This document shows positions 1 through 56,254 of a stretch of DNA of 56,254 nucleotides, one piece after another. The notes under the pieces are model-generated. The model was not told the origin of the DNA. It was given only the letters and a program-made list of their open reading frames with translations, and made no database searches. The translations under genes and the position numbers were made by a program. Source of the stretch: Calditrichota bacterium (GTDB taxonomy: Bacteria; Electryoneota; Electryoneia; Electryoneales; Electryoneaceae); contig JAANWZ010000044.1 in the NCBI GenBank assembly GCA_018263585.1, forward strand, positions 702-56,955. The letters are read 5' to 3'. Each line of letters begins with the position of its first letter. The first letter of the stretch is position 1.

Positions 1-1
1 C

Positions 2-562
2 GGACTGTCGATGGCCTCGATCGCGAGCAACAACGGGCTCGCGATCAAGGCGGCCCGTTACCGGCGCGGGGTGCAGGCGGTGCTTTATTACAACCCGGAC
101 GCGCGCGCGGTCACGTTGCAGGCCGGGATGCGCAAGGACGGCTCCCCGCTGCTCAACCTCGAACGTGTCGCGAAACGGCTGCGCGCGGCGGAAATCGTGC
201 GCCGGAAAGGCAACGGCGCGAAGCTGCCGGGCGACCTCGGCCGCGTCGGCATGTTCCAGGGCTGGTTCCTGCACCCGTCGAAACGCCTGATCAACCGCGG
301 TTCGCCGAAGGCGCCGGACGTCGAACCGTCCGCGCTCGAATGGCCGGAGATCATCGAGCTCGTGCGCGGCGACCTCCGCCCCGACGACAGGATGCCCGAC
401 TGGTTCTGCCCGGACGACCGCTGCCTGATGGAGAAGTGCACCTTCTTCCCGCTGATGCTGCTCAACTGCAGGCTGCACCGCGAGCGCAAGCAGACAAATC
501 CGAAACCCGGCACGCTCGGGGACCTGTTCCCCGACGAACTGAGAAAACGACCCGGAAACTAG
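2..562 (+). CDS. Conserved hypothetical protein, 5' end cut by window edge
   Basis: The frame is open to the left edge, so the ATG at 11 may be internal and the gene probably starts outside the window. The visible 183 residues are basic and end in a cysteine cluster (CPDDRC, MEKC, NC around residues 132-153) that could bind metal, although I do not recognise the family. A compact aromatic stretch, GMFQGWFLHPSKRLINRG (about residues 80-97), looks like a conserved core. The stop codon lies inside a 32-bp-arm inverted repeat, so the extreme C-terminus (RPGN) may come from that repeat. Function is not assigned. Confidence 0.6.
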   Translation, partial: GLSMASIASNNGLAIKAARYRRGVQAVLYYNPDARAVTLQAGMRKDGSPLLNLERVAKRLRAAEIVRRKGNGAKLPGDLGRVGMFQGWFLHPSKRLINRGSPKAPDVEPSALEWPEIIELVRGDLRPDDRMPDWFCPDDRCLMEKCTFFPLMLLNCRLHRERKQTNPKPGTLGDLFPDELRKRPGN

Positions 563-651
563 GGACAGACCCCTGTTTTGCGTGAAGTCGAGCACAAACA
601 CGCAAGTTTGTTCCGCAAATCACGCAAAATAGGGGTCTGTCCCTAGTTTCC
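554..651. repeat. Long inverted repeat with GGGGTCTGTCCCT-type arms
   Basis: Two 32-bp arms (554-585 and 620-651) are reverse complements with one mismatch and are separated by 34 bp. The TAG stop of the upstream gene is inside the left arm. The arm core AGGGACAGACCCC resembles a motif I associate with dispersed REP-like repeats in other bacteria. No T-run follows the stem, so a simple intrinsic terminator is unlikely. Confidence 0.85.
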
Positions 652-668
652 GCGCCGCCCGCCCACCG

Positions 669-698
669 TTGTCCCGCGGGACCGCAGCGGGCTATACT
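669..698 (+). promoter_or_regulatory. Possible promoter of the beta-propeller gene
   Basis: TTGTCC and TATACT are separated by 18 bp, and the TATACT lies 33 bp before the ATG at 732. This is a sigma70-like arrangement, but a single match in GC-rich DNA is weak support. Confidence 0.25.
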
Positions 699-731
699 CT
701 CTCAGCCCGTCTCGCAAGCGCTGGTTCCGCC

Positions 732-1646
732 ATGGCCCTCACACGACCGCGACGACCGCTTTTCCCGCTGATCATCTCCGCCGTCATCCTCCCCGGCGCG
801 CTGGCCGCGCAGATGATCGAGCTGGATCCACTCCCCGAGTTGCGCGGAACGCCGCCGTCGCCAGAGGTCGGACGCGTGATCGCCGTCGACTTCCACCCCG
901 AGGGCGGCGTCGTCCTTCTCGAAAACGCGAACCTGCGCCTGCTCCAGTACGACCGCGCCGGGAGGTTTGTCACCGAGGCCGGCGGATTCGGGTTCGAACA
1001 GGGCGGCCTCCGCGGCGCGAAGGACATCACCGCCGCCGGGTTCGAGATCTGGATCGCCGACCCGTTCGCCGGGTTCATCGCGCGCTATGACGCGTGGCTC
1101 GCGCCGCTCGACCCGTGGACCGGGGCGAGACAACGCGGCTCGGAAGTTCCGTTCGAACGTCCTGTGTCGGTGGCGCGCGCGGGCAGCGGTGACGTCGTCG
1201 TGCTCGAATCCGACCGCGCGGAGGCGCTCCTGATCGACCCGCAGGGCCGGCTCGTCGAACGGATCGGCGCGTTCGGCGAACTGCCCGAGGGGTTTATCGA
1301 ACCGCGCCGGGTCGAGATCTCCCGCTCCGGGACAATCGCGGTCGCCGACCCCGGACGCGGCGCGGTGCACCTGTTCGACCGGTTCGGGTCCCCGCGCGGG
1401 CACAGGCCGTGGACCGGCGGCGGCGAAGGCCCGACCTCCATCGCGTGGATGGGCGATTCGCTCTGGGTCGGCGGAGCCGGGCGGGTCGTGCTCCTGGACG
1501 AACGCGGGCGGACGGTGCTTTCGCTCGCGCGCGACAGCGCCGGCGGGCCTGTCCGCGATCTCGCGTGCGACGGCTCCCGGCTCGCGGTCGCCGCCGGATC
1601 GACCGTGCGCCGGTTCCGCATCGTCCGCCTCCCCGGCCAGGAGTGA
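732..1646 (+). CDS. Exported beta-propeller (NHL/6-bladed type) protein
   Basis: This is a 304-aa protein. The start at 732 is chosen over the track start at 669 because it gives a standard signal peptide (basic MALTRPRRP, hydrophobic core, ending GALAAQ). The mature part has repeated short strands with aspartate turns (for example VLLENANLRLLQYDRAG, IWIADPFAGFIARYD, VVVLESDRAEALLID, IAVADPGRGAVHLFDRFG), the pattern of NHL-like propeller blades. Such proteins usually act as periplasmic scaffolds or ligand-binding proteins. The next gene starts 2 bp after the stop codon, so the two are almost certainly co-translated, and the propeller may be a partner of that outer-membrane protein. The partnership is inference; the fold assignment is moderately secure. 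Confidence 0.75.
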   Translation: MALTRPRRPLFPLIISAVILPGALAAQMIELDPLPELRGTPPSPEVGRVIAVDFHPEGGVVLLENANLRLLQYDRAGRFVTEAGGFGFEQGGLRGAKDITAAGFEIWIADPFAGFIARYDAWLAPLDPWTGARQRGSEVPFERPVSVARAGSGDVVVLESDRAEALLIDPQGRLVERIGAFGELPEGFIEPRRVEISRSGTIAVADPGRGAVHLFDRFGSPRGHRPWTGGGEGPTSIAWMGDSLWVGGAGRVVLLDERGRTVLSLARDSAGGPVRDLACDGSRLAVAAGSTVRRFRIVRLPGQE

Positions 1647-1648
1647 CC

Positions 1649-4600
1649 GTGGCCGGACGCGGGGAGAGGAGACAGGCCGTGCTGCGCGGACAACGGGCCG
1701 GTGCGATCGCCGGACTGTCGCTCGCGATGATGCTCATTCCGTTCTCGCACGCGGCTGAAGGAGGTCCGGCTCCGATTCCGGGCTGGAGCGAAAACACGAC
1801 CCTCAGCTTACCCGGACCTTCTTCACTTCACCCGGCAAACGAACGCCGGGCTGCGTTCAGAATGACGCGGAATGGCGCCCTTTTCGACGAGAAACCGCCC
1901 GCCGCCGGCAGCGAGCCGCCGGCAGCCGAACCCGGCGTGTTTTCCGGCACTGTGCCGGTTGACAGCACCGGCCGCGCGCGGCTGCCGCACCGGGCGATCG
2001 ACCCGGCGACGTTCGTCGCGGTCAACTCCGCCGGCGACACGCTGTCCGCGGGCGACTACACGCTCGACGCGACCCGGGGCGTACTGCATCTGCCGGCCGG
2101 GCCGGACACGCTGCACGTGCGCTACCGGTATCTGCCCGGCGCGGAGCCGGACACGGTGCAGTTTCAGCGTCCGCTCCCGATCGCGGTCGTCGATTCGCTG
2201 CTCGCCGGCCGTGATGTTGTCTCGCTGCCGGAGCGCGAGCCGTTCGAACCGCCCGCCCGCGGGTTCGCGTCGAGCCTGCGCCGGAGCGGGCACATCACCC
2301 GCGGAGTGCGCGTCGGCACCGGCCGCGATGTCAGCCTCGAATCCGGCCTCCGTCTTTCGCTCGAGGGTCGGCTCGCGCATGACGTCGAGGTGAACGCACT
2401 GCTCGACGACCGCAACCTGCCGGTCGCGCCGGAGGGGACGAGCCGCCGTCTCGACGAGATCGACCAGGTGTACGTCGAGATCCGCACCGGCCGCGGCGAG
2501 GGCCGGTTCGGCGATTACCGGCTGCAGACCGGCGCGGGCCGATACGGCACGTTCGACCGCCGGCTCGAGGGCGGGCGCGTCTCCTGGGACGGGCCGGACC
2601 TACAGGGTACAGCCGCCGGCGCGGTCACGCGCGCCGTGTTTCACACGAACCGGTTCCGCGGCGCCGATGGCGTGCAGGGCCCGTACCGGCTCACCGGCCG
2701 TGACGGCGAGCGCGACTTCCTCGTGATCGGCGGCAGCGAGAAGGTGTGGGTGGACGGCGTGCTCCGCCAGCGCGGGGCGGCCGCCGACTACACGATCGAC
2801 TACTCTCGCGGCGAGATCACGTTCACCCCGTCGTTTCCGATCAGCTCCGAGTCGCGCATCGAGGTCGATTTCGAATACTCGCCGGAGGCGTATCCGCGCA
2901 ACCTGTACGCGGGCGAGGCGTCGTGGCGGCACCCGTCCGACCGGTTCCGCGCGTCCGTCGTCGTCACGCAGGAGGGGGATGACCCGGACCGGCCGTTCGG
3001 GTTCGAGATGACGCCTGCGATCGAGAATGAGCTCGCGAACGCGGGCGACCGCGAAGGCCGCGTGCTCGTCTCCGGAGCGGAGCAGGTCGAGCCCGACGAA
3101 GCCGACTACACGCGCGCGGACACGACGTGGGTGGACGGCGAAACCTACGAGATCTTCGTATTCGTCGAGCCGGACGAGCACGGCGGCCCGCGCGGCGACT
3201 GGCGCGTGCCGTTCAGCGAGCTCGGCGCCGGCGAGGGCGACTACACGCGCGAATACGACCCGCTGTTCGGCCTCTATCGCTACGAATGGGTCGGCCCCGG
3301 GCAGGGCGCGTACGTCGCGAAGCGGACGCTTCCGCTGCCGGAGCGCCGCCGTCACGCAGCAGTCTCGTTCGTCGCCGGCGAACACGACAACGTCACCCTG
3401 CACGCCGACCTCGGAGTCTCCGAGGTGGACGCGAACGTGCTCTCCGCACGTGGCGACCGCGACAACCTCGGCGTCGCGCAGCAGTACCGGCTCGAGATCA
3501 CACCGTTCGGCGAAACCGACTCCCGCGCGCCGTTGCGGCTGTCCGGATCCTATCGCAACGAGCCCGGCCGCTACCGGCCCGCGACGCGCACGAAGCAGGT
3601 CGAGTTCGACCGCCGCTGGGGGCTCGATACCGCCTACGCCGCGTTCGACGAGCAGGAGGCCGAACTTCGTCTCGACGCGCGGCCGCTATCCGGGCTCAAC
3701 GTTGCAGGAGGCGGCGGATACCTCGAACGAGGAGACAGACGCAACCTGCGCTACGACGCGGGCGCGTCGTACACAGGTGATCGGTTCGCCGCCGATGCGT
3801 TCGCCGAACACGTCCGCAACCGTGACGGCGCGTCCGCTGCGGAGAGCGACTGGACACGCGCGCGAGCGCAGGCGTCGGGGCGGATCGCCGGCCTGTTCGC
3901 CCCCGGAATCGATGGCGAGTGGGAACTGCGCGACGCGATCTCCGGCGACAGTTCGTTCACCGGCCACCGCTACCAGCGCGCCCGCGCGAAGCTCGGCCTG
4001 GTCCGCTGGCGCGCGCACTCCGGAGAGCTCTACTACGAGCGCCGCCGCCGTGACACGCAAACCGCGTCCGCCCGCTACGACGAGCTCTACCGCCAGCAGG
4101 GATACGGTCTGCGCTGGGATGTGCGCCCGGCGGCCGCCGCGTGGCGGACACGCGTCGAATTGAGCCATTCCGACAAGCGGTTCTCGCTCGCCGACAGCGC
4201 CGATCTGACCACCGACCTCGCGTCGATCTCCGCCGGCTACGCCCCGCTCGCCGGCGCGTTCACCGCGGAGGGAAACTACCAGCTCAGCCGCACGATCACA
4301 CGCCCGAGCGCGCTGATCGCGTACACCGTGCCCGCGGGCGAGGGCGACTACATCCGCGTGGACGGTGAATACGTGTATGATCCCGAGATCGGCGACATCA
4401 TCCTCCGCCCGGAACCGACCGGGGACGCGCTCCCGACCACCGACCTCTCCGCCGCGCTCAACCTCGACTGGTCGCCACACCGACTCCCCGGCGGACGCGG
4501 GCGCCGGGAAGGCTTCGGCTGGGAGGACGTTTCGCTGGTCACGCAGCTCGAGGCGCACGAGGTGACACGCTGGCCGAACCCGTCCGACATCTACCTGCTC

Positions 4601-5269
4601 GACCTCGCCTCGTTTCAAACCGACTCGACTGTGGAGGGAGAGCTCAGCCTCGTCCAGGACATCTACCTGTTCCGTTCGTCGCGCAACGGCAACCTGCGCC
4701 TGCGCTACCTCGCGGAGAAGCGGCTGAGCAACCTGTACCTGACCGGCGCGGAACGGTACGGGCGTGACGTGTGGAACCTGCGCGCGCGCACCCCGCTCGG
4801 GCCCGACAACGATCTTGAGCTCGAAACCGAATACGAGCGGCTCGTGAAACGCCTCTCACGGCAGGGGCGGACGGAGTGGTTCCGGATGCTGCGCGCGCGC
4901 GGGGAGGTCGGCTGGAACGCGACGCGCGCGTGGCGGTTCACGTTCGAGCTCGGCGGGCTGCTCGACCATGACATCCGCGCCGGGGAAAACGTGACCGGGC
5001 TGTCGCTGGCGCCTGGGGTGATCTTCGCCGCGCGTGACCGCGGGCGCGTGAGCGCGGATTTCGAGGCGCTCTGGGTCGAGACGAACCTCGCGCGCGTCCC
5101 GTTCGAGCTCGCGAACGGCCGCCCGAAAGGCCGCAACGGGCGGGGCAACCTGCGCGCGGAGTACCGGATCGGCGAACACCTCACCGCGCGCGCGACGTGG
5201 TCCGTCCGCCTCGACGAGGGCCGGGAACCGATCCACGTCGCCCGCGTCGAAATGAGCGCGTTCTTCTGA
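1649..5269 (+). CDS. Very large outer-membrane beta-barrel-like protein
   Basis: The GTG at 1649, 2 bp after the upstream stop, gives a 1206-aa protein with a signal peptide (basic N-terminus, then AIAGLSLAMMLIPFSHA). The ATG at 1728 is inside the hydrophobic core and is less likely. The first 250 residues contain two Ig-like or surface-layer-like strand-rich segments (GRARLPHRAIDP, GDYTLDATRGVLHLP). A central region has repeated GDY/DYT turns such as DYTIDYSRGEITF and GDYTREYDPLFG. The C-terminal 500 residues are alternating polar/hydrophobic strands ending in ARVEMSAFF, an aromatic terminus typical of outer-membrane barrels. Residues about 36-73 are encoded by a copy of an intergenic repeat. 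The exact role is unknown; a surface or export function is inferred from topology. Confidence 0.8.
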   Translation: MAGRGERRQAVLRGQRAGAIAGLSLAMMLIPFSHAAEGGPAPIPGWSENTTLSLPGPSSLHPANERRAAFRMTRNGALFDEKPPAAGSEPPAAEPGVFSGTVPVDSTGRARLPHRAIDPATFVAVNSAGDTLSAGDYTLDATRGVLHLPAGPDTLHVRYRYLPGAEPDTVQFQRPLPIAVVDSLLAGRDVVSLPEREPFEPPARGFASSLRRSGHITRGVRVGTGRDVSLESGLRLSLEGRLAHDVEVNALLDDRNLPVAPEGTSRRLDEIDQVYVEIRTGRGEGRFGDYRLQTGAGRYGTFDRRLEGGRVSWDGPDLQGTAAGAVTRAVFHTNRFRGADGVQGPYRLTGRDGERDFLVIGGSEKVWVDGVLRQRGAAADYTIDYSRGEITFTPSFPISSESRIEVDFEYSPEAYPRNLYAGEASWRHPSDRFRASVVVTQEGDDPDRPFGFEMTPAIENELANAGDREGRVLVSGAEQVEPDEADYTRADTTWVDGETYEIFVFVEPDEHGGPRGDWRVPFSELGAGEGDYTREYDPLFGLYRYEWVGPGQGAYVAKRTLPLPERRRHAAVSFVAGEHDNVTLHADLGVSEVDANVLSARGDRDNLGVAQQYRLEITPFGETDSRAPLRLSGSYRNEPGRYRPATRTKQVEFDRRWGLDTAYAAFDEQEAELRLDARPLSGLNVAGGGGYLERGDRRNLRYDAGASYTGDRFAADAFAEHVRNRDGASAAESDWTRARAQASGRIAGLFAPGIDGEWELRDAISGDSSFTGHRYQRARAKLGLVRWRAHSGELYYERRRRDTQTASARYDELYRQQGYGLRWDVRPAAAAWRTRVELSHSDKRFSLADSADLTTDLASISAGYAPLAGAFTAEGNYQLSRTITRPSALIAYTVPAGEGDYIRVDGEYVYDPEIGDIILRPEPTGDALPTTDLSAALNLDWSPHRLPGGRGRREGFGWEDVSLVTQLEAHEVTRWPNPSDIYLLDLASFQTDSTVEGELSLVQDIYLFRSSRNGNLRLRYLAEKRLSNLYLTGAERYGRDVWNLRARTPLGPDNDLELETEYERLVKRLSRQGRTEWFRMLRARGEVGWNATRAWRFTFELGGLLDHDIRAGENVTGLSLAPGVIFAARDRGRVSADFEALWVETNLARVPFELANGRPKGRNGRGNLRAEYRIGEHLTARATWSVRLDEGREPIHVARVEMSAFF
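1755..1867. repeat. T-family repeat lying inside a coding sequence
   Basis: This 113-bp stretch matches the intergenic repeat at 33129-33239 along its whole length: both start TGAAGGAGGTCCG, share CGGACCTTCTTCACTTC or a one-base variant, carry a small hairpin (GGCAAACGAACGCC here), and end GTTCAGAATGACG. Here it is read in frame, encoding roughly EGGPAPIPGWSENT to AAFRMTRNG directly after the signal peptide. Confidence 0.85.
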
Positions 5270-5390
5270 GTAACCGCAGCGTGCGCTTTCGAGTGGAAGA
5301 GCGGGGAGAGACCCGCCCTTCGCGTCAGTCGGCGCGCCTCGCAGTGTCATCCTGAACCCGCAGCGCCGGTCTGTTTCAGCGCGCCCCGCA

Positions 5391-5559
5391 GTGTCATCCT
5401 GAACCGCGCCGCCGTTTGTTCTTGTTGAAGCGGCGCGAGTGAAGGATCTACCGGCAAGAACGTCCCGGAGGTGGTATTGATATGACCGTTGGGCGGAGTA
5501 TCCGGTAGATCCTTCACCCTTCGCGCCAAACAGACGCCGCTTCGGGTTCAGGATGACAC
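5391..5559. repeat. Complete T-family nested inverted repeat
   Basis: The outer arms GTGTCATCCTGAACC (5391-5405) and GGTTCAGGATGACAC (5545-5559) are perfect complements. The inner arms GTGAAGGATCTACCGG (5439-5454) and CCGGTAGATCCTTCAC (5502-5517) are also perfect. Between outer and inner arm on each side lies a hairpin-like insert whose sequence differs from other copies of the family. Confidence 0.85.
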
Positions 5560-5893
5560 AATCCGCCTTTTTTGGTCGAGATCCTCCACCCTTCGCGCCG
5601 AAACGGACCGGCGCTTCGGGTTCCGGATGACACAGGTGGGGCGCCAAACTGATCGCGCTTCGGGTTCATGATGACGCGGACGGCGCGCTGCTCTTCTGTG
5701 TTGCCCGTGCGGGCTTGCCCGCGCAGCTGAACCGACTCTGAGTGGAGCCCGGCCTGCAAGCAGGCGCGGGGCATAGGAAGCTTGTCCCACCGTGCGCGGA
5801 ATACGGTCTCAAGCCGCAAGCCTCAGGTTCGCCCCCACACGGAACATGGCGGGCGCCCCGTTCCACTCCCACCGATCACGTCTCTCACCCGCT

Positions 5894-5923
5894 TTTGCTC
5901 GCGCGCGCGGGCCGTTATCTTTG
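5894..5923 (+). promoter_or_regulatory. Possible Bacteroidetes-type promoter of buk
   Basis: TTTG at 5894-5897 and TATCTTTG at 5916-5923 are 18 bp apart. TATCTTTG fits the TAnnTTTG -7 element exactly. The site lies about 100 bp before the buk start. Confidence 0.4.
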
Positions 5924-6024
5924 TTCCACGATTCACATGATGGCGAAGACCCCGCCCGTCGCAGCCGCGATTTCACCGGCTGCAACCCTGGTTCCGGCGG
6001 AACGATCACCCGGGAGGGCTGCCT

Positions 6025-7080
6025 GTGAGCAGGCGGATTCTCGTGCTCAATCCGGGCACGACATCGACGAAAGTCGCGGTGTTCGAGGAGACGCGCGAGC
6101 TGTGGCGCGACACGATCGAGCACGACAGCGCGACGCTGCACGGGTTCGATTCAGTCGCCGTTCAGCTCGACTACCGTCACCGGCTGATCCAGGCGGCGAT
6201 CCCGGCCGATCGGCGCGAGTGGACGGCCGTGGTCGGACGCGGCGGCCTGCTCCGCCCGGTCGAGGGCGGCACGTATGCGGTCAACGAGACGATGCTCACC
6301 GATGTGATCGAGGCCCGGCACGGCGAGCACGCGTCCAACCTCGGCCCGTTGCTCGCCGACCGGTTCGCGCGCGAGGTCGGCGTCGAGGCGTACGTCGTCG
6401 ATCCGGTGACCACGGACGAGTTCGGCCCGCTCCCGCGGATCAGCGGCGTGCCCGGCATCGAACGCAAGTGCCGCGCGCACGCGCTCAACATCAAGGCCGT
6501 CGCCCGGCGGGTGGCGGCGGAACTCGCGATTCCGTTCGCACGGTCGCGGTTTGTCGTCGCCCACCTCGGCGGCGGGGTCTCGATCGCCGCGCTCGCGGGC
6601 GGGCGGATCGAGGACGTCAACGACGCCCTGCTCGGGATGGGCCCGTTCAGCCCGGAACGCGCCGGCGCGCTCCCGCTCCGGGGAGTGCTCGATCTTGTCC
6701 GCGACAAAGGACTCGACGAGACGAAGGCTATCTTCAGCAGGCGGAGCGGGTTCGCCGGCTACTTCGGCACCGCCGACCTGCGCGAGGTCGAGGCGATGAT
6801 CGACGCCGGCAACGAGCTCGCCGCGCTCGTGTTCGAGGCGATGCTCTATCAGGTCGCGAAGGAGATCGGCGCGTGCGCGGCCGTGCTCGCGGGCGACCTG
6901 CACGGCGTGATCCTCACCGGCGGGCTCGCTCATTCGCAGCGGCTGTGCGAGCATCTCAGGCCGCGAATCGACTGGCTGCCCGGCGGCGTCCACACCCACC
7001 CCGGCGAACAGGAAATGCGCGCGCTCGCGGAAGGCGCGCTCCGTGTGCTCGAGGGCGAGGAGACTGCAAAGAGCTATTGA
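6025..7080 (+). CDS. buk: Butyrate kinase (acetokinase-family acyl kinase)
   Basis: 351 aa, close to the usual length. The GTG start at 6025 follows a GGGAGGG ribosome-binding site. Signatures of the acetate/butyrate kinase fold are LVLNPGTTSTKVAVF (phosphate loop, residues 5-19), ERKCRAHALNIKAVARR, FVVAHLGGGVSIAAL (nucleotide site, about 177-191), GMGPFSPERAGALPL and GVILTGGLAHS (about 292-302). The enzyme makes ATP from an acyl-phosphate such as butyryl-, isobutyryl- or another branched or aryl-acyl phosphate. With iorAB downstream it plausibly completes ATP formation from amino-acid-derived acyl-CoA, although no phosphotransbutyrylase gene is present to supply the acyl-phosphate. The substrate is not readable from the sequence. 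Confidence 0.93.
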   Translation: MSRRILVLNPGTTSTKVAVFEETRELWRDTIEHDSATLHGFDSVAVQLDYRHRLIQAAIPADRREWTAVVGRGGLLRPVEGGTYAVNETMLTDVIEARHGEHASNLGPLLADRFAREVGVEAYVVDPVTTDEFGPLPRISGVPGIERKCRAHALNIKAVARRVAAELAIPFARSRFVVAHLGGGVSIAALAGGRIEDVNDALLGMGPFSPERAGALPLRGVLDLVRDKGLDETKAIFSRRSGFAGYFGTADLREVEAMIDAGNELAALVFEAMLYQVAKEIGACAAVLAGDLHGVILTGGLAHSQRLCEHLRPRIDWLPGGVHTHPGEQEMRALAEGALRVLEGEETAKSY

Positions 7081-7154
7081 ATTGCCGGTCGGTAGAAGGA
7101 GATTCACGCAAACCTGATTCTCGTACGTACCACGTAGGGGTGTGAGGTGAATAG

Positions 7155-7174
7155 CGTGCGGCTTCAGCCGCACG
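7155..7174. repeat. F-family palindrome (REP) copy 1
   Basis: A perfect 9-bp-stem palindrome, CGTGCGGCT-TC-AGCCGCACG. In this window the family is confined to the transposase locus (copies at 7155, 7236, 7811 and 7918), as expected of cognate REPs of the adjacent enzyme. Confidence 0.85.
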
Positions 7175-7322
7175 GGAAGGGAAATAGACGCAAACCCGAT
7201 TATCGCGGCACCCCGTAGGGGTGTGAGGTGAATAGCGTGCGGCTTCAGCCGCACGGACCAGATCCAGCACAGCTTTGCGCGTCCTGTAGGGACGCCGCAT
7301 CCTCGAAACCCGAGAGGCGTCA

Positions 7323-7769
7323 ATGAAATCGTATAGGCAAACACTGGTTCACATCGTGTTCGCGACACGTCACCGTCAACCGGTTTTATCGAAAGAAAAC
7401 CGCGAACGGCTGTACCGTTATATCTGGGGCATTTGCAGACAGAAAGAATGCCGTCTCCACCGCATTGGCGGATACGACGAACACGTCCACATTCTTATCA
7501 GTCTTCATCCTTCAATATCTCTCGCTAACTTCGTGCAATTGATCAAGGGGCGTTCCTCGCATTGGATAACCGACGAATCCGTATTTCCCGGGTTTGTTCG
7601 GTGGCAGCGAGGTTACTCCGCGTTCAATGTGTGTTATAAAGAGCGTTCCAGGGTAGTCGAATATATTAAGAACCAGGAAGAGCATCATCATTCTGTCTCG
7701 TTTTTGGAAGAATACAGGGATCTGTTGGAGGACGCGGGCTTTGAGATGGACGAACGTTACCTTCCGTAG
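7323..7769 (+). CDS. Y1 (IS200/REP-associated tyrosine) transposase
   Basis: 148 aa, the size of single-domain Y1 transposases. The HUH metal-binding motif appears as DEHVHILISLHP (about residues 50-61), and the likely catalytic tyrosine is in VVEYIKNQEEHH (about 117-128). The QRGYSAFNVCY segment is typical of IS200-like and RAYT proteins. The enzyme would cut single-stranded DNA at hairpin-flanked sites through a 5'-phosphotyrosine intermediate. Base composition is clearly lower in GC than the neighbours (runs such as gaaagaaaac and tatattaag), indicating acquisition by transfer. The reading frame is intact. Whether it is an IS200 transposase or a domesticated RAYT is unclear; the flanking F-family palindromes favour RAYT. 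Confidence 0.9.
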   Translation: MKSYRQTLVHIVFATRHRQPVLSKENRERLYRYIWGICRQKECRLHRIGGYDEHVHILISLHPSISLANFVQLIKGRSSHWITDESVFPGFVRWQRGYSAFNVCYKERSRVVEYIKNQEEHHHSVSFLEEYRDLLEDAGFEMDERYLP

Positions 7770-7990
7770 CGCCGCCCCTACAGGGCGGGGGATCGATGGT
7801 TATTCCGATTCGTGTGGCTGAAGCCACACGCTATCTATCTAAAGCCCGTACGGGGCTGGCGAAGATATACGCAAACCTGATTCTCGTACCCGCCCCGTAG
7901 TGGTGTGCGGTTAATCGCGTGTGGCTTCAGCCGCACGGGAAGGGAAATAGACGCAAACCCGTTATTGTACTTCGCGGAAGGAAAATGTGA

Positions 7991-9829
7991 ATGGATCAAA
8001 CCCGTAGATACGGCGACGGCGCGAAATCGAACAAACTCCTCCAGTTCGGCAACGAGGCGATCGCGCACGGCGCGCGCGAGGCGGGCTGCTACTTCGCCGC
8101 CGCCTATCCCGGCACGCCTTCCACCGAGATCCTCGAGATCTTCCGCACCTTCCCCGGCATCTTCGCGAAGTGGTCGCCGAACGAGAAGGTCGCGGTCGAG
8201 GTCGGGATCGGTTCGTCGCTCACCGGCACGCGCACGATGGTGACGATGAAACACGTCGGCGTGAACGTCGCGATGGACCCGCTGATGACGTTCACCTACA
8301 CCGGTGTCGTCGGCGGGTTCGTGCTCGTCGCAGCGGACGACCCGGCGATGCACTCGTCCCAGAACGAGCAGGACAGCCGCGTGCTCGCGAAGTTCATGAA
8401 GGCGCCCGTGTTCGACCCCGCGACCAGCCAGCAGGCGCACGATTTCACGAAACTCGCGTTCGACGTCTCCGAGCGGTTCAACACGCCGGTGATGGTGCGG
8501 GAAACGACCCGGATCGCGCACGCGAAAGGGCTCGTCGAACTCGGGGAATGGGCCGAGCCGGTGCGCGGCGAGCGGATGAAGCGCGACATCGAGCGGTTCG
8601 TGATGATGCCCAATTTCGCGCGCCCGCGCCATCCGTTCGTGGAAGAACGCTCGCTGAAGCTGCTCGATTTTTCCAACGAGTGGGAGGGCAACCGTCTCGA
8701 GCTGAATGACCGCCGAATCGGGTTCATCACTGCCGGCGTCGCCACGAACTACATCGAGGAGCTGATGCCGGACGCGTCCTACCTCAGGGTCGGGCTCGCG
8801 TGGCCGTTCCCGGTGGAAAAGGCGCGCGCGCTCGTGGAGCACTGCGACCGCGTGCTCGTCGTCGAGGAGCTCGAACCGTTCATGGAGGAGGAGGCGAAGA
8901 TCGCCGGGCTCCCGGTCGAGGGCAAGGCGTACTTCCCGCGCGTCGGCGAGTTCGACCTCGACGCCGTCGCCGCCGGGTTGAAGAAGGCCGGCCTGCTTGA
9001 TGAGACGTTCGCGATGCCGGAACCGGCGGAAGTTGTTGCGCGCCCGCCGGTTCTCTGCGCCGGCTGCCCGCACCGCGGCATCTACATGGCGCTGCGCAAG
9101 ATCAACGCGGACGTCTATGGCGACATCGGCTGCTACACGCTCGCCGCGCTCCCGCCGCTCGAAACGATGCACACCTGCTTCTGCATGGGCGCCTCGATCG
9201 GGAACGCGATCGGCGCGAAGCTGACGGAAACGAAGCCCCGCCACCCGACAGTCGCAGTGATCGGCGACTCCACATTCTACCACGGCGGCATCACCGGCCT
9301 GCTCGACGTGGTCACGAGCCGGGCGAACATCACGGTCGTGATCGTGGACAACAGCATCACCGCGATGACGGGTGGGCAGCATCACCCGGGCACCGACCGC
9401 GACCTGATGGGCAACGAGGCGAAGCATGTCCCGATCGAGCAGGTGGTGAAAGGTCTCGGTGTGGAAAAACTGATCGTGCTCGACACCTATGACTACCAGA
9501 ACGCGGTCGATCAACTGAGGTCGGCGGTGCGGTTCGAGGGGCCGGCGGTAGTGATCGCACGACGGCCGTGCGCGCTGTTCCCGACCAAGATCAAGCCGGA
9601 GCCGTACGCCGTCATCGAGCACGCGTGCACCGGCTGCGGCAACTGCTTCCGCATCGGCTGCCCCGCGATTTTCGATTCCGGAAAGAAGACGGAACGCGGG
9701 CTCGCGATCGCGACGATCGATGCGGACGCCTGCACCGGCTGCACGCTCTGCGAACAGGTGTGCAAGGACGATGCGATCTTCCCGCTCGCCGAATTGAACA
9801 AGAAGCGGGAGCAGGAGGTGCAGGTATGA
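7991..9829 (+). CDS. iorA: Indolepyruvate ferredoxin oxidoreductase, alpha subunit
   Basis: 612 aa. The start at 7991 follows GGAAGGA. Order of domains: pyruvate:ferredoxin oxidoreductase-type pyrimidine-binding domain (NEAIAHGAREAGCYFAAAYPGTPSTEI, residues about 19-45), a central transketolase-like region, a TPP/Mg site (GDIGCYTLAALPPLETMHTCFCMGASIGNAIG from about 377, GDSTFYHGGITG, VDNSITAMTGGQHHPG), and a C-terminal ferredoxin domain with two clusters (CTGCGNCFRIGCP near 546; CTGCTLCEQVC near 580). The enzyme oxidatively decarboxylates aryl 2-oxoacids to aryl-acetyl-CoA and reduces ferredoxin in the cytoplasm. It overlaps iorB by ATGA, so the two subunits are made together. Confidence 0.95.
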   Translation: MDQTRRYGDGAKSNKLLQFGNEAIAHGAREAGCYFAAAYPGTPSTEILEIFRTFPGIFAKWSPNEKVAVEVGIGSSLTGTRTMVTMKHVGVNVAMDPLMTFTYTGVVGGFVLVAADDPAMHSSQNEQDSRVLAKFMKAPVFDPATSQQAHDFTKLAFDVSERFNTPVMVRETTRIAHAKGLVELGEWAEPVRGERMKRDIERFVMMPNFARPRHPFVEERSLKLLDFSNEWEGNRLELNDRRIGFITAGVATNYIEELMPDASYLRVGLAWPFPVEKARALVEHCDRVLVVEELEPFMEEEAKIAGLPVEGKAYFPRVGEFDLDAVAAGLKKAGLLDETFAMPEPAEVVARPPVLCAGCPHRGIYMALRKINADVYGDIGCYTLAALPPLETMHTCFCMGASIGNAIGAKLTETKPRHPTVAVIGDSTFYHGGITGLLDVVTSRANITVVIVDNSITAMTGGQHHPGTDRDLMGNEAKHVPIEQVVKGLGVEKLIVLDTYDYQNAVDQLRSAVRFEGPAVVIARRPCALFPTKIKPEPYAVIEHACTGCGNCFRIGCPAIFDSGKKTERGLAIATIDADACTGCTLCEQVCKDDAIFPLAELNKKREQEVQV

Positions 9830-10440
9830 GCGAAGTCGTCAACGTGCTCATCGTCGGCGTCGGCGGCCAGGGGGTCGTGCTCGCCTCGAACATCCTCTGC
9901 GAGGTCGCGGTGCGCGCCGGGCTGGACGTGAAGAAATCCGAGATCCACGGGATGAGCCAGCGCGGCGGGGTCGTCACCAGCCACGTCCGCTTCGGCGAAC
10001 GCGTGCTCAGCCCGCTGATCATGCACGGCCGCGCCGATGTCGTGCTCGGGTTCGAAGCGGCGGAGGCGCTCCGGTTCGCGCACGAAGTCCGCGACGGCGG
10101 CCTGCTCCTCTCCTCGACGCAGAAGATCCCGCCGCCGACCGGACCGGTGAAGAAGAAACAGAAGCGCCCGCGCTACCCGCAAACCCCGCTCTCCGACGCG
10201 AAACAGGTCTGCCGCGGGCGCGTCGTTCCCGTCGAAGCCGACCGGATCGCCGCCGAACTCGGCAACCCGCGGCTCACGAACACGATCCTGCTCGGCGCGC
10301 TCTCCACCGGGCTCGCGATCGACGACGCACTCTGGACCGACACGATCCGGCAGATGGTGCCGTCGAAGACGGTCGAGCTCAACCTCGCCGCGTTCGCGCG
10401 CGGAAAAGAGGTCGCGCTCAGCGAGCGCCAGCCCGCGTGA
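9826..10440 (+). CDS. iorB: Indolepyruvate ferredoxin oxidoreductase, beta subunit
   Basis: The real start is the ATG at 9826, which overlaps the iorA stop and follows GAGGTGCAGG; the track ORF begins too far upstream. The 204-aa product is a gamma-type (POR_N-related) subunit: NVLIVGVGGQGVVLASNILCEVA at the N-terminus, then SEIHGMSQRGGVVTSHVRFG, both diagnostic for IorB. It provides the CoA-proximal part of the heterodimer with IorA. An insertion rich in lysine and proline (PPPTGPVKKKQKRPRYPQTP, about residues 103-122) is charged and probably a surface loop. Confidence 0.94.
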   Translation: MSEVVNVLIVGVGGQGVVLASNILCEVAVRAGLDVKKSEIHGMSQRGGVVTSHVRFGERVLSPLIMHGRADVVLGFEAAEALRFAHEVRDGGLLLSSTQKIPPPTGPVKKKQKRPRYPQTPLSDAKQVCRGRVVPVEADRIAAELGNPRLTNTILLGALSTGLAIDDALWTDTIRQMVPSKTVELNLAAFARGKEVALSERQPA

Positions 10441-10481
10441 TCCGGCGGTCGCACGTTGCGGGCTGCGGGCGGCGGGCACAC

Positions 10482-10576
10482 ACAACCCTTGCCCTTGACT
10501 TTAGTCAAGGATAATCAAGAGTTTGGTCCACAACCGATGCCCTTGACTTTAGTCAAGGATAGTCAGGAGGTTGGTC
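10482..10576. repeat. E-family repeats 1 and 2 in tandem
   Basis: Two direct copies of an approximately 47-bp unit, each containing CCTTGACTTTAGTCAAGG, an 8-bp-arm palindrome around a central TT, followed by ATAATCA or ATAGTCA. Three more copies in this window are at 27284-27310, 43300-43329 and 56183-56212. Confidence 0.85.
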
Positions 10577-10578
10577 CG

Positions 10579-10888
10579 GGAGCGCTTGCGAAGATCCGGT
10601 TATGCAGTTAGCTCAGCCACGTGTATGGACCGGACTCTGAAGCACATTCGCGCAGCAGAGGCGTCATTCTGAACCCGGCTTCACGCGTCTGTCTGCGTGA
10701 AGACGGGTGAAGAAGGTCCAGCCTATCCGAGGGTTATGTCACGAGTTTCATTGTATCGTCCACCCTTGTCGAACCTGGACCTTCTTCCCTCAGCCCGACA
10801 AACGGACGTCGGGCTTCGGTCAGAATGACCCCTTTGCCACCCGCGATATTGGTCCCGGCTGAGCCAAAGGGATAACCGGGTGCGACCG
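10579..10888 (-). repeat. ME element copy 1 (inverted orientation)
   Basis: About 310 bp. It is the reverse complement of copies 2-4: outer end AGCGCTTGCGAAGATCCGGTT, then GTCATTCTGAACC, an inner GAAGAAGGTCC arm, a conserved centre of about 55 bp, GGACCTTCTTC, GGTCAGAATGAC, and an outer ATAACCGGGTGCGA. Ends are more degraded than in copies 2 and 4. Confidence 0.8.
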
Positions 10889-10931
10889 AGCCGGGTGGGC
10901 CGGGCTCGCCCCGGGTTTCACGCTACGCCAT

Positions 10932-11016
10932 GTGCCCCTGTGACTGCGTGCAGCGATGTCGCAGGGTTCATTCACCGGTGGATGAGCCGCGGTGACCTTC
11001 GGTCCCCGCGGGCATG
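10932..11016. repeat. C-family and B-family hairpins
   Basis: C copy (10932-10976): the stem ends GTGCCCCTGTGAC and GTCGCAGGG enclose a variable middle. B copy (10981-11016): AGCCGCGGTGACC and GGTCCCCGCGGGC pair around TTC. Together with the E and ME copies this accounts for most of the 770-bp gap between iorB and the radical SAM gene; 11017-11175 shows nothing recognisable. Confidence 0.7.
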
Positions 11017-11210
11017 CAGTTGTCACGTACGATGTGATCAGCCGCGCGGGCGACACTGATTGAGCCCGCACAGGCGGCACTAATCGCCCCCGTACAGGCC
11101 GTGCCGAGTTGGCGGGTTGCTACAGTCAGAATTCGTGAACCCGCCGGGAGAGTAGTATTTTTGTACATGGGGCGTTATACTCCGGAGAGGCGACCGAGGC
11201 GATAAGATCG

Positions 11211-12143
11211 ATGTCGATCACAGGCCTCCACCTGCTGCTCTCCTACCAGTGCACGAACGAGTGCGACCACTGCTTCGTGTATTCGTCCCCGTCCGCGCGC
11301 GGGACGATGAGCCTGCGCTTCGCCCGGAACGCGATCCACCAGGCGCAGGACGTGAAGGGGATGGAGGAGATCTGGTTCGAGGGCGGGGAGCCGTTCCTTC
11401 TCTACCCGGTGCTGATGAACGCGGCCTGGTACGCGGCGATGGTCGGGTTCCGGATCGGGATTGTCACGAACGGCTATTTCGCGACGACGGTCGAGGACGC
11501 GATGGAGTGGCTGCGACCGCTCGTCGAGTTGCCCGAGATCGCGTTGTCCGTCAGCGAGGACGTGTACCACGGCAGCGACGAGGGTGACAACCCTGCCGCC
11601 CGCACCCGCGAGGCCGCCCGCCGGCTCGGCATCGAGGCGGATGCGGTCTCGATCGAACAGCCGTGCGGAGTGGTGATCGAGCACGAGAAGGGGGAGCCGA
11701 TCCTCGGCGGCGGGGTGCGGTTCCGCGGGCGCGCGGCGGACAGGCTCGCGGATGACCCGTCGTTGCCGCGGAAGCCGTGGCACGAGTTCACCGAATGCCC
11801 GGACGAGGACTGGGACCGTGTCGGCCGGCTCCACCTCGACGGCTACGGCAACGTGTTCGCCTGCCAGGGAGTCGTGATCGGAAACCTGGACGCGCGCACG
11901 CTGCGCGAGATCGTGCGCGAATACGAGCCCGACACGCACCCGATCATCGGCCCGCTCAAGCGCGGCGGCCCCGCCGAGCTCGTACGTCACTACGACCTGC
12001 CGCTGAAGGGCGAATACCTCGACGCGTGCCAGTTGTGCTTCCTCGCACGCCGGGCGCTGCGGGAAAGACGTCCGGACCTGCTCGCCCCGCCGGTGGTTTA
12101 TGGAGAAGACCCCGGCGACGCCTCACAGGGTGAACAGGACTGA
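11211..12143 (+). CDS. Radical SAM protein with C-terminal cysteine cluster, unknown substrate
   Basis: 310 aa. The radical SAM signature CTNECDHC (C14, C18, C21) follows the first strand GLHLLLSYQ. WFEGGEPFL matches the GGE SAM-binding motif and GIVTNGYF the next core strand. The C-terminal half carries further cysteines (TECPDEDW, NVFACQGVVIGNL, LDACQLCFLARRAL), the pattern of a SPASM-like auxiliary Fe-S site. Such enzymes modify peptides or act in cofactor pathways, but no precursor peptide or partner gene is beside it, so the substrate is unknown. A TATACT sequence at 11176-11181 could be its -10 element. The 3' end overlaps the convergent downstream gene by 21 bp. Spacing after GAGGCG at 11201 supports the start. 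Confidence 0.85.
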   Translation: MSITGLHLLLSYQCTNECDHCFVYSSPSARGTMSLRFARNAIHQAQDVKGMEEIWFEGGEPFLLYPVLMNAAWYAAMVGFRIGIVTNGYFATTVEDAMEWLRPLVELPEIALSVSEDVYHGSDEGDNPAARTREAARRLGIEADAVSIEQPCGVVIEHEKGEPILGGGVRFRGRAADRLADDPSLPRKPWHEFTECPDEDWDRVGRLHLDGYGNVFACQGVVIGNLDARTLREIVREYEPDTHPIIGPLKRGGPAELVRHYDLPLKGEYLDACQLCFLARRALRERRPDLLAPPVVYGEDPGDASQGEQD

Positions 12144-13652
12144 CGCGCGCAGCGTCAGCCCGGTCGCCTTCACCGTCGCCTCGTACCCGTCGTCCCCGTC
12201 ATCCTCCGCGAGCACCGTCTGCGCGGGATACCACGCATATCCGGCCCTGATCTGCACCGCGAGATCGGGCGTGATCAGCGTCTCGAGGCCGGTGGCGAAC
12301 GTGAACCCGTGCACCGCTTCCGTGTGCGTGTCCCCGTTCTCGTCCTCGATGCCCGGGAAGCTGACCGCGAGGATCCCGTAGCGCGCGGATGCGAGCAGCG
12401 CGAACCGGCGGAACCACAGCTTCTTCATCACGCCGATGTTGCCGCCGAACGTGAGCGTGTGCGGCACAGCGAGCAGCCCGCCTTCCGCGACCGTGTACAG
12501 CTCGGAGACGCCGGTGAGTGCGGCGACATTGTACTCCGCGCCCGCGGCGAGCCATAACCGCGACGCGCTCCCGTCGTCCGGCAGCTCGACGTCCTCGTCA
12601 TGCTCGCCGGGGATCAGCCGGGGATGTCGCCGGAACGCGTCGAACCCGCTCGTCTCGACCGGGATCGCCCCGAGCACCGGCATCAGGTTGAACCCGAACC
12701 GGGCATCTTCGATCACCTGGTCGGAGTAAGTGACATCCCAGCCGCCGATCAGCACCTGCACCTCGGATCGCTCGTCGCCGACCGCGCGCACCTTGCCGAA
12801 CGCGAGCATCCGTGACCCGGCCGCGGTCGGGTCGCTCGCCGACCACACCTTGTAGCGGCGGTCGAGCTGCACGCCGAGGTCCGCGCCGCGGTTGAACGTG
12901 AACCGGTTCACCCCGGGCTTCGTCACGATCGCCTTGATCGAAAACTCGTCCATCGCGCGCACGTTCGTGCGCAACTGCTCGATCACGCCGTCCGCGCGGT
13001 CCTCGAACTGGTCGCGGATCTGCCTGTGCGTCGGCTTGTGATGTTTGCCGTGCGAAGTTGTGAACACATCGAGGTCGGGGATCGCGCCGAGCAGCGCCCC
13101 GATTGCACTCGTGGACCCGTGCACCTTGCCCACCCGCTCGCCGTCGTGCGTGCGGAAGATCTCGAGCTCCACCTCGATCTCCCACGTGTTGTCCTCGAAC
13201 AGACACCGTGTCATTCGCGGCACGAACGCGTAGCCGTTCTCCACGATCTGCTTCAGATCGGCGAGTGTGATCGGCGCCTCGCCGTAGCGCCCGCCGGTTT
13301 CGACCCGCTTCTGCTTGATCTCCTGCGCGTGCGCGAGCAGGTAGTCGTTCGCGTTCGCGAGGAAGTCGCCGAGGTCGGACTCGGCGGGCATCTCGTAGAA
13401 CGCGAAGCGCGGGAAGTTGAACACGAGTTCGCGCAGCAACCGGTGCTCGAAGTAGCCGCGGTCGGCGCGGGTCATCTGGCTCGTCGATGACCCGTACTGG
13501 ACCGGGAACACGAACAACTGCTTCTTCACCGACTGCTTGAGCGCGGCGCCGGCCGGTTCACCGGCCGACGTGTCCGCCGGCTCCCCGGCCGGCAGGGAAG
13601 AGGCCGCCGTCAACACGGCGGCGAACACGATCACGAGCAAACGGGAGTTCAT
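12123..13652 (-). CDS. Exported outer-membrane barrel-like protein
   Basis: The start at 13652 gives 509 aa with a clean signal peptide (MNSRLLVIVFAAVLTAASSLPAGE); the track ORF extends 188 codons into non-coding repeats. Residues about 40-330 form a soluble mixed alpha/beta region (MTRADRGYFEHRLLRELVFNFPRFAFYEMP, then TLADLKQIVENGYAFVPRMTRCLFEDNTWEIEVELEIFRTHDG). The last 160 residues are alternating barrel-like strands ending in TLRASVLFTL. I do not recognise the family. A TAGATTTG element about 34 bp upstream is a plausible promoter. Confidence 0.75.
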   Translation of the reverse strand: MNSRLLVIVFAAVLTAASSLPAGEPADTSAGEPAGAALKQSVKKQLFVFPVQYGSSTSQMTRADRGYFEHRLLRELVFNFPRFAFYEMPAESDLGDFLANANDYLLAHAQEIKQKRVETGGRYGEAPITLADLKQIVENGYAFVPRMTRCLFEDNTWEIEVELEIFRTHDGERVGKVHGSTSAIGALLGAIPDLDVFTTSHGKHHKPTHRQIRDQFEDRADGVIEQLRTNVRAMDEFSIKAIVTKPGVNRFTFNRGADLGVQLDRRYKVWSASDPTAAGSRMLAFGKVRAVGDERSEVQVLIGGWDVTYSDQVIEDARFGFNLMPVLGAIPVETSGFDAFRRHPRLIPGEHDEDVELPDDGSASRLWLAAGAEYNVAALTGVSELYTVAEGGLLAVPHTLTFGGNIGVMKKLWFRRFALLASARYGILAVSFPGIEDENGDTHTEAVHGFTFATGLETLITPDLAVQIRAGYAWYPAQTVLAEDDGDDGYEATVKATGLTLRASVLFTL

Positions 13653-13685
13653 CGCGTCCCGGTCGGTTGCGTTCACCTGTCGCGG

Positions 13686-13693
13686 CAAATCTA
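13686..13693 (-). promoter_or_regulatory. Possible -7 element (TAGATTTG)
   Basis: TAGATTTG on the minus strand is identical to the putative fni -7 element and lies 34 bp before the start at 13652. No clear TTTG lies at the expected upstream distance, so support is partial. Confidence 0.3.
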
Positions 13694-13967
13694 ATGCAAT
13701 CGGCGGGCCGGTCACGGAGCCCGCGAGCACGAGTCCCGGCGACCGGCGGGCGCACGACTCTCCGCGCCCGATAGAACGATCCCGCGCGCCCGGTTCAGAA
13801 AAAGCTAAAGCAGGCGTGCAATCTGCCGATAGGGAGGACGGAGGGGGGAACCGCGCCGGCAGCGCGCGCGATCCCCCGTGACCCGGCGGCGCCCGCCGGT
13901 TCGATTGCATAGCGCGCTCCGGTACGGCGCGCACGCCCGCGACCGGACAGCTTCGACGGAGGCCTTG

Positions 13968-14183
13968 ATGAAACGACGGAGAGGGCGGCCCGGCAGACGC
14001 AACCTGCCCCGTCCGCTGAACCGGGCGGGTTCGTTGCCGGTCAACATGGTACCACCGATGGACGATTCCCGCCTGATCAACGAGCGCGAACTGATACGCG
14101 CGCCGGGCCTTGGCCCCGCGGAAGTCCGCGTGACCGCGCCCGTTCCGACACGACGCGCGACCCGGCCGGCGGGCTCTCGGTGA
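13968..14183 (+). CDS. Possible small basic protein (doubtful)
   Basis: A 71-codon ORF begins with ATG at 13968, 7 bp after GACGGAGG, a good ribosome-binding site. The product is very basic at first (MKRRRGRPGRRNLPRP), then DDSRLINERELIRAPGLGPAEVRV, which loosely recalls the start of IF-3 (INERIRAPEVRV) but with an insertion and no remaining domain. It may be a gene fragment or chance. Confidence 0.25.
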   Translation: MKRRRGRPGRRNLPRPLNRAGSLPVNMVPPMDDSRLINERELIRAPGLGPAEVRVTAPVPTRRATRPAGSR

Positions 14184-14445
14184 ACTGACAGGCGGAATGA
14201 ACTGGCACGTGCGCACATGCCCGCGGGGACGGCCCGAAGGGCGTCACCGCGGCTGAACCGACGGTGTGGGCTTGCCTGCGCAGTCACGTTCCGCGCTTGA
14301 CAAGCAAGCGCGGGCACGAGGACGCACGTGAGACCCGAGGCTGAAGCCCGCCGCACAGAGACGCGCTGTCACAGGGGCACGTGAAAGACCAACTACCGGA
14401 TCACGATCCTCCGGACCAGTCACCGCCGGATCACGCGCCCCCGGA

Positions 14446-15246
14446 TCACTCGCCGCCTCCGACATAAACCCGCAGTCCCCCTTCCAGCGACGCTCCGCCG
14501 ATCAGGAACTCACCGTCCCACGCGTAGAAATTCGCGTTGTACGGCACCCACGCGTAGTTGAGGCTGACGAACCACTCCATGCTCCGCTGCTCTTTGCTCG
14601 CGAGCTGGAGGCCGGTGCCGACGACGACTCCGAATCCGGAGCCGGTCTCCTCGTAGGTCTCAAACTCACGTATCGTTCGCCCGCCGTTGTCCTCTTCGAA
14701 TTCGAACCGGAATTCGAGCCGGGAACGGAACCGCACGTACTCGAAGCCGGCGGTGAAATACCACAGCGGGAGCGGCTCGAACGGCGTCCAGTCGAGCGCG
14801 AGACGGGTGCTCGACTGCCGCCATTCCGTGGACTGCTTCTGCAGGTACTGCCCTGTGGTGTCGTTCGGGTCGGGGTATCCCTGCAGCTCCGCCGCCTTCG
14901 GCAGTCCCCAGAACAGGTCGAGGTGGGTGAGGAAGTGGAAGTTGTGCCGGTAGCCGATCACGAGTTTCGCGCCGGGCATCTGCGTGTTCTCCCAGCCGAG
15001 ACCGAGCCGCTCCTCCGCCGTGTCCCGCCGGTTTGTCACAAGTCCGTAGGCGTTGCGCCGCTCGACGCTGAACCTCATCCGCCCGTCACTCGTGATCACA
15101 TCCCCGCTGCCGTTCAGCTCGAACATGCTGATCCCGCCGCCGATGAACCAGCCCTCCGGTTGTGAGCGCTGGGCGGCGGATGTTGTCGGCGCGGCGACAA
15201 CCCCGGCGAGCAGTACACCGGCGATCAGGAGGAGACGTCGGTTCAT
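14446..15246 (-). CDS. Small outer-membrane beta-barrel protein
   Basis: 266 aa from the ATG at 15246, with a signal peptide (MNRRLLLIAGVLLAGVVAAPTTSAAQ). After it, strands alternate polar and hydrophobic residues with tyrosine/phenylalanine girdles (GWFIGGGISMFEL, KLVIGYRHNFHFLTHLDLFWGL, WYFTAGFEYVRFRSRLEFRFEFEE, GFGVVVGTGLQL, EWFVSLNYAWVPYNANFYAW), ending GGASLEGGLRVYVGGGE. This is the composition of an 8-12-strand outer-membrane barrel. It starts 29 bp after the xthA stop on the same strand, so the two may share a transcript, although no functional link is apparent. Confidence 0.75.
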   Translation of the reverse strand: MNRRLLLIAGVLLAGVVAAPTTSAAQRSQPEGWFIGGGISMFELNGSGDVITSDGRMRFSVERRNAYGLVTNRRDTAEERLGLGWENTQMPGAKLVIGYRHNFHFLTHLDLFWGLPKAAELQGYPDPNDTTGQYLQKQSTEWRQSSTRLALDWTPFEPLPLWYFTAGFEYVRFRSRLEFRFEFEEDNGGRTIREFETYEETGSGFGVVVGTGLQLASKEQRSMEWFVSLNYAWVPYNANFYAWDGEFLIGGASLEGGLRVYVGGGE

Positions 15247-15275
15247 GGTGTTTCCCGTCACGATGCGGTTGCGGC

Positions 15276-16058
<783 letters not shown>

Positions 16059-16147
16059 TGTTCGCAGTTCGGCTCTGTTGGTTGACCTCTGCTGCGGGCC
16101 GGGAACATCCGGGCGCGGACTCCGTGAACCTGTCGGACGGCCGCCGC

Positions 16148-16178
16148 TTGACCTCTGTTTACGCCGTGCTTACGTTGA
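16148..16178 (+). promoter_or_regulatory. Possible Bacteroidetes-type promoter
   Basis: TTG (16148-16150) and TACGTTGA (16171-16178) are separated by 20 bp, the spacing seen at several other candidate promoters in the window. It is 24 bp before the ATG at 16203. Confidence 0.35.
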
Positions 16179-16202
16179 CCGGGACGCAAACGGGACGCTG
16201 CG

Positions 16203-16556
16203 ATGGCGACGAAGAAGAAACGGTACAAGTCGAAGGATCCGAAGCCGGACTGGGTTCGCGCCAACGACTACAAGCGGATCCGCGGCGGGAGCTACATCGT
16301 CCGGCGGAACGAACACGGCGCCGCAACGTACGTTGTCGGCAAAGCGACCCGCAAGCTTTCCACCCCCGTCGAGGTGGAGTACGCGCTCAAGCAGGGGCAG
16401 ATGGTCGCGGTCTGGGCGGGCAAGTACTTCCGGTACGTGCGTGTCACCCCGGATGTCGGGCGCGAAATCCTCGATTTGATCTGGGAGCAGGAGGAGCGGC
16501 GCGGCGTCGAGCGACCCGAAATGAGCGACTACGACAAGGAGTCGTTCGACATCTGA
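16203..16556 (+). CDS. Conserved hypothetical basic protein
   Basis: 117 aa. It begins with a lysine-rich tail (MATKKKRYKSKDPKPDWVRAND), followed by a compact globular part: YKRIRGGSYIVRRNEHGAATYVVGKATRKL and PVEVEYALKQGQMVAVWAGKYFRYVRVTP, then an acidic C-terminus (EMSDYDKESFDI). The charge pattern suggests nucleic-acid or ribosome association, but I do not recognise the family. It has its own likely promoter and an intrinsic terminator, so it appears to be monocistronic. Confidence 0.7.
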   Translation: MATKKKRYKSKDPKPDWVRANDYKRIRGGSYIVRRNEHGAATYVVGKATRKLSTPVEVEYALKQGQMVAVWAGKYFRYVRVTPDVGREILDLIWEQEERRGVERPEMSDYDKESFDI

Positions 16557-16580
16557 GTGGAACAGACGGTTTCCCATCCG

Positions 16581-16606
16581 CCGCCGGGAGGATTCCGGCG
16601 GTTTTC
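16581..16606 (+). terminator. Intrinsic terminator
   Basis: A 7-bp GC stem, CCGCCGG...CCGGCGG, with a 7-nt loop is followed by TTTTC. It lies 25 bp after the stop of the 16203 gene. Confidence 0.8.
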
Positions 16607-16644
16607 TGCTTGCGGCTCAGATTCCGACAGCGGGACCGACAGAA

Positions 16645-18120
16645 ATGACCTCGCCCCCGACCGCGCTCTCGATCCTGACGAGCCTCCAGGCGTCGCCGGA
16701 AGCCGTCGTGCGCTCGCTGATGTCGCTGCGCCGCACGGACGTGCCGATCCTCTACCTGCACGGCGCCGGCGACGAGCCGCCGCGCGGGCCGGATGTGACC
16801 GCGGTCGAAACCGAGGCGACCACGCTCGGCGGGATGATCGAACTCGCCCGTCACGCCGAACCCGCCGGCCTCTATATCTGGATCCCGCCGGGCGTGGAGG
16901 TCGATGCCGATGGGCTCGCGCCGTTTCTCGACACACACCGCGCCGACCCCGACGCGTCGCTGATCGTATCCGACTACCGCACGGACGGCCGCACCGTCGC
17001 GATCCATCCGTTGACCGACGATCTCACCGAGCGCGAGGATTTCGGCGCGGTGTGGGCGATTCCGGGCCGGTTCCTCGAGCGGATCGGCGGCGCAGACCCG
17101 TCGCTCCGCTTCGCCACCTTCTACGACCTGCGGCTGAAGCTGATGGAACACGGGCATCTCGCCCGCATCGACCGTCCGACGCACACCGTGCAGCCTGTGC
17201 AACGCGACGAGACCGCCCGCGCCGACCTGCTCTTCTACCCCGGCGGCGGAGCGTACGGCGGGTTCAGCTACCTGTTCCTCGACGAGGCGGAAGAGCGGGA
17301 GATCGAGCAGGTGTTCGAACGCTGCCTGAAACGGCGCGGCGCGTTCCTCGAACCGCGTGGAAACGACGCGCCCCGCTCCCCGCTCGCCGGCGGCGACCCG
17401 ATCGCGACCGTAGTCATCCCCGTGCACAACCGCGCCCGCCTGCTCCCGCGTGCGCTCGACTCCGTGCTCGCGAACACACTCAGCGAGTTCGAGGTGATCG
17501 TCGTCGATAACGCGTCCCGGGACGAGAGTCGCGCGGTCGCGGAAGCGTACGCGGAGAAGGACCCGCGCATTCGCGTGCTCGCGAGCGATGTGAACCTGAT
17601 CGCGCGCGCGTTGAACATGGGCGTGCGCGCGGCGCGGGGCCGGTACATCGCGCAGCTCGACAGCGACGACGAGTACGTGCCGCACACGCTGCGCGCGATC
17701 GTAGATCACCTCGAGGCGAACCCGCCGTGCGCGCTCGCGATCAGCTACTACGAATTGATGGACGAAGCCGGGCGCACGCTCGACGAGTTCGGCGTGATCA
17801 AGCACCTCGAGTACAATCTGAACAACATCCTCCGCGTCGATGGCGCCGGCGCGCTCCGCTGCTGGAGCCGGGCCGTAATCGAGGAAATGGGCGGGTTCAA
17901 CGAAACCGACTTTCCCAACTACGGCGAAGACTACGATCTCGTGCTCAGAGTCTCCGAGAAGTACCGCGTGGATCGTGTGCAGAAGGTCCTCTATCGCTAC
18001 CGCCGCCATCCCGGCAATACGGACGCGCTGCGTGAACCGTACGACAAGATCCGGGCGAAGACGTTCGCCCGCACGCGCGCAATCGCACGTCGCCGGAAAC
18101 TGAACAGCGTCGCGGTTTGA
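16645..18120 (+). CDS. Family 2 glycosyltransferase with degenerate N-terminal copy
   Basis: 491 aa. The C-terminal half is a standard GT-A fold: TVVIPVHNRARLLPRALDSVLANT at about residue 254, VIVVDNASRDES, YIAQLDSDDEY (DxD-type metal/sugar-nucleotide site, about 333-343) and GEDYDLVLRVSEKY (ED motif). Residues 1-240 resemble a second GT2 half (SPEAVVRSLMSLRRTDVPILYLHGAGD, LYIWIPPGVEVDADGLAPFL, WAIPGRFLERIGGADPSLRFATFYDLRLKL) without a clear DxD, so probably non-catalytic. It would transfer a sugar from a nucleotide donor to glycan or lipid. The TGA overlaps the ATG of the sugar kinase, so the pair is co-translated. Confidence 0.88.
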   Translation: MTSPPTALSILTSLQASPEAVVRSLMSLRRTDVPILYLHGAGDEPPRGPDVTAVETEATTLGGMIELARHAEPAGLYIWIPPGVEVDADGLAPFLDTHRADPDASLIVSDYRTDGRTVAIHPLTDDLTEREDFGAVWAIPGRFLERIGGADPSLRFATFYDLRLKLMEHGHLARIDRPTHTVQPVQRDETARADLLFYPGGGAYGGFSYLFLDEAEEREIEQVFERCLKRRGAFLEPRGNDAPRSPLAGGDPIATVVIPVHNRARLLPRALDSVLANTLSEFEVIVVDNASRDESRAVAEAYAEKDPRIRVLASDVNLIARALNMGVRAARGRYIAQLDSDDEYVPHTLRAIVDHLEANPPCALAISYYELMDEAGRTLDEFGVIKHLEYNLNNILRVDGAGALRCWSRAVIEEMGGFNETDFPNYGEDYDLVLRVSEKYRVDRVQKVLYRYRRHPGNTDALREPYDKIRAKTFARTRAIARRRKLNSVAV

Positions 18121-19088
18121 TGGCCCGCCCCGCGTACATCCTCGGGGTCGATGCCGGCGCGACCCGGTCACGGTTTCTGCTCGCGAGGTTTGACAGCGAA
18201 GAGGTCGGCCGCGAGCAGGGCCCGGCGTTCAACCTGCGCCAGTCCGCGCCCCGGGAGTTGCGCGCGCTCGTCGATCGCTACGCCCGCGAACTGCTCGCCG
18301 CGGCCGAAGTTGACAGCATCAACCTGCGCGCGATCGCGATCGGCGCCGCCGGCGCCGGCACAACAGGCGAGCGCGATCAGATCCGCGAGCTCGTCCAGTC
18401 ACGCTATCCCCATTCGCACGTGTACGTGCACCACGACGCGTTCATCGCGCATCACGGCGCGCTCGGCGGCGGGACGGGCGTGATCGTGATCGCCGGCACC
18501 GGCTCGATCGCGTACGGGCGCAGCGACGACGGCCGCGAAGCGCGCGCCGGCGGCTGGGGCTGGCTGCTCGGCGACGAGGGCGGCGGCTGGTGGATCGGAC
18601 GCGAACTGATCCGCGCGGCGCTCGCTGCATGGGAAGGCTCCGGGCCGGACACCTCGCTTGCCGAATTGCTGTGCGACAGGTTCGATTTGGACGACGCGTA
18701 CGCGGTCATCCCGCGCCTCTACGGCGGCGAGCTGGAACGAAGACAGTTCACCGCGCTCGCGCAGCCCGCGGCCGAACACGCCCGCGCCGGCGACGAGGTC
18801 GCGGTCACGCTGTTCACGAGAGCGGGCCGTGAACTCGGCGCGCTCGCCGTCCGCGCCGCGCGCAAACTCGAGATCCCGCCCGGCGCGTTGACCGTCGCGA
18901 TGCTCGGCGGAGTCGCGGAAGGCGCCGCCGACCTGCTCGAGCCGGGCGTGCGCGAGGCGCTGGACGAGTTCGCGCTGCGTGACCCCGGCCCGGAAACGCG
19001 ACCCCGGCTCGTGCAACCCGAGGCGGACGCCGTCACCGGCGCGGTGAACTGGGCGCGCGACCGTTTGCTCAAGCGGTCGTTCGCGTGA
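18120..19088 (+). CDS. BadF/BadG-type sugar kinase, N-acetylglucosamine kinase-like
   Basis: 322 aa from the ATG at 18120, which overlaps the upstream TGA; the TTG one codon earlier is less likely. ASKHA-fold motifs: GVDAGATRSRFLLA (phosphate 1), IAIGAAGAG, YVHHDAFIAHHGALGGGTGVIVIAGTGSIAYG (phosphate 2 with the preceding acidic residue) and RAGGWGWLLGDEGGGWWIGREL, characteristic of N-acetylglucosamine kinases and their relatives. It likely phosphorylates an amino sugar, which would suit the adjacent glycosyltransferase. The exact sugar is inferred. Confidence 0.85.
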   Translation: MARPAYILGVDAGATRSRFLLARFDSEEVGREQGPAFNLRQSAPRELRALVDRYARELLAAAEVDSINLRAIAIGAAGAGTTGERDQIRELVQSRYPHSHVYVHHDAFIAHHGALGGGTGVIVIAGTGSIAYGRSDDGREARAGGWGWLLGDEGGGWWIGRELIRAALAAWEGSGPDTSLAELLCDRFDLDDAYAVIPRLYGGELERRQFTALAQPAAEHARAGDEVAVTLFTRAGRELGALAVRAARKLEIPPGALTVAMLGGVAEGAADLLEPGVREALDEFALRDPGPETRPRLVQPEADAVTGAVNWARDRLLKRSFA

Positions 19089-19431
19089 GCTTCCAGCTCG
19101 TGCCCGCGTTTGCTTGCAATCGCGGACCTGATCTCGTGCCCGCGTTTGCTTGCAAAACGCGGCTCGGAGACGTGCCCCTGTGACAGGCCGGCGAAGCCGG
19201 GATGTCGCAGGGCTCATCGACCGGAGGATCAGCCGCGCGGGCAAGCCCGCACGGGCAGGACGGGTTGTTTGTACATCACCGGTTGATCAGCCGCTGTGAC
19301 GGCCTGCGGCCCGTCCCCGCGGGCATGAGGCGGCCACGCAAGGCCCGGTCCCGCACTTGCAAGCAAGCGCGCAGGCTGTTGACAAAGTGCGGGTGGGCCG
19401 GCAGCGACCAATCCGAGACGGAACACACGCT
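19089..19431. repeat. Intergenic repeats (H, C and B families)
   Basis: Two H-family units (TCGTGCCCGCGTTTGCTTGCAA with partner CGCGG) at about 19098-19161, a C-family hairpin at 19171-19222, a short GCGGGCAAGCCCGC hairpin near 19238, a B-family hairpin at 19284-19327, and another H-like GCACTTGCAAGCAAGCGC near 19352. The last 60 bp before dapL look unique. Confidence 0.65.
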
Positions 19432-20589
19432 ATGAAACTCGCGAACAGAATCCAGCACATCCCACCGTACCTGTTCGCCGGTCTCGAACGGAAGGCCGCG
19501 GATTTGCGCGCGCGCGGCGTCGATCTGATCGACCTCGGGATCGCCGACCCCGACCTGCCGCCGGTGACCGCGTTGAAGCGTGCGGTCGCGCGTCATCTCG
19601 ACGACCCGGACGCGCACCGCTACCCGACGAGCCGCGGCGATCCGGAGGTGAGGGACGCGATCGCGCGCTGGTTTCACGGCCGGTTCGATGTATCGCTCGA
19701 CCCGGAGACCGAGATCTGCGTCACGATCGGCGCGAAGGAGGGACTCGCGAATCTCGCGCGCGCGTTCGCAGAACCGGGCACGGTCGTCGCGGCCACCGAA
19801 CCGGGCTATCCGGTCTATGCGAACGCGGGCGCGATCCTCAACGGCGCGGAGTTTCGTCCGCTCCCGCTCACCCCGGCGCGCGAGTTCCTCCCCGACCTCG
19901 AGCGGGCCGCCGGCGCACGCCTGCTCTACCTCAACTTTCCGAACAACCCGACCGGTGCGGTTGCGCCGGAGCCGTTCTACGAGGACGTCGCCGTGTTCGC
20001 GGACGCGCACCCGGACACGCTCGTCGTGATGGATGCGGCGTACGCGGAGCTCAGTTTCGCCCCGCCCCGGCCGCCGTCCGCCCTGCGCTTCACCCGCCGC
20101 GCGCTCGAGTTCCACAGCCTCTCGAAGATGATGAACGTGACCGGCTACCGGATCGGGTTCGCCGCCGGCAACGCGGATGCGATCGCCGCGCTCGTGAACG
20201 TGAAAACCCAGCTGGACAGCGGCGCGCCGGTGTTCATCCAGCGCGCGATGGCGGACGCGCTCGCGCTCTACGACGGCCCGGAACCGCCGGAGCAGGCGCG
20301 GCGTTCGCACCTCGAATACGGGCGCCGCAAGCGGGCGCTCGAAGACGGGCTCGTGCACGCGCCCGGTGTGCGCGACGTCTATCCGAGTCCGGCGACGTTT
20401 TTCGTGTGGGCGAGCGTGGACGACGACGTCGGGTTTGTCGAACGGGCGCTGGAGCGGGGTGTGATCCTCACGCCGGGGCGCGGGTTCGGGGAAACGGGCG
20501 CGGGGTTCGTGCGCGCGGCCGTGACCACATCCCGCGAACGGATCGAACGCGCGCTCGCACGGCTCGCCGGCGGCCCGGGTGGCGGATGA
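19432..20589 (+). CDS. dapL: LL-diaminopimelate aminotransferase-type PLP enzyme
   Basis: 385 aa from the ATG at 19432 (the track start lies in repeat DNA). Fold-type I aminotransferase. The N-terminus RIQHIPPYLFAGLERKAADLRARGVDLIDLGIADPDLPPV is characteristic of the DapL group, with YPTSRGDPEVRDAIARWF, YLNFPNNPTGAV (substrate-binding Asn), VVMDAAYAELSF (PLP-binding Asp/Tyr) and HSLSKMMNVTGYRIGFAAG (Schiff-base Lys). DapL makes LL-diaminopimelate directly from tetrahydrodipicolinate, bypassing the succinylase route to lysine and peptidoglycan. Related aspartate/alanine aminotransferases share this fold, so specificity is probable rather than certain. Confidence 0.85.
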   Translation: MKLANRIQHIPPYLFAGLERKAADLRARGVDLIDLGIADPDLPPVTALKRAVARHLDDPDAHRYPTSRGDPEVRDAIARWFHGRFDVSLDPETEICVTIGAKEGLANLARAFAEPGTVVAATEPGYPVYANAGAILNGAEFRPLPLTPAREFLPDLERAAGARLLYLNFPNNPTGAVAPEPFYEDVAVFADAHPDTLVVMDAAYAELSFAPPRPPSALRFTRRALEFHSLSKMMNVTGYRIGFAAGNADAIAALVNVKTQLDSGAPVFIQRAMADALALYDGPEPPEQARRSHLEYGRRKRALEDGLVHAPGVRDVYPSPATFFVWASVDDDVGFVERALERGVILTPGRGFGETGAGFVRAAVTTSRERIERALARLAGGPGGG

Positions 20590-20614
20590 GCCAATCGGTG
20601 ATTGCGAGCGGGTC

Positions 20615-20655
20615 GGATCCGCGGTGACGCCGTTCGGGACGTCCCCGCGGGCATG
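20615..20655. repeat. B-family hairpin
   Basis: GATCCGCGGTGACG and CGTCCCCGCGGGC pair around CCGTTCGGGA, immediately after dapL. Confidence 0.65.
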
Positions 20656-20696
20656 TGTCGGGGTGTGCCTGCAACCCGTGGGACGGATGGAACCAC

Positions 20697-21015
20697 GGGG
20701 ACGCTTGCTCGCATCCGGTTATCCCTTTGGCTCAACCGGGAGCAATATCGCGGGAGGCAAGCGTGTCATTCTGACCGAAGCCCGACGTCCGTTTGTCGGG
20801 CGAAAGGAAGAAGGTCCAGGTCCGATAAGAGTGAAGGATACCGTGAAACTCGAGATATGACCCTTGGATAACTTGGACCTTCTTCACCCGCCTTCACGCG
20901 GACAGACGCGTGGAGCCGGGTTCAGGATGACGCCTCTGCCGCCCGGATGTGCTTCAGAGTCCAGTCCAGGCACATGGCTGCGCGAATGGCATAACCGGAT
21001 GCTCGCAAGCGTCCC
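20697..21015 (+). repeat. ME element copy 2
   Basis: 319 bp. The ends are inverted repeats, GGGGACGCTTGCTCGCATCC and GGATGCTCGCAAGCGTCCC, each continuing into the GGTTAT/ATAACC complement. Inside are GTCATTCTGA and a CCGACGTCCGTTTGTCGG hairpin, then GAAGAAGGTCCAG, a centre of about 55 bp, TTGGACCTTCTTC, a second hairpin, and TTCAGGATGAC. This copy has some of the cleanest termini. Confidence 0.88.
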
Positions 21016-21033
21016 GCAAGCCCCAACCTCCTG

Positions 21034-21444
21034 TCATCCGGTCGAATCCCGCCCGCGGTCACTCCGCTCGACGCCGGAGCGTGTTCCCAACCGCCGCGGC
21101 GTGCGGTCATCGAGCGCGAACACCCCGATCACCGCGAGCAGGAACAGGATCGTGCTCGCGGTCAGCATCTTCCGCACGTCGACGTACGGGAGCCGGCGCT
21201 GCTCGTCGGTGAACTCCGTGCCACGATCGTACTCGCCCATCGCGAGCGGGACGATTCTGATCGGCACGTGTTCCACCGCGACCGAATCAGTTACGAGCGA
21301 GTCCGGGAGCGAATCGGGCGGCGCGAACACCGTGTGGAAGCCGGCGAAGCCGCCATCCAGGTAGCGCCACGGAGGGGTGAGCGCGAGCAGTGCGAACAGG
21401 GCGAGTGTCGCGACGATCACGATCACCTGCTTGCGGTTGAACAT
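21034..21444 (-). CDS. Small membrane protein with two transmembrane segments
   Basis: 136 aa with two predicted membrane helices, residues about 6-24 (QVIVIVATLALFALLALTP) and about 92-109 (MLTASTILFLLAVIGVFAL), separated by a 65-residue loop rich in Asp/Glu/Pro. A basic tail (DDRTPRRLGTRSGVERSDRGRDSTG) follows. The stop is only 19 bp from an ME element end. Family not recognised. The minus-strand sequence TAGCTTGC near 21480 could be a -7 element. Confidence 0.6.
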   Translation of the reverse strand: MFNRKQVIVIVATLALFALLALTPPWRYLDGGFAGFHTVFAPPDSLPDSLVTDSVAVEHVPIRIVPLAMGEYDRGTEFTDEQRRLPYVDVRKMLTASTILFLLAVIGVFALDDRTPRRLGTRSGVERSDRGRDSTG

Positions 21445-21764
21445 GGCCGTTGTCTCCCCCGGGGACGCAAACGCGCGGGCAAGCTACGAAGAAGCGGGCG
21501 CATTCACCAGCGTGCCCGCGCTTGCTCGCCAGGCGCGACCCACTTCCTCGTGCCCGCGCTTGCTCGCCAAGCGCGGAACGAGACCGCGAGAGCAAGCCCG
21601 CACCGTCTGATCAGCCGCGGTGACGGCTGCGCCGTCCCCGCGGGCATATTCCGGGAGGGATGGCCCGGGACTTCGAGGGTGGCCAGCGGCTTCAGCCTCG
21701 GGTCTCGTGTCGCCGCGAGTAGGAAGGTGGACGGTCCGCAGCCTGCGGACTAACAGCCGCCCGC
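21445..21764. repeat. Intergenic repeats (H, B and D families)
   Basis: Two H units (CGTGCCCGCGCTTGCTCGCC) near 21512 and 21550, a B hairpin at 21608-21648 and a degraded D copy at 21679-21708 (GGCTTCAGCCTCGGGTCTC). Confidence 0.65.
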
Positions 21765-21971
21765 TCACGTGAACCCGGTGCGCGGCGGCGGGGGCGGCGC
21801 GGATGAGAGGCCGCTCCGGGAAGAGGATCCGTTCCACGCGACGCCCGCGCCTATCTGGCGCTGCGCGGTTTCGCCGCATGCGGGGCACTGCTTCGGGCTG
21901 TCGTCGCTGATCGAGTGGAACAGGTCGAATCGGCGCCCGCATTTCGGGCACACGTAGGAGTAGGTCGGCAT
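21765..21971 (-). CDS. FmdB-family zinc ribbon protein
   Basis: 68 aa. The start at 21971 is chosen because FmdB proteins begin MPTYSYVCPKCG. Two CxxC knuckles (CPKC at residues 8-11 and CPAC near 29-32) form the single zinc ribbon; FDLFHSISDDSPKQCP between them is family-typical. The C-terminus is Ser/Gly/Pro-rich (SSSRSGLSSAPPPPPRTGFT). These proteins are linked to regulatory or chaperone roles, without a defined reaction. Confidence 0.88.
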   Translation of the reverse strand: MPTYSYVCPKCGRRFDLFHSISDDSPKQCPACGETAQRQIGAGVAWNGSSSRSGLSSAPPPPPRTGFT

Positions 21972-22278
21972 CGTCGTTGACTCGTCGCCCTGTTGGTTCG
22001 ATCCGGCCCCGTGCCGGTGCGCTCTCATCTCCTGCGATGCGCGAGCGCGCGGATCGGTGCGCGCGCACTGCGCGCGCTGTCTCTCGTGTCTCTCGCAAGC
22101 ATCCGGGGGTGTCGCTCGGACGGGCGACGGTGAGCGCGTACCGGTTCGCGGAGCGTGAACGCCGCCGGTCCTCCCGTGTCCGTTGTTTCATGGTGGGTTG
22201 GGTTCTACTTTCACGGTTGCGATCATGTGCGCCGGCCCGGCCGCCGGCGCGGGTGTTTCTTCCAACGCGGGGAGTTGA
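21972..22278. other. Divergent region between the FmdB gene and smc
   Basis: Apart from the putative smc promoter, this 307-bp region shows no repeat or ORF of note. Confidence 0.5.
22183..22213 (+). promoter_or_regulatory. Possible Bacteroidetes-type promoter of smc
   Basis: TTG (22183-22185), 20 bp, then TACTTTCA (22206-22213), 65 bp before the smc GTG. Confidence 0.4.
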
Positions 22279-25200
22279 GTGCACCTTAGCGGTCTCGAAA
22301 TCCACGGGTTCAAGTCCTTCCCTGACAAGACGAAGCTGACGTTCTCTCCCGGAGTGATGGCGATTGTCGGGCCGAACGGCTGCGGCAAGACGAACATCGT
22401 CGACGCCGTGCGCTGGGTGCTCGGCGAGCAGCGCGCGAGCGTGCTCCGCAGCGAGAAGATGGAGCATGTGATCTTCTCCGGCTCGCTGCGCGAGAAGCCG
22501 GCCGCGCGCGCGGATGTGACGATCATCCTCGAGAACGACAACGGCGTGCTCCCGGCCGAATACGGCGAACTCGCGATCACGCGCCGGCTCACCCGTGACG
22601 GCGACTCCGAGTACCTGATCAACCGCCGCCCGAGCCGGCTCAAGGACATCCGCAACCTGTTCGCGGACACCGGCCTCGGCCCGGAGAGTTACAGCATCAT
22701 CGAATTGAAGATGGTGGAGACGATCCTCTCCGCGCGCACCGAGGAGCGCCGCCGTCTGTTCGAGGAAGCGGCGGGGGTGACCGGGTACAAGGCGCGACTA
22801 AGGGTGACACGCCAGCGTCTCGCCGACACGCGCTCCGACCTCGTCCGTCTCGCCGACCTGCTCGGGGAGGTGACAACCCGCCGCAACTCGTTGCGCCGCC
22901 AGGTAAACAAGGCGCGCCGATTCCGGCACCTGAACGAGGCGCTGCGCGTGCTCGACATCGGCGCCGCGGCGCGTGAGCTGGGCGAGCTGCGTGCGAAGAT
23001 CGCGCCGCTCGACGAAGCGGTCGAACGTGACCGCGAACGCCGGGAAACGCTCGCCCGTGACCTCGCGAAAGAGGAGGCCGCGCTGCACAAGCTGCGCGGG
23101 CGGCTCGGCGCGCTCGAAGAGGCCGTGGAGACACTTGCCACGGAGAAACAGCAGGCGGACGAGCGGCTCGTCGCCGCCCGCCGTGAGATCGACGTGCTCG
23201 AGGAGAGAATCCGTTCCACCGGCAGGCGCGGCGAAGAACGCGACCGCGAGGAACAGGAGCTGACCGGGAAGATCGCGGAAGTGGAGGACCACCTCCGGGA
23301 GCTCGCGGAAAGCGAGGAACGCGCCGGCGACCGGGACAGCGAGATCCGCGAGCGGCTGGAAGGGATGCGCGAGTCGTGGGACGACCTCCAGGCGCGCCTG
23401 CACTCCCACACGCAGCGCCGTGACAACGCCGAGCGCGAGAAGGTGAAGGCCGAGCGCGCGCAGGCGCAGTTGGACAGCTCGCTCGCGCGCGCGAACGAGC
23501 GGCTCGCGTCGATCGAAGCGGAGCTCGCGGACGGCGACCGCCGCGACCGGCTCCCACCGGCCCCGGATTCACCGGACGGCGCGCGCGATGCGGTCGCCAC
23601 CCTGCGCGCCGCTGTCGAACAGGCGGACGAGACGGCCCGCGAGGCGCGCGCCGCGGAGGAGAGCGCACGCGACGAGCACAACGAGGTCGAACGGAACGCC
23701 GTCGGCCTCGGCCGTGACCTGAACAGCGCACGCGAACGCGTCGAGTTCCTCGAACGGATCGTGCGTTCGGGCAGGGGCCGGTCGGAGGCGGTGCAGTCAG
23801 TGCTCACCGCCGGGATCGAGGCGGTTCACGGTCGGCTCGGCGACGCGGTCGTCGTCAGCGATGACGCGGCCCGGACCGCCGTCGCCGCCGCGCTCGAGCA
23901 TCTGACCGATGCGATCGTGCTCGAGACCGAAGGTGTCGAACAGGCGGTGAAGCTGCTCGAGGGAGATGACACGGGGCGCGCGACGCTGCTTCCGTTCACC
24001 CGGCGCGCGCCGGAGTCGCAGCCACCGTTCGCAAATGAGACAGGAGTGCTCGCCCGGCTTTCGGAGATGATCTCCGCGAAGGGACAAGCGGGCGAGGCCG
24101 CGCGCGCGTTTCTCGCCCGTTACCGGCTCGTCGAGGATCTGCCGGCGCTGCTCGCACACGCGCCGGCGGCGATCGAGGCGCACTGCGGGATCGTCACCCG
24201 CGACGGCTGTGTTCTCCACCCCGACGGCTCGCTGTCCGCGGGGCGCGCGAAGGTCGATGACCTCGGCGCGGGCGGACTGCTCGAGGATGCGGTCCGGCTG
24301 CGTGACGACCTCGCCCGCGCGCACGAGGCGGTCGAAAAGGAGCGCGCCGCGACGGCTGATTCGCTGAAACAGGCGGTGCAGGCGCGCGAGCGCGCAGAGG
24401 AACGCCGCAACGAACTGGCCCGCCAGTTGCGCCGGGCGGATGAAAAGCTGCTCATCGTGGAACAGGAATGGCGTGATTACCTCGCGGTGAAACGTCGCCG
24501 CGAGGAAGAGCGCGAGCGTCTCGCCGGCGAACGCGACCAGCTGAAGGCGGAGATCGAGCGGAACGAGCGCGAACTGGCGGACGCGGCGAAGGCGCTGAAA
24601 CGCGCGGACGAGCAGTACGGCGAGATCCGCGAACAGGGCGCCGACCTCCGCCGCGAGAGCGAAGCGATGCGCAGCGCCCGCGACCAGGTTCGCGAGAAGC
24701 AGGTCGAGGTTTCGTCCGCGCTCGAACGGGTGCGCGGGGAAATCGGCCGCCGGCGGGCGTTGAAACAGGAATACGAGCACCGTCTCGCGCAACTGCGCGG
24801 CGAACGTGACCGCGCCGGGGAAGCGCTCGAGGATGCGTCCGCGCGACTGCGCCACGTTCGCGGAGAACTGGCGGTGCACGAGAAGGAGGCGGCCGCGCAG
24901 GGCGAGGCGCTCGCGAACAAACGCGCCGGGTACGAGAAGCTGCAGCGTGAGCGCGGTGAACGCGAAGGTGAACTGGGACAGTGGCGGGAGGAACTGACCA
25001 GACTCGCCGACCGTGTTCATACAAAGGAGATGGAGCGCAAAGATCTCGTGCACCGGATGAGCTCGGTGCGCGAGCGCATCCTCGACTCGTACGAGATCGA
25101 CGTGCTCGAAACGAGCCAGGAGGAGCTGCCGCTCGCGGTCGAGGACGACAACCCGTACATCGGGCGCCCGCTCGGCGAGTTGCGCGAAATCGTGCGCGAG

Positions 25201-25818
25201 TTCGGGCCGGTGAACCAGATGGCGCTCGAAGAGTTCGAGGTCGTTGACCGGCGCTGGAAGCAGCTCAGCGAGCAGCACGAGGATCTCGAACGCGCGGTCG
25301 AGACGCTCGAGGACACGATCCGCGAGATCAACGGCATCGCGCGCAAGCGGTTTCTCGAGACGTTCAGCCGCGTCGAAGGGCACTTCGTCGGCCTGTTCAG
25401 CCGCCTGTTCGGCGGTGGCGAGGCGGCGCTTTCACTCGCGGAAGGTGACCCGCTCGAGGCGGGGATCCACATCTACGCGAGTCCGCGCGGCAAAAAGCTC
25501 TCGAGCATCGACCTGCTCTCCGGCGGGGAGAAGGCGATGACCGCGATCGCGCTCCTGTTCGCGCTCTACCTCGAGCGCCCGTCGCCGTTCTGTTTCCTGG
25601 ACGAGGTGGACGCTCCGCTCGATGATGTGAACGTGATTCGATTCAACCGGCTGCTGCGCGAATTCACCGACCGGACGCAGTTTCTCGTCGTCACGCACAA
25701 CAAGCTGACGATGGAGCGCGCCGACCGGCTCTACGGCGTCACGATGGAGGAGGAAGGGATTTCGAAGCTGGTCGCGGTGGAAATCGGCAGCGCCGAGCGA
25801 GAAGGAGTGGAAGCATGA
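22279..25818 (+). CDS. smc: Chromosome segregation protein SMC
   Basis: 1179 aa, full length. The GTG start at 22279 follows GGGGAG and gives the canonical N-terminus HLSGLEIHGFKSFPDKT. Walker A is GPNGCGKTNI (about residue 32), followed by EKMEHVIFSGS. Residues about 170-500 and 660-990 are heptad-rich coiled coils (strings of E/R/A/L). A hinge lies between them (GRLGDAVVVSDDAARTAVAAALEHLTDAIVLET from about 516). The C-terminal head has the ABC signature LLSGGEKAMTAIALLFAL (about 1077) and Walker B PFCFLDEVDAPLDDVNVIRF. SMC dimers entrap and organise DNA in chromosome segregation. No scpA or scpB is nearby. It overlaps the GWxTD gene by ATGA. Confidence 0.96.
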   Translation: MHLSGLEIHGFKSFPDKTKLTFSPGVMAIVGPNGCGKTNIVDAVRWVLGEQRASVLRSEKMEHVIFSGSLREKPAARADVTIILENDNGVLPAEYGELAITRRLTRDGDSEYLINRRPSRLKDIRNLFADTGLGPESYSIIELKMVETILSARTEERRRLFEEAAGVTGYKARLRVTRQRLADTRSDLVRLADLLGEVTTRRNSLRRQVNKARRFRHLNEALRVLDIGAAARELGELRAKIAPLDEAVERDRERRETLARDLAKEEAALHKLRGRLGALEEAVETLATEKQQADERLVAARREIDVLEERIRSTGRRGEERDREEQELTGKIAEVEDHLRELAESEERAGDRDSEIRERLEGMRESWDDLQARLHSHTQRRDNAEREKVKAERAQAQLDSSLARANERLASIEAELADGDRRDRLPPAPDSPDGARDAVATLRAAVEQADETAREARAAEESARDEHNEVERNAVGLGRDLNSARERVEFLERIVRSGRGRSEAVQSVLTAGIEAVHGRLGDAVVVSDDAARTAVAAALEHLTDAIVLETEGVEQAVKLLEGDDTGRATLLPFTRRAPESQPPFANETGVLARLSEMISAKGQAGEAARAFLARYRLVEDLPALLAHAPAAIEAHCGIVTRDGCVLHPDGSLSAGRAKVDDLGAGGLLEDAVRLRDDLARAHEAVEKERAATADSLKQAVQARERAEERRNELARQLRRADEKLLIVEQEWRDYLAVKRRREEERERLAGERDQLKAEIERNERELADAAKALKRADEQYGEIREQGADLRRESEAMRSARDQVREKQVEVSSALERVRGEIGRRRALKQEYEHRLAQLRGERDRAGEALEDASARLRHVRGELAVHEKEAAAQGEALANKRAGYEKLQRERGEREGELGQWREELTRLADRVHTKEMERKDLVHRMSSVRERILDSYEIDVLETSQEELPLAVEDDNPYIGRPLGELREIVREFGPVNQMALEEFEVVDRRWKQLSEQHEDLERAVETLEDTIREINGIARKRFLETFSRVEGHFVGLFSRLFGGGEAALSLAEGDPLEAGIHIYASPRGKKLSSIDLLSGGEKAMTAIALLFALYLERPSPFCFLDEVDAPLDDVNVIRFNRLLREFTDRTQFLVVTHNKLTMERADRLYGVTMEEEGISKLVAVEIGSAEREGVEA

Positions 25819-27230
25819 CTCGGGCGACAGGTCGCAGCATGATCACAGCCGCCGTCCTGCTCATCTTCGCCTGCCTGTTCGCGCCGTCCCCGCGCGCGCG
25901 GGGAATCAGCGGAAACGGGGACTACAAGCGGAGCGAGGTGAAGTTCTTCACCGTGGATCACTCCGTGTTCCGGTACGACGAGCGTCACCTGCAACTGGAG
26001 GCGTACGCGCTCATCGACCGGGAATACCTGGAGACGGAAACGCACGACGGCGGCGTGCGCGCCCGCTACGAGATCACGTTCCAGATCCTCGAGGACGACA
26101 GCCTGCTGATCGGCGACTCGTGGGTGCGCAGCGACTGGTCGCGCGCCGATTCGCTCCGGGTCGCCGGCCAGAAAATCCCCGAACTGGTCCGGTACATGAT
26201 CCGCCCGGGTGAGTATCGAGTCGCGGTCAGGATCGTCGATCTGATCGGAGGCAGCTACTTCATCGAGAACTACCCGATCACGGTCGAGCAGATCGGGTAT
26301 GACGGCATCGCGATCTCGGACATTCTGCTCGCCTCCCGCATCGAGAAAGCCGAGGGTAATGTCGCGGAGTTCGATCACAACGGGCTGCTCGTGCTCCCGA
26401 ACGCGGAACGGATGTTCGGTTCGAACAACCCGCAGGTCTATTACTACGCGGAGATCTACAATCTGACCGAATCCGACACGGCCCACTACCTGGTCGATCG
26501 GGCGATTCTCGATGACCGCGGAGCCGTGATCCGGCGGTTCGAACGGCGCGAACACCCCGTTCCCGCCGCCGACGTCGTCGAAGTCGATGCCTTCTCCGCC
26601 GCGACCCTGCGCACCGGCGCGTACACGCTCCGCATCGCCGTCACCGACGCCGCCAGTGGCGACACCGACGCCGCCGACCGCCGCTTCTGGGTGTTCCGCC
26701 AGGGCGAGGATGTGCAGTACGCGCAGCGCATCGACCCCGGATTCGACGTCGATGCGATCCCGGATTCATCGATCGACCTCGAGCTGCACGCGATCCGCTA
26801 CCTGCTCAGCAACCGGATTCGCAAGGCGACCGGCGAGCTGAAGACGCCGAGTGCGAAACGGGCCTTCCTCTCACGGTTCTGGGCCGCCAATGACCCCGAC
26901 ACGAGCACCGCGATCAACGAGTTCCGCGACGAGTACCTGCGCCGGCTGAAACTGGCGAACGACCGCTACGGCACGCTGCAGCGCGAGGGGTGGAAGACAG
27001 ACCGCGGGCGCGTGCTCCTGATGCACGGCGAGCCCAACTACATCGACGATCACCCGTTCGACCCGACGACCAACGGCGCGTGGCAGGTGTGGGAGTACGA
27101 CCAGGTCGAGGGCGGCGTGATCTTCGTGTTCGTCGATCGCAACAACCTCGGCGAGTACGTGCAGGTCCACTCGACGAAGAAGGGCGAGGTGAACAACCCC
27201 GACTGGCGGCGGATCGAGTTCTCGCGGTGA
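25815..27230 (+). CDS. GWxTD domain-containing exported protein
   Basis: 471 aa. N-terminal hydrophobic segment (SMITAAVLLIFACLFAPSPRARG) consistent with a signal peptide or lipoprotein-like leader. Residues 35-290 are strand-rich repeats of a macroglobulin/CARDB-like type (LQLEAYALIDREYLETETHDGGVRARYEITFQILEDD; YRVAVRIVDLIGGSYFIENYPITVE). The C-terminal GWxTD domain contains FLSRFWAANDPDTSTAINEFRDEYLRRLKLANDRYG and EGWKTDRGRVLLMHGEPNYID (about 390-410). GWxTD proteins are largely restricted to Bacteroidetes-group and related phyla; function unknown. The ATGA overlap with smc means co-translation, an unexpected pairing. Confidence 0.9.
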   Translation: MTRATGRSMITAAVLLIFACLFAPSPRARGISGNGDYKRSEVKFFTVDHSVFRYDERHLQLEAYALIDREYLETETHDGGVRARYEITFQILEDDSLLIGDSWVRSDWSRADSLRVAGQKIPELVRYMIRPGEYRVAVRIVDLIGGSYFIENYPITVEQIGYDGIAISDILLASRIEKAEGNVAEFDHNGLLVLPNAERMFGSNNPQVYYYAEIYNLTESDTAHYLVDRAILDDRGAVIRRFERREHPVPAADVVEVDAFSAATLRTGAYTLRIAVTDAASGDTDAADRRFWVFRQGEDVQYAQRIDPGFDVDAIPDSSIDLELHAIRYLLSNRIRKATGELKTPSAKRAFLSRFWAANDPDTSTAINEFRDEYLRRLKLANDRYGTLQREGWKTDRGRVLLMHGEPNYIDDHPFDPTTNGAWQVWEYDQVEGGVIFVFVDRNNLGEYVQVHSTKKGEVNNPDWRRIEFSR

Positions 27231-27726
27231 TCGGCGGCGGGTGGCCCGGGGCTTCAGCCTCGGGACTCATCCACTTACCCTTGCCCTTGACTTTAGTCAA
27301 GGATAATCAAACGGTTGTCTGGCGAGGTTCGATCACCCGTTGTATGAGCCGCGGTTGCGAGCAACCGCGGGCCTGTAGCAGTGTCATCCTGAACAAGCGC
27401 GGCATTTGTGTGCCGCGCGCAGTGAAGGATCTCGAGAACTGACGGGGTATGAAGATGGGTCTGTGGATGAGGTTTCAACCCCGGTGGATGGGGTTTCGAC
27501 CCCGGCAGGGGTCGCAGGTGGATAGCCCCGGGCGTGAGCCCGGGGAGCCGCGCAGCGCCAACAATCGGAACCCCGATGGGATGATACATGATTGTTATTA
27601 TTGAAGATAACTGTCGCCCCTGTGGGGTTGACGGAAAACGTATCGGGGAGACGCGGGCGGCTCCCATCCCGGGGCTTACGCCCCGCGCTATGCGGATGTC
27701 GCCGCTTCGCGGCTGAAGGGGACGAC
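27231..27726. repeat. Repeat-rich region upstream of the ABC ATPase
   Basis: In order: D family 27240-27271 (CCCGGGGCTTCAGCCTCGGG); E family copy 3 at 27284-27310; A family 27344-27376 (CCGCGGTTGCGAGCAACCGCGG); half T element 27381-27432 (GTGTCATCCTGAAC to GTGAAGGATCT); D-like CCCCGGGCGTGAGCCCGGGG near 27530; and a different repeat-like block 27560-27690 with CCCATCCCGGGGCTTACGCC. No ORF is credible. Confidence 0.7.
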
Positions 27727-28497
27727 ATGCCCGAAATCGAAGTCCGCAACCTGAGCAAGGTGTTCGCGGACCGCAAGCGCGGTCGGATCCGCGCCGTGGA
27801 CAACATCTCGTTCGACGTGAACCGCGGCGAGATCTTCGGCCTGCTCGGGACGAACGGGGCGGGGAAGACGACGACGCTGCGCATGCTCGCGACGATCCTC
27901 ACCCCGTCGGCCGGGACAGCGGTCGTCGCCGGGCACGATGTCGTGCATGAACCGGCGGCAGTGCGCGCGAAGATCGGCTACCTCACCGGCGACACGAACC
28001 TGTACACCCGGCTCACCCCGCGCGAGATGCTCCGTTACTACGGCAGCCTGTTCAGCCTCGGGCGCGACGAACTGCGCAGCGCGATCAACCAGGTGAGCGA
28101 ACGATTCGGGCTGCACGAGTTCATCGACACGAAGATCGGCAAGCTCTCGACCGGCCAGCGGCAGCGTGTGAGTATCGCACGCGCGGTGCTGCAGCGGCCG
28201 GAGCTGATGATCTTCGACGAGCCGACCGCCGGGCTCGACCCGGTCGGCGCGCGCCACATCGTCGAGTTCATCCGCGAAAACCGCCGCGGCGGGCAGACGC
28301 TCCTGTTCTCGACCCACTACCTGCGCGAGGCGGAGAAACTGTGCGACCGGCTCGCGGTGATGCACGAGGGCACGATCCGCGCGAGCGGCACGCTCGCCGA
28401 GATCCTCGCGCAAACCGGCGCGGGTGACATCGAGCAGGCGTTCTTCGCGCTCGCCGGAGTTGAGGCATCCGCCGCGCCGGCCGCTCAGTCCGCGTGA
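27727..28497 (+). CDS. ABC transporter ATP-binding protein (NatA/CcmA-like)
   Basis: 256 aa from the ATG at 27727, after GAAGGGGACG. Complete nucleotide-binding domain: Walker A LLGTNGAGKTTTLRML (residues about 41-56), Q-loop IGYLTGDTNLYTRLTPREMLRYYG, signature KLSTGQRQRVSIARA, Walker B LMIFDEPTAGLDPVG and the H-loop LLFSTHYLREAEKLCDR. The YLTGDTNLY stretch resembles ATPases of Na+ or drug exporters. No permease gene is adjacent: the next gene is convergent tadA, overlapping its 3' end by 13 bp. The partner must lie elsewhere or be absent. Confidence 0.92.
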   Translation: MPEIEVRNLSKVFADRKRGRIRAVDNISFDVNRGEIFGLLGTNGAGKTTTLRMLATILTPSAGTAVVAGHDVVHEPAAVRAKIGYLTGDTNLYTRLTPREMLRYYGSLFSLGRDELRSAINQVSERFGLHEFIDTKIGKLSTGQRQRVSIARAVLQRPELMIFDEPTAGLDPVGARHIVEFIRENRRGGQTLLFSTHYLREAEKLCDRLAVMHEGTIRASGTLAEILAQTGAGDIEQAFFALAGVEASAAPAAQSA

Positions 28498-28973
28498 CCG
28501 TTCCGCTTCAGCTTCTTCCGCTCGCGCTTCTCCCGGAAAAACTCAGCCAGCAGCGCGGCGGACTGTTCTTCGAGCAAGCCGCCGCTCACCGGGAACCGGT
28601 GGTTGAGCCGCGGGTCGTCGTGGAGACGGTACAGCGATTCTATCGCGCCCGCCTTCGGGTCGCGCGCGGCATAGACAAGCCGGCCGATGCGCGCGAGCAC
28701 GAGCGCGCCGGCGCACATCGGGCACGGCTCGAGCGTGACGTACATCGTCGCGTCAGTCAGGTACCGCTCCCCGAGCGCGTTCGCCGCTGCGCCGATCGCC
28801 TCCATTTCCGCGTGCGCGGTCGGATCCTGCAGCGCGATCGTGCGGTTGCGGCCCTTTCCGAGCAGATCGCCGTCCCTCACGATCACCGCGCCGATCGGAG
28901 TCTCGCCCGCGCTCGCGGCCTCCTCCGCGAGACGCAGCGCCATTTCCATGTAGATTCGAGCGAGGTCGATCAT
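28485..28973 (-). CDS. tadA: tRNA-specific adenosine deaminase
   Basis: 162 aa from the ATG at 28973; a GTG at 29009 would add 12 residues. Zinc-dependent deaminase motifs are present: TAHAEMEAIGAAANALG (zinc His and catalytic Glu) and VTLEPCPMCAGALVLARIGRLVYAARDPKAGA (two zinc Cys). The C-terminal helix FFREKRERKKLKRNG is basic, as expected for tRNA binding. TadA converts the wobble A34 of tRNA-Arg(ACG) to inosine. It is convergent with the ABC ATPase and divergent from the gene at 29036. Confidence 0.93.
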   Translation of the reverse strand: MIDLARIYMEMALRLAEEAASAGETPIGAVIVRDGDLLGKGRNRTIALQDPTAHAEMEAIGAAANALGERYLTDATMYVTLEPCPMCAGALVLARIGRLVYAARDPKAGAIESLYRLHDDPRLNHRFPVSGGLLEEQSAALLAEFFREKRERKKLKRNGHAD

Positions 28974-29035
28974 CGTGTTACGGCCGTTCGTTCCGGGTTT
29001 TTCGTCCACGCAAGGTAGCGGACTGTGGAGGAGAG

Positions 29036-29920
29036 ATGCGAGCAGTCGGATTCGCTGTCACGTTCGTTCTCTGCGCCACCCTCGTCATTCCGGCGGTTGC
29101 GGGGGAGGCGATCGGGGTCGATATCAAGCCGGAGAAAGATCCGTTCGACGACCGGGACGAGCCGTGGCGGTGGACGTTCGCCCCGGCCGGTGAAGTCTGG
29201 GTCTGGCAGCACACGCGCACCGACCCGCTCGTCACCTGGGACTTCGGCGCGACCCTGCTCGCCCAGTTCGGGCGCGGCAACGGGCACGCGGTCTGGTTCG
29301 GGGGAGCGTACCGTGAAGCTGCCGGGTTCGACGAGGGCGCGACGATCACCCCGTTCAACCCCCGCCACATCGACAGCGCCCAGTTCCTCACGTGGCGGTA
29401 CCAGCTCGCCCGGCGCAGCACCCTGTTCACCCACTGGGAACGCTGGTGCTACCACGAGATCGACGTGTACAACCGGTCGGCGGTGTTTTTCACCCACGCC
29501 GGGTTCGGCTACGGCACGCTCTCGCCCGCGGAGGCATGGGGGCAGGGGCCGCGGCGCGCGCAGCTCGAGGAGAGACCGGTGCTCGACTACTACCTGCTCG
29601 CGGGGCCGATGATCCACGGCGGCCCGGTCGAAATCATGGGCAACTGGCCGCGCTGGCAGGGGCAGGCGGACGCGTGGTCCGCGCTCGCGGCGCCGGTCGT
29701 CGGCGTGATCGTCGTCGAGCTCCGGGTGAAATGGTCGCTGCTCCTGCTGCGCGAGAGCGAAGATGCCCGCTGGCGGCATCGGGGCGACATCCGGCTCAGC
29801 GTGATGGGCCAGCGCGACTCCGGCAACATCTACCTCGCGTTCGGCTACCGCGTCCGTGACGACTACCCATACCGCCGCAACCCCGAGGCGCCGTATATCG
29901 CGTTCGGTTACCGGATCTGA
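29036..29920 (+). CDS. Exported beta-rich protein, likely outer membrane
   Basis: 294 aa after a strong GGAGGAGAG ribosome-binding site. Signal peptide MRAVGFAVTFVLCATLVIPAVAGEA. The mature part is rich in aromatic, strand-forming segments (EVWVWQHTRTDPLVTWDFGATLLAQFG, HAVWFGGAYREA, VFFTHAGFGYGTL, LAAPVVGVIVVELRVKWSLLLL, NIYLAFGYRVRDDYPYRRNPEAPYIAFGYRI). The terminal aromatic-hydrophobic FGYRI fits an outer-membrane barrel signal. Family not recognised. Confidence 0.72.
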   Translation: MRAVGFAVTFVLCATLVIPAVAGEAIGVDIKPEKDPFDDRDEPWRWTFAPAGEVWVWQHTRTDPLVTWDFGATLLAQFGRGNGHAVWFGGAYREAAGFDEGATITPFNPRHIDSAQFLTWRYQLARRSTLFTHWERWCYHEIDVYNRSAVFFTHAGFGYGTLSPAEAWGQGPRRAQLEERPVLDYYLLAGPMIHGGPVEIMGNWPRWQGQADAWSALAAPVVGVIVVELRVKWSLLLLRESEDARWRHRGDIRLSVMGQRDSGNIYLAFGYRVRDDYPYRRNPEAPYIAFGYRI

Positions 29921-30466
29921 CCGGCCGGATGCAGCCGCACGGGCGACACACACGCCCGGTGGTCAGCGAGGGCGGAGTGGCTGCGCTATGCGCTATGCCC
30001 ATGCCTGCTTGGCAGGCATGGATGCAAGGGCGAGCATTACGCGGCCTTCCTCGCTCGGGGACGCTTGCGAGCAGCCGGTTGTCCCATTGGCTCAGCCGGG
30101 AGTAGTATCGCGGGCGGCAAAGGAGTCAGTCTGACCGAAGCCCGACGTCCGTTTGTCGGGCGAAGTGAAGTTTATCCTGAACGAAGTGAAGGGAAGGTCC
30201 AGGTTCGACAAGCGTGGAGGATACAATGAAACTGGTGATATAGCCCTTGGATAAGCTGGACCTTCTTCACCCGCCTTCACGCAGACAGACGCGTGAAGGC
30301 GGGTTCAGAATGACGCCTCTGCCGCGCGGATGTGCTTCAGAACCCGGTCCATGCACGTGGCTGAGCTAACGGCATAACCGAATGCGAGCAAGCGTCCCCT
30401 GCTTGCGCAGGGCGAGCGGATCCCGGCCTGCGAGCAGGCACGGGGCATATCCGCGGGAACCGGGGG
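29921..30466. repeat. Intergenic region dominated by ME copy 3
   Basis: 29921-30056 holds a fragment of an F-like GCAGCCGCACGGG and a TGCCTGCTTGGCAGGCA hairpin. 30057-30399 is ME copy 3. A G-family hairpin (CGGCCTGCGAGCAGGCACGGGGCAT) lies at about 30425-30449, just before the pnp stop. Confidence 0.65.
30057..30399 (+). repeat. ME element copy 3, with an internal insertion
   Basis: 343 bp. Terminal inverted repeats GGGGACGCTTGCGAGCA and TGCGAGCAAGCGTCCCC. It is about 24 bp longer than copies 2 and 4 because the left inner arm is replaced by GAAGTGAAGTTTATCCTGAACGAAGTGAAGG, which looks like an inserted T-family fragment. Confidence 0.85.
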
Positions 30467-32665
30467 TCAGCGCCTCCTTCCGCCGCCACGGGGTCCGCGG
30501 CCGCCGCCGCCGCCACCACGACGGGGCGGTCCGCCGCCGTTGCCGCGACCGCCGCCGCCGCGACGGTCACGTTCGACGTAACCCTCCGGCTTCGGCAGCA
30601 GCGCCTTGCGCGACAGGTCGAGCTTACCCTCAGGCGTCTTGCTCACCAGCTTGACACGCACTTCGTCGCCGACATTGAGCACGTCGGTGACCTTGTCCAC
30701 CCGGTGCCATTCGAGCTCGCTGACATGCACGAGCCCTTCCTTGCCCGGGTAGATCTCGACAAACGCACCGAAGTCCACGACCTTGACGACCCGGCCGTCG
30801 AACTCCTCGCCGATCTCAGGTTCACGCGTCATGTTGCGGATGATTGTCTGCACTTCCCTGACCGCGTCCGCGCTCGTCGAGGAGATGCTGACAAGGCCGT
30901 CGTCGTCGATTTCGACGCTGACGCCGTACTCGGTCTGGAGCTGGCGGATCATCTTCCCGCCGGGGCCGATCACGCTGCCGATGTACTCCGGCTCGATCAT
31001 CATGTTGGCGATCGTCGGCGCGTACTCGGAGATCTGTTCGCGCGGCATCGAGATCGCGGTGTCCATCACGTCGAGAATCGCGTTGCGGCCGTCCTTCGCC
31101 TGCGCGAGCGCCTTCGCCATCACGTCCTTCGACAGGCCGGCGACCTTGATGTCCATCTGGAACGCGGTGATCCCGTCACGCGTGCCCGCGACCTTGAAGT
31201 CCATGTCGCCGAGCGCGTCCTCGTCGCCGAGGATGTCGCTGAGGATCACGAACTCGTCTCCTTCCTTGATCAGGCCCATCGCGATCCCGGCGACCGCCTT
31301 GCTCACCGGCACGCCGCAGTCCATCAGCGCGAGCGAGCCCGCGCACACCGACGCCATCGACGACGACCCGTTCGACTCGAGCACTTCGCTGACGACGCGG
31401 ACGGTGTAGGGGAACTCATCCCAGTCGGGGAGCACGGCCTTGAGCGCGCGCTCCGCGAGATGGCCGTGCCCCTGCTCGCGCCGGCTCGGGCCCATCATCC
31501 GCTTCACCTCCCCGGTGCAGAACGGCGGGAAGTTGTAGTGAAGCATGAACGTCTTCCAGTATTCGCCTTCGAGCGAATCGATCTTCTGCTCGTCCATCTT
31601 CGTGCCGAGCGTGCACGATCCGAGCGCCTGGGTCTGGCCGCGGGTGAACAGAGCGGAACCATGCGCGCGCGGGAGCACCTTGACCTCGACGCTGAGCGGG
31701 CGGATGTCGGTCGGCGAACGGCCGTCGATCCGCTGCTTCCGCTCGATCACCTGACCGCGCATCGCGTCCTTCACAAGATCCTCGAGCGCCCACCCGATCT
31801 GCTTCTCCTGCTCGGGGAACTGTTCCGCGAGTTGTTCGCGGATCTCCTCCTTGATCTCCTTCTGGCGCGCCTTGCGCTGCTGCTTGTCGGAAATCGAGAC
31901 CAGTTCGCCGACACGGTCACCGGCGGCTTTCTTCACCGCCTCCGCGACCTCCTCCGTGGTGATGAACGGTTCCCACTCGCGCTCCGGTTTGCCGAGCTCG
32001 CGCTTGAACTCGTTCTGGAACTCGATCAGCCGCCGGATCTGCTCGTGCGCGAAGTCGAGCGCCTCGAGGAACAGCTCCTCGCTGACCTCCTTCGCCTCTC
32101 CTTCGACCATCACGACCGCCTGTTCGGTGCCCGCGACGAGCAGGTTGAGCTCACACTCCTCCGTCTCCGAAATCGTCGGGTTGATCACGAACTCGCCGTC
32201 GAGACGGCCGACGCGGACACTCGCGACCGGTGTCTCGAACGGGATGTCGGAGACGAGCAGCGCGATCGACGCGCCCATCTGGCCGAGAACGTCGCCCTCG
32301 TTCTCCTGGTCGTGCGAATAGACGTTGAGCAGGACCTGTGTCTCGTGATAGTACCCCTTCGCGAACAGCGGCCGGAGCGGACGGTCGATCATCCGCGCGA
32401 TCAGGGTTTCCTTGTCATGCGGGCGCGCTTCACGTTTGAAGAACCCGCCCGGCACCTTGCCGCCGGCGTACTTGCGCTCGCGGTAGTCCACGGTGAGCGG
32501 AAAAAAGTCGGTGTTGTCACTCCGCTCCTTCCTCGATACGGCTGTCGCGAGTACGATCGTGTCGCCGTACTGCACCCAGGCGGCGCCGTCGGCCTGCTGC
32601 GCGACTTTGCCGACCTCGACTGTGAGGGTTCGTCCCCCCAGCTCCATCTCTCGTTTGAAACTCAT
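30467..32665 (-). CDS. pnp: Polyribonucleotide nucleotidyltransferase (PNPase)
   Basis: 732 aa from the ATG at 32665, preceded by GGAGGA. Two RNase PH domains are present ([40 protein letters not shown] in the first; [49 protein letters not shown] in the second), then KH ([16 protein letters not shown]) and S1 ([27 protein letters not shown]). The enzyme degrades RNA 3' to 5' phosphorolytically. The last roughly 35 residues are almost only Arg, Gly and Pro ([20 protein letters not shown] type), an RGG-like tail that could add RNA-binding capacity. It is downstream of rpsO, the common arrangement. Confidence 0.96.
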
Positions 32666-32713
32666 GCTTCCTCCGTGCACCGGATACCCGTCCGATGTTT
32701 GATTGACGGGATG

Positions 32714-32983
32714 TTACCGGCGGATTCCAAGTTCCTTGATCAGCGTACGATAGCGTTCAACGTCCCTCTCCCGCAGGTAGCGAAGCAGTCGCTGGCGCTT
32801 GCCGACGATCTGCAACAGACCGCGCCGGCTGTGATGATCCTTCTCGTGGTTGCGAAAGTGTTCGGTCAGATCACGGATGCGCTCGGTCATGAGCGCCACC
32901 TGCACCTCCGTGCGGCCGGTGTCGTGCTCGTCACGACCGAATTTGCGGATGATCTCCTCCCGTCTCTCCTTTGTCAGCGGCAT
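32714..32983 (-). CDS. rpsO: 30S ribosomal protein S15
   Basis: 89 aa, exact family size. [74 protein letters not shown] matches S15 throughout, including the DTGR/EVQ and [11 protein letters not shown] motifs that contact 16S rRNA h22. It is 48 bp upstream of pnp. Confidence 0.97.
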
Positions 32984-33317
32984 TGCGCTCTCTCCTTCGA
33001 TCTCTATCTGTCTGTTGTTGCTCTTCTGTGTAAAGAGGCTCCGGAATAATGTGTCTCGTGCAAAGACTCGGCCCAGGGCGAGCGTGTCATCCTGAACCCG
33101 CGTGCGGCGTCAGTGTGCCGCATGCGGGTGAAGGAGGTCCGAGTCCGACCCCGGTGGACCATGGAAACACAACCGTCTGTTTACCTGGACCTTCTTCACT
33201 TCGCCCGACGAACAGACATCGGGCTCGTTCAGAATGACGTCGTCCCCGCGGCGCGCTGCTGCGCAATAGCCGCAGCCCGCAGCCCGCCCCCGCAGTCCGA
33301 AGTCCGCAGCCCCCACA
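32984..33317. repeat. Gap between ribF and rpsO with T-family element
   Basis: A T element occupies 33084-33240. Its left half, GTGTCATCCTGAACC with a GTGCGGC/GCCGCA hairpin and GTGAAGGAGGTCC, and its right half, TGGACCTTCTTCACTTC to TTCAGAATGACG, are both present. 33241-33317 is unremarkable. 32984-33060 is the presumed rpsO leader. Confidence 0.75.
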
Positions 33318-34244
33318 TCACGCCCTCGCCAACACCTGGCGCGCGCGCTCGCTGTCATCATCCATCTGCGCGATCAGCTGTTCAGCGCTGTCGAATGCTT
33401 CCTGGCCGCGGAGGAAATCGACCCATTCGACGACGATCACCTGGCCGTGCAGCTCGCGATCGACATCGAAGATGTGCACCTCGACGGACAGTTCGAGGCG
33501 CGGGCCGAACGTCTCCTTGTGTCCGACGGAGGCGACGCCGTCGTACCAGCGCCCGTCCCCCAGCTTCACGCGCACCGCGTACACGCCCTCGGCGGGGATG
33601 AGCTGGTCCGGATCGACGAGGCGCAGGTTCGCTGTCGGGTAGCCGAGCTCTCGGCCGCGGCCTTCGCCGGTTGTCACGGTCGCCGGTGTCCGGTAGCGTC
33701 CGCCGAGGTAACGGTTCGCATCGCGCATCCGTCCCCCTTCGATCGCGAGCCGGATGCGCGTACTGCTCACCGCCGCCTCGTCCTCCTCGTGCGCCTCGAC
33801 GATCACGAGCTCGTAGCCGTACACCGGCGCGCGCTCGCGCATGAAGTCGAGGTTGCCCTCGCGGTTTCGGCCGAACGAGTGGTTGAACCCGACGACGAGC
33901 CGCGCGAGGCCGATTGTCCCGACGAGGATGTCGCGGAGAAATGTCTCCGCCGGCAGCTGCGCGATCTCGCGCGAGAACGGGATCACGATCACGCGCTCGA
34001 TGCCCATCCGTTCCAGCTTGCGCAGTTTCTCCCCGGTCGGCGTGAGCAGCTTGAGCCGTTCCTGGCCGGGCGAGAGCACGTGCCGCGGGTGCGGGTCGAA
34101 CGTGACCACGGTCGGGCGCCGTCCGCTGACGACCTCGGCGAGCAGGTGATGGTGGCCGAGGTGGACGCCGTCGAACGTGCCGATCGTGACCGACGCCTCG
34201 TCGCGGCGCGGGATCTGCTGCGTGCCGTACTGATAGACCTCCAT
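33318..34244 (-). CDS. ribF: Bifunctional riboflavin kinase/FAD synthetase
   Basis: 308 aa from the ATG at 34244. N-terminal FAD synthetase (nucleotidyltransferase): VTIGTFDGVHLGHHHLLAEV, TFDPHPRHVL, LLTPTGEKLRKLERMGI, VVGFNHSFGRNREG and the VSSTRIR end motif. C-terminal riboflavin kinase: GRYRTPATVTTGEGRGRELGYPTANLRLVDPDQLIPAEGVYAVRV with the conserved GxPTAN stretch, and EVHIFDVDRELHGQVIVVEWVDFLRG. It converts riboflavin to FMN and FAD. Located between truB and rpsO as in many bacteria. Confidence 0.96.
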   Translation of the reverse strand: MEVYQYGTQQIPRRDEASVTIGTFDGVHLGHHHLLAEVVSGRRPTVVTFDPHPRHVLSPGQERLKLLTPTGEKLRKLERMGIERVIVIPFSREIAQLPAETFLRDILVGTIGLARLVVGFNHSFGRNREGNLDFMRERAPVYGYELVIVEAHEEDEAAVSSTRIRLAIEGGRMRDANRYLGGRYRTPATVTTGEGRGRELGYPTANLRLVDPDQLIPAEGVYAVRVKLGDGRWYDGVASVGHKETFGPRLELSVEVHIFDVDRELHGQVIVVEWVDFLRGQEAFDSAEQLIAQMDDDSERARQVLARA

Positions 34245-34304
34245 CGGCTCCCTGCTCGTTGCCCGTCCGGCTGTTGTCAGCAGATTCCGTGACCGGCGGC
34301 GGCG

Positions 34305-34380
34305 GGTGGCCCGGGGCTTGCCCCGGGTCTCATACACCATCGGTCATCCTGAACAAGCGCGCCATGTGTTCTCGAGTTCC
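34305..34380. repeat. D-family hairpin and T-family fragment overlapping the truB 3' end
   Basis: The D unit at 34305-34333 is a perfect hairpin variant (CCCGGGGCTTGCCCCGGG). Directly after it, GGTCATCCTGAACAAGCGCG (from 34343) matches the T half at 27382. The truB stop codon and last residues lie inside this fragment. Confidence 0.75.
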
Positions 34381-35057
34381 GCGAGTGGAACCGCCGCATC
34401 GATCGTGTATTCGCCCGCCTGTGTCCGTCTCAGCGCGCTCAGCGCGGCGGGCGCGCCGAGTTCTGTGCCGATGTCGCGGACGAGGCCGCGCACGTAGAAC
34501 CCGCCGGCGACGGTGACCGCGAACTTGCACTCACGCGCGGCGGCGTCGTACGCCATCAATTCGGCCGCCTCGATTTCCGCCCGCCTCGGCTCGCGCGGCA
34601 GCCACCAGCCGCGGCGGGCGACCCTGTACAACGGCTGGCCCCGCAGTTTCAGCGCCGACACGAGCGGCGGCGTCTGCTCCGGCCGGGATGTGACCGCGGC
34701 GAACGCGTCCCGCAGCCGGCGCTCGCCGAACTCGGGAACCTCGACCTCGACCAGCCGATCAGCGTCCGTGTCGTGCGTCGGCGAGCAGATTCCGAACCGG
34801 ACCGTCGCCTCGTATGTCTTGTTCCCGGCGAGTCCCTCGCTGAGCCGTTTCGTCGCCTCGCGCCCGACGCCGACGACGAGCAGCCCGGTCGCGATCGGGT
34901 CGAGCGTGCCGGCGTGGCCGGCCTTACGCACCCCCGTGACCCGGCGGACATGATCGACGGCGCGCCGGGATGTGATCCCCGCCGGCTTGTCAATCAGCAC
35001 CCAGGCGGCGCCGGGGGCGAGCGGCACGATCCCCCGTGCGCGCACAAAATCAGGCAC
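34344..35057 (-). CDS. truB: tRNA pseudouridine(55) synthase TruB
   Basis: 237 aa from the GTG at 35057, which has GGAG 7 bp upstream and overlaps the nrnA stop; a GTG at 35045 is the alternative. TruB motifs: WVLIDKPAGITSRRAV, KAGHAGTLDPIATGLLVVGVG (catalytic Asp), YEATVRFG, DTDADRL, TPPLVSALKLRGQPLYRVARRG and the CKFAVTVAGGFYVRGLVRDIGTELG core. It modifies U55 in the T-arm. It is short because the C-terminal PUA-like extension is missing; the last residues (ENTWRACSG) are encoded partly by a repeat. Confidence 0.95.
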   Translation of the reverse strand: MPDFVRARGIVPLAPGAAWVLIDKPAGITSRRAVDHVRRVTGVRKAGHAGTLDPIATGLLVVGVGREATKRLSEGLAGNKTYEATVRFGICSPTHDTDADRLVEVEVPEFGERRLRDAFAAVTSRPEQTPPLVSALKLRGQPLYRVARRGWWLPREPRRAEIEAAELMAYDAAARECKFAVTVAGGFYVRGLVRDIGTELGAPAALSALRRTQAGEYTIDAAVPLAELENTWRACSG

Positions 35058-36030
35058 CGCTCGACTCCGCGGCGAGCGCCTCGTGCACCGCTTCGACGCA
35101 GAGGTCGCGGATTCGTTCGCGGGCGTGGCGCGTGTCCCCGTCCAGTTGCCCGCCGGCGGCGAGACGGTGCCCTCCTCCGCTGATCCGGCTCGCGAGCCGG
35201 GACACGTCAACGCGCCCGGCGCTGCGCAGCGAGACCTTGAACGCGCCGTTGTGCAGCGGGCGCAGCAGCGCGGCGACCTCGACGCTGTCGATGTCGAGCA
35301 GGTGGTTCACGAACCCCTCGTGATCGACGCCGATCTCATCCGGCTCCATGTGCGAGACCGCGACGCGGGCGCCATCATGGAGCTCCATCCGCGTGAGCAC
35401 GCGGCCGAGTGCGCGCACGACCCGTTCGTCCGTGCGGTGATACACTTCGCGCGCGACGAGCTCGTATTCGGCGCCGTGTTCGATCAGCTCCGCCGCCGCG
35501 CGCAACGCCGCCGGCGTCGTCCCGTTGAACGCGAACCGGCCGGTGTCCGTGTAGATCCCGGTGTACAGCGCGGTCGCGACGTCCGGCGTCGGCTCGAGCT
35601 CGAAATCGCGGTAGAGCACGAGCATCATCTCGGCGGTCGCCGCCGCGTCCGTGTCCACCCAGCACGCGTCGCCCGTACCCGGGTTGGTCACGTGATGGTC
35701 GATGTTGATCGAGGTCATCGACGGTTCGACGAGCGCGGCCGCGTTGCCGATCCTGTCCGGCGTGCTCACATCGACGGTGAGCACGGCGTCGTACGGCGCG
35801 AGTTTCTTCGCCGGTTTCGCCGTGTACAACCCGTCGAGCCCGGGGAGGAACCGGTAGCGCGGCGGCACCGGGTCGGGCAGCACCGGCACGGCGTACTTCC
35901 CCAGCCCGGAGCGGAGCAGATGCCCGGCCGCGAGCAGCGTGCCGACAGCATCGCCGTCCGGATTCTGATGAGTCGTCACGAGGAAGCGCTGATGCGCATT
36001 CAACGCGCGGACCACGTCAATCAGCGCCAC
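35050..36030 (-). CDS. nrnA: DHH/DHHA1 phosphoesterase, NrnA-type oligoribonuclease/pAp phosphatase
   Basis: 326 aa from the GTG at 36030, which follows GAGGAG and overlaps rbfA by 14 bp; the upstream TTG in the track would overlap rbfA by 50 bp. DHH domain: FLVTTHQNPDGDAVGTLLAAGHLL, LTVDVS, INIDHHVTNPGTGD (DHH motif) and YTGIYTDTGRFAFNGTT. The DHHA1 domain ends SGGGHRLAAGGQL, matching GGGH. NrnA hydrolyses nanoRNA and pAp. The rbfA-nrnA-truB neighbourhood is standard. Confidence 0.93.
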   Translation of the reverse strand: MALIDVVRALNAHQRFLVTTHQNPDGDAVGTLLAAGHLLRSGLGKYAVPVLPDPVPPRYRFLPGLDGLYTAKPAKKLAPYDAVLTVDVSTPDRIGNAAALVEPSMTSINIDHHVTNPGTGDACWVDTDAAATAEMMLVLYRDFELEPTPDVATALYTGIYTDTGRFAFNGTTPAALRAAAELIEHGAEYELVAREVYHRTDERVVRALGRVLTRMELHDGARVAVSHMEPDEIGVDHEGFVNHLLDIDSVEVAALLRPLHNGAFKVSLRSAGRVDVSRLASRISGGGHRLAAGGQLDGDTRHARERIRDLCVEAVHEALAAESSGA

Positions 36031-36406
36031 GGGGCTCCTCGGGGTGGGAGGATGAGGAGTTGTCAAGCTGGTTCAACAACTGCTCGATCCGGTCAGCACG
36101 CTCCATGGTGTCATCCCAGACAAAGCGGAATTCGGGGATCTTGCGGATGCGCAGCGCGGACGCCGCCTGCCCGCGCAGCCGCCTGCCCTGTTTCACGATC
36201 TGTTTGAACACGGCCTCGTTGTCGTCGGCGCCATGCACGGAGGTGAAGATCGCGGCGACTGAGAGATCATCGCTCACCCGCACCTCGGGCACGGACACGA
36301 TCACGCCGGGAAACGTCGCCTGCACGTGATCGCGCAGCCGCTCCGACACGACCTTCTGGATCTCGACGCCCACACGGCGGGCGCGTTTGCTCTTCGGAAA
36401 CTTCAT
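36017..36406 (-). CDS. rbfA: 30S ribosome-binding factor A
   Basis: 129 aa from the ATG at 36406, overlapping the ylxP stop (ATGA). MKFPKSKRARRVGVEIQKVVSERLRDHVQATFPGVIVSVPEVRVSDDLSVAAIFTSV has the KH-like fold signature, and RLRGQAASALRIRKIPEFRFVWDDTMERADRIEQLLNQL is family-typical. It assists late 30S maturation near h1/h28. Confidence 0.95.
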   Translation of the reverse strand: MKFPKSKRARRVGVEIQKVVSERLRDHVQATFPGVIVSVPEVRVSDDLSVAAIFTSVHGADDNEAVFKQIVKQGRRLRGQAASALRIRKIPEFRFVWDDTMERADRIEQLLNQLDNSSSSHPEEPRGAD

Positions 36407-36690
36407 AGCCACTGGAACTGGCGGCCGAGGATGTTCAACTCCGGGTGAGACTCGAAGATCTCCTCGACGTCGCGCAGCCGTTTCTCCGCAACAGACCGTT
36501 CCGCCGCGATCGTGACCACCGCCATGTGACTGCGGCCGGCGCGGTCCTGGAAATCGACCTCCGCGATCGCGACGTTCATTTTGCGCGCGCATTTGTCGCG
36601 AATCGACCGCAGCACGCGGCGCTTGTCCTTCAGCGTGCGCGCGCCGGGGATGAGGAACTCGGCCTCGTACAGCCCGATCGCAGCGTTCAT
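36403..36690 (-). CDS. DUF503 family protein (YlxP-like)
   Basis: 95 aa from the ATG at 36690. IGLYEAEFLIPGARTLKDKRRVLRSIRDKCARKMNVAIAEVDFQDRAGRSHMAVVTIAAERSVAEKRLRDVEEIFES is the whole DUF503 domain (LxDKR, FNvsvaEv). The family lies between infB and rbfA in many bacteria and is thought to act in ribosome assembly, with no defined reaction. Confidence 0.93.
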   Translation of the reverse strand: MNAAIGLYEAEFLIPGARTLKDKRRVLRSIRDKCARKMNVAIAEVDFQDRAGRSHMAVVTIAAERSVAEKRLRDVEEIFESHPELNILGRQFQWL

Positions 36691-37119
36691 GCCCGCTCGT
36701 TGTTCAAGCCCGTACTCATGTCTTCGCTTCCGCGGCATCTCTTAGAGTAACGAGTTCCGAGTAACGAGTGTCGAGACGGCCTGTGCCCCGCGCCCGCTTG
36801 CAGGCCGGGCTGCATTCGCTGTGAATACACCGTCTGGTCAGCCGCGGTTGCGAGCAACCGCGGGCCTGTTTGGATTAGACCGCACGGCCGGTACTGTTCC
36901 GTGGGATCAGCCGCGCTGACCGCTGCGCCGTCCCCGCGGGCATTGTCCGGCGCACTCCGGGGACGCTTGCCAGCAAGCGTCCCCTTCCCATTCCACCCCT
37001 GTCGAACCTGGACCTTTCCTTCACTGCGTTCAGGATAAACTTCACTTCGCCCGGCAAACCGCCGCCGGGCTGCGTTGAGAATGACGCGGTGTCCGCCTGT
37101 CCGCATGTAGTTTGTTCCA
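36691..37119. repeat. Repeat insertion between infB and ylxP
   Basis: This 429-bp gap in a normally compact operon contains a G-like hairpin near 36785-36812, an A-family hairpin 36837-36870, a B hairpin 36904-36943, a 26-bp palindrome 36959-36984 that equals two ME termini joined (GGGGACGCTTGC-CA-GCAAGCGTCCCC), and a T half 36999-37087. Confidence 0.75.
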
Positions 37120-39816
37120 CTATTCGCCGGTGCCGACTTCGATCTCGCGCTCGACCTCGACGATCCGGTAGCACTGCAGCGTGTCGCCGAGCTTGATATC
37201 GTTGTAGTTGGCGATCTTGATCCCGCACTCGTAGCCCTGCGCGACGTGCTTCACGTCATCCTTGAACCGCTTGAGCGTATCGATCTTGCCCTGGTAGAGC
37301 TCGGTGCCGTCGCGCAGCAGCCGCACCTTGTCGTCGCGGCCGATCTTCCCCTCGGTGACATAGCAGCCGGCGATCGTGCCGATCCGGCTGATCTTGAACG
37401 TGTTGCGCACTTCCGCGTAGCCGGTGACCTCCTCGGCGGTCTCCGCCTTGTGCATCCCGATGATGATGCCCTTCACGTCCTCGATCAGCTCGTAGATGAC
37501 GCGATACGTGTCGACGGTGACTTCGTGCAACTGCGCCATCTCGCGGGCTTTCTGGGTCGGGTGCACGTTGAACCCGATGATCATCGCGTTCGACGCGCTC
37601 GCGAGCAGGATGTCGGACTCGGACATCGGGCCGACGCCGCGGTGGATGATCTTGACCTCGACCTCCTCCGTGGTCAGCCGCATCAGGCTGTCGGCGATCG
37701 CCTCCACCGAGCCGTCCACGTCGCCCTTGATGATCAGGTTAAGCTCTGCCTTTTCCTGGCCCTCGACGAACGTGAGCAGCCTGTCCCGACCGGAGACGCC
37801 CTCGCGCATCCGCATCTCCTGCTCACGGAGCTGCTGCTGGCGTTTTGTCGCGATCTCGCGCGCCTCGCGTTCGTCCTTGAACACGATCAACTGGTCGCCG
37901 ACGTGCGGCGCGCCTTCGAAGCCTGTGATCAGGGCAGGCTGGCCGGGCAGCACCTGCTCGCGCTTCCGGCCGCGCTCGTCGAACATCGCGCGCACGCGAC
38001 CGAAATACGGCCCGGTGACGAACACATCGCCGATCCGCAGCGTCCCCTTCTGCACGAGCACCGTGCACACCGTGCCGCGCCCCTTCTCGAGCCGCGATTC
38101 GATCACGTAGCCGCGGGCGGTCGTCTCGCGCGGCGCTTTCAGCTCGAGCATCTCCGCCGCGATCAGGATATTGTCGAGCAGTTCGTCGATGTTCTCGCCC
38201 TGCTTCGCGGACACTTCGGACGCCTGCACATCGCCGCCCCAATCCTCGACGAGCACGCCGTGGTCGGCGAGCTGCTGGCGCACCTTTTCCGCGTTCGCGC
38301 CCGGCTTGTCCATCTTGTTGATCGCGACGACGATCGGCACTTCCGCCGCCTTCGCGTGATCGATCGCCTCGATCGTCTGCGGCATCACCTGGTCGTCCGC
38401 GGCGACGACGAGCACGACGATGTCGGTCACCTGCGCGCCGCGCGCGCGCATCGCGGTGAACGCCTCGTGGCCCGGCGTGTCGAGGAACGTGATCTTCTGC
38501 TCGTTGTGGTCGATCTCGTACGCGCCGATGTGCTGCGTGATCCCGCCGGCCTCGCCCTCCGCGACGCGTGTGTGGCGGATGTGGTCGAGCAGCGTCGTCT
38601 TCCCGTGATCGACGTGCCCCATCACCGTGACCACCGGCGGGCGCGGGAGCAGCTCGCCCTCGTCCTCGTCCTCCTCCTCGGACTCGGCGATCATCTCCTG
38701 TTGCTGCATGTCATCGACGAATTCGACGTGATAGCCGTGCTCCTCCGCGAGCAACTGGATCGTGTCGCGCTCGAGGCGCTGGTTGATCGTGACGCGCAGG
38801 CCGAGCATCAGGCACTCCTTGATCAGCTCGCTGACCTGCACATCCATCAGGTTCGCCAATTCCTGCGTCGAGATGAACTCGGTGATCCGGAGCAGGTTCT
38901 GGTCCTCATCGACGATCCCGACTTCCGGGCGCACCTTGCGCTTGCGTTTCTTCCTGCCGCCGCCGGACTCCATCGCGGCGAGCGTCTGCCTGAGCTGCGC
39001 CTCCACCTCGGCGGCGTCCGGCTTCTTTTTCTTTTCCTTCTTGCGGCGGCGTTTCTTCGGCGCGGCAGCGTCGCCGGCGGTGACATGACCGCCGCCGGTC
39101 CGCTTCTCTGCCACATCACGGGTGGGCTTGCGGCGGCGCTTGCGCCGCGTACGGCGCTCCTCCTCGTCCTCCGCGACTTTCGGCTTCTTCTCCCGCTTCG
39201 GTTTGATCGGGACGTCCGCGTCCTGCGGCGGAGCGGGCGGGGGTGTGAGCGAGAGGATGTCCTCGTTGCTCACGCCGCCGCGCACGGAAGGTGTTGAACG
39301 ATCCGCCGGCTTCTTCGCCCGCCTCCGTTCGCCCGCATCCGCCTCTTCGTCGGCACGGCTTCCGTCCGCACCAGGACGGACGGGCGGGGCCTTTTCCTCC
39401 CCGGCTCGTTCGCGCTCGGCCGCCCGGCTGTCCTCGTCACCCGCTTCCGGCTCCTGCTCCACGGACGCGCGCCTGAACTCGCCCGGATCGTGACGGCGCA
39501 CGGAGGGTGTCTCCCGGGTCTTCGCACCCGAGGAACTGGTCTCGAGGATCTTCTGGAGCTCCGCCTCGCGCGCCTTCTGCGCCTCTTCCGCCTTACGCTG
39601 CGACTCTTCGTGCGCGGCCTCTTCCTGGAGCTCGTGCCAGCGATCCGGGTCAAACTTCTGCAGCAACAGCCCGTACATGTCATCATCCACGGGCGTCATC
39701 TGCTTCTTGGTCACCTCGAACCCGTTCGCCTTCAGCTCCTCGATCAGGGTATCCGTCGCGAGCTTCAGCTCCTTGGCGACCTGAAACAGCTTCCTCTTTT
39801 TCGCGCCTGCAGCCAA
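37120..39816 (-). CDS. infB: Translation initiation factor IF-2
   Basis: The TTG at 39816 (GGAG 7 bp upstream; [32 protein letters not shown]) gives 898 aa; the track TTG at 39852 is possible but lacks a clear ribosome-binding site. Order: IF2_N domain (1-45); a long charged Lys/Arg/Glu linker (about 55-275) with [13 protein letters not shown]; a second IF2_N ([25 protein letters not shown]); GTPase with G1 GHVDHGKT (about 397), DTPGHEAF and NKMDK; then domains II-IV (LDGEL equivalents, [27 protein letters not shown]). It brings fMet-tRNA to the 30S subunit. Confidence 0.95.
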
Positions 39817-39987
39817 ACTGGTACTCCGTGTGCTTGCAGAAGACGAAGACAACTCGTGCGCCGTCCGGTTGCTCCCGCCGGCAATCGTCCCGCTGTTCGG
39901 GCTACAACGTGTTCTCCCGCACCGCCCGCCGTCAACCGCGACCGACTCCGTGTGCCGCGCTCGAGACAGGCGAGTTTACCGCGGCTC

Positions 39988-41217
39988 TCATTCTTCGAAA
40001 TACGTTTCCAGCACTTCGAGCAGTGAGCGCGCCTGTTCCTCGTCCATCCCGTCGAGCTGAATCAGCCCTTCGACCCCGGCGTCCATCACCTCGTCGGCGG
40101 TGTTCAACCCGGCCGCCGACAGCAGCGCGAGCGTCTCCGGCGTCAACTCCTCGACCTCGCTGAGCGGGAGCTCCTCGATGTAGTACTCCGACTCCTTGAT
40201 CGGATCGATCTGGTGGCCTGTGATTTCGCTCGCGAGCCGGATGTTCTGCCCGCGCCGGCCGATCGCCATCGACATCTGGTCGTCCGGCACGACAACAGTC
40301 ACCTGCGGCGCCGTCTCGTGGAACAGGATCTCGAGCGGAATCACCGGTTGCAGGCTGCGCCGCACCATCAGCTCGCGGTCGGACGTGTACTCGATGATGT
40401 CGATCTTCTCGTTGTTCAACTCGCGCACGATCGCCTGGATGCGCACGCCTTTCATCCCGACACAGGCGCCGACCGGATCGACGCGCGGGTCGTTCGACGT
40501 GACCGCGATCTTCGTGCGGTCGCCGGCCTCGCGCGCGATCTTCCTGATCTCGACGATCCCGTCGTAGATCTCCGGCACCTCGAGCTCGAACAGCCGGCGC
40601 ACGAACAGCTCGCTGCGCCGGGAGACGATGATCTGCGGCTCGCGGCTCGTCTCGCGCACCTCGAGGATAATCGCCTTGATCGACTGACCACGCCGCCAGC
40701 GTTCGCTGTAGATCTGCTCCGGCTGCGGCATGATCACTTCCGTCTTGTCCACGTTGATCCGGATCTCGCGCCGGTTCGCCTGGTGCACGTCGCCGATCAC
40801 GATCTCCCCGATCCGGCCGCTGAACTCATCGTACAGGTTCTGCTTCTCGATCTCCTTGATCTTCTGGATCAGGTTCTGCTTCGTCGAGAGCACGAGCCGG
40901 CGGCCGAACGAGTTGTAGTCGATCACCTCGACGAACTCGTCGCCGACCTCGATGTCCGGGTCGGTTTCCCGCGCCTTGCTCAGCTTGATCTCAAGCGCCT
41001 CTTCCTCCACCTCGCCGTCCGGCACGACCTCCTTCTCCGCGTAGATCTCGATGTCACCCTTTTCCAGGTTGAAGATCACGGAGAAGTTTTCGCTCGTGCC
41101 GTACCGTTTCTCGATCGCCTTGAGGAACACCGACTCGATGATCTCCTGGAACGTATCCCGGTCGATGTTCTTCTCGCGGATGATCTGCGAGATGGCGTCA
41201 ACGACTTCCTGGTTCAT
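39988..41217 (-). CDS. nusA: Transcription termination/antitermination factor NusA
   Basis: 409 aa. N-terminal RNAP-binding domain (MNQEVVDAISQIIREKNIDRDTFQEIIESVFLKAIEKRYG), S1 domain (FSGRIGEIVIGDVHQANRREIRINVDKTEVIMP), two KH domains (DPVGACVGMKGVRIQAIVRELNNEKIDIIEY; SMAIGRRGQNIRLASEITG) and a short C-terminal HhH-like segment (ETLALLSAAGLNTADEVMDAGVEGLIQLDGMDEEQARSLLEVLE). It begins 13 bp after rimP. Between nusA and infB many bacteria have rnpM/ylxR and an L7Ae-like gene; neither is here. Confidence 0.96.
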   Translation of the reverse strand: MNQEVVDAISQIIREKNIDRDTFQEIIESVFLKAIEKRYGTSENFSVIFNLEKGDIEIYAEKEVVPDGEVEEEALEIKLSKARETDPDIEVGDEFVEVIDYNSFGRRLVLSTKQNLIQKIKEIEKQNLYDEFSGRIGEIVIGDVHQANRREIRINVDKTEVIMPQPEQIYSERWRRGQSIKAIILEVRETSREPQIIVSRRSELFVRRLFELEVPEIYDGIVEIRKIAREAGDRTKIAVTSNDPRVDPVGACVGMKGVRIQAIVRELNNEKIDIIEYTSDRELMVRRSLQPVIPLEILFHETAPQVTVVVPDDQMSMAIGRRGQNIRLASEITGHQIDPIKESEYYIEELPLSEVEELTPETLALLSAAGLNTADEVMDAGVEGLIQLDGMDEEQARSLLEVLETYFEE

Positions 41218-41230
41218 CTCTTCCGTTCCT

Positions 41231-41737
41231 TCACCACGGGAGCTTGACCCGCGCGCGCCGGACCCGTTCGATCGGCACGACGCGGCCGTTGTCGAACGTG
41301 AGCCGCCCGCCGCTCACGTCCGTGAGTTCTGCGTCGAACGACTCCGGCTGCTCCGCGGTCGCGCGTCCCCGCTGTTTCTCCTCGCCGGTCGCGGGCTGCT
41401 GTTCGCCGGCGCCCTGTTCCGGGGCGACTTCGACCACCAGCCTGCGGCCGATGTTCTTCGCATACTCCCACTCGTACACGAGCGGATGGCGCACGCCGGG
41501 CGATGTCACATCCAGTGAATACCTGCGCGGGACGTGCTCGTCCATGTCGAGCACGTCCTCGAACCGGCGGGAGAGTGCGCTGATCTCATCGACTCCGATC
41601 GGCCGGTGACGGTGGTCGATCACGACGACAAACGCGGCCCGGGCCTTTCCACTCATGAGCTTGACGTCGAGAAGTTCCAGTTCGCTCCCGGCCAGCACCG
41701 GCCGCAGCAGCGACTCGACCTTCTCCACGGTCAACAT
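41231..41737 (-). CDS. rimP: Ribosome maturation factor RimP
   Basis: 168 aa from the ATG at 41737, preceded by GGAGGTGCGGAG. MLTVEKVESLLRPVLAGSELELLDVKLMSGKARAAFVVVIDHRHRPIGVDEISALSRRFEDVLDMDE is the RimP N domain, with YSLDVTSPGVRHPL the diagnostic D-V-S-S-P-G-like motif (here TSPG). The C-terminal SH3-like part is interrupted by a Gln/Glu/Ala linker (PEQGAGEQQPATGEEKQRGRATAEQPE). It is needed for 30S assembly. Confidence 0.93.
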   Translation of the reverse strand: MLTVEKVESLLRPVLAGSELELLDVKLMSGKARAAFVVVIDHRHRPIGVDEISALSRRFEDVLDMDEHVPRRYSLDVTSPGVRHPLVYEWEYAKNIGRRLVVEVAPEQGAGEQQPATGEEKQRGRATAEQPESFDAELTDVSGGRLTFDNGRVVPIERVRRARVKLPW

Positions 41738-41754
41738 CTCCGCACCTCCACGCA

Positions 41755-41782
41755 AACAAAAGAGTGGGCTCTCGCCCACTCC
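41755..41782 (-). terminator. Intrinsic terminator or attenuator before rimP
   Basis: On the minus strand an 8-bp stem, GAGTGGGC/GCCCACTC, with a 4-nt loop is followed by TTTTGTTTG. It lies between the TPR-gene stop and rimP, but also just downstream of a putative rimP promoter, so it may act in the operon leader. Confidence 0.8.
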
Positions 41783-41794
41783 TAGTCAGACGAA

Positions 41795-41825
41795 TCAATA
41801 TACCTCACAAACCGGGCCGGTTCAA
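41795..41825 (-). promoter_or_regulatory. Possible promoter of the rimP-nusA-infB operon
   Basis: Minus strand: TTG (41825-41823), 20 bp, TATATTGA (41802-41795). It overlaps the stop of the upstream gene and precedes the hairpin at 41755-41782. Confidence 0.4.
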
Positions 41826-42520
41826 GGCATACCCAACCGGTCCGCCTCGACCTGCAAGCGAGCCATCTCCTCCTCGGCGCGCGTGCGCTGGTCGCCGAAC
41901 TCCTGCTCGTCGAGCACTGTCTGGAACGCGTCGCGCGCCTCTTCCGGCTGATCAGCGAGCCGCCACGCGCGTCCCTCCGCGAGCAGCGCGTACAGGCGGT
42001 AATGCGACGCGTCCTCCCGGTTCGCGAGCGTTTCGTACGTCTCGGCCGCCTCGTCGAACCGGCCCGCGTTCTCGTACGCCGTCGCGAGCCCGCCGTGCGC
42101 GCCCGCCGCGAGCATGTACGCGCTGTCGTATTCGCGGATGAACCGCTGGAACAGCTCGATCGCGCGCGCGGTCGAGTCCTGGTTCAACGACATCTCCGCC
42201 GCGGTGAACAGCGCCTCCATCGCGCCGGAAGTGCCCTCGTAGTCGTCCGCGACACGCATCAGCGGCGGGACCACGTCCTCCGCCTGCGTGTCCTGGATCT
42301 GCTTCTGCGCCTCCGCGAACGCCTGCCGGGACTCGATTTGCGCCTCGTCGCGCATGTTCCGCAACAGCACGCCCGCGACCACGACCACGATCACCACGAT
42401 CACCGCGATCGCGAGCTTGTTCCCGTGCTCGCTCAACCACAGTTGCGTCTCCGCGATCGCGTTCATCAGCGGATCTTCACGCAACTCCTTCTTTTTCACT
42501 CGTTTCTGTTTTCTCGCCAT
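41822..42520 (-). CDS. Membrane-anchored TPR protein (YfgM-like)
   Basis: 232 aa. A basic N-terminus (MARKQKRVKKKELRED) precedes one membrane helix (NKLAIAVIVVIVVVVAGVLL, about residues 34-53), so most of the protein faces the periplasm. Residues 70-225 contain TPR-like helical pairs (GAMEALFTAAEMSLNQDSTARAIELFQRFIREY; AHGGLATAYENAGRFDEAAETYETLANRED; ALLAEGRAWRLADQPEEARDAFQTVL). This arrangement resembles YfgM/TPR_21 proteins that work with secretion chaperones; that role is inferred. A promoter candidate lies at 42573-42604. Confidence 0.82.
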   Translation of the reverse strand: MARKQKRVKKKELREDPLMNAIAETQLWLSEHGNKLAIAVIVVIVVVVAGVLLRNMRDEAQIESRQAFAEAQKQIQDTQAEDVVPPLMRVADDYEGTSGAMEALFTAAEMSLNQDSTARAIELFQRFIREYDSAYMLAAGAHGGLATAYENAGRFDEAAETYETLANREDASHYRLYALLAEGRAWRLADQPEEARDAFQTVLDEQEFGDQRTRAEEEMARLQVEADRLGMP

Positions 42521-42572
42521 CTCCCACCGCTCGCGTGTTCAATGCATCTCATCGTCGCCGCCGACGAGCCGT

Positions 42573-42604
42573 TGAATGTAAGGCGCTCCCCCCGGCGGCA
42601 CAAA
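42573..42604 (-). promoter_or_regulatory. Possible promoter of the TPR-protein gene
   Basis: Minus strand: TTTG (42604-42601), 20 bp, TACATTCA (42580-42573); 52 bp before the start codon. Confidence 0.35.
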
Positions 42605-42715
42605 CCCGGCCGCTGCGAACGAACTCCGGCGTTCCGGGCGCCGCAGTTGCGCGTGCATGTTCGCGGACCCCACATTCACGCGTTGTTCGAATCGGAAGTT
42701 CCTGCAACGTGGCTC

Positions 42716-42747
42716 TTGACCCGTGTGTAGAGACGAGGTTAGCTTCT
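42716..42747 (+). promoter_or_regulatory. Possible promoter of the 42752 gene
   Basis: TTGACC then TAGCTTCT, 21 bp after the TTG. Only 4 bp separate this element from the first ATG, so the transcript would be near leaderless. A similar TTAxCTTCxCCGCATG context precedes rsmE. Confidence 0.3.
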
Positions 42748-42751
42748 CCGC

Positions 42752-43156
42752 ATGATGAGAATGAAACCGATCTCCCTGATCGCGCTCGCGGTGCTGCTCG
42801 CGGTGCCGGTGGCGTACGCCGCCGTGCAGTATCGCTCATTCACGCTCGAGGCGCCGCACGGCCAGGTGATCATCGAGTGGATCACCGAGCAGGAGTCCGG
42901 CTGCACCTCGTTCGCCGTCGAACGGAGCACGGACGGCGTCGAGTTCTTCGAGATCGCGACGTTCACCCCGCACGGAGCCGGCGAACCGTACCGCTACATC
43001 GACTCCGACGTGTTCAAGCAGACGAACCGCACGTTCCGCTACCGGATCCGCGGCGACATCGGCGAGCAGCACGTGTATTCGCAGACGAAGAGCATCTCGA
43101 TCTCGATCAACACCGTGCAACAGACGTGGGGCTCGCTGAAAGCGCTGTTCCGGTAG
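42752..43156 (+). CDS. Small exported protein with fibronectin III-like domain
   Basis: 134 aa. Signal peptide MMRMKPISLIALAVLLAVPVAYA. The mature 110 residues form a single Ig/FnIII-like sandwich: FTLEAPHGQVIIEWITEQESGCTSFAVERSTDGVEFFEIATFTPHGAGEPYRYIDSDVFKQTNRTFRYRIRGDIG. The YRYxD and FxYRI patterns match the FnIII-like repeats found in extracellular proteins of FCB bacteria. Its C-terminus has no sorting signal I can identify. An intrinsic terminator follows, so it is monocistronic. Confidence 0.78.
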   Translation: MMRMKPISLIALAVLLAVPVAYAAVQYRSFTLEAPHGQVIIEWITEQESGCTSFAVERSTDGVEFFEIATFTPHGAGEPYRYIDSDVFKQTNRTFRYRIRGDIGEQHVYSQTKSISISINTVQQTWGSLKALFR

Positions 43157-43192
43157 TCGTCGCGACGGGTTTGTCAGTTCGACCATTTTCCC

Positions 43193-43216
43193 CGCCGGTT
43201 CGCCCGGCGTTTTTTT
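43193..43216 (+). terminator. Intrinsic terminator
   Basis: The 6-bp stem CGCCGG/CCGGCG with loop TTCGC is followed by seven T residues; 36 bp after the stop of the FnIII-like gene. Confidence 0.85.
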
Positions 43217-43509
43217 GTGCGGCTCTGCGTGCTCGTGCCGGTCCCGGGCGCGTTCCGTGCCCATCTCACGGCCCGGGCCTCCCGCTCGTCGTGTAACCTC
43301 TTGATTATCCTTGACTAAAGTCAAGGGCAGGGGTATGAACGGCTCATCCACCGGTCGAATTAACCCTGCGACATCCCGCATTCGCTGCGCTACGGCTGGC
43401 TGTCACAGGGGCACGGGCGAGATGAGACCCGAGGCTGAAGCCCCGGGCCACCAGCCGGCGACCCCGGGCTACTTCTGGCCCCCCAGCTCGCCCGATCTGT
43501 CCCGGCCTG

Positions 43510-43539
43510 TTGATCCGCGCGCATTTTTTCGTAGATTTG
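43510..43539 (+). promoter_or_regulatory. Possible Bacteroidetes-type promoter of the mevalonate operon
   Basis: TTG (43510-43512), 19 bp, TAGATTTG (43532-43539), an exact TAnnTTTG match, 35 bp before the fni GTG. Confidence 0.45.
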
Positions 43540-43574
43540 TCTCTTGCAGTGATCGACGAGGGCGGGGCACGGCT

Positions 43575-44660
43575 GTGCCGGACACGCTGATTTCACGCCG
43601 GAAGAGCGAACACCTGCGGGTTGTCGCCGAGCAGGATGTGACGCACAGCGGGAGCACGTTGCTCGAGGACGTGCGTCTGTTTCACGAGGCGCTGCCCGAG
43701 CTCGATTACGACGAACTCCGTCTTTCGACCCCGTTCTTCGGCAGGACGTTGCGGCTGCCGTTCATGATCACGAGCATGACCGGCGGCGCGGAGTACGCGG
43801 ACCGTCTCAACCACGGGCTCGCGCGTGTCGCTGAGCGGACCGGGATCGCGTTCGCGGTCGGTTCGCAACGTGTGATGTTGAACCACCCGGAGCTCGCTGC
43901 GCAGTTCGTGGTCCGCGAGCAGATCCCGACCGGCGTGCTGCTCGGCAACATCGGCGCGGTGCAGTTGATCGAGACGCCTGTCGATACGGTCGCCGGGCTC
44001 GCGAACGCGATCGACGCGGACGGGATCTGCGTGCACCTGAACCCCGCGCAGGAGCTGGTCCAGCTCGCGGGCGACCGCACATTCCGCGGTCTGATCGACG
44101 GGATTTCGCGCTTGCACGAGCGGATGGACGGGCGCGTGCTTGTCAAGGAGACCGGCGGCGGGCTGTCTCCGCAGGCGCTGGAACGTCTGCGCGCGATCGG
44201 CGTGAAGGTTGTGGACGTCGCCGGTGCGGGCGGCACGTCGTGGACGAAGGTCGAGAGCCACCGTGAGGCGAACCGGCAGTTGCAGCGCTCGGGGCGCGTG
44301 TTCGCGGAGTGGGGCGTGCCGACGGCGTTCAGCGTGTATGCGGCGCGCGAGGTTCTCGGTCGCGACGCGACGGTTGTCGCCTCCGGGGGAATCCGATCCG
44401 GTCTCGACGCGGCGCGCGCGATCGCGCTCGGCGCGGACATCGCCGGGTTTGCCCACCCCGTTCTGCTCTCGTTCCTCGACGGCGGCGAGGATTCCGCCGT
44501 ACAATTCATCGAAACTCTGGCCCACGAGTTGAAGATGGCGATGCTGCTCACCGGAACCGCCGACGTTTCGGCGCTGAAGCGGGCGCCGCGCGTGATCGAA
44601 GGTCGCCTCAGGCGCCTGATCGACGCACACCCGTGGCACGTGGAGAAGGATCGTGGTTGA
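43575..44660 (+). CDS. fni: Type 2 isopentenyl-diphosphate delta-isomerase
   Basis: 361 aa from the GTG at 43575 (M-PDTLISRRKSEHLRVV); the track ORF is extended through an E repeat. FMN-dependent TIM barrel: LPFMITSMTGGAEYADRLNHGLARVAERTGIAFAVGSQRVML, VLLGNIGAVQL, ADGICVHLNPAQELVQLAGDRTF (HLNPxQE motif), VLVKETGGGLSP, VVDVAGAGGTSWTKVE and VVASGGIRSGLDAARAIALGAD (phosphate-binding). It interconverts IPP and DMAPP with reduced FMN. It overlaps the next gene by 8 bp and is the first gene of the mevalonate operon. Confidence 0.95.
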   Translation: MPDTLISRRKSEHLRVVAEQDVTHSGSTLLEDVRLFHEALPELDYDELRLSTPFFGRTLRLPFMITSMTGGAEYADRLNHGLARVAERTGIAFAVGSQRVMLNHPELAAQFVVREQIPTGVLLGNIGAVQLIETPVDTVAGLANAIDADGICVHLNPAQELVQLAGDRTFRGLIDGISRLHERMDGRVLVKETGGGLSPQALERLRAIGVKVVDVAGAGGTSWTKVESHREANRQLQRSGRVFAEWGVPTAFSVYAAREVLGRDATVVASGGIRSGLDAARAIALGADIAGFAHPVLLSFLDGGEDSAVQFIETLAHELKMAMLLTGTADVSALKRAPRVIEGRLRRLIDAHPWHVEKDRG

Positions 44661-47001
44661 CAACAGTGAGCTGTTTCGCGGCGGCCGCAACGGGATCACC
44701 CGCCCGGCGGCACCGTCACGGCCGGTCGCGCAGAAGCAGGAATCCGTATCGTCGCGCATTCCCGGGTTCTACCGTCTCCCGGTGGAGCGCCGGCTCGCGT
44801 TTCTCCAGCGCAGTTTCGGGCTGAGTGACAAGCAGATCGGTGCGCTGCGCGAGGGCCGCACGCTGCGCATCGAGCACGCGGTGAACATGGTGGAGAACGC
44901 GATCGGCGTGCATGGGATGCCGCTCGGGGTCGCGCTCAACTTCCTCGTCGATCGCCGCGACTACCTCGTGCCGATGGCGATCGAGGAGGCGTCGATCATC
45001 GCGGCCGCGTCGAAGGCGGCGCTCACGATCCGCAAGGGCGGCGGGTTCACCACCGAGGTCGATGACCCGGTGATGATCGGGCAGGTGCAGGTGCTCGAGC
45101 TCGCCGACGCGGACGCGGCGCGGGAAAAGGTGCTGCGCGAAAAGCATGCGATCCTGCGGCAGGCGAACCTCGTGAGCCCGAAGATGGTCGCGCGCGGCGG
45201 CGGTGCGATCGATATCGAGGCGCGCGTCGTGGACGGCGGCGGCGACACCGGCCGGATGCTGATCGTGCACCTGCTCATCGACGTACGCGAGGCGATGGGC
45301 GCGAACCATGTGAACACGTCGTGCGAAGCGGTCGGGCCGCTGATCGAGCGGATCAGTGGCGGCCGGGTTCACCTGCGCATTCTCTCGAACTTCGCCGACC
45401 GCCGGCTCGCGCGCGCAACGTTTTCGCTGCCGTTTGCACAGCTCGCGTCCGACGGATTCACCGGGGAGGATGTCGCGCGGCGGATGGTTGACGCGTACCG
45501 GATGGCGTGGGCGGACGCGTACCGCGCGACGACTCACAACAAGGGGATCTTCAACGGGATCGGGGCGGCGGCGATGGCGCTCGGGCAGGACTGGCGGGCG
45601 ATCGACGCCGGCGGGCACGCGTGGGCTGCGCGCGACGGCCACTACCGCAGCCTCACCCGTTACTGGATCGAGGACGGCGCGCTGCACGGTTCGATCGAAC
45701 TGCCGATGCAGGTCGGCGCGGTCGGCGGCGCGCTCAACAGCCACCCCGGCGTGCGCCTGCTCCGTGAAGTCGCCGGCGTTTCCAGCGCGCGCGAAATCGC
45801 CGGCCTGTTCGCCGCCGTCGGACTCGCGCAGAACTTCGCAGCGTGCAACGCGCTGAGCACGGTCGGGATCCAGGAGGGGCACATGGCGCTGCACGCGCGT
45901 TCTGTCGCGATCAGCGTCGGCGTCCCGCCCGACAAGGTCGAGCAGGTCGCGCAGGAGATGATCGGCCGCGGGCAGGTGAAGGTGGCCGTCGCAGAGGAGA
46001 TCTTCAACCGTATCCTCCAGCACGAGCGCGAGATGGACACGGAATCGCAGGACGGGTTGCCGATCGACGCGTGGGCGCCGGGCAAGGTCGTGCTGTTCGG
46101 GGAGCACGCGACGGTTTACAACTACCCGGGGATCACGTGCGCGATCAACGTCGGGCTCCGGATCCGTGTCACCCGCGACGCGGACGGCCCGCGCTTCGTG
46201 AGCCCGCGGTTCAACCAGCCGTTCGGCGCGCCGGAGTCGGACCGCGACATCCGCATGTTCACGCGCGCCGTCGATCAGGCGCTCGACATCTACGCGCTCC
46301 AGCGCGACCCGATCGCGGTCGAGATCGATTCCGACCTCGTGCCGGGGATGGGGCTCGGATCGTCGGCGGCGTTCTCGGCGGCGCTCTGTTCCGCGTTGCG
46401 CACGTACCGCGACGGGAGCGGCGAGATCAGCCTCGCGCGCGACCTGTTCGACGACGTGCAGCGTCTCGAGAGCATCTTCCACGGCCACCCGAGCGGGATG
46501 GACGCGGCGACGGTGATCTCCGACGGCGTGCTCTGGTTCCGCAAGGGACCGCCGCGCGAAATCGTGCCGATCCACATGCCGCACCCGATGTACGGCCTGA
46601 TCTGCTTCGTCTCGCCGGGCGCGCGCACGATCGACATGGTGCGCAACGTGACGCAGAGCCGTGACCTCAACCCGAAACGCGTGGACAGCCTGCTCGAACA
46701 GATCGGCGAGCTGACGAGCGACGCGGGGATCGCGCTCGGCACCGGCGACAACCGCGAGGTCGGCCGGCTCATGCTGCGCAACCACGAGCTGCTCGCGCGC
46801 CTCGGTGTGTCCACGCGCGAGCTCGACAACGCGATCGAATTTCTGATGGAACGCGGCGTGCTCGGCGCGAAACTGACCGGCAGCGGCGGCGGCGGAGCCG
46901 TGATCGCGATCGTCCGCCCCGAGGACCAGGATACGCTCGTGCACGAGCTCGCCGACCGGTTCGCGCGCGTGTATCCGTTCACCGTGAGGTCGAGGGAATG
47001 A
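44653..47001 (+). CDS. Fusion: class II HMG-CoA reductase + mevalonate kinase
   Basis: 782 aa, one uninterrupted frame, GTG start after GGAGAAGGA. Residues about 34-458 are a complete class II HMG-CoA reductase: SRIPGFYRLPVERR, ENAIGVHGMPLGVALNF (catalytic Glu81), DVREAMGANHVNTSCEAV, THNKGIFNGI (Lys297), QDWRAIDAG (Asp313), QVGAVGGALNSHP and GHMALH (His410). A short linker (HEREMDTESQDGLPID) leads to mevalonate kinase at about 472-782: WAPGKVVLFGEHATVYN, VPGMGLGSSAAFSAAL, FHGHPSGMDAATV (catalytic Asp617) and KLTGSGGGGAV. Both active sites look intact. The protein would reduce HMG-CoA to mevalonate and phosphorylate it. An internal ATG (46033) in the linker might allow a separate kinase, but it lacks a strong ribosome-binding site. 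Confidence 0.93.
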   Translation: MVDNSELFRGGRNGITRPAAPSRPVAQKQESVSSRIPGFYRLPVERRLAFLQRSFGLSDKQIGALREGRTLRIEHAVNMVENAIGVHGMPLGVALNFLVDRRDYLVPMAIEEASIIAAASKAALTIRKGGGFTTEVDDPVMIGQVQVLELADADAAREKVLREKHAILRQANLVSPKMVARGGGAIDIEARVVDGGGDTGRMLIVHLLIDVREAMGANHVNTSCEAVGPLIERISGGRVHLRILSNFADRRLARATFSLPFAQLASDGFTGEDVARRMVDAYRMAWADAYRATTHNKGIFNGIGAAAMALGQDWRAIDAGGHAWAARDGHYRSLTRYWIEDGALHGSIELPMQVGAVGGALNSHPGVRLLREVAGVSSAREIAGLFAAVGLAQNFAACNALSTVGIQEGHMALHARSVAISVGVPPDKVEQVAQEMIGRGQVKVAVAEEIFNRILQHEREMDTESQDGLPIDAWAPGKVVLFGEHATVYNYPGITCAINVGLRIRVTRDADGPRFVSPRFNQPFGAPESDRDIRMFTRAVDQALDIYALQRDPIAVEIDSDLVPGMGLGSSAAFSAALCSALRTYRDGSGEISLARDLFDDVQRLESIFHGHPSGMDAATVISDGVLWFRKGPPREIVPIHMPHPMYGLICFVSPGARTIDMVRNVTQSRDLNPKRVDSLLEQIGELTSDAGIALGTGDNREVGRLMLRNHELLARLGVSTRELDNAIEFLMERGVLGAKLTGSGGGGAVIAIVRPEDQDTLVHELADRFARVYPFTVRSRE

Positions 47002-47981
47002 CGCGGCGGGTGACAGCGCGCGCGTGCGCGAACATCGCCCTCGTCAAGTACTGGGGCAAACGCGATGAGCGCCGCAACACGCCGGCGACGCCCTCGATCT
47101 CGCTCGCCCTCTCCGGCCTCACGACAACGACCACGGTCGAACGGTTCGGTGACGATCCGAGCGAGATGCCCGATCACGTTGAACTGAACGGCGATGCGGC
47201 CCGGGGTGATTCCGGCGCGCGTGTCGCCGGATATATCTCGCTGTGGCGCGACCTCGGCCTGATCGACGGCGCGTACGCCGTCTATTCGCAGAACGATTTT
47301 CCGACCGGGACCGGGCTCGCCTCGAGCTCGTCCGGATTCGCCGCGCTCGCCGCCGCGCTCGCCGAGTTCAGCGAGCAGAAGTTGAACGCGGTCAATCTGT
47401 CGCGGCTCGCGCGCCGGGGCAGCGGGTCGGCGGCGCGTTCGATCGCCGGCGGAATCGCCGCGCTCCCTTCCACCTCCGACCCCGCCGCGCGACGGCTCGT
47501 CGAACCGAACGACGTGCCGTGGGGGATGGTCGTCGCGATCGTGGAAACCGCCCCGAAAACCGTCGGCTCAACCGAGGGGATGAACCTGAGCCGCTCGACG
47601 AGTCCGTATTACGGGAGCTGGGTGACGATCGCGAAACACGACTACCGCGCGATGCTGTCCGCGATCCGCGACCGCGACCTCGTTCGTACCGGTGAGCTCG
47701 CCGAGTCGAACTGTTACGCGATGCAGGCGTGCATGCTCACCACCCACCCGCCGCTGTTGTACTGGAACGAAGTGACGACCCGCCTGATGCGCCGGGTGCT
47801 CGCGTGGCGACGGGAAGGGGTGCGTGTGTACGCGACCGCCGACGCCGGCCCGCATGTCTGTTTCCTCGCGGACCGCGCCGATCTGGACGCGCTCGCCGGG
47901 AAAGCCGCCTCGGTCGAGGGCGTCACCGATGTCAACGTCAGCCTGCCCGGAGCGCCCGCCGAAGTCGTGTCGAAGGAATGA
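46998..47981 (+). CDS. mvaD: Diphosphomevalonate decarboxylase
   Basis: 327 aa, ATGA overlap with the fusion gene. GHMP-fold motifs specific to MDD: ARACANIALVKYWGKRDERRNTPATPSISLAL, DFPTGTGLASSSSGFAALAAAL, LARRGSGSAARSIAGGIAAL and ATADAGPHVCFL (catalytic Asp in the DAGP loop). It decarboxylates mevalonate 5-diphosphate to IPP using ATP. Followed by ATGA overlap with the phosphomevalonate kinase gene. Confidence 0.95.
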   Translation: MTRRVTARACANIALVKYWGKRDERRNTPATPSISLALSGLTTTTTVERFGDDPSEMPDHVELNGDAARGDSGARVAGYISLWRDLGLIDGAYAVYSQNDFPTGTGLASSSSGFAALAAALAEFSEQKLNAVNLSRLARRGSGSAARSIAGGIAALPSTSDPAARRLVEPNDVPWGMVVAIVETAPKTVGSTEGMNLSRSTSPYYGSWVTIAKHDYRAMLSAIRDRDLVRTGELAESNCYAMQACMLTTHPPLLYWNEVTTRLMRRVLAWRREGVRVYATADAGPHVCFLADRADLDALAGKAASVEGVTDVNVSLPGAPAEVVSKE

Positions 47982-48904
47982 ACTCCGTGCGCATCCCGGG
48001 CAAAGTGATGCTCTCCGGCGAGTACATCGTGCTGTTCGGCGGAAGCGCCGTGCTCGTGCCCGCCCCCCGCACCCTCACCGTGTCCGAAGCCGCCACGCCG
48101 ACTCCCGACACGGTCAACCCTGTGGTTCGTGAGGCGCTCGCGGAACCGATCGCGGAGATCGTGGAAGCGGAGAAGGAACTGCCTGACCTGCACGTGGCCG
48201 TCGATCGCGGCGAATTCTACGCGACCACGCCGGCGGGTTCAGCGGCGAAGCTCGGACTCGGCGGGTCCGCGGCGGAAGCGGTCGGCGTCGTCTCCCTGCG
48301 GCTGATACGGGCCGGAATCGATCCGATCGAGAACCCCCGGCTCGTGTTCGACGTCGCCGACCGCGCCCACCGCCGCGCGCAGGGAGGGGTGGGCAGCGGC
48401 GCCGATGTCGCCGCGTGCGCGTACCGGCGGCCGATCCGGTTCAGGCGATCCAACGACGAGGTTGAGATCGAGCCGATCGCAAGGCCCGCACACTCTGACA
48501 TTCCGCAGCTCGCGCTCGCGTGGACCGGGGTCCCGGCCGACACGCGCCGGTTGGTAAAGCCGTTCCTCGAATGGGCCGCCACGGGCAAGCACGCCGCGAT
48601 CCGGTTGGGCAACCTCGACCTCACGGCCGGCCTGCTGGCCACGGCCTGGTTTGCGGCCGGCAGGCGCCTGCTCAACACCTTGCTCGACGAGTTCGACAAG
48701 GCGCTCGCCGAGTTGATGCAATCGGCCGAGCTTGACTGGCGGCTGCCGGTTCATGATGAGCTCGCGGCCTGGGCGCGCGCTCACGGCGGCCGGGCAAAAC
48801 CGGCCGGCGCCGGCGGCGGCGACCTCGCGCTGCTCGTCGGCCCACTCCCGCTCGCCGAACGGCCTGAGCTGATCATACCGCTCACTCCATTTGACATTGA
48901 CTGA
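47978..48904 (+). CDS. Phosphomevalonate kinase (GHMP family)
   Basis: 308 aa from the ATG at 47978 (ATGA overlap). The GTG at 47987 is 9 bp after GAAGGA and may be the true start, giving MRIPGKVMLSGEYIVL. Motifs: IPGKVMLSGEYIVLFGGSAVLVP, GSAAKLGLGGSAAEAVGVVSL (ATP loop), GGVGSGADVAACAYRRP (ERG8-type GSGxDVA) and PAGAGGGDLALLVG (GAGGGD). This is the eukaryotic-type PMK pattern; it phosphorylates mevalonate 5-phosphate. With the preceding genes it completes mevalonate-pathway steps from HMG-CoA to IPP/DMAPP. Confidence 0.88.
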   Translation: MNSVRIPGKVMLSGEYIVLFGGSAVLVPAPRTLTVSEAATPTPDTVNPVVREALAEPIAEIVEAEKELPDLHVAVDRGEFYATTPAGSAAKLGLGGSAAEAVGVVSLRLIRAGIDPIENPRLVFDVADRAHRRAQGGVGSGADVAACAYRRPIRFRRSNDEVEIEPIARPAHSDIPQLALAWTGVPADTRRLVKPFLEWAATGKHAAIRLGNLDLTAGLLATAWFAAGRRLLNTLLDEFDKALAELMQSAELDWRLPVHDELAAWARAHGGRAKPAGAGGGDLALLVGPLPLAERPELIIPLTPFDID

Positions 48905-49201
48905 TTCAGAGGTCAGCTTGCCGCATCTGCGCGGGAGGGAAACTGACTTGCTCACGGGAACGGTTGGACTCGCACATGCCCGCGGGAACGGCCTCCTTTG
49001 TACATGCCCGCGGGGACGGCCGGAACGGCGTCACCGCGGTTCAACCAATCCTCGCGCAACCGCGGGGCTGTTCAGCCGCGGTGATCCTTGCGGATCCCCG
49101 CGGGCATTTTCACCTGAGGCCCACGGTGTAAGGGACCTGGCTGGCGAATCGCAGCGGGAATCAGATACGCGACAACGTGAACGACGTGGAGGAGACTGTT
49201 G
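48905..49201. repeat. B-family hairpin cluster upstream of the FKBP gene
   Basis: B half (48974-48992), B full (49002-49042), an A-like stretch 49036-49069 (CGCGGTT...CAACCGCGG) and B full (49072-49108) lie within 140 bp. Confidence 0.65.
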
Positions 49202-49780
49202 ATGAATGCGAGACTGACAGTTGTATTGTTCGTCGCGGCCGCGCTGCTGGTCGGCTGCGGCGGCGGTGAACAGGCCGAGGAAATGGCGCAGGAGACCGGC
49301 GAAAGTGTGGAGCAGGCCGCCGGCGAACAGCAGGCCGCCGGCGAACAGCAGGCCGCCGGCGAACAGCAGGCCGCCGGCGAACAGCAGGCCGGGGAGATGT
49401 CGGACGAGATGGCGATGCCGGATCTCGAGGAGATGATGTTCGCGCAGGGCCCGCAGGGGATGAAATACGCGGTGCTGCAGGAGGGCGACGGCCCGGAGAT
49501 CGACAACGGTGACCTGGCGAAAGTCCACTACACGGGCTGGTTCGAGAGCAGCGGCAACCTGTTCGAAAGTTCGCGCAAGCGGGACAAGCCGTTCGAGTTC
49601 ACAGTCGGCTCCGGCCAGGTGATCAAGGGCTGGGATCTCGGAGTCGCGGAGATGCGCGTCGGCGAGCGCCGCCTGATCGTGCTCCCGCCGGAACTCGCGT
49701 ACGGCGAGCGCGGCTATCCCGGCGGCATCCCGCCGAACAGCACGCTCGTGTTCGATGTGGAAGTGCTCGGCAAGGAGTAG
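49202..49780 (+). CDS. FKBP-type peptidyl-prolyl isomerase lipoprotein
   Basis: 192 aa from the ATG at 49202, after GGAGGAG. Lipobox LVGC (cysteine near residue 19) predicts a lipoprotein. A Glu/Gln/Ala linker of about 55 residues follows, containing four perfect AAGEQQ repeats. The FKBP domain is complete: GMKYAVLQEGDGPEIDNGDLAKVHYTGWFESSGNLFESSRKRDKPFEFTVGSGQVIKGWDLGVAEMRVGERRLIVLPPELAYGERGYPGGIPPNSTLVFDVEVLGKE, retaining the Tyr, Phe, Trp and Ile pocket residues. Likely a periplasmic or outer-membrane folding helper. Confidence 0.94.
   Translation: MNARLTVVLFVAAALLVGCGGGEQAEEMAQETGESVEQAAGEQQAAGEQQAAGEQQAAGEQQAGEMSDEMAMPDLEEMMFAQGPQGMKYAVLQEGDGPEIDNGDLAKVHYTGWFESSGNLFESSRKRDKPFEFTVGSGQVIKGWDLGVAEMRVGERRLIVLPPELAYGERGYPGGIPPNSTLVFDVEVLGKE
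49316..49387 (+). repeat. Four perfect 18-bp tandem repeats
   Basis: The unit GCCGCCGGCGAACAGCAG is repeated four times without mismatch (49316, 49334, 49352, 49370) and encodes AAGEQQ in the lipoprotein linker. The length is a multiple of three, so copy-number change keeps the frame. Confidence 0.97.
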
Positions 49781-50050
49781 GCGGGCGGCAGAGAGACGCC
49801 GCGCACGTTCAGGGTGACATTCACTGCAGGCCCGCGGTTGCACGCAACCGCGGCTCATCCACCAGTGGGTGCACGGCCGGGAAGGGGACGCTTGCTGGCA
49901 AGCGTCCCCGGAATGCCGCGGGTCACCCCGGGGTCGGCGACCCCGGGCTACTTGTTCAGCGTCGTGATCCGGGCCCGGCGCCGTCAGCGAGATCTACGGG
50001 TGGAGCCGGCGGCGGCGCGGCGATGTCCTTCGATGACCAGGGCTGCTGCG
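49781..50050. repeat. A-family hairpin and joined-terminus palindrome
   Basis: A hairpin at 49826-49860 (CCCGCGGTTGCACGCAACCGCGG) and a 26-bp perfect palindrome at 49884-49909 (GGGGACGCTTGC-TG-GCAAGCGTCCCC). A CACCCCGGGGTCGGCGACCCCGGG hairpin follows near 49924. Confidence 0.75.
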
Positions 50051-50665
50051 TCATCGCGTCCGAGCCGGCGGAACCGTGCCTCGAGGCGCCCGGCCGTGCG
50101 CGATTCCTCCGCTCAGGTGCGCGCTCGCGAACGTGTGATAGAGCTCGCTGACGGGCGCGGGTGCGAGCTCCTCGAGCGCCCGCAGCGCGCGCATGTCACG
50201 ATCCACCTGCCCCTCCGCGATAGATCCACGCCGATCCGCATACCGGTCGAACAACGGCAGCAGCACATCCCACGCGCGGTGCGGGGCGAGACGGTATTCG
50301 GTGTCGCTCCGTCCCGGCCTGATCTTCGACGACTTGTGCAGCCGCTCCCAGTTCAACGCGCGTTTCAGCGGATCGTGCGGATGTTCGCTGAGCCGGGTCC
50401 ACCAGCTGCGCGTGTGTGCGGGCAAATCGAGTGCGAGGAAAACGCCGATCCGCGCGATCGTCTCATCGCAGCGCGCCGGGTCGAGCAAATCCTCCATCCG
50501 CAGCACGAGCGTGTTCGGCGACGTGCGCGCGAGCATCAGCGAGGTCCGGCGGGCAAGAGCCCGGCCTGCGAGCAGGCACGGGGCATAGTTGACTGAGAGG
50601 ATGTGAGACCCGAGGCTGAAGCCCCGGGCCACACGACGCAACACAGAGCCCGCTGCTACCCCCAC
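50051..50665 (-). pseudogene. Sulfotransferase-like C-terminal remnant fused to repeats
   Basis: From about 50536 leftward the ORF reads LMLARTSPNTLVLRMEDLLDPARCDETIARIGVFLALDLP, the pattern of the C-terminal part of sulfotransferases (LVLRYEDL, IxxFLGL), and continues to a helical end (ALRALEELAPAPVSELYHTF). The catalytic N-terminus with the PAPS-binding loop is missing. In its place the frame runs through a D repeat (50602-50632) and a G hairpin (about 50558-50585). I call it a truncated gene. A short intact protein cannot be excluded. Confidence 0.6.
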
Positions 50666-51135
50666 ACGGGTGGGTCGCGGCGGGCGGAGTCGGGCAGGGT
50701 GCGGGCGAGCGTGATCGTGAGCGCGCCGTCGCGCGTGAACTCGCCGGAGACGTCATCGAGGCGCTGATTCGCGATCGCAAGCCCGGGCAGGTCGAGCGCG
50801 CGCGCGGTCGCCCCGTGCGGGCGGAACGAGCCGGTCGCAACCCCCTCCGGGACCTCGCTCAGGCTGCAGCGGACGCGGAACTCGATGCTGTCGCCGTACA
50901 CGGTCATATCGAGGCGGAAGCTGCGGTCCGGGTCGGTGTCGAGCAGGTCGCGGATCACATCGGCGCACACGGAGAGCACCGCGACCTGGATCCGTTCGGT
51001 CTCAAACGGCCCGAGCCGGAGCCGGCGGCAGGTGGAGTCGATCTTCTCCTCGATGATGCCGAGGAACGCCGGGTCGGCGGCGTACTCGACCGCCCAGCGC
51101 AGGGAGAACAGGTTGCGGCGTTGTCTCGCGGTCAT
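50656..51135 (-). CDS. Degenerate HATPase-like (anti-sigma factor type) protein
   Basis: 159 aa, ATG at 51135, 7 bp after the MBL gene stop. Helix RLRLGPFETERIQVAVLSVCADVIRDLL occupies the place of the RsbW/HATPase N box but lacks its Glu and Asn. FRLDMTVYGDSIEFRVRCSL and LDLPGLAIANQRLDDVSGEFTRDGALTITLARTL resemble the later strands and the GLxLI/D helix of the fold. It is probably an HATPase-like protein that no longer binds ATP in the usual way. Assignment tentative. Confidence 0.55.
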   Translation of the reverse strand: MTARQRRNLFSLRWAVEYAADPAFLGIIEEKIDSTCRRLRLGPFETERIQVAVLSVCADVIRDLLDTDPDRSFRLDMTVYGDSIEFRVRCSLSEVPEGVATGSFRPHGATARALDLPGLAIANQRLDDVSGEFTRDGALTITLARTLPDSARRDPPVWG

Positions 51136-51142
51136 CGTTGAG

Positions 51143-51802
51143 TCAGGAGAACCCGTTGAATCCGAACGACTTGAGGAAGTCGGGCTGCAGGTACGGGTTG
51201 ATCCGTTTTTCGACGCCGATCGTGGTCGCGGGGCCGTGGCCGGGGTACACGCGCGTGTCGTCGGGCAGCGGGAGCAGTTTCTCGCGGATGCCGTCGATCA
51301 ACGCGCGGCCGTCCCCGCCCGGGAAGTCCCAGCGCCCGATGCTGCCGGCGAACAGGGTGTCGCCGGCGAACACGTGGCCGCCGTCGTGGAGGAAGACGAC
51401 GTGGCCGGGCGTGTGGCCGGGGATGTGGATCACGCGCAGTTTCAGCGCCCCGAACGCGACCGTGTCGCCGTCCTCGATGAGCCGGTCGGGTGCGCCGACG
51501 GAGAGCGGGACGGCGAAGTGCAGCCCGAGATTGAGCTCGGGGTCGGTGAGCATCGGCGCGTCCGCCGGGTGACAGATGACGGGCGCGTCCGGGTAGCGCT
51601 CGCGCATCTCCGCGACGGCGCCGATGTGGTCGCCGTGACCGTGCGTGAGCAGAATCGCGGCCGGTTCGCAGCGCCATTGTTCGAGCCCGGCGACGAACCG
51701 CTCCGGCTCGGCGCCGGGGTCGATCACGACCGCGTGGTCCCCGTCGCGCACGAGGTAGCCGTTCGTCTCGAGATCGCCGACACTGAGCGTGACGATATCC
51801 AT
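51143..51802 (-). CDS. Metallo-beta-lactamase-fold hydrolase (glyoxalase II-like)
   Basis: 219 aa from the ATG at 51802, preceded by GAGGG. Motifs: LETNGYLVRDGDHAVVIDPGAEPERF, ILLTHGHGDHIGAVAEM (HxHxDH), IHIPGHTPGHVVFLH, VFAGDTLFAGSIGRWDFPGGD (bridging Asp) and VYPGHGPATTIGVEKRINPYL. The GHGPxTTIGxEKxxNPY end is typical of the small glyoxalase II-like group. It would hydrolyse a thioester such as S-lactoylglutathione or an analogue; the physiological thiol is unknown. Confidence 0.93.
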   Translation of the reverse strand: MDIVTLSVGDLETNGYLVRDGDHAVVIDPGAEPERFVAGLEQWRCEPAAILLTHGHGDHIGAVAEMRERYPDAPVICHPADAPMLTDPELNLGLHFAVPLSVGAPDRLIEDGDTVAFGALKLRVIHIPGHTPGHVVFLHDGGHVFAGDTLFAGSIGRWDFPGGDGRALIDGIREKLLPLPDDTRVYPGHGPATTIGVEKRINPYLQPDFLKSFGFNGFS

Positions 51803-52430
51803 GCAGCCCTCATCCCTCGCGGGTGTTACGAAAAACACCGGCCGCGCGTTCCGCAACCGATGTTCCGCTCCTGATTCGCGCGCCGGTCGGATCAACCGCG
51901 CGGGCGGCAAAGAACAGCTTCTGCCGAGCCGCGGTGACGGCCTTCGGCGCGTCCCCGCGGGCATGGCAAGCAATGTGCCCCTGTGACAGCGCGCAGCGAT
52001 GTCGCAGGGCTCGCTGCGGGGACGCTTGCGAGCATCCGGTCATCCCCTTGGCTCAGCCGGGACAAGTATCGCGGGTGGCAAAGGAGTCATTCTGACCGAA
52101 GCCCGACGTCCGTTTGTCGGGCGAAGGGAAGAAGGTCCGAGTTCAACAAGGGTAGAGGGTATAATGAAACTCGAAAAACAGCCATTTGGTAAGCTGGACC
52201 TTCTTCACCCGCCTTCACGCAGACAGACGCGTGAAGCCGGGTTCAGAATGACTCCTCTGCCTCCCGAATGCGCTTCAGAATCCGGTCCATGCACGTGGCT
52301 GAGCGAACGGCATAACCGAATGCGAGCAAGCGTCCCCCTTCGCGGCAACCGTTCGGGCTATGTGCGCACCGCAGCCGGGCCGCACGGGCGGTACTGATTC
52401 GGCGACCGACGACAATCCATCGGCCGGATT
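51803..52430. repeat. Gene-free region with B, C and ME elements
   Basis: B hairpin 51925-51964, C hairpin 51975-52010 and ME copy 4 (52018-52337) lie end to end. 51803-51920 may hold the MBL promoter; 52338-52430 shows nothing. Confidence 0.7.
52018..52337 (+). repeat. ME element copy 4
   Basis: 320 bp. Termini GGGGACGCTTGCGAGCATCCGG and TGCGAGCAAGCGTCCCC; inner arms GAAGAAGGTCC and GGACCTTCTTC are perfect. Outer T arms are GTCATTCTGACC and GGTTCAGAATGAC. It abuts a C hairpin on its left. Confidence 0.88.
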
Positions 52431-54053
52431 TCAGGCCACGCGCATGAACTGCTCGATGAACTCGTCGGGGCGGGACGGCGTGCCGGTCGCGTTCATCATC
52501 AGCTCGTTGGATTCCCAGAGCGCGCCGTGCTTGAACACGTGCTCTTCCAGCCACTGCCCGATGCGTTCATCGTCCATCCAGAGCACGGGCTGTTCGAGCG
52601 CGAGCTGACGGATCATCGCGAGCGCGAGCTGGCTCGCGTGCCAGTCGGCGATGATCGAGTTCTGCACGGTGACCGGGCGGAGCATGATGTCGGGCTGGAC
52701 GGCCCAGTCGGCGAGCTCCTTGCGCCCCGCGGGCCGTCGCAGGAGCTGGAACCGTTCGACGAGATCCCACCACCGGTTCTGCTGATTCTGCTCCGGGTCA
52801 CGGTAGAGGCCGCGCTCGAAGTGGACCTGGACGAGCTTCCAGCGGCCGGTGATCACCATCTGCATCCGCAGTTCGCTGAGGATGAGGCGGTCGAGGCCGC
52901 GGATCTGGCTGCCCCTGAGCGCGAACATGTTGATCAACCACTCGAAGTCGGTGGCGCGCCGCGCGAAGAACCGGCCGACAGCTTCGAGCAGGGACGGGTG
53001 CGCGGGGCGGCGCAGGGTGTGCGGGAGGTCGCGGTCGATCCGGCTCGTGTACGCCGCCTTCCCGAACGCGGCGAGGATCTCTTCGGCGGACTCCTTGTTC
53101 GGCGCGGGCGAGAGCACGATCCGCATGTCGCCGCTGCGGTCGATGTCGGCGAACTCCTGCTTCGGGTACAAACTCGCCTGTGAGATCGCATCGTCCGGGA
53201 GCGCGCCCGCGAGCGGGAGTCCGATCCGCTCGAAGTAGCCCGGCGCCCAGTCCATCGGGTCACGCTCGGCGTAGAGCGCATCGACATTCGTCTCGAACAC
53301 GGCGGGCACTTTCGCGAAGTACGGGTCGGAGCAGTACCACGGCTCGAGGTCGATCGCGTCCACGTCGAACTTGTCGGAGAGGAGGCGGTCGAGCTGGGCC
53401 TTCATCCGGCGGAACGGATCTTCGGTCTCGGTGGCGAAGCTGCTGAGCGCGCTGAACAGGCGGGTCTCGTTGATCTCCCTCAGCTCCATGTGCATCCGGT
53501 AGTAGTCGGGAAACCCGATTGCGCGGGATGCGACGTTGCGCGCCTTCGCGAGATCGACGATGTCCTGGGCGATCTCCGGACCGATCGTCTTGCTCGCCTC
53601 CCACGCGCGGCGGCGGGCATCGATGTCATCGCTCTTGGACATGATCCGGTGCACTTCCGCGACCGTGGACCGCTGCCCGTCGATCTCGGGACGGAACCGG
53701 CGCACCTTCGCCTCGAGCTGCTTCTCCTTGATCACGAGCGCCTCGCGGATGTCGGACGGGAACAGGTGCGGCGCGATCTCCTGGCGGAGCAGGGACGCCC
53801 AGCGGCGGAGCTCGATGTCCTGCACGGCGGCGTCCGCGAGCCGCTCGCTCAACTGTTCAAACAGTTCCTTGTCGGCCAGCTCGTTTCGGTAGGCGATCTC
53901 CGCATCCCTGCTCCTGTCGATGGAATCGTCGTCCGGGCTGACCATCGCCCGCCAGTTGCTGAGTTCGCGGCTGGTTCGCGCGGGGGCAAACCGCTCGTCC
54001 GCCGCTTCGAGAGTGTCACGAAGTGCGCGTTCCACATCGGAATAGCCGGCCAC
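52431..54053 (-). CDS. M2/M3-like peptidase homologue lacking HExxH
   Basis: 540 aa from the GTG at 54053, 9 bp after GAGGAG; the track ORF extends far upstream. Helical, with family-like stretches: WEASKTIGPEIAQDIVDLAKARNVASRAIGFPDYYRMHMELREINETRLF, LEPWYCSDPYF, MRIVLSPAPNKESAEEILAAFGKAAYTSRID, LPHTLRRPAHPSLLEAVGRFFARR, and ELMMNATGTPSRPDEFIEQF at the end. In M2 enzymes such as angiotensin-converting enzyme the position of AAFGKAAY (328-335) carries HHEMGH; both zinc histidines are absent, while the later Glu (357, LLEAVG) remains. No signal peptide, so cytoplasmic. Probably a non-catalytic homologue. Confidence 0.8.
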   Translation of the reverse strand: MAGYSDVERALRDTLEAADERFAPARTSRELSNWRAMVSPDDDSIDRSRDAEIAYRNELADKELFEQLSERLADAAVQDIELRRWASLLRQEIAPHLFPSDIREALVIKEKQLEAKVRRFRPEIDGQRSTVAEVHRIMSKSDDIDARRRAWEASKTIGPEIAQDIVDLAKARNVASRAIGFPDYYRMHMELREINETRLFSALSSFATETEDPFRRMKAQLDRLLSDKFDVDAIDLEPWYCSDPYFAKVPAVFETNVDALYAERDPMDWAPGYFERIGLPLAGALPDDAISQASLYPKQEFADIDRSGDMRIVLSPAPNKESAEEILAAFGKAAYTSRIDRDLPHTLRRPAHPSLLEAVGRFFARRATDFEWLINMFALRGSQIRGLDRLILSELRMQMVITGRWKLVQVHFERGLYRDPEQNQQNRWWDLVERFQLLRRPAGRKELADWAVQPDIMLRPVTVQNSIIADWHASQLALAMIRQLALEQPVLWMDDERIGQWLEEHVFKHGALWESNELMMNATGTPSRPDEFIEQFMRVA

Positions 54054-54247
54054 CGGTTGTCTCCTCGCTGGGCAGGGTTCGGAGAGCGGTCCGCCGGGCG
54101 GCGGGACCGCGGTCGTGTGCATCGCTGATTGTACAGCCCGGGAAGGTACGAATCCCCGGTGAACAGCGCAAACAGCGGCAGGTGCAAGCGTCGCGGGACG
54201 GTGACGGTCGATTCGCGCGCCGGCCGTCGATTGCTTACCTTCGCCGC

Positions 54248-54982
54248 ATGGCGCAACTGGAAGTGTACCGGATCGATCCGGCGGCGGTCGATGTCGCGCG
54301 CGGCGAGGCGACGCTGAGCGGGGACGAGGCGCACCACCTGCTGCGCGTGCGGCGGGGCCAACCGGGCGAGCGGGTGATGTTGATCGATGGGTACGGGACC
54401 GCATGGAGCGCGCAGTTGGTTGCCGCCGAGCGCGCGAGCGCCCGGTTGCGCCTGGTTTCCCGGCACGAGCGCTGGCGCGAACCGCCAGTGCGTGTGCACC
54501 TTGGCATCGGCCTGTTGAAGGCTGATCGTGTGCTCGACGCGATCGACCAGTGCGTGCAGGCCGGGGTCGCGGAGATAACGCCGTTCGCGAGTGAGTGTGC
54601 GGTCGCCGGCTGGCGTGAGAACCGTGCTCGCCGCGCCGAACGCCGCGCGCTGGAAGCGGCGAAACAGTGCGCGCGCGGGAGTGTACCACCCGTACACGCG
54701 CCACAACCGATCGCGGACTGGTGCATCCAACGGGAAGCAGGCGCACGCAAACTCGTGGCCGACACGGACGGGGACGCGTTCCCGGACATCGCCCCGGGTG
54801 AACGGGTCGCGGTCGCGGTCGGGCCGGAAGGCGGGTTCAGCGAGCGTGAGATCGAGTTCATGTTCGCGCACGGGTTTCGCCGCGTCAGCCTCGGCCCGCG
54901 GCGGTGCCGCAGCGAGACGGCGGCCGTGCTCGCCGTCGCCGCAATCACCGGCCGCGTCGAACAACCGCCGGCCGTGTCGTGA
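54248..54982 (+). CDS. rsmE: 16S rRNA m3U1498 methyltransferase
   Basis: 244 aa from the ATG at 54248; the track ORF is extended upstream. N-terminal PUA-like domain (ATLSGDEAHHLLRVRRGQPGERVMLIDGYGTAWSAQLV) and C-terminal SPOUT knot (LGIGLLKADRVLDAIDQCVQAGVAEITPFASECAV, VAVAVGPEGGFSEREIEFMFAHGFRRVSLGPRRCRSETAAVLAVAAITG). The GPEGG and LGxRxLRxETA motifs (here LGPRRCRSETA) are diagnostic for RsmE. It methylates U1498 in the decoding centre. Confidence 0.95.
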   Translation: MAQLEVYRIDPAAVDVARGEATLSGDEAHHLLRVRRGQPGERVMLIDGYGTAWSAQLVAAERASARLRLVSRHERWREPPVRVHLGIGLLKADRVLDAIDQCVQAGVAEITPFASECAVAGWRENRARRAERRALEAAKQCARGSVPPVHAPQPIADWCIQREAGARKLVADTDGDAFPDIAPGERVAVAVGPEGGFSEREIEFMFAHGFRRVSLGPRRCRSETAAVLAVAAITGRVEQPPAVS

Positions 54983-55066
54983 GAACGCGGGCGGACGAAC
55001 ATCAGACCGGAACAGACGACAGATCAGAGGTGAGCAACGATACGACGGAGAACTGAAAGGTCGATC

Positions 55067-56044
55067 ATGTCTGGAAACAACCACTTCGATGTCATCATCC
55101 TCGGCAGCGGACCGGCCGGATACACGGCGGCGATCTACGCGGCGCGGGCGCATCTGGACGTGCTCGTGCTCGAGGGCCTGAACTCCGGCGGGCAGTTGAT
55201 GATCACCACCGATGTCGAGAATTACCCCGGTTTCCCGGACGGGATCACCGGTCCGGAAATGATGGATCAGTTTCGCAGGCAGGCGGAGCGGTTCGGCGCC
55301 GAGCTCGTGCCGATGGACGCGGTGAAGGCGGACGTGCTGAACGGGTCTCCGTTCAAGGTGTCGACGGACGAGCAGGAATACAGCGGCGACGCACTGATCA
55401 TCGCCACCGGCGCGACCGCGAAGTACCTCGGCCTCGAGAGCGAGGATGAACTGAAGGGGTTCGGCGTGTCCGCGTGCGCGACGTGCGACGGGTTCTTCTT
55501 CACGGACAAGGAAGTCGCGGTCGTCGGCGGCGGCGACACCGCAATGGAGGAAGCGACCTACCTCACCCGCCACTGCACGAAGGTGCACATCATCCACCGC
55601 CGGGACGAGCTTCGCGCGAGCAAGATCATGCAGAAGCGCGCGCTGAAGCATGAGAAAATCCAGGTGCACTGGAACAAGGTCGTGATCCACGTGCTCGGCA
55701 GCAAACAGGAAGGCGTGACCGGGCTGAAGCTGAAGGACACGGAGACCGGCGAGATCAGCGAGTTGAAGGTGCAGGGGATGTTCGTCGCGATCGGGCACAA
55801 GCCGAACACCGACCTGTTCCGGGGCGTGCTCGAGATGGACGAGGCCGGGTACATCAAGGCCGATCCGGGCTCGACGCGGACGAACGTGGAAGGCGTGTTC
55901 GCCGCCGGCGATGTGCGCGACAATGTGTACCGGCAGGCTGTCACCGCGGCGGGCACCGGCTGCATGGCCGCGATCGACGCGGAACGGTGGCTGGAAGCGG
56001 AGAAAGCGAAGAAGGAGGAACAGGCCGCCGAAGCGAGCGCGTGA
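55067..56044 (+). CDS. trxB: Thioredoxin-disulfide reductase
   Basis: 325 aa. FAD-binding GSGPAGYTAAIYAARA and ENYPGFPDGITGPEMMDQFRRQAERFGAE; redox-active CATC (ACATCDGFFFTDKEV); NADPH-binding VVGGGDTAMEEATYL with HRRDELRASKIMQKRA; and VFAAGDVRDNVYRQAVTAAGTGCMAAIDAERWL. It passes electrons from NADPH through FAD to thioredoxin. The C-terminal 15 residues are Lys/Glu/Ala-rich. No thioredoxin gene is in the window. It is 84 bp downstream of rsmE on the same strand. Confidence 0.96.
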   Translation: MSGNNHFDVIILGSGPAGYTAAIYAARAHLDVLVLEGLNSGGQLMITTDVENYPGFPDGITGPEMMDQFRRQAERFGAELVPMDAVKADVLNGSPFKVSTDEQEYSGDALIIATGATAKYLGLESEDELKGFGVSACATCDGFFFTDKEVAVVGGGDTAMEEATYLTRHCTKVHIIHRRDELRASKIMQKRALKHEKIQVHWNKVVIHVLGSKQEGVTGLKLKDTETGEISELKVQGMFVAIGHKPNTDLFRGVLEMDEAGYIKADPGSTRTNVEGVFAAGDVRDNVYRQAVTAAGTGCMAAIDAERWLEAEKAKKEEQAAEASA

Positions 56045-56254
56045 CAATCCACACGGTCTCCCCGGGACACACGCCGTCGCCATGCCCGCGGGGACGGGCC
56101 GCAGGCCGTCACCGCGGCTGATACAACGGAGCATGAGACCCGAGGCTGAAGCCCCGGGCCACCCATTCTCTTGACTTACCTTGTGATTATCCTTGACTAA
56201 AGTCAAGGGCAAGTCTGTACAGGCCCGCGGTTGCTCGCAACCGCGGCTGATACA
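56045..56254. repeat. Repeat cluster at window end
   Basis: B hairpin 56081-56122, D unit 56132-56163, E copy 5 at 56183-56212 and A hairpin 56219-56254 follow each other with almost no other sequence. Confidence 0.75.

Follow-up and report, generated by a model that had tools for sequence, protein, structure and literature searches.

A probable IS1595-family MITE inserted in short palindromes and carrying a hairpin repeat unit in a Calditrichota genome

Target duplications of 8 bp are usual for elements of the IS1595 family (PMC8101967), an experimentally studied member of which favours insertion between T and A (PMC7835479). Non-autonomous elements belong here too: an IS1595-type MITE of Haloquadratum walsbyi, a relative of ISHwa6, is 165 bp long and present in 7 copies, with 25-bp ends and an 8-bp duplication (PMC3852290). 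ISs that target REP sequences (ISPsy8, ISPa11, ISPpu9, ISRm22 and others) have been assigned to the IS3, IS110, IS4, IS256 and IS5 families, among which IS1595 is absent, the corresponding table giving a weak association, 2/17, for IS1016 (PMC1525189). We discuss below a short element found in the window, that is, the whole 56,254-nucleotide stretch of Calditrichota DNA analysed, and in many other places in the same genome. Judged from sequence, we consider it, with a probability of roughly 0.92, to be an IS1595-family MITE that would be moved in trans by an IS1595-type transposase. As a mobile element it is of a known kind; what is unusual is its choice of target and its internal cargo.

An earlier note on this DNA had described four copies of a nested inverted repeat with a conserved centre. 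The four copies are present as claimed and align over their whole length (Table 1), copies 1-3 being 84-87% identical to copy 4, far above chance (E 6e-96 to 1e-108). Their limits, by contrast, had been misplaced: the supposed terminal inverted repeat, GGGGACGCTTGCGAGCA, occurs in some copies only and is part of the target site, the sequences taken as termini being those of a target palindrome. In an alignment of 30 copies, similarity starts at TCCGGTTAT and ends at ATAACCGGA, at the same base across copies, so that the termini are sharp and the true element, TCCGGTTATCCCTTTGGCTCAGC...GCTGAGCGAACGGCATAACCGGA, is 283-333 bp long. The supposed conserved centre is the spacer of an inner unit and one of the less conserved regions, at about 0.76-0.84, compared with 0.92-0.95 for the motifs GTCATTCTGA and GAAGGTCC and about 0.86 for the outer ends.

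Copies are numerous beyond the window. The assembly (2.85 Mb, 165 contigs, 92% complete) holds 125 element ends with up to 3 mismatches, compared to 0 matches for a reversed control pattern at the same threshold, and when it was searched with the element, about 40 of the best 40 candidates, out of 285, were long matches. An end-pair scan recovered at least 52 two-ended copies, nearly all 283-333 bp long and one of 253 bp, from 1.09 Mb of this genome, a non-random sample of stretches picked mostly for bearing element ends. Median pairwise identity of the copies is only 0.80. The most similar pairs (98.6%, 97.2% and 95.5%) lie in unrelated flanks, and the composite has therefore moved as one unit, in some cases fairly recently. 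None of 60 relatives yielded a complete copy of the element in a full-length search, and the two hits obtained by scanning named genomes with the pattern, one in a Gemmatimonadales MAG and the other in Cohnella tandem repeats, were judged chance or unrelated.

Table 1. Element copies, inner units and target sequences in the window (window positions), and loci of a second MITE-like family (L-numbered stretches).
Feature	Position	Strand	Remarks
MITE copy 1	10595-10880	-	286 bp; duplication decayed, 5/8 bases; end-pair scan
MITE copy 2, TCCGG...CCGGA	20714-20999	+	286 bp; end-pair scan; perfect 8-bp duplication TGCTCGCA
MITE copy 3	30074-30382	+	309 bp; carries 23-bp insert GTTTATCCTGAACGAAGTGAAGG
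MITE copy 4	52035-52320	+	286 bp
Inner unit, copy 1	10663-10829	-	
Inner unit, copy 2	20765-20931	+	GTCATTCTGA - hairpin 1 - GAAGAAGGTCC - spacer - GGACCTTCTTC - hairpin 2 - TCAGGATGAC
Inner unit, copy 3	30125-30314	+	
Inner unit, copy 4	52086-52252	+	
Left duplication TGCTCGCA of copy 2	20706-20713	.	
Right duplication TGCTCGCA of copy 2	21000-21007	.	
Left part of interrupted palindrome GGGGACGCTTGCTCGCAAGCGTCC at copy 2	20697-20713	.	"Element end" of the earlier note
Right part of GGGGACGCTTGCTCGCAAGCGTCC palindrome at copy 2	21000-21015	.	With second 8-bp copy
Perfect duplication TGCGAGCA of copy 3	30066-30073 and 30383-30390		
Palindrome GGGGACGCTTGCGAGCAAGCGTCCCC split by copy 3, span	30057-30399	.	
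Perfect duplication TGCGAGCA of copy 4	52027-52034 and 52321-52328		
Palindrome GGGGACGCTTGCGAGCAAGCGTCCCC split by copy 4, span	52018-52337	.	
Second MITE-like family, loci	L178:9013-9227, L105:14522-14736, L111:9688-9902, L150:7068-7284, L165:16124-16337, L104:4645-4854		

The outer sequence GGGGACGCTTGC..GC is a separate short palindrome (GGGGACGCTTGCNNGCAAGCGTCCCC), in the centre of which the element has inserted. It flanks some copies only, others having CCGCGGTTGC..GCAACCGCGG palindromes or unrelated sequence around them, and it occurs uninterrupted elsewhere (77 copies in the 1.09 Mb, with up to 3 mismatches, including some inside MITE copies, e.g. in L018), which identifies it as target and not as element end. 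Insertion is accompanied by duplication of 8 bp, the length at which mean flank identity over the 52 copies reaches 0.74, as against 0.20-0.35 at the other lengths in the 5-12 bp range. Duplications are perfect in 16 of the 52 copies and match at 7 or more of the 8 bases in 24, compared to a mean of 3.1 and a maximum of 8 in 1000 shuffles of the flanks. The preferred target, taken as the consensus of reconstructed empty sites, is the palindromic TTGCNNGCAA, with insertion between T and A (T/TGCNNGCA/A), and in this genome short REP-like palindromes commonly have such a site at their centre. Strong palindromes over 24 bp mark 14 of the 52 targets (27%) but only 0.2% of random positions. Other repeats in the window include an interspersed palindrome, CCTTGACTNTAGTCAAGG, within a 40-48 bp repeat (10481-10576, in tandem; 27273-27320; 43296-43329; 56178-56211), and a close inverted repeat at 548-657 with 52-nt arms, 83% complementary and 6 nt apart.

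A search for the ends in the 60 relatives located autonomous elements with matching ones. In G006, which belongs to the same family as the genome studied here, and in G001, DDE_Tnp_IS1595 genes are flanked by ends that match those of the element to within 2-3 of 22 bases, the paired ends lying ~995 bp and ~982 bp apart, respectively; the transposase of the G006 element has 299 residues (DDE_Tnp_IS1595, E 2.6e-32; Zn_ribbon_IS1595, 2.2e-16). Many short elements with these ends and other middles occur in G006 and G026, and several of those in G006 likewise have a TTGC..GCAA target. The earlier proposal of a non-autonomous mobile element is thus borne out by the sharp termini, the duplications and an autonomous relative that has ends of the same kind, and the shared inverted ends, 8-bp duplication and short, multi-copy build without a transposase gene place the element among IS1595-family MITEs. 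In G026 (L196, L197, L255-L274), about 40 or more MITE copies with the same IS1595-type ends were seen, their hairpin core, GGAGTAGCGCAGCTTGCTGCGC, being a different one; they often lie at contig ends, which suggests repeat-driven assembly breaks.

In the element's own genome, the PF12762 profile and a protein search detected no IS1595 transposase, and several contigs of the assembly end inside copies of the element; the trans-acting enzyme was presumably lost from this genome or left unassembled. In the mechanism we propose, the MITE would retain nothing but two ends for an IS1595-type DDE transposase to recognise, its middle being filled by one local palindromic unit. The transposase would bind the ~23-bp ends in trans, move the whole composite and join the ends to 8-bp staggered cuts, preferably at TTGCNNGCAA sites, and a partner IS of about 1 kb would bear TCCGGTTATCCC ends together with the transposase gene. 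The MITE may have arisen by internal deletion of an IS. By eye, the end of its left arm, ...GTGGCAAAGG, resembles the IS start ATGGCCAAGG, and a decayed transposase C-terminus might be made out in its right arm, whereas the repeat in the middle is unrelated to the IS; the case for derivation from one specific IS is only suggestive.

The repeat family to which the inner inverted repeat belongs is much commoner than the MITE; its units consist of the motif GTCATYCTGAAC, a hairpin (loop near GTCNGTTT), the motif GTGAAGGATCT or GAAGAAGGTCC, a spacer, and then the reverse-complement arrangement. With up to 2 mismatches, the first motif has 524 copies in the 1.09-Mb sample, 107 of them within MITEs. 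Paired units stand outside two-ended MITEs 112 times in the sample (a few in MITEs cut by contig ends), and for this reason we regard them as a separate family. Hairpin arms vary widely among 114 distinct inserts, which fold at a mean of -16.2 kcal/mol versus -8.6 kcal/mol for shuffled inserts. The 52 MITE copies, for their part, have recognisably the same two hairpins in the same place, which is most simply explained if the unit was captured once, before the MITE amplified, and we infer such a history. Genome-wide, the GTCATYCTGAAC-hairpin-GTGAAGGATCT/GAAGAAGGTCC family is very abundant (in the window at 1747-1870, 5346-5631, 33077-33246 and 36992-37100), its arms varying freely and mostly well paired, its loop (GTCNGTTT) recurring and its hairpin piece often in tandem arrays. 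The GTCATYCTGAAC motif is also present in G006, mostly without hairpins, and a literature text search with the inner motif strings returned nothing relevant and no name for the family.

A second MITE-like family, whose members have ends GCAGACTGTTGAAAAA and measure about 217 bp (Table 1), bears the same kind of inner unit. A broader idea, rather doubtful, is that this IS1595 branch recognises palindromic TTGCNNGCAA, perhaps as extruded hairpin tips, and that its MITEs home to REP-like repeats, a harmless landing place, and in turn serve as vehicles that multiply host hairpin repeats, as the unit borne by the second family would suggest. When we asked whether the MITE cores of relatives also stand free as host repeats, 18 of 20 core motifs in G006 and 39 of 40 in G026 lay inside or next to MITE ends; with nearly all of them tied to such ends, the rule of free-standing repeats is not extended beyond this genome.

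The foremost rival to an IS1595-family MITE, a structured non-coding RNA in which the inverted repeats would be conserved stems round a core, also goes back to the earlier note, which had envisaged four hairpins. The consensus does fold into one long hairpin and two side hairpins (-163.8 kcal/mol), RNAalifold on the alignment giving weak structure only. Covariation favours the two small hairpins, both parts of the inner unit, with 7 compensated cells versus 1.0 in shuffled columns for hairpin 1 and 30 versus 8.6 for hairpin 2, but the source of this signal is the inner repeat family, a separate one, and the shuffle control leaves relatedness in. No such excess is seen for the outer arms or for the long inner stem, where compensatory changes fall below the shuffled mean (9 versus 12.1 and 9 versus 12.0), and broken cells amount to 13.5% in the outer-arm stem and 28.9% in the junction stem. 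The window contains no match to an Rfam family, and the copies have no preferred orientation relative to genes (26 tandem, 10 divergent and 6 convergent, by a crude gene caller), other intergenic spacers of at least 200 bp being alike (190, 57 and 39). An RNA of four hairpins round a core is accordingly unsupported for the whole element, whose outer and long stems have no compensatory excess, and we hold it to be very improbable. A terminator or regulatory role for the element was also considered, with no evidence for one.

Still less credible is that a RAYT (Y1 tyrosine transposase) has spread the element as one of the REP/BIME type. Three Y1_Tnp proteins are indeed encoded in the genome, one of them in the window, and the element sits in REP-like palindromes, of which the genome has many. 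Single-strand Y1 transposases, however, make no target duplications, and the element has 8-bp duplications, in place of the duplication-free insertion of REP/BIME elements, as well as DDE-type inverted ends matching those of IS1595 elements. The Y1 gene of the window (7323-7769, + strand; RAYT-like, PF01797, E 5.4e-25) is flanked at 7100-7256 and 7811-7961 by palindromic repeats with GCGTGYGGCTTCAGCCGCACGG, with which it forms a candidate REP-RAYT module; two further Y1_Tnp genes lie elsewhere in the genome. Just as implausible is a pair of static repeats that overlap and owe their copy number to recombination or gene conversion instead of transposition, since, while conversion among hundreds of copies could cause the better conservation of the inner motifs (0.92-0.95) than of the outer ends (about 0.86), static repeats are contradicted, for the outer element, by the sharp ends at the same base, the copy-specific 8-bp duplications and the unrelated flanks; gene conversion may have homogenised the sequence of the inner unit.

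Read as an IS1595-family MITE, the element adds one such MITE in this lineage and, as far as the searchable literature shows, is the family's first case of homing to REP-like palindromes. Small transposons and palindromic repeats here nest in one another and spread jointly, which helps to account for spacers rich in repeats in such genomes, and readers of genomes are warned that what looks like the end of a repeat may be the repeat's target. With IS1595-family ISs (ISPna2, IS1016, ISSod11, ISH4 and related groups) the element shares the type of ends, the 8-bp duplication and the T/A cut, but it has no transposase gene and measures 283-333 bp as against about 1 kb, and its target is the GC-rich palindromic TTGCNNGCAA, unlike the AT-rich site of ISEc69/Tn7052 (PMC7835479). 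The H. walsbyi MITE, likened to it by description, is also non-autonomous, of the IS1595 family and flanked by an 8-bp duplication, but has an archaeal host, is shorter and has fewer copies, and the available part of its account mentions neither palindrome targeting nor repeat cargo. Like the REP-targeting ISs, the element inserts repeatedly into short extragenic palindromes, with the difference that it is a MITE. Finally, Correia, RUP, ERIC and RU-type repeats are, like it, short intergenic non-coding repeats with inverted ends; they depend on other transposase families, and their duplications differ in length, those of Correia and RUP being TA.
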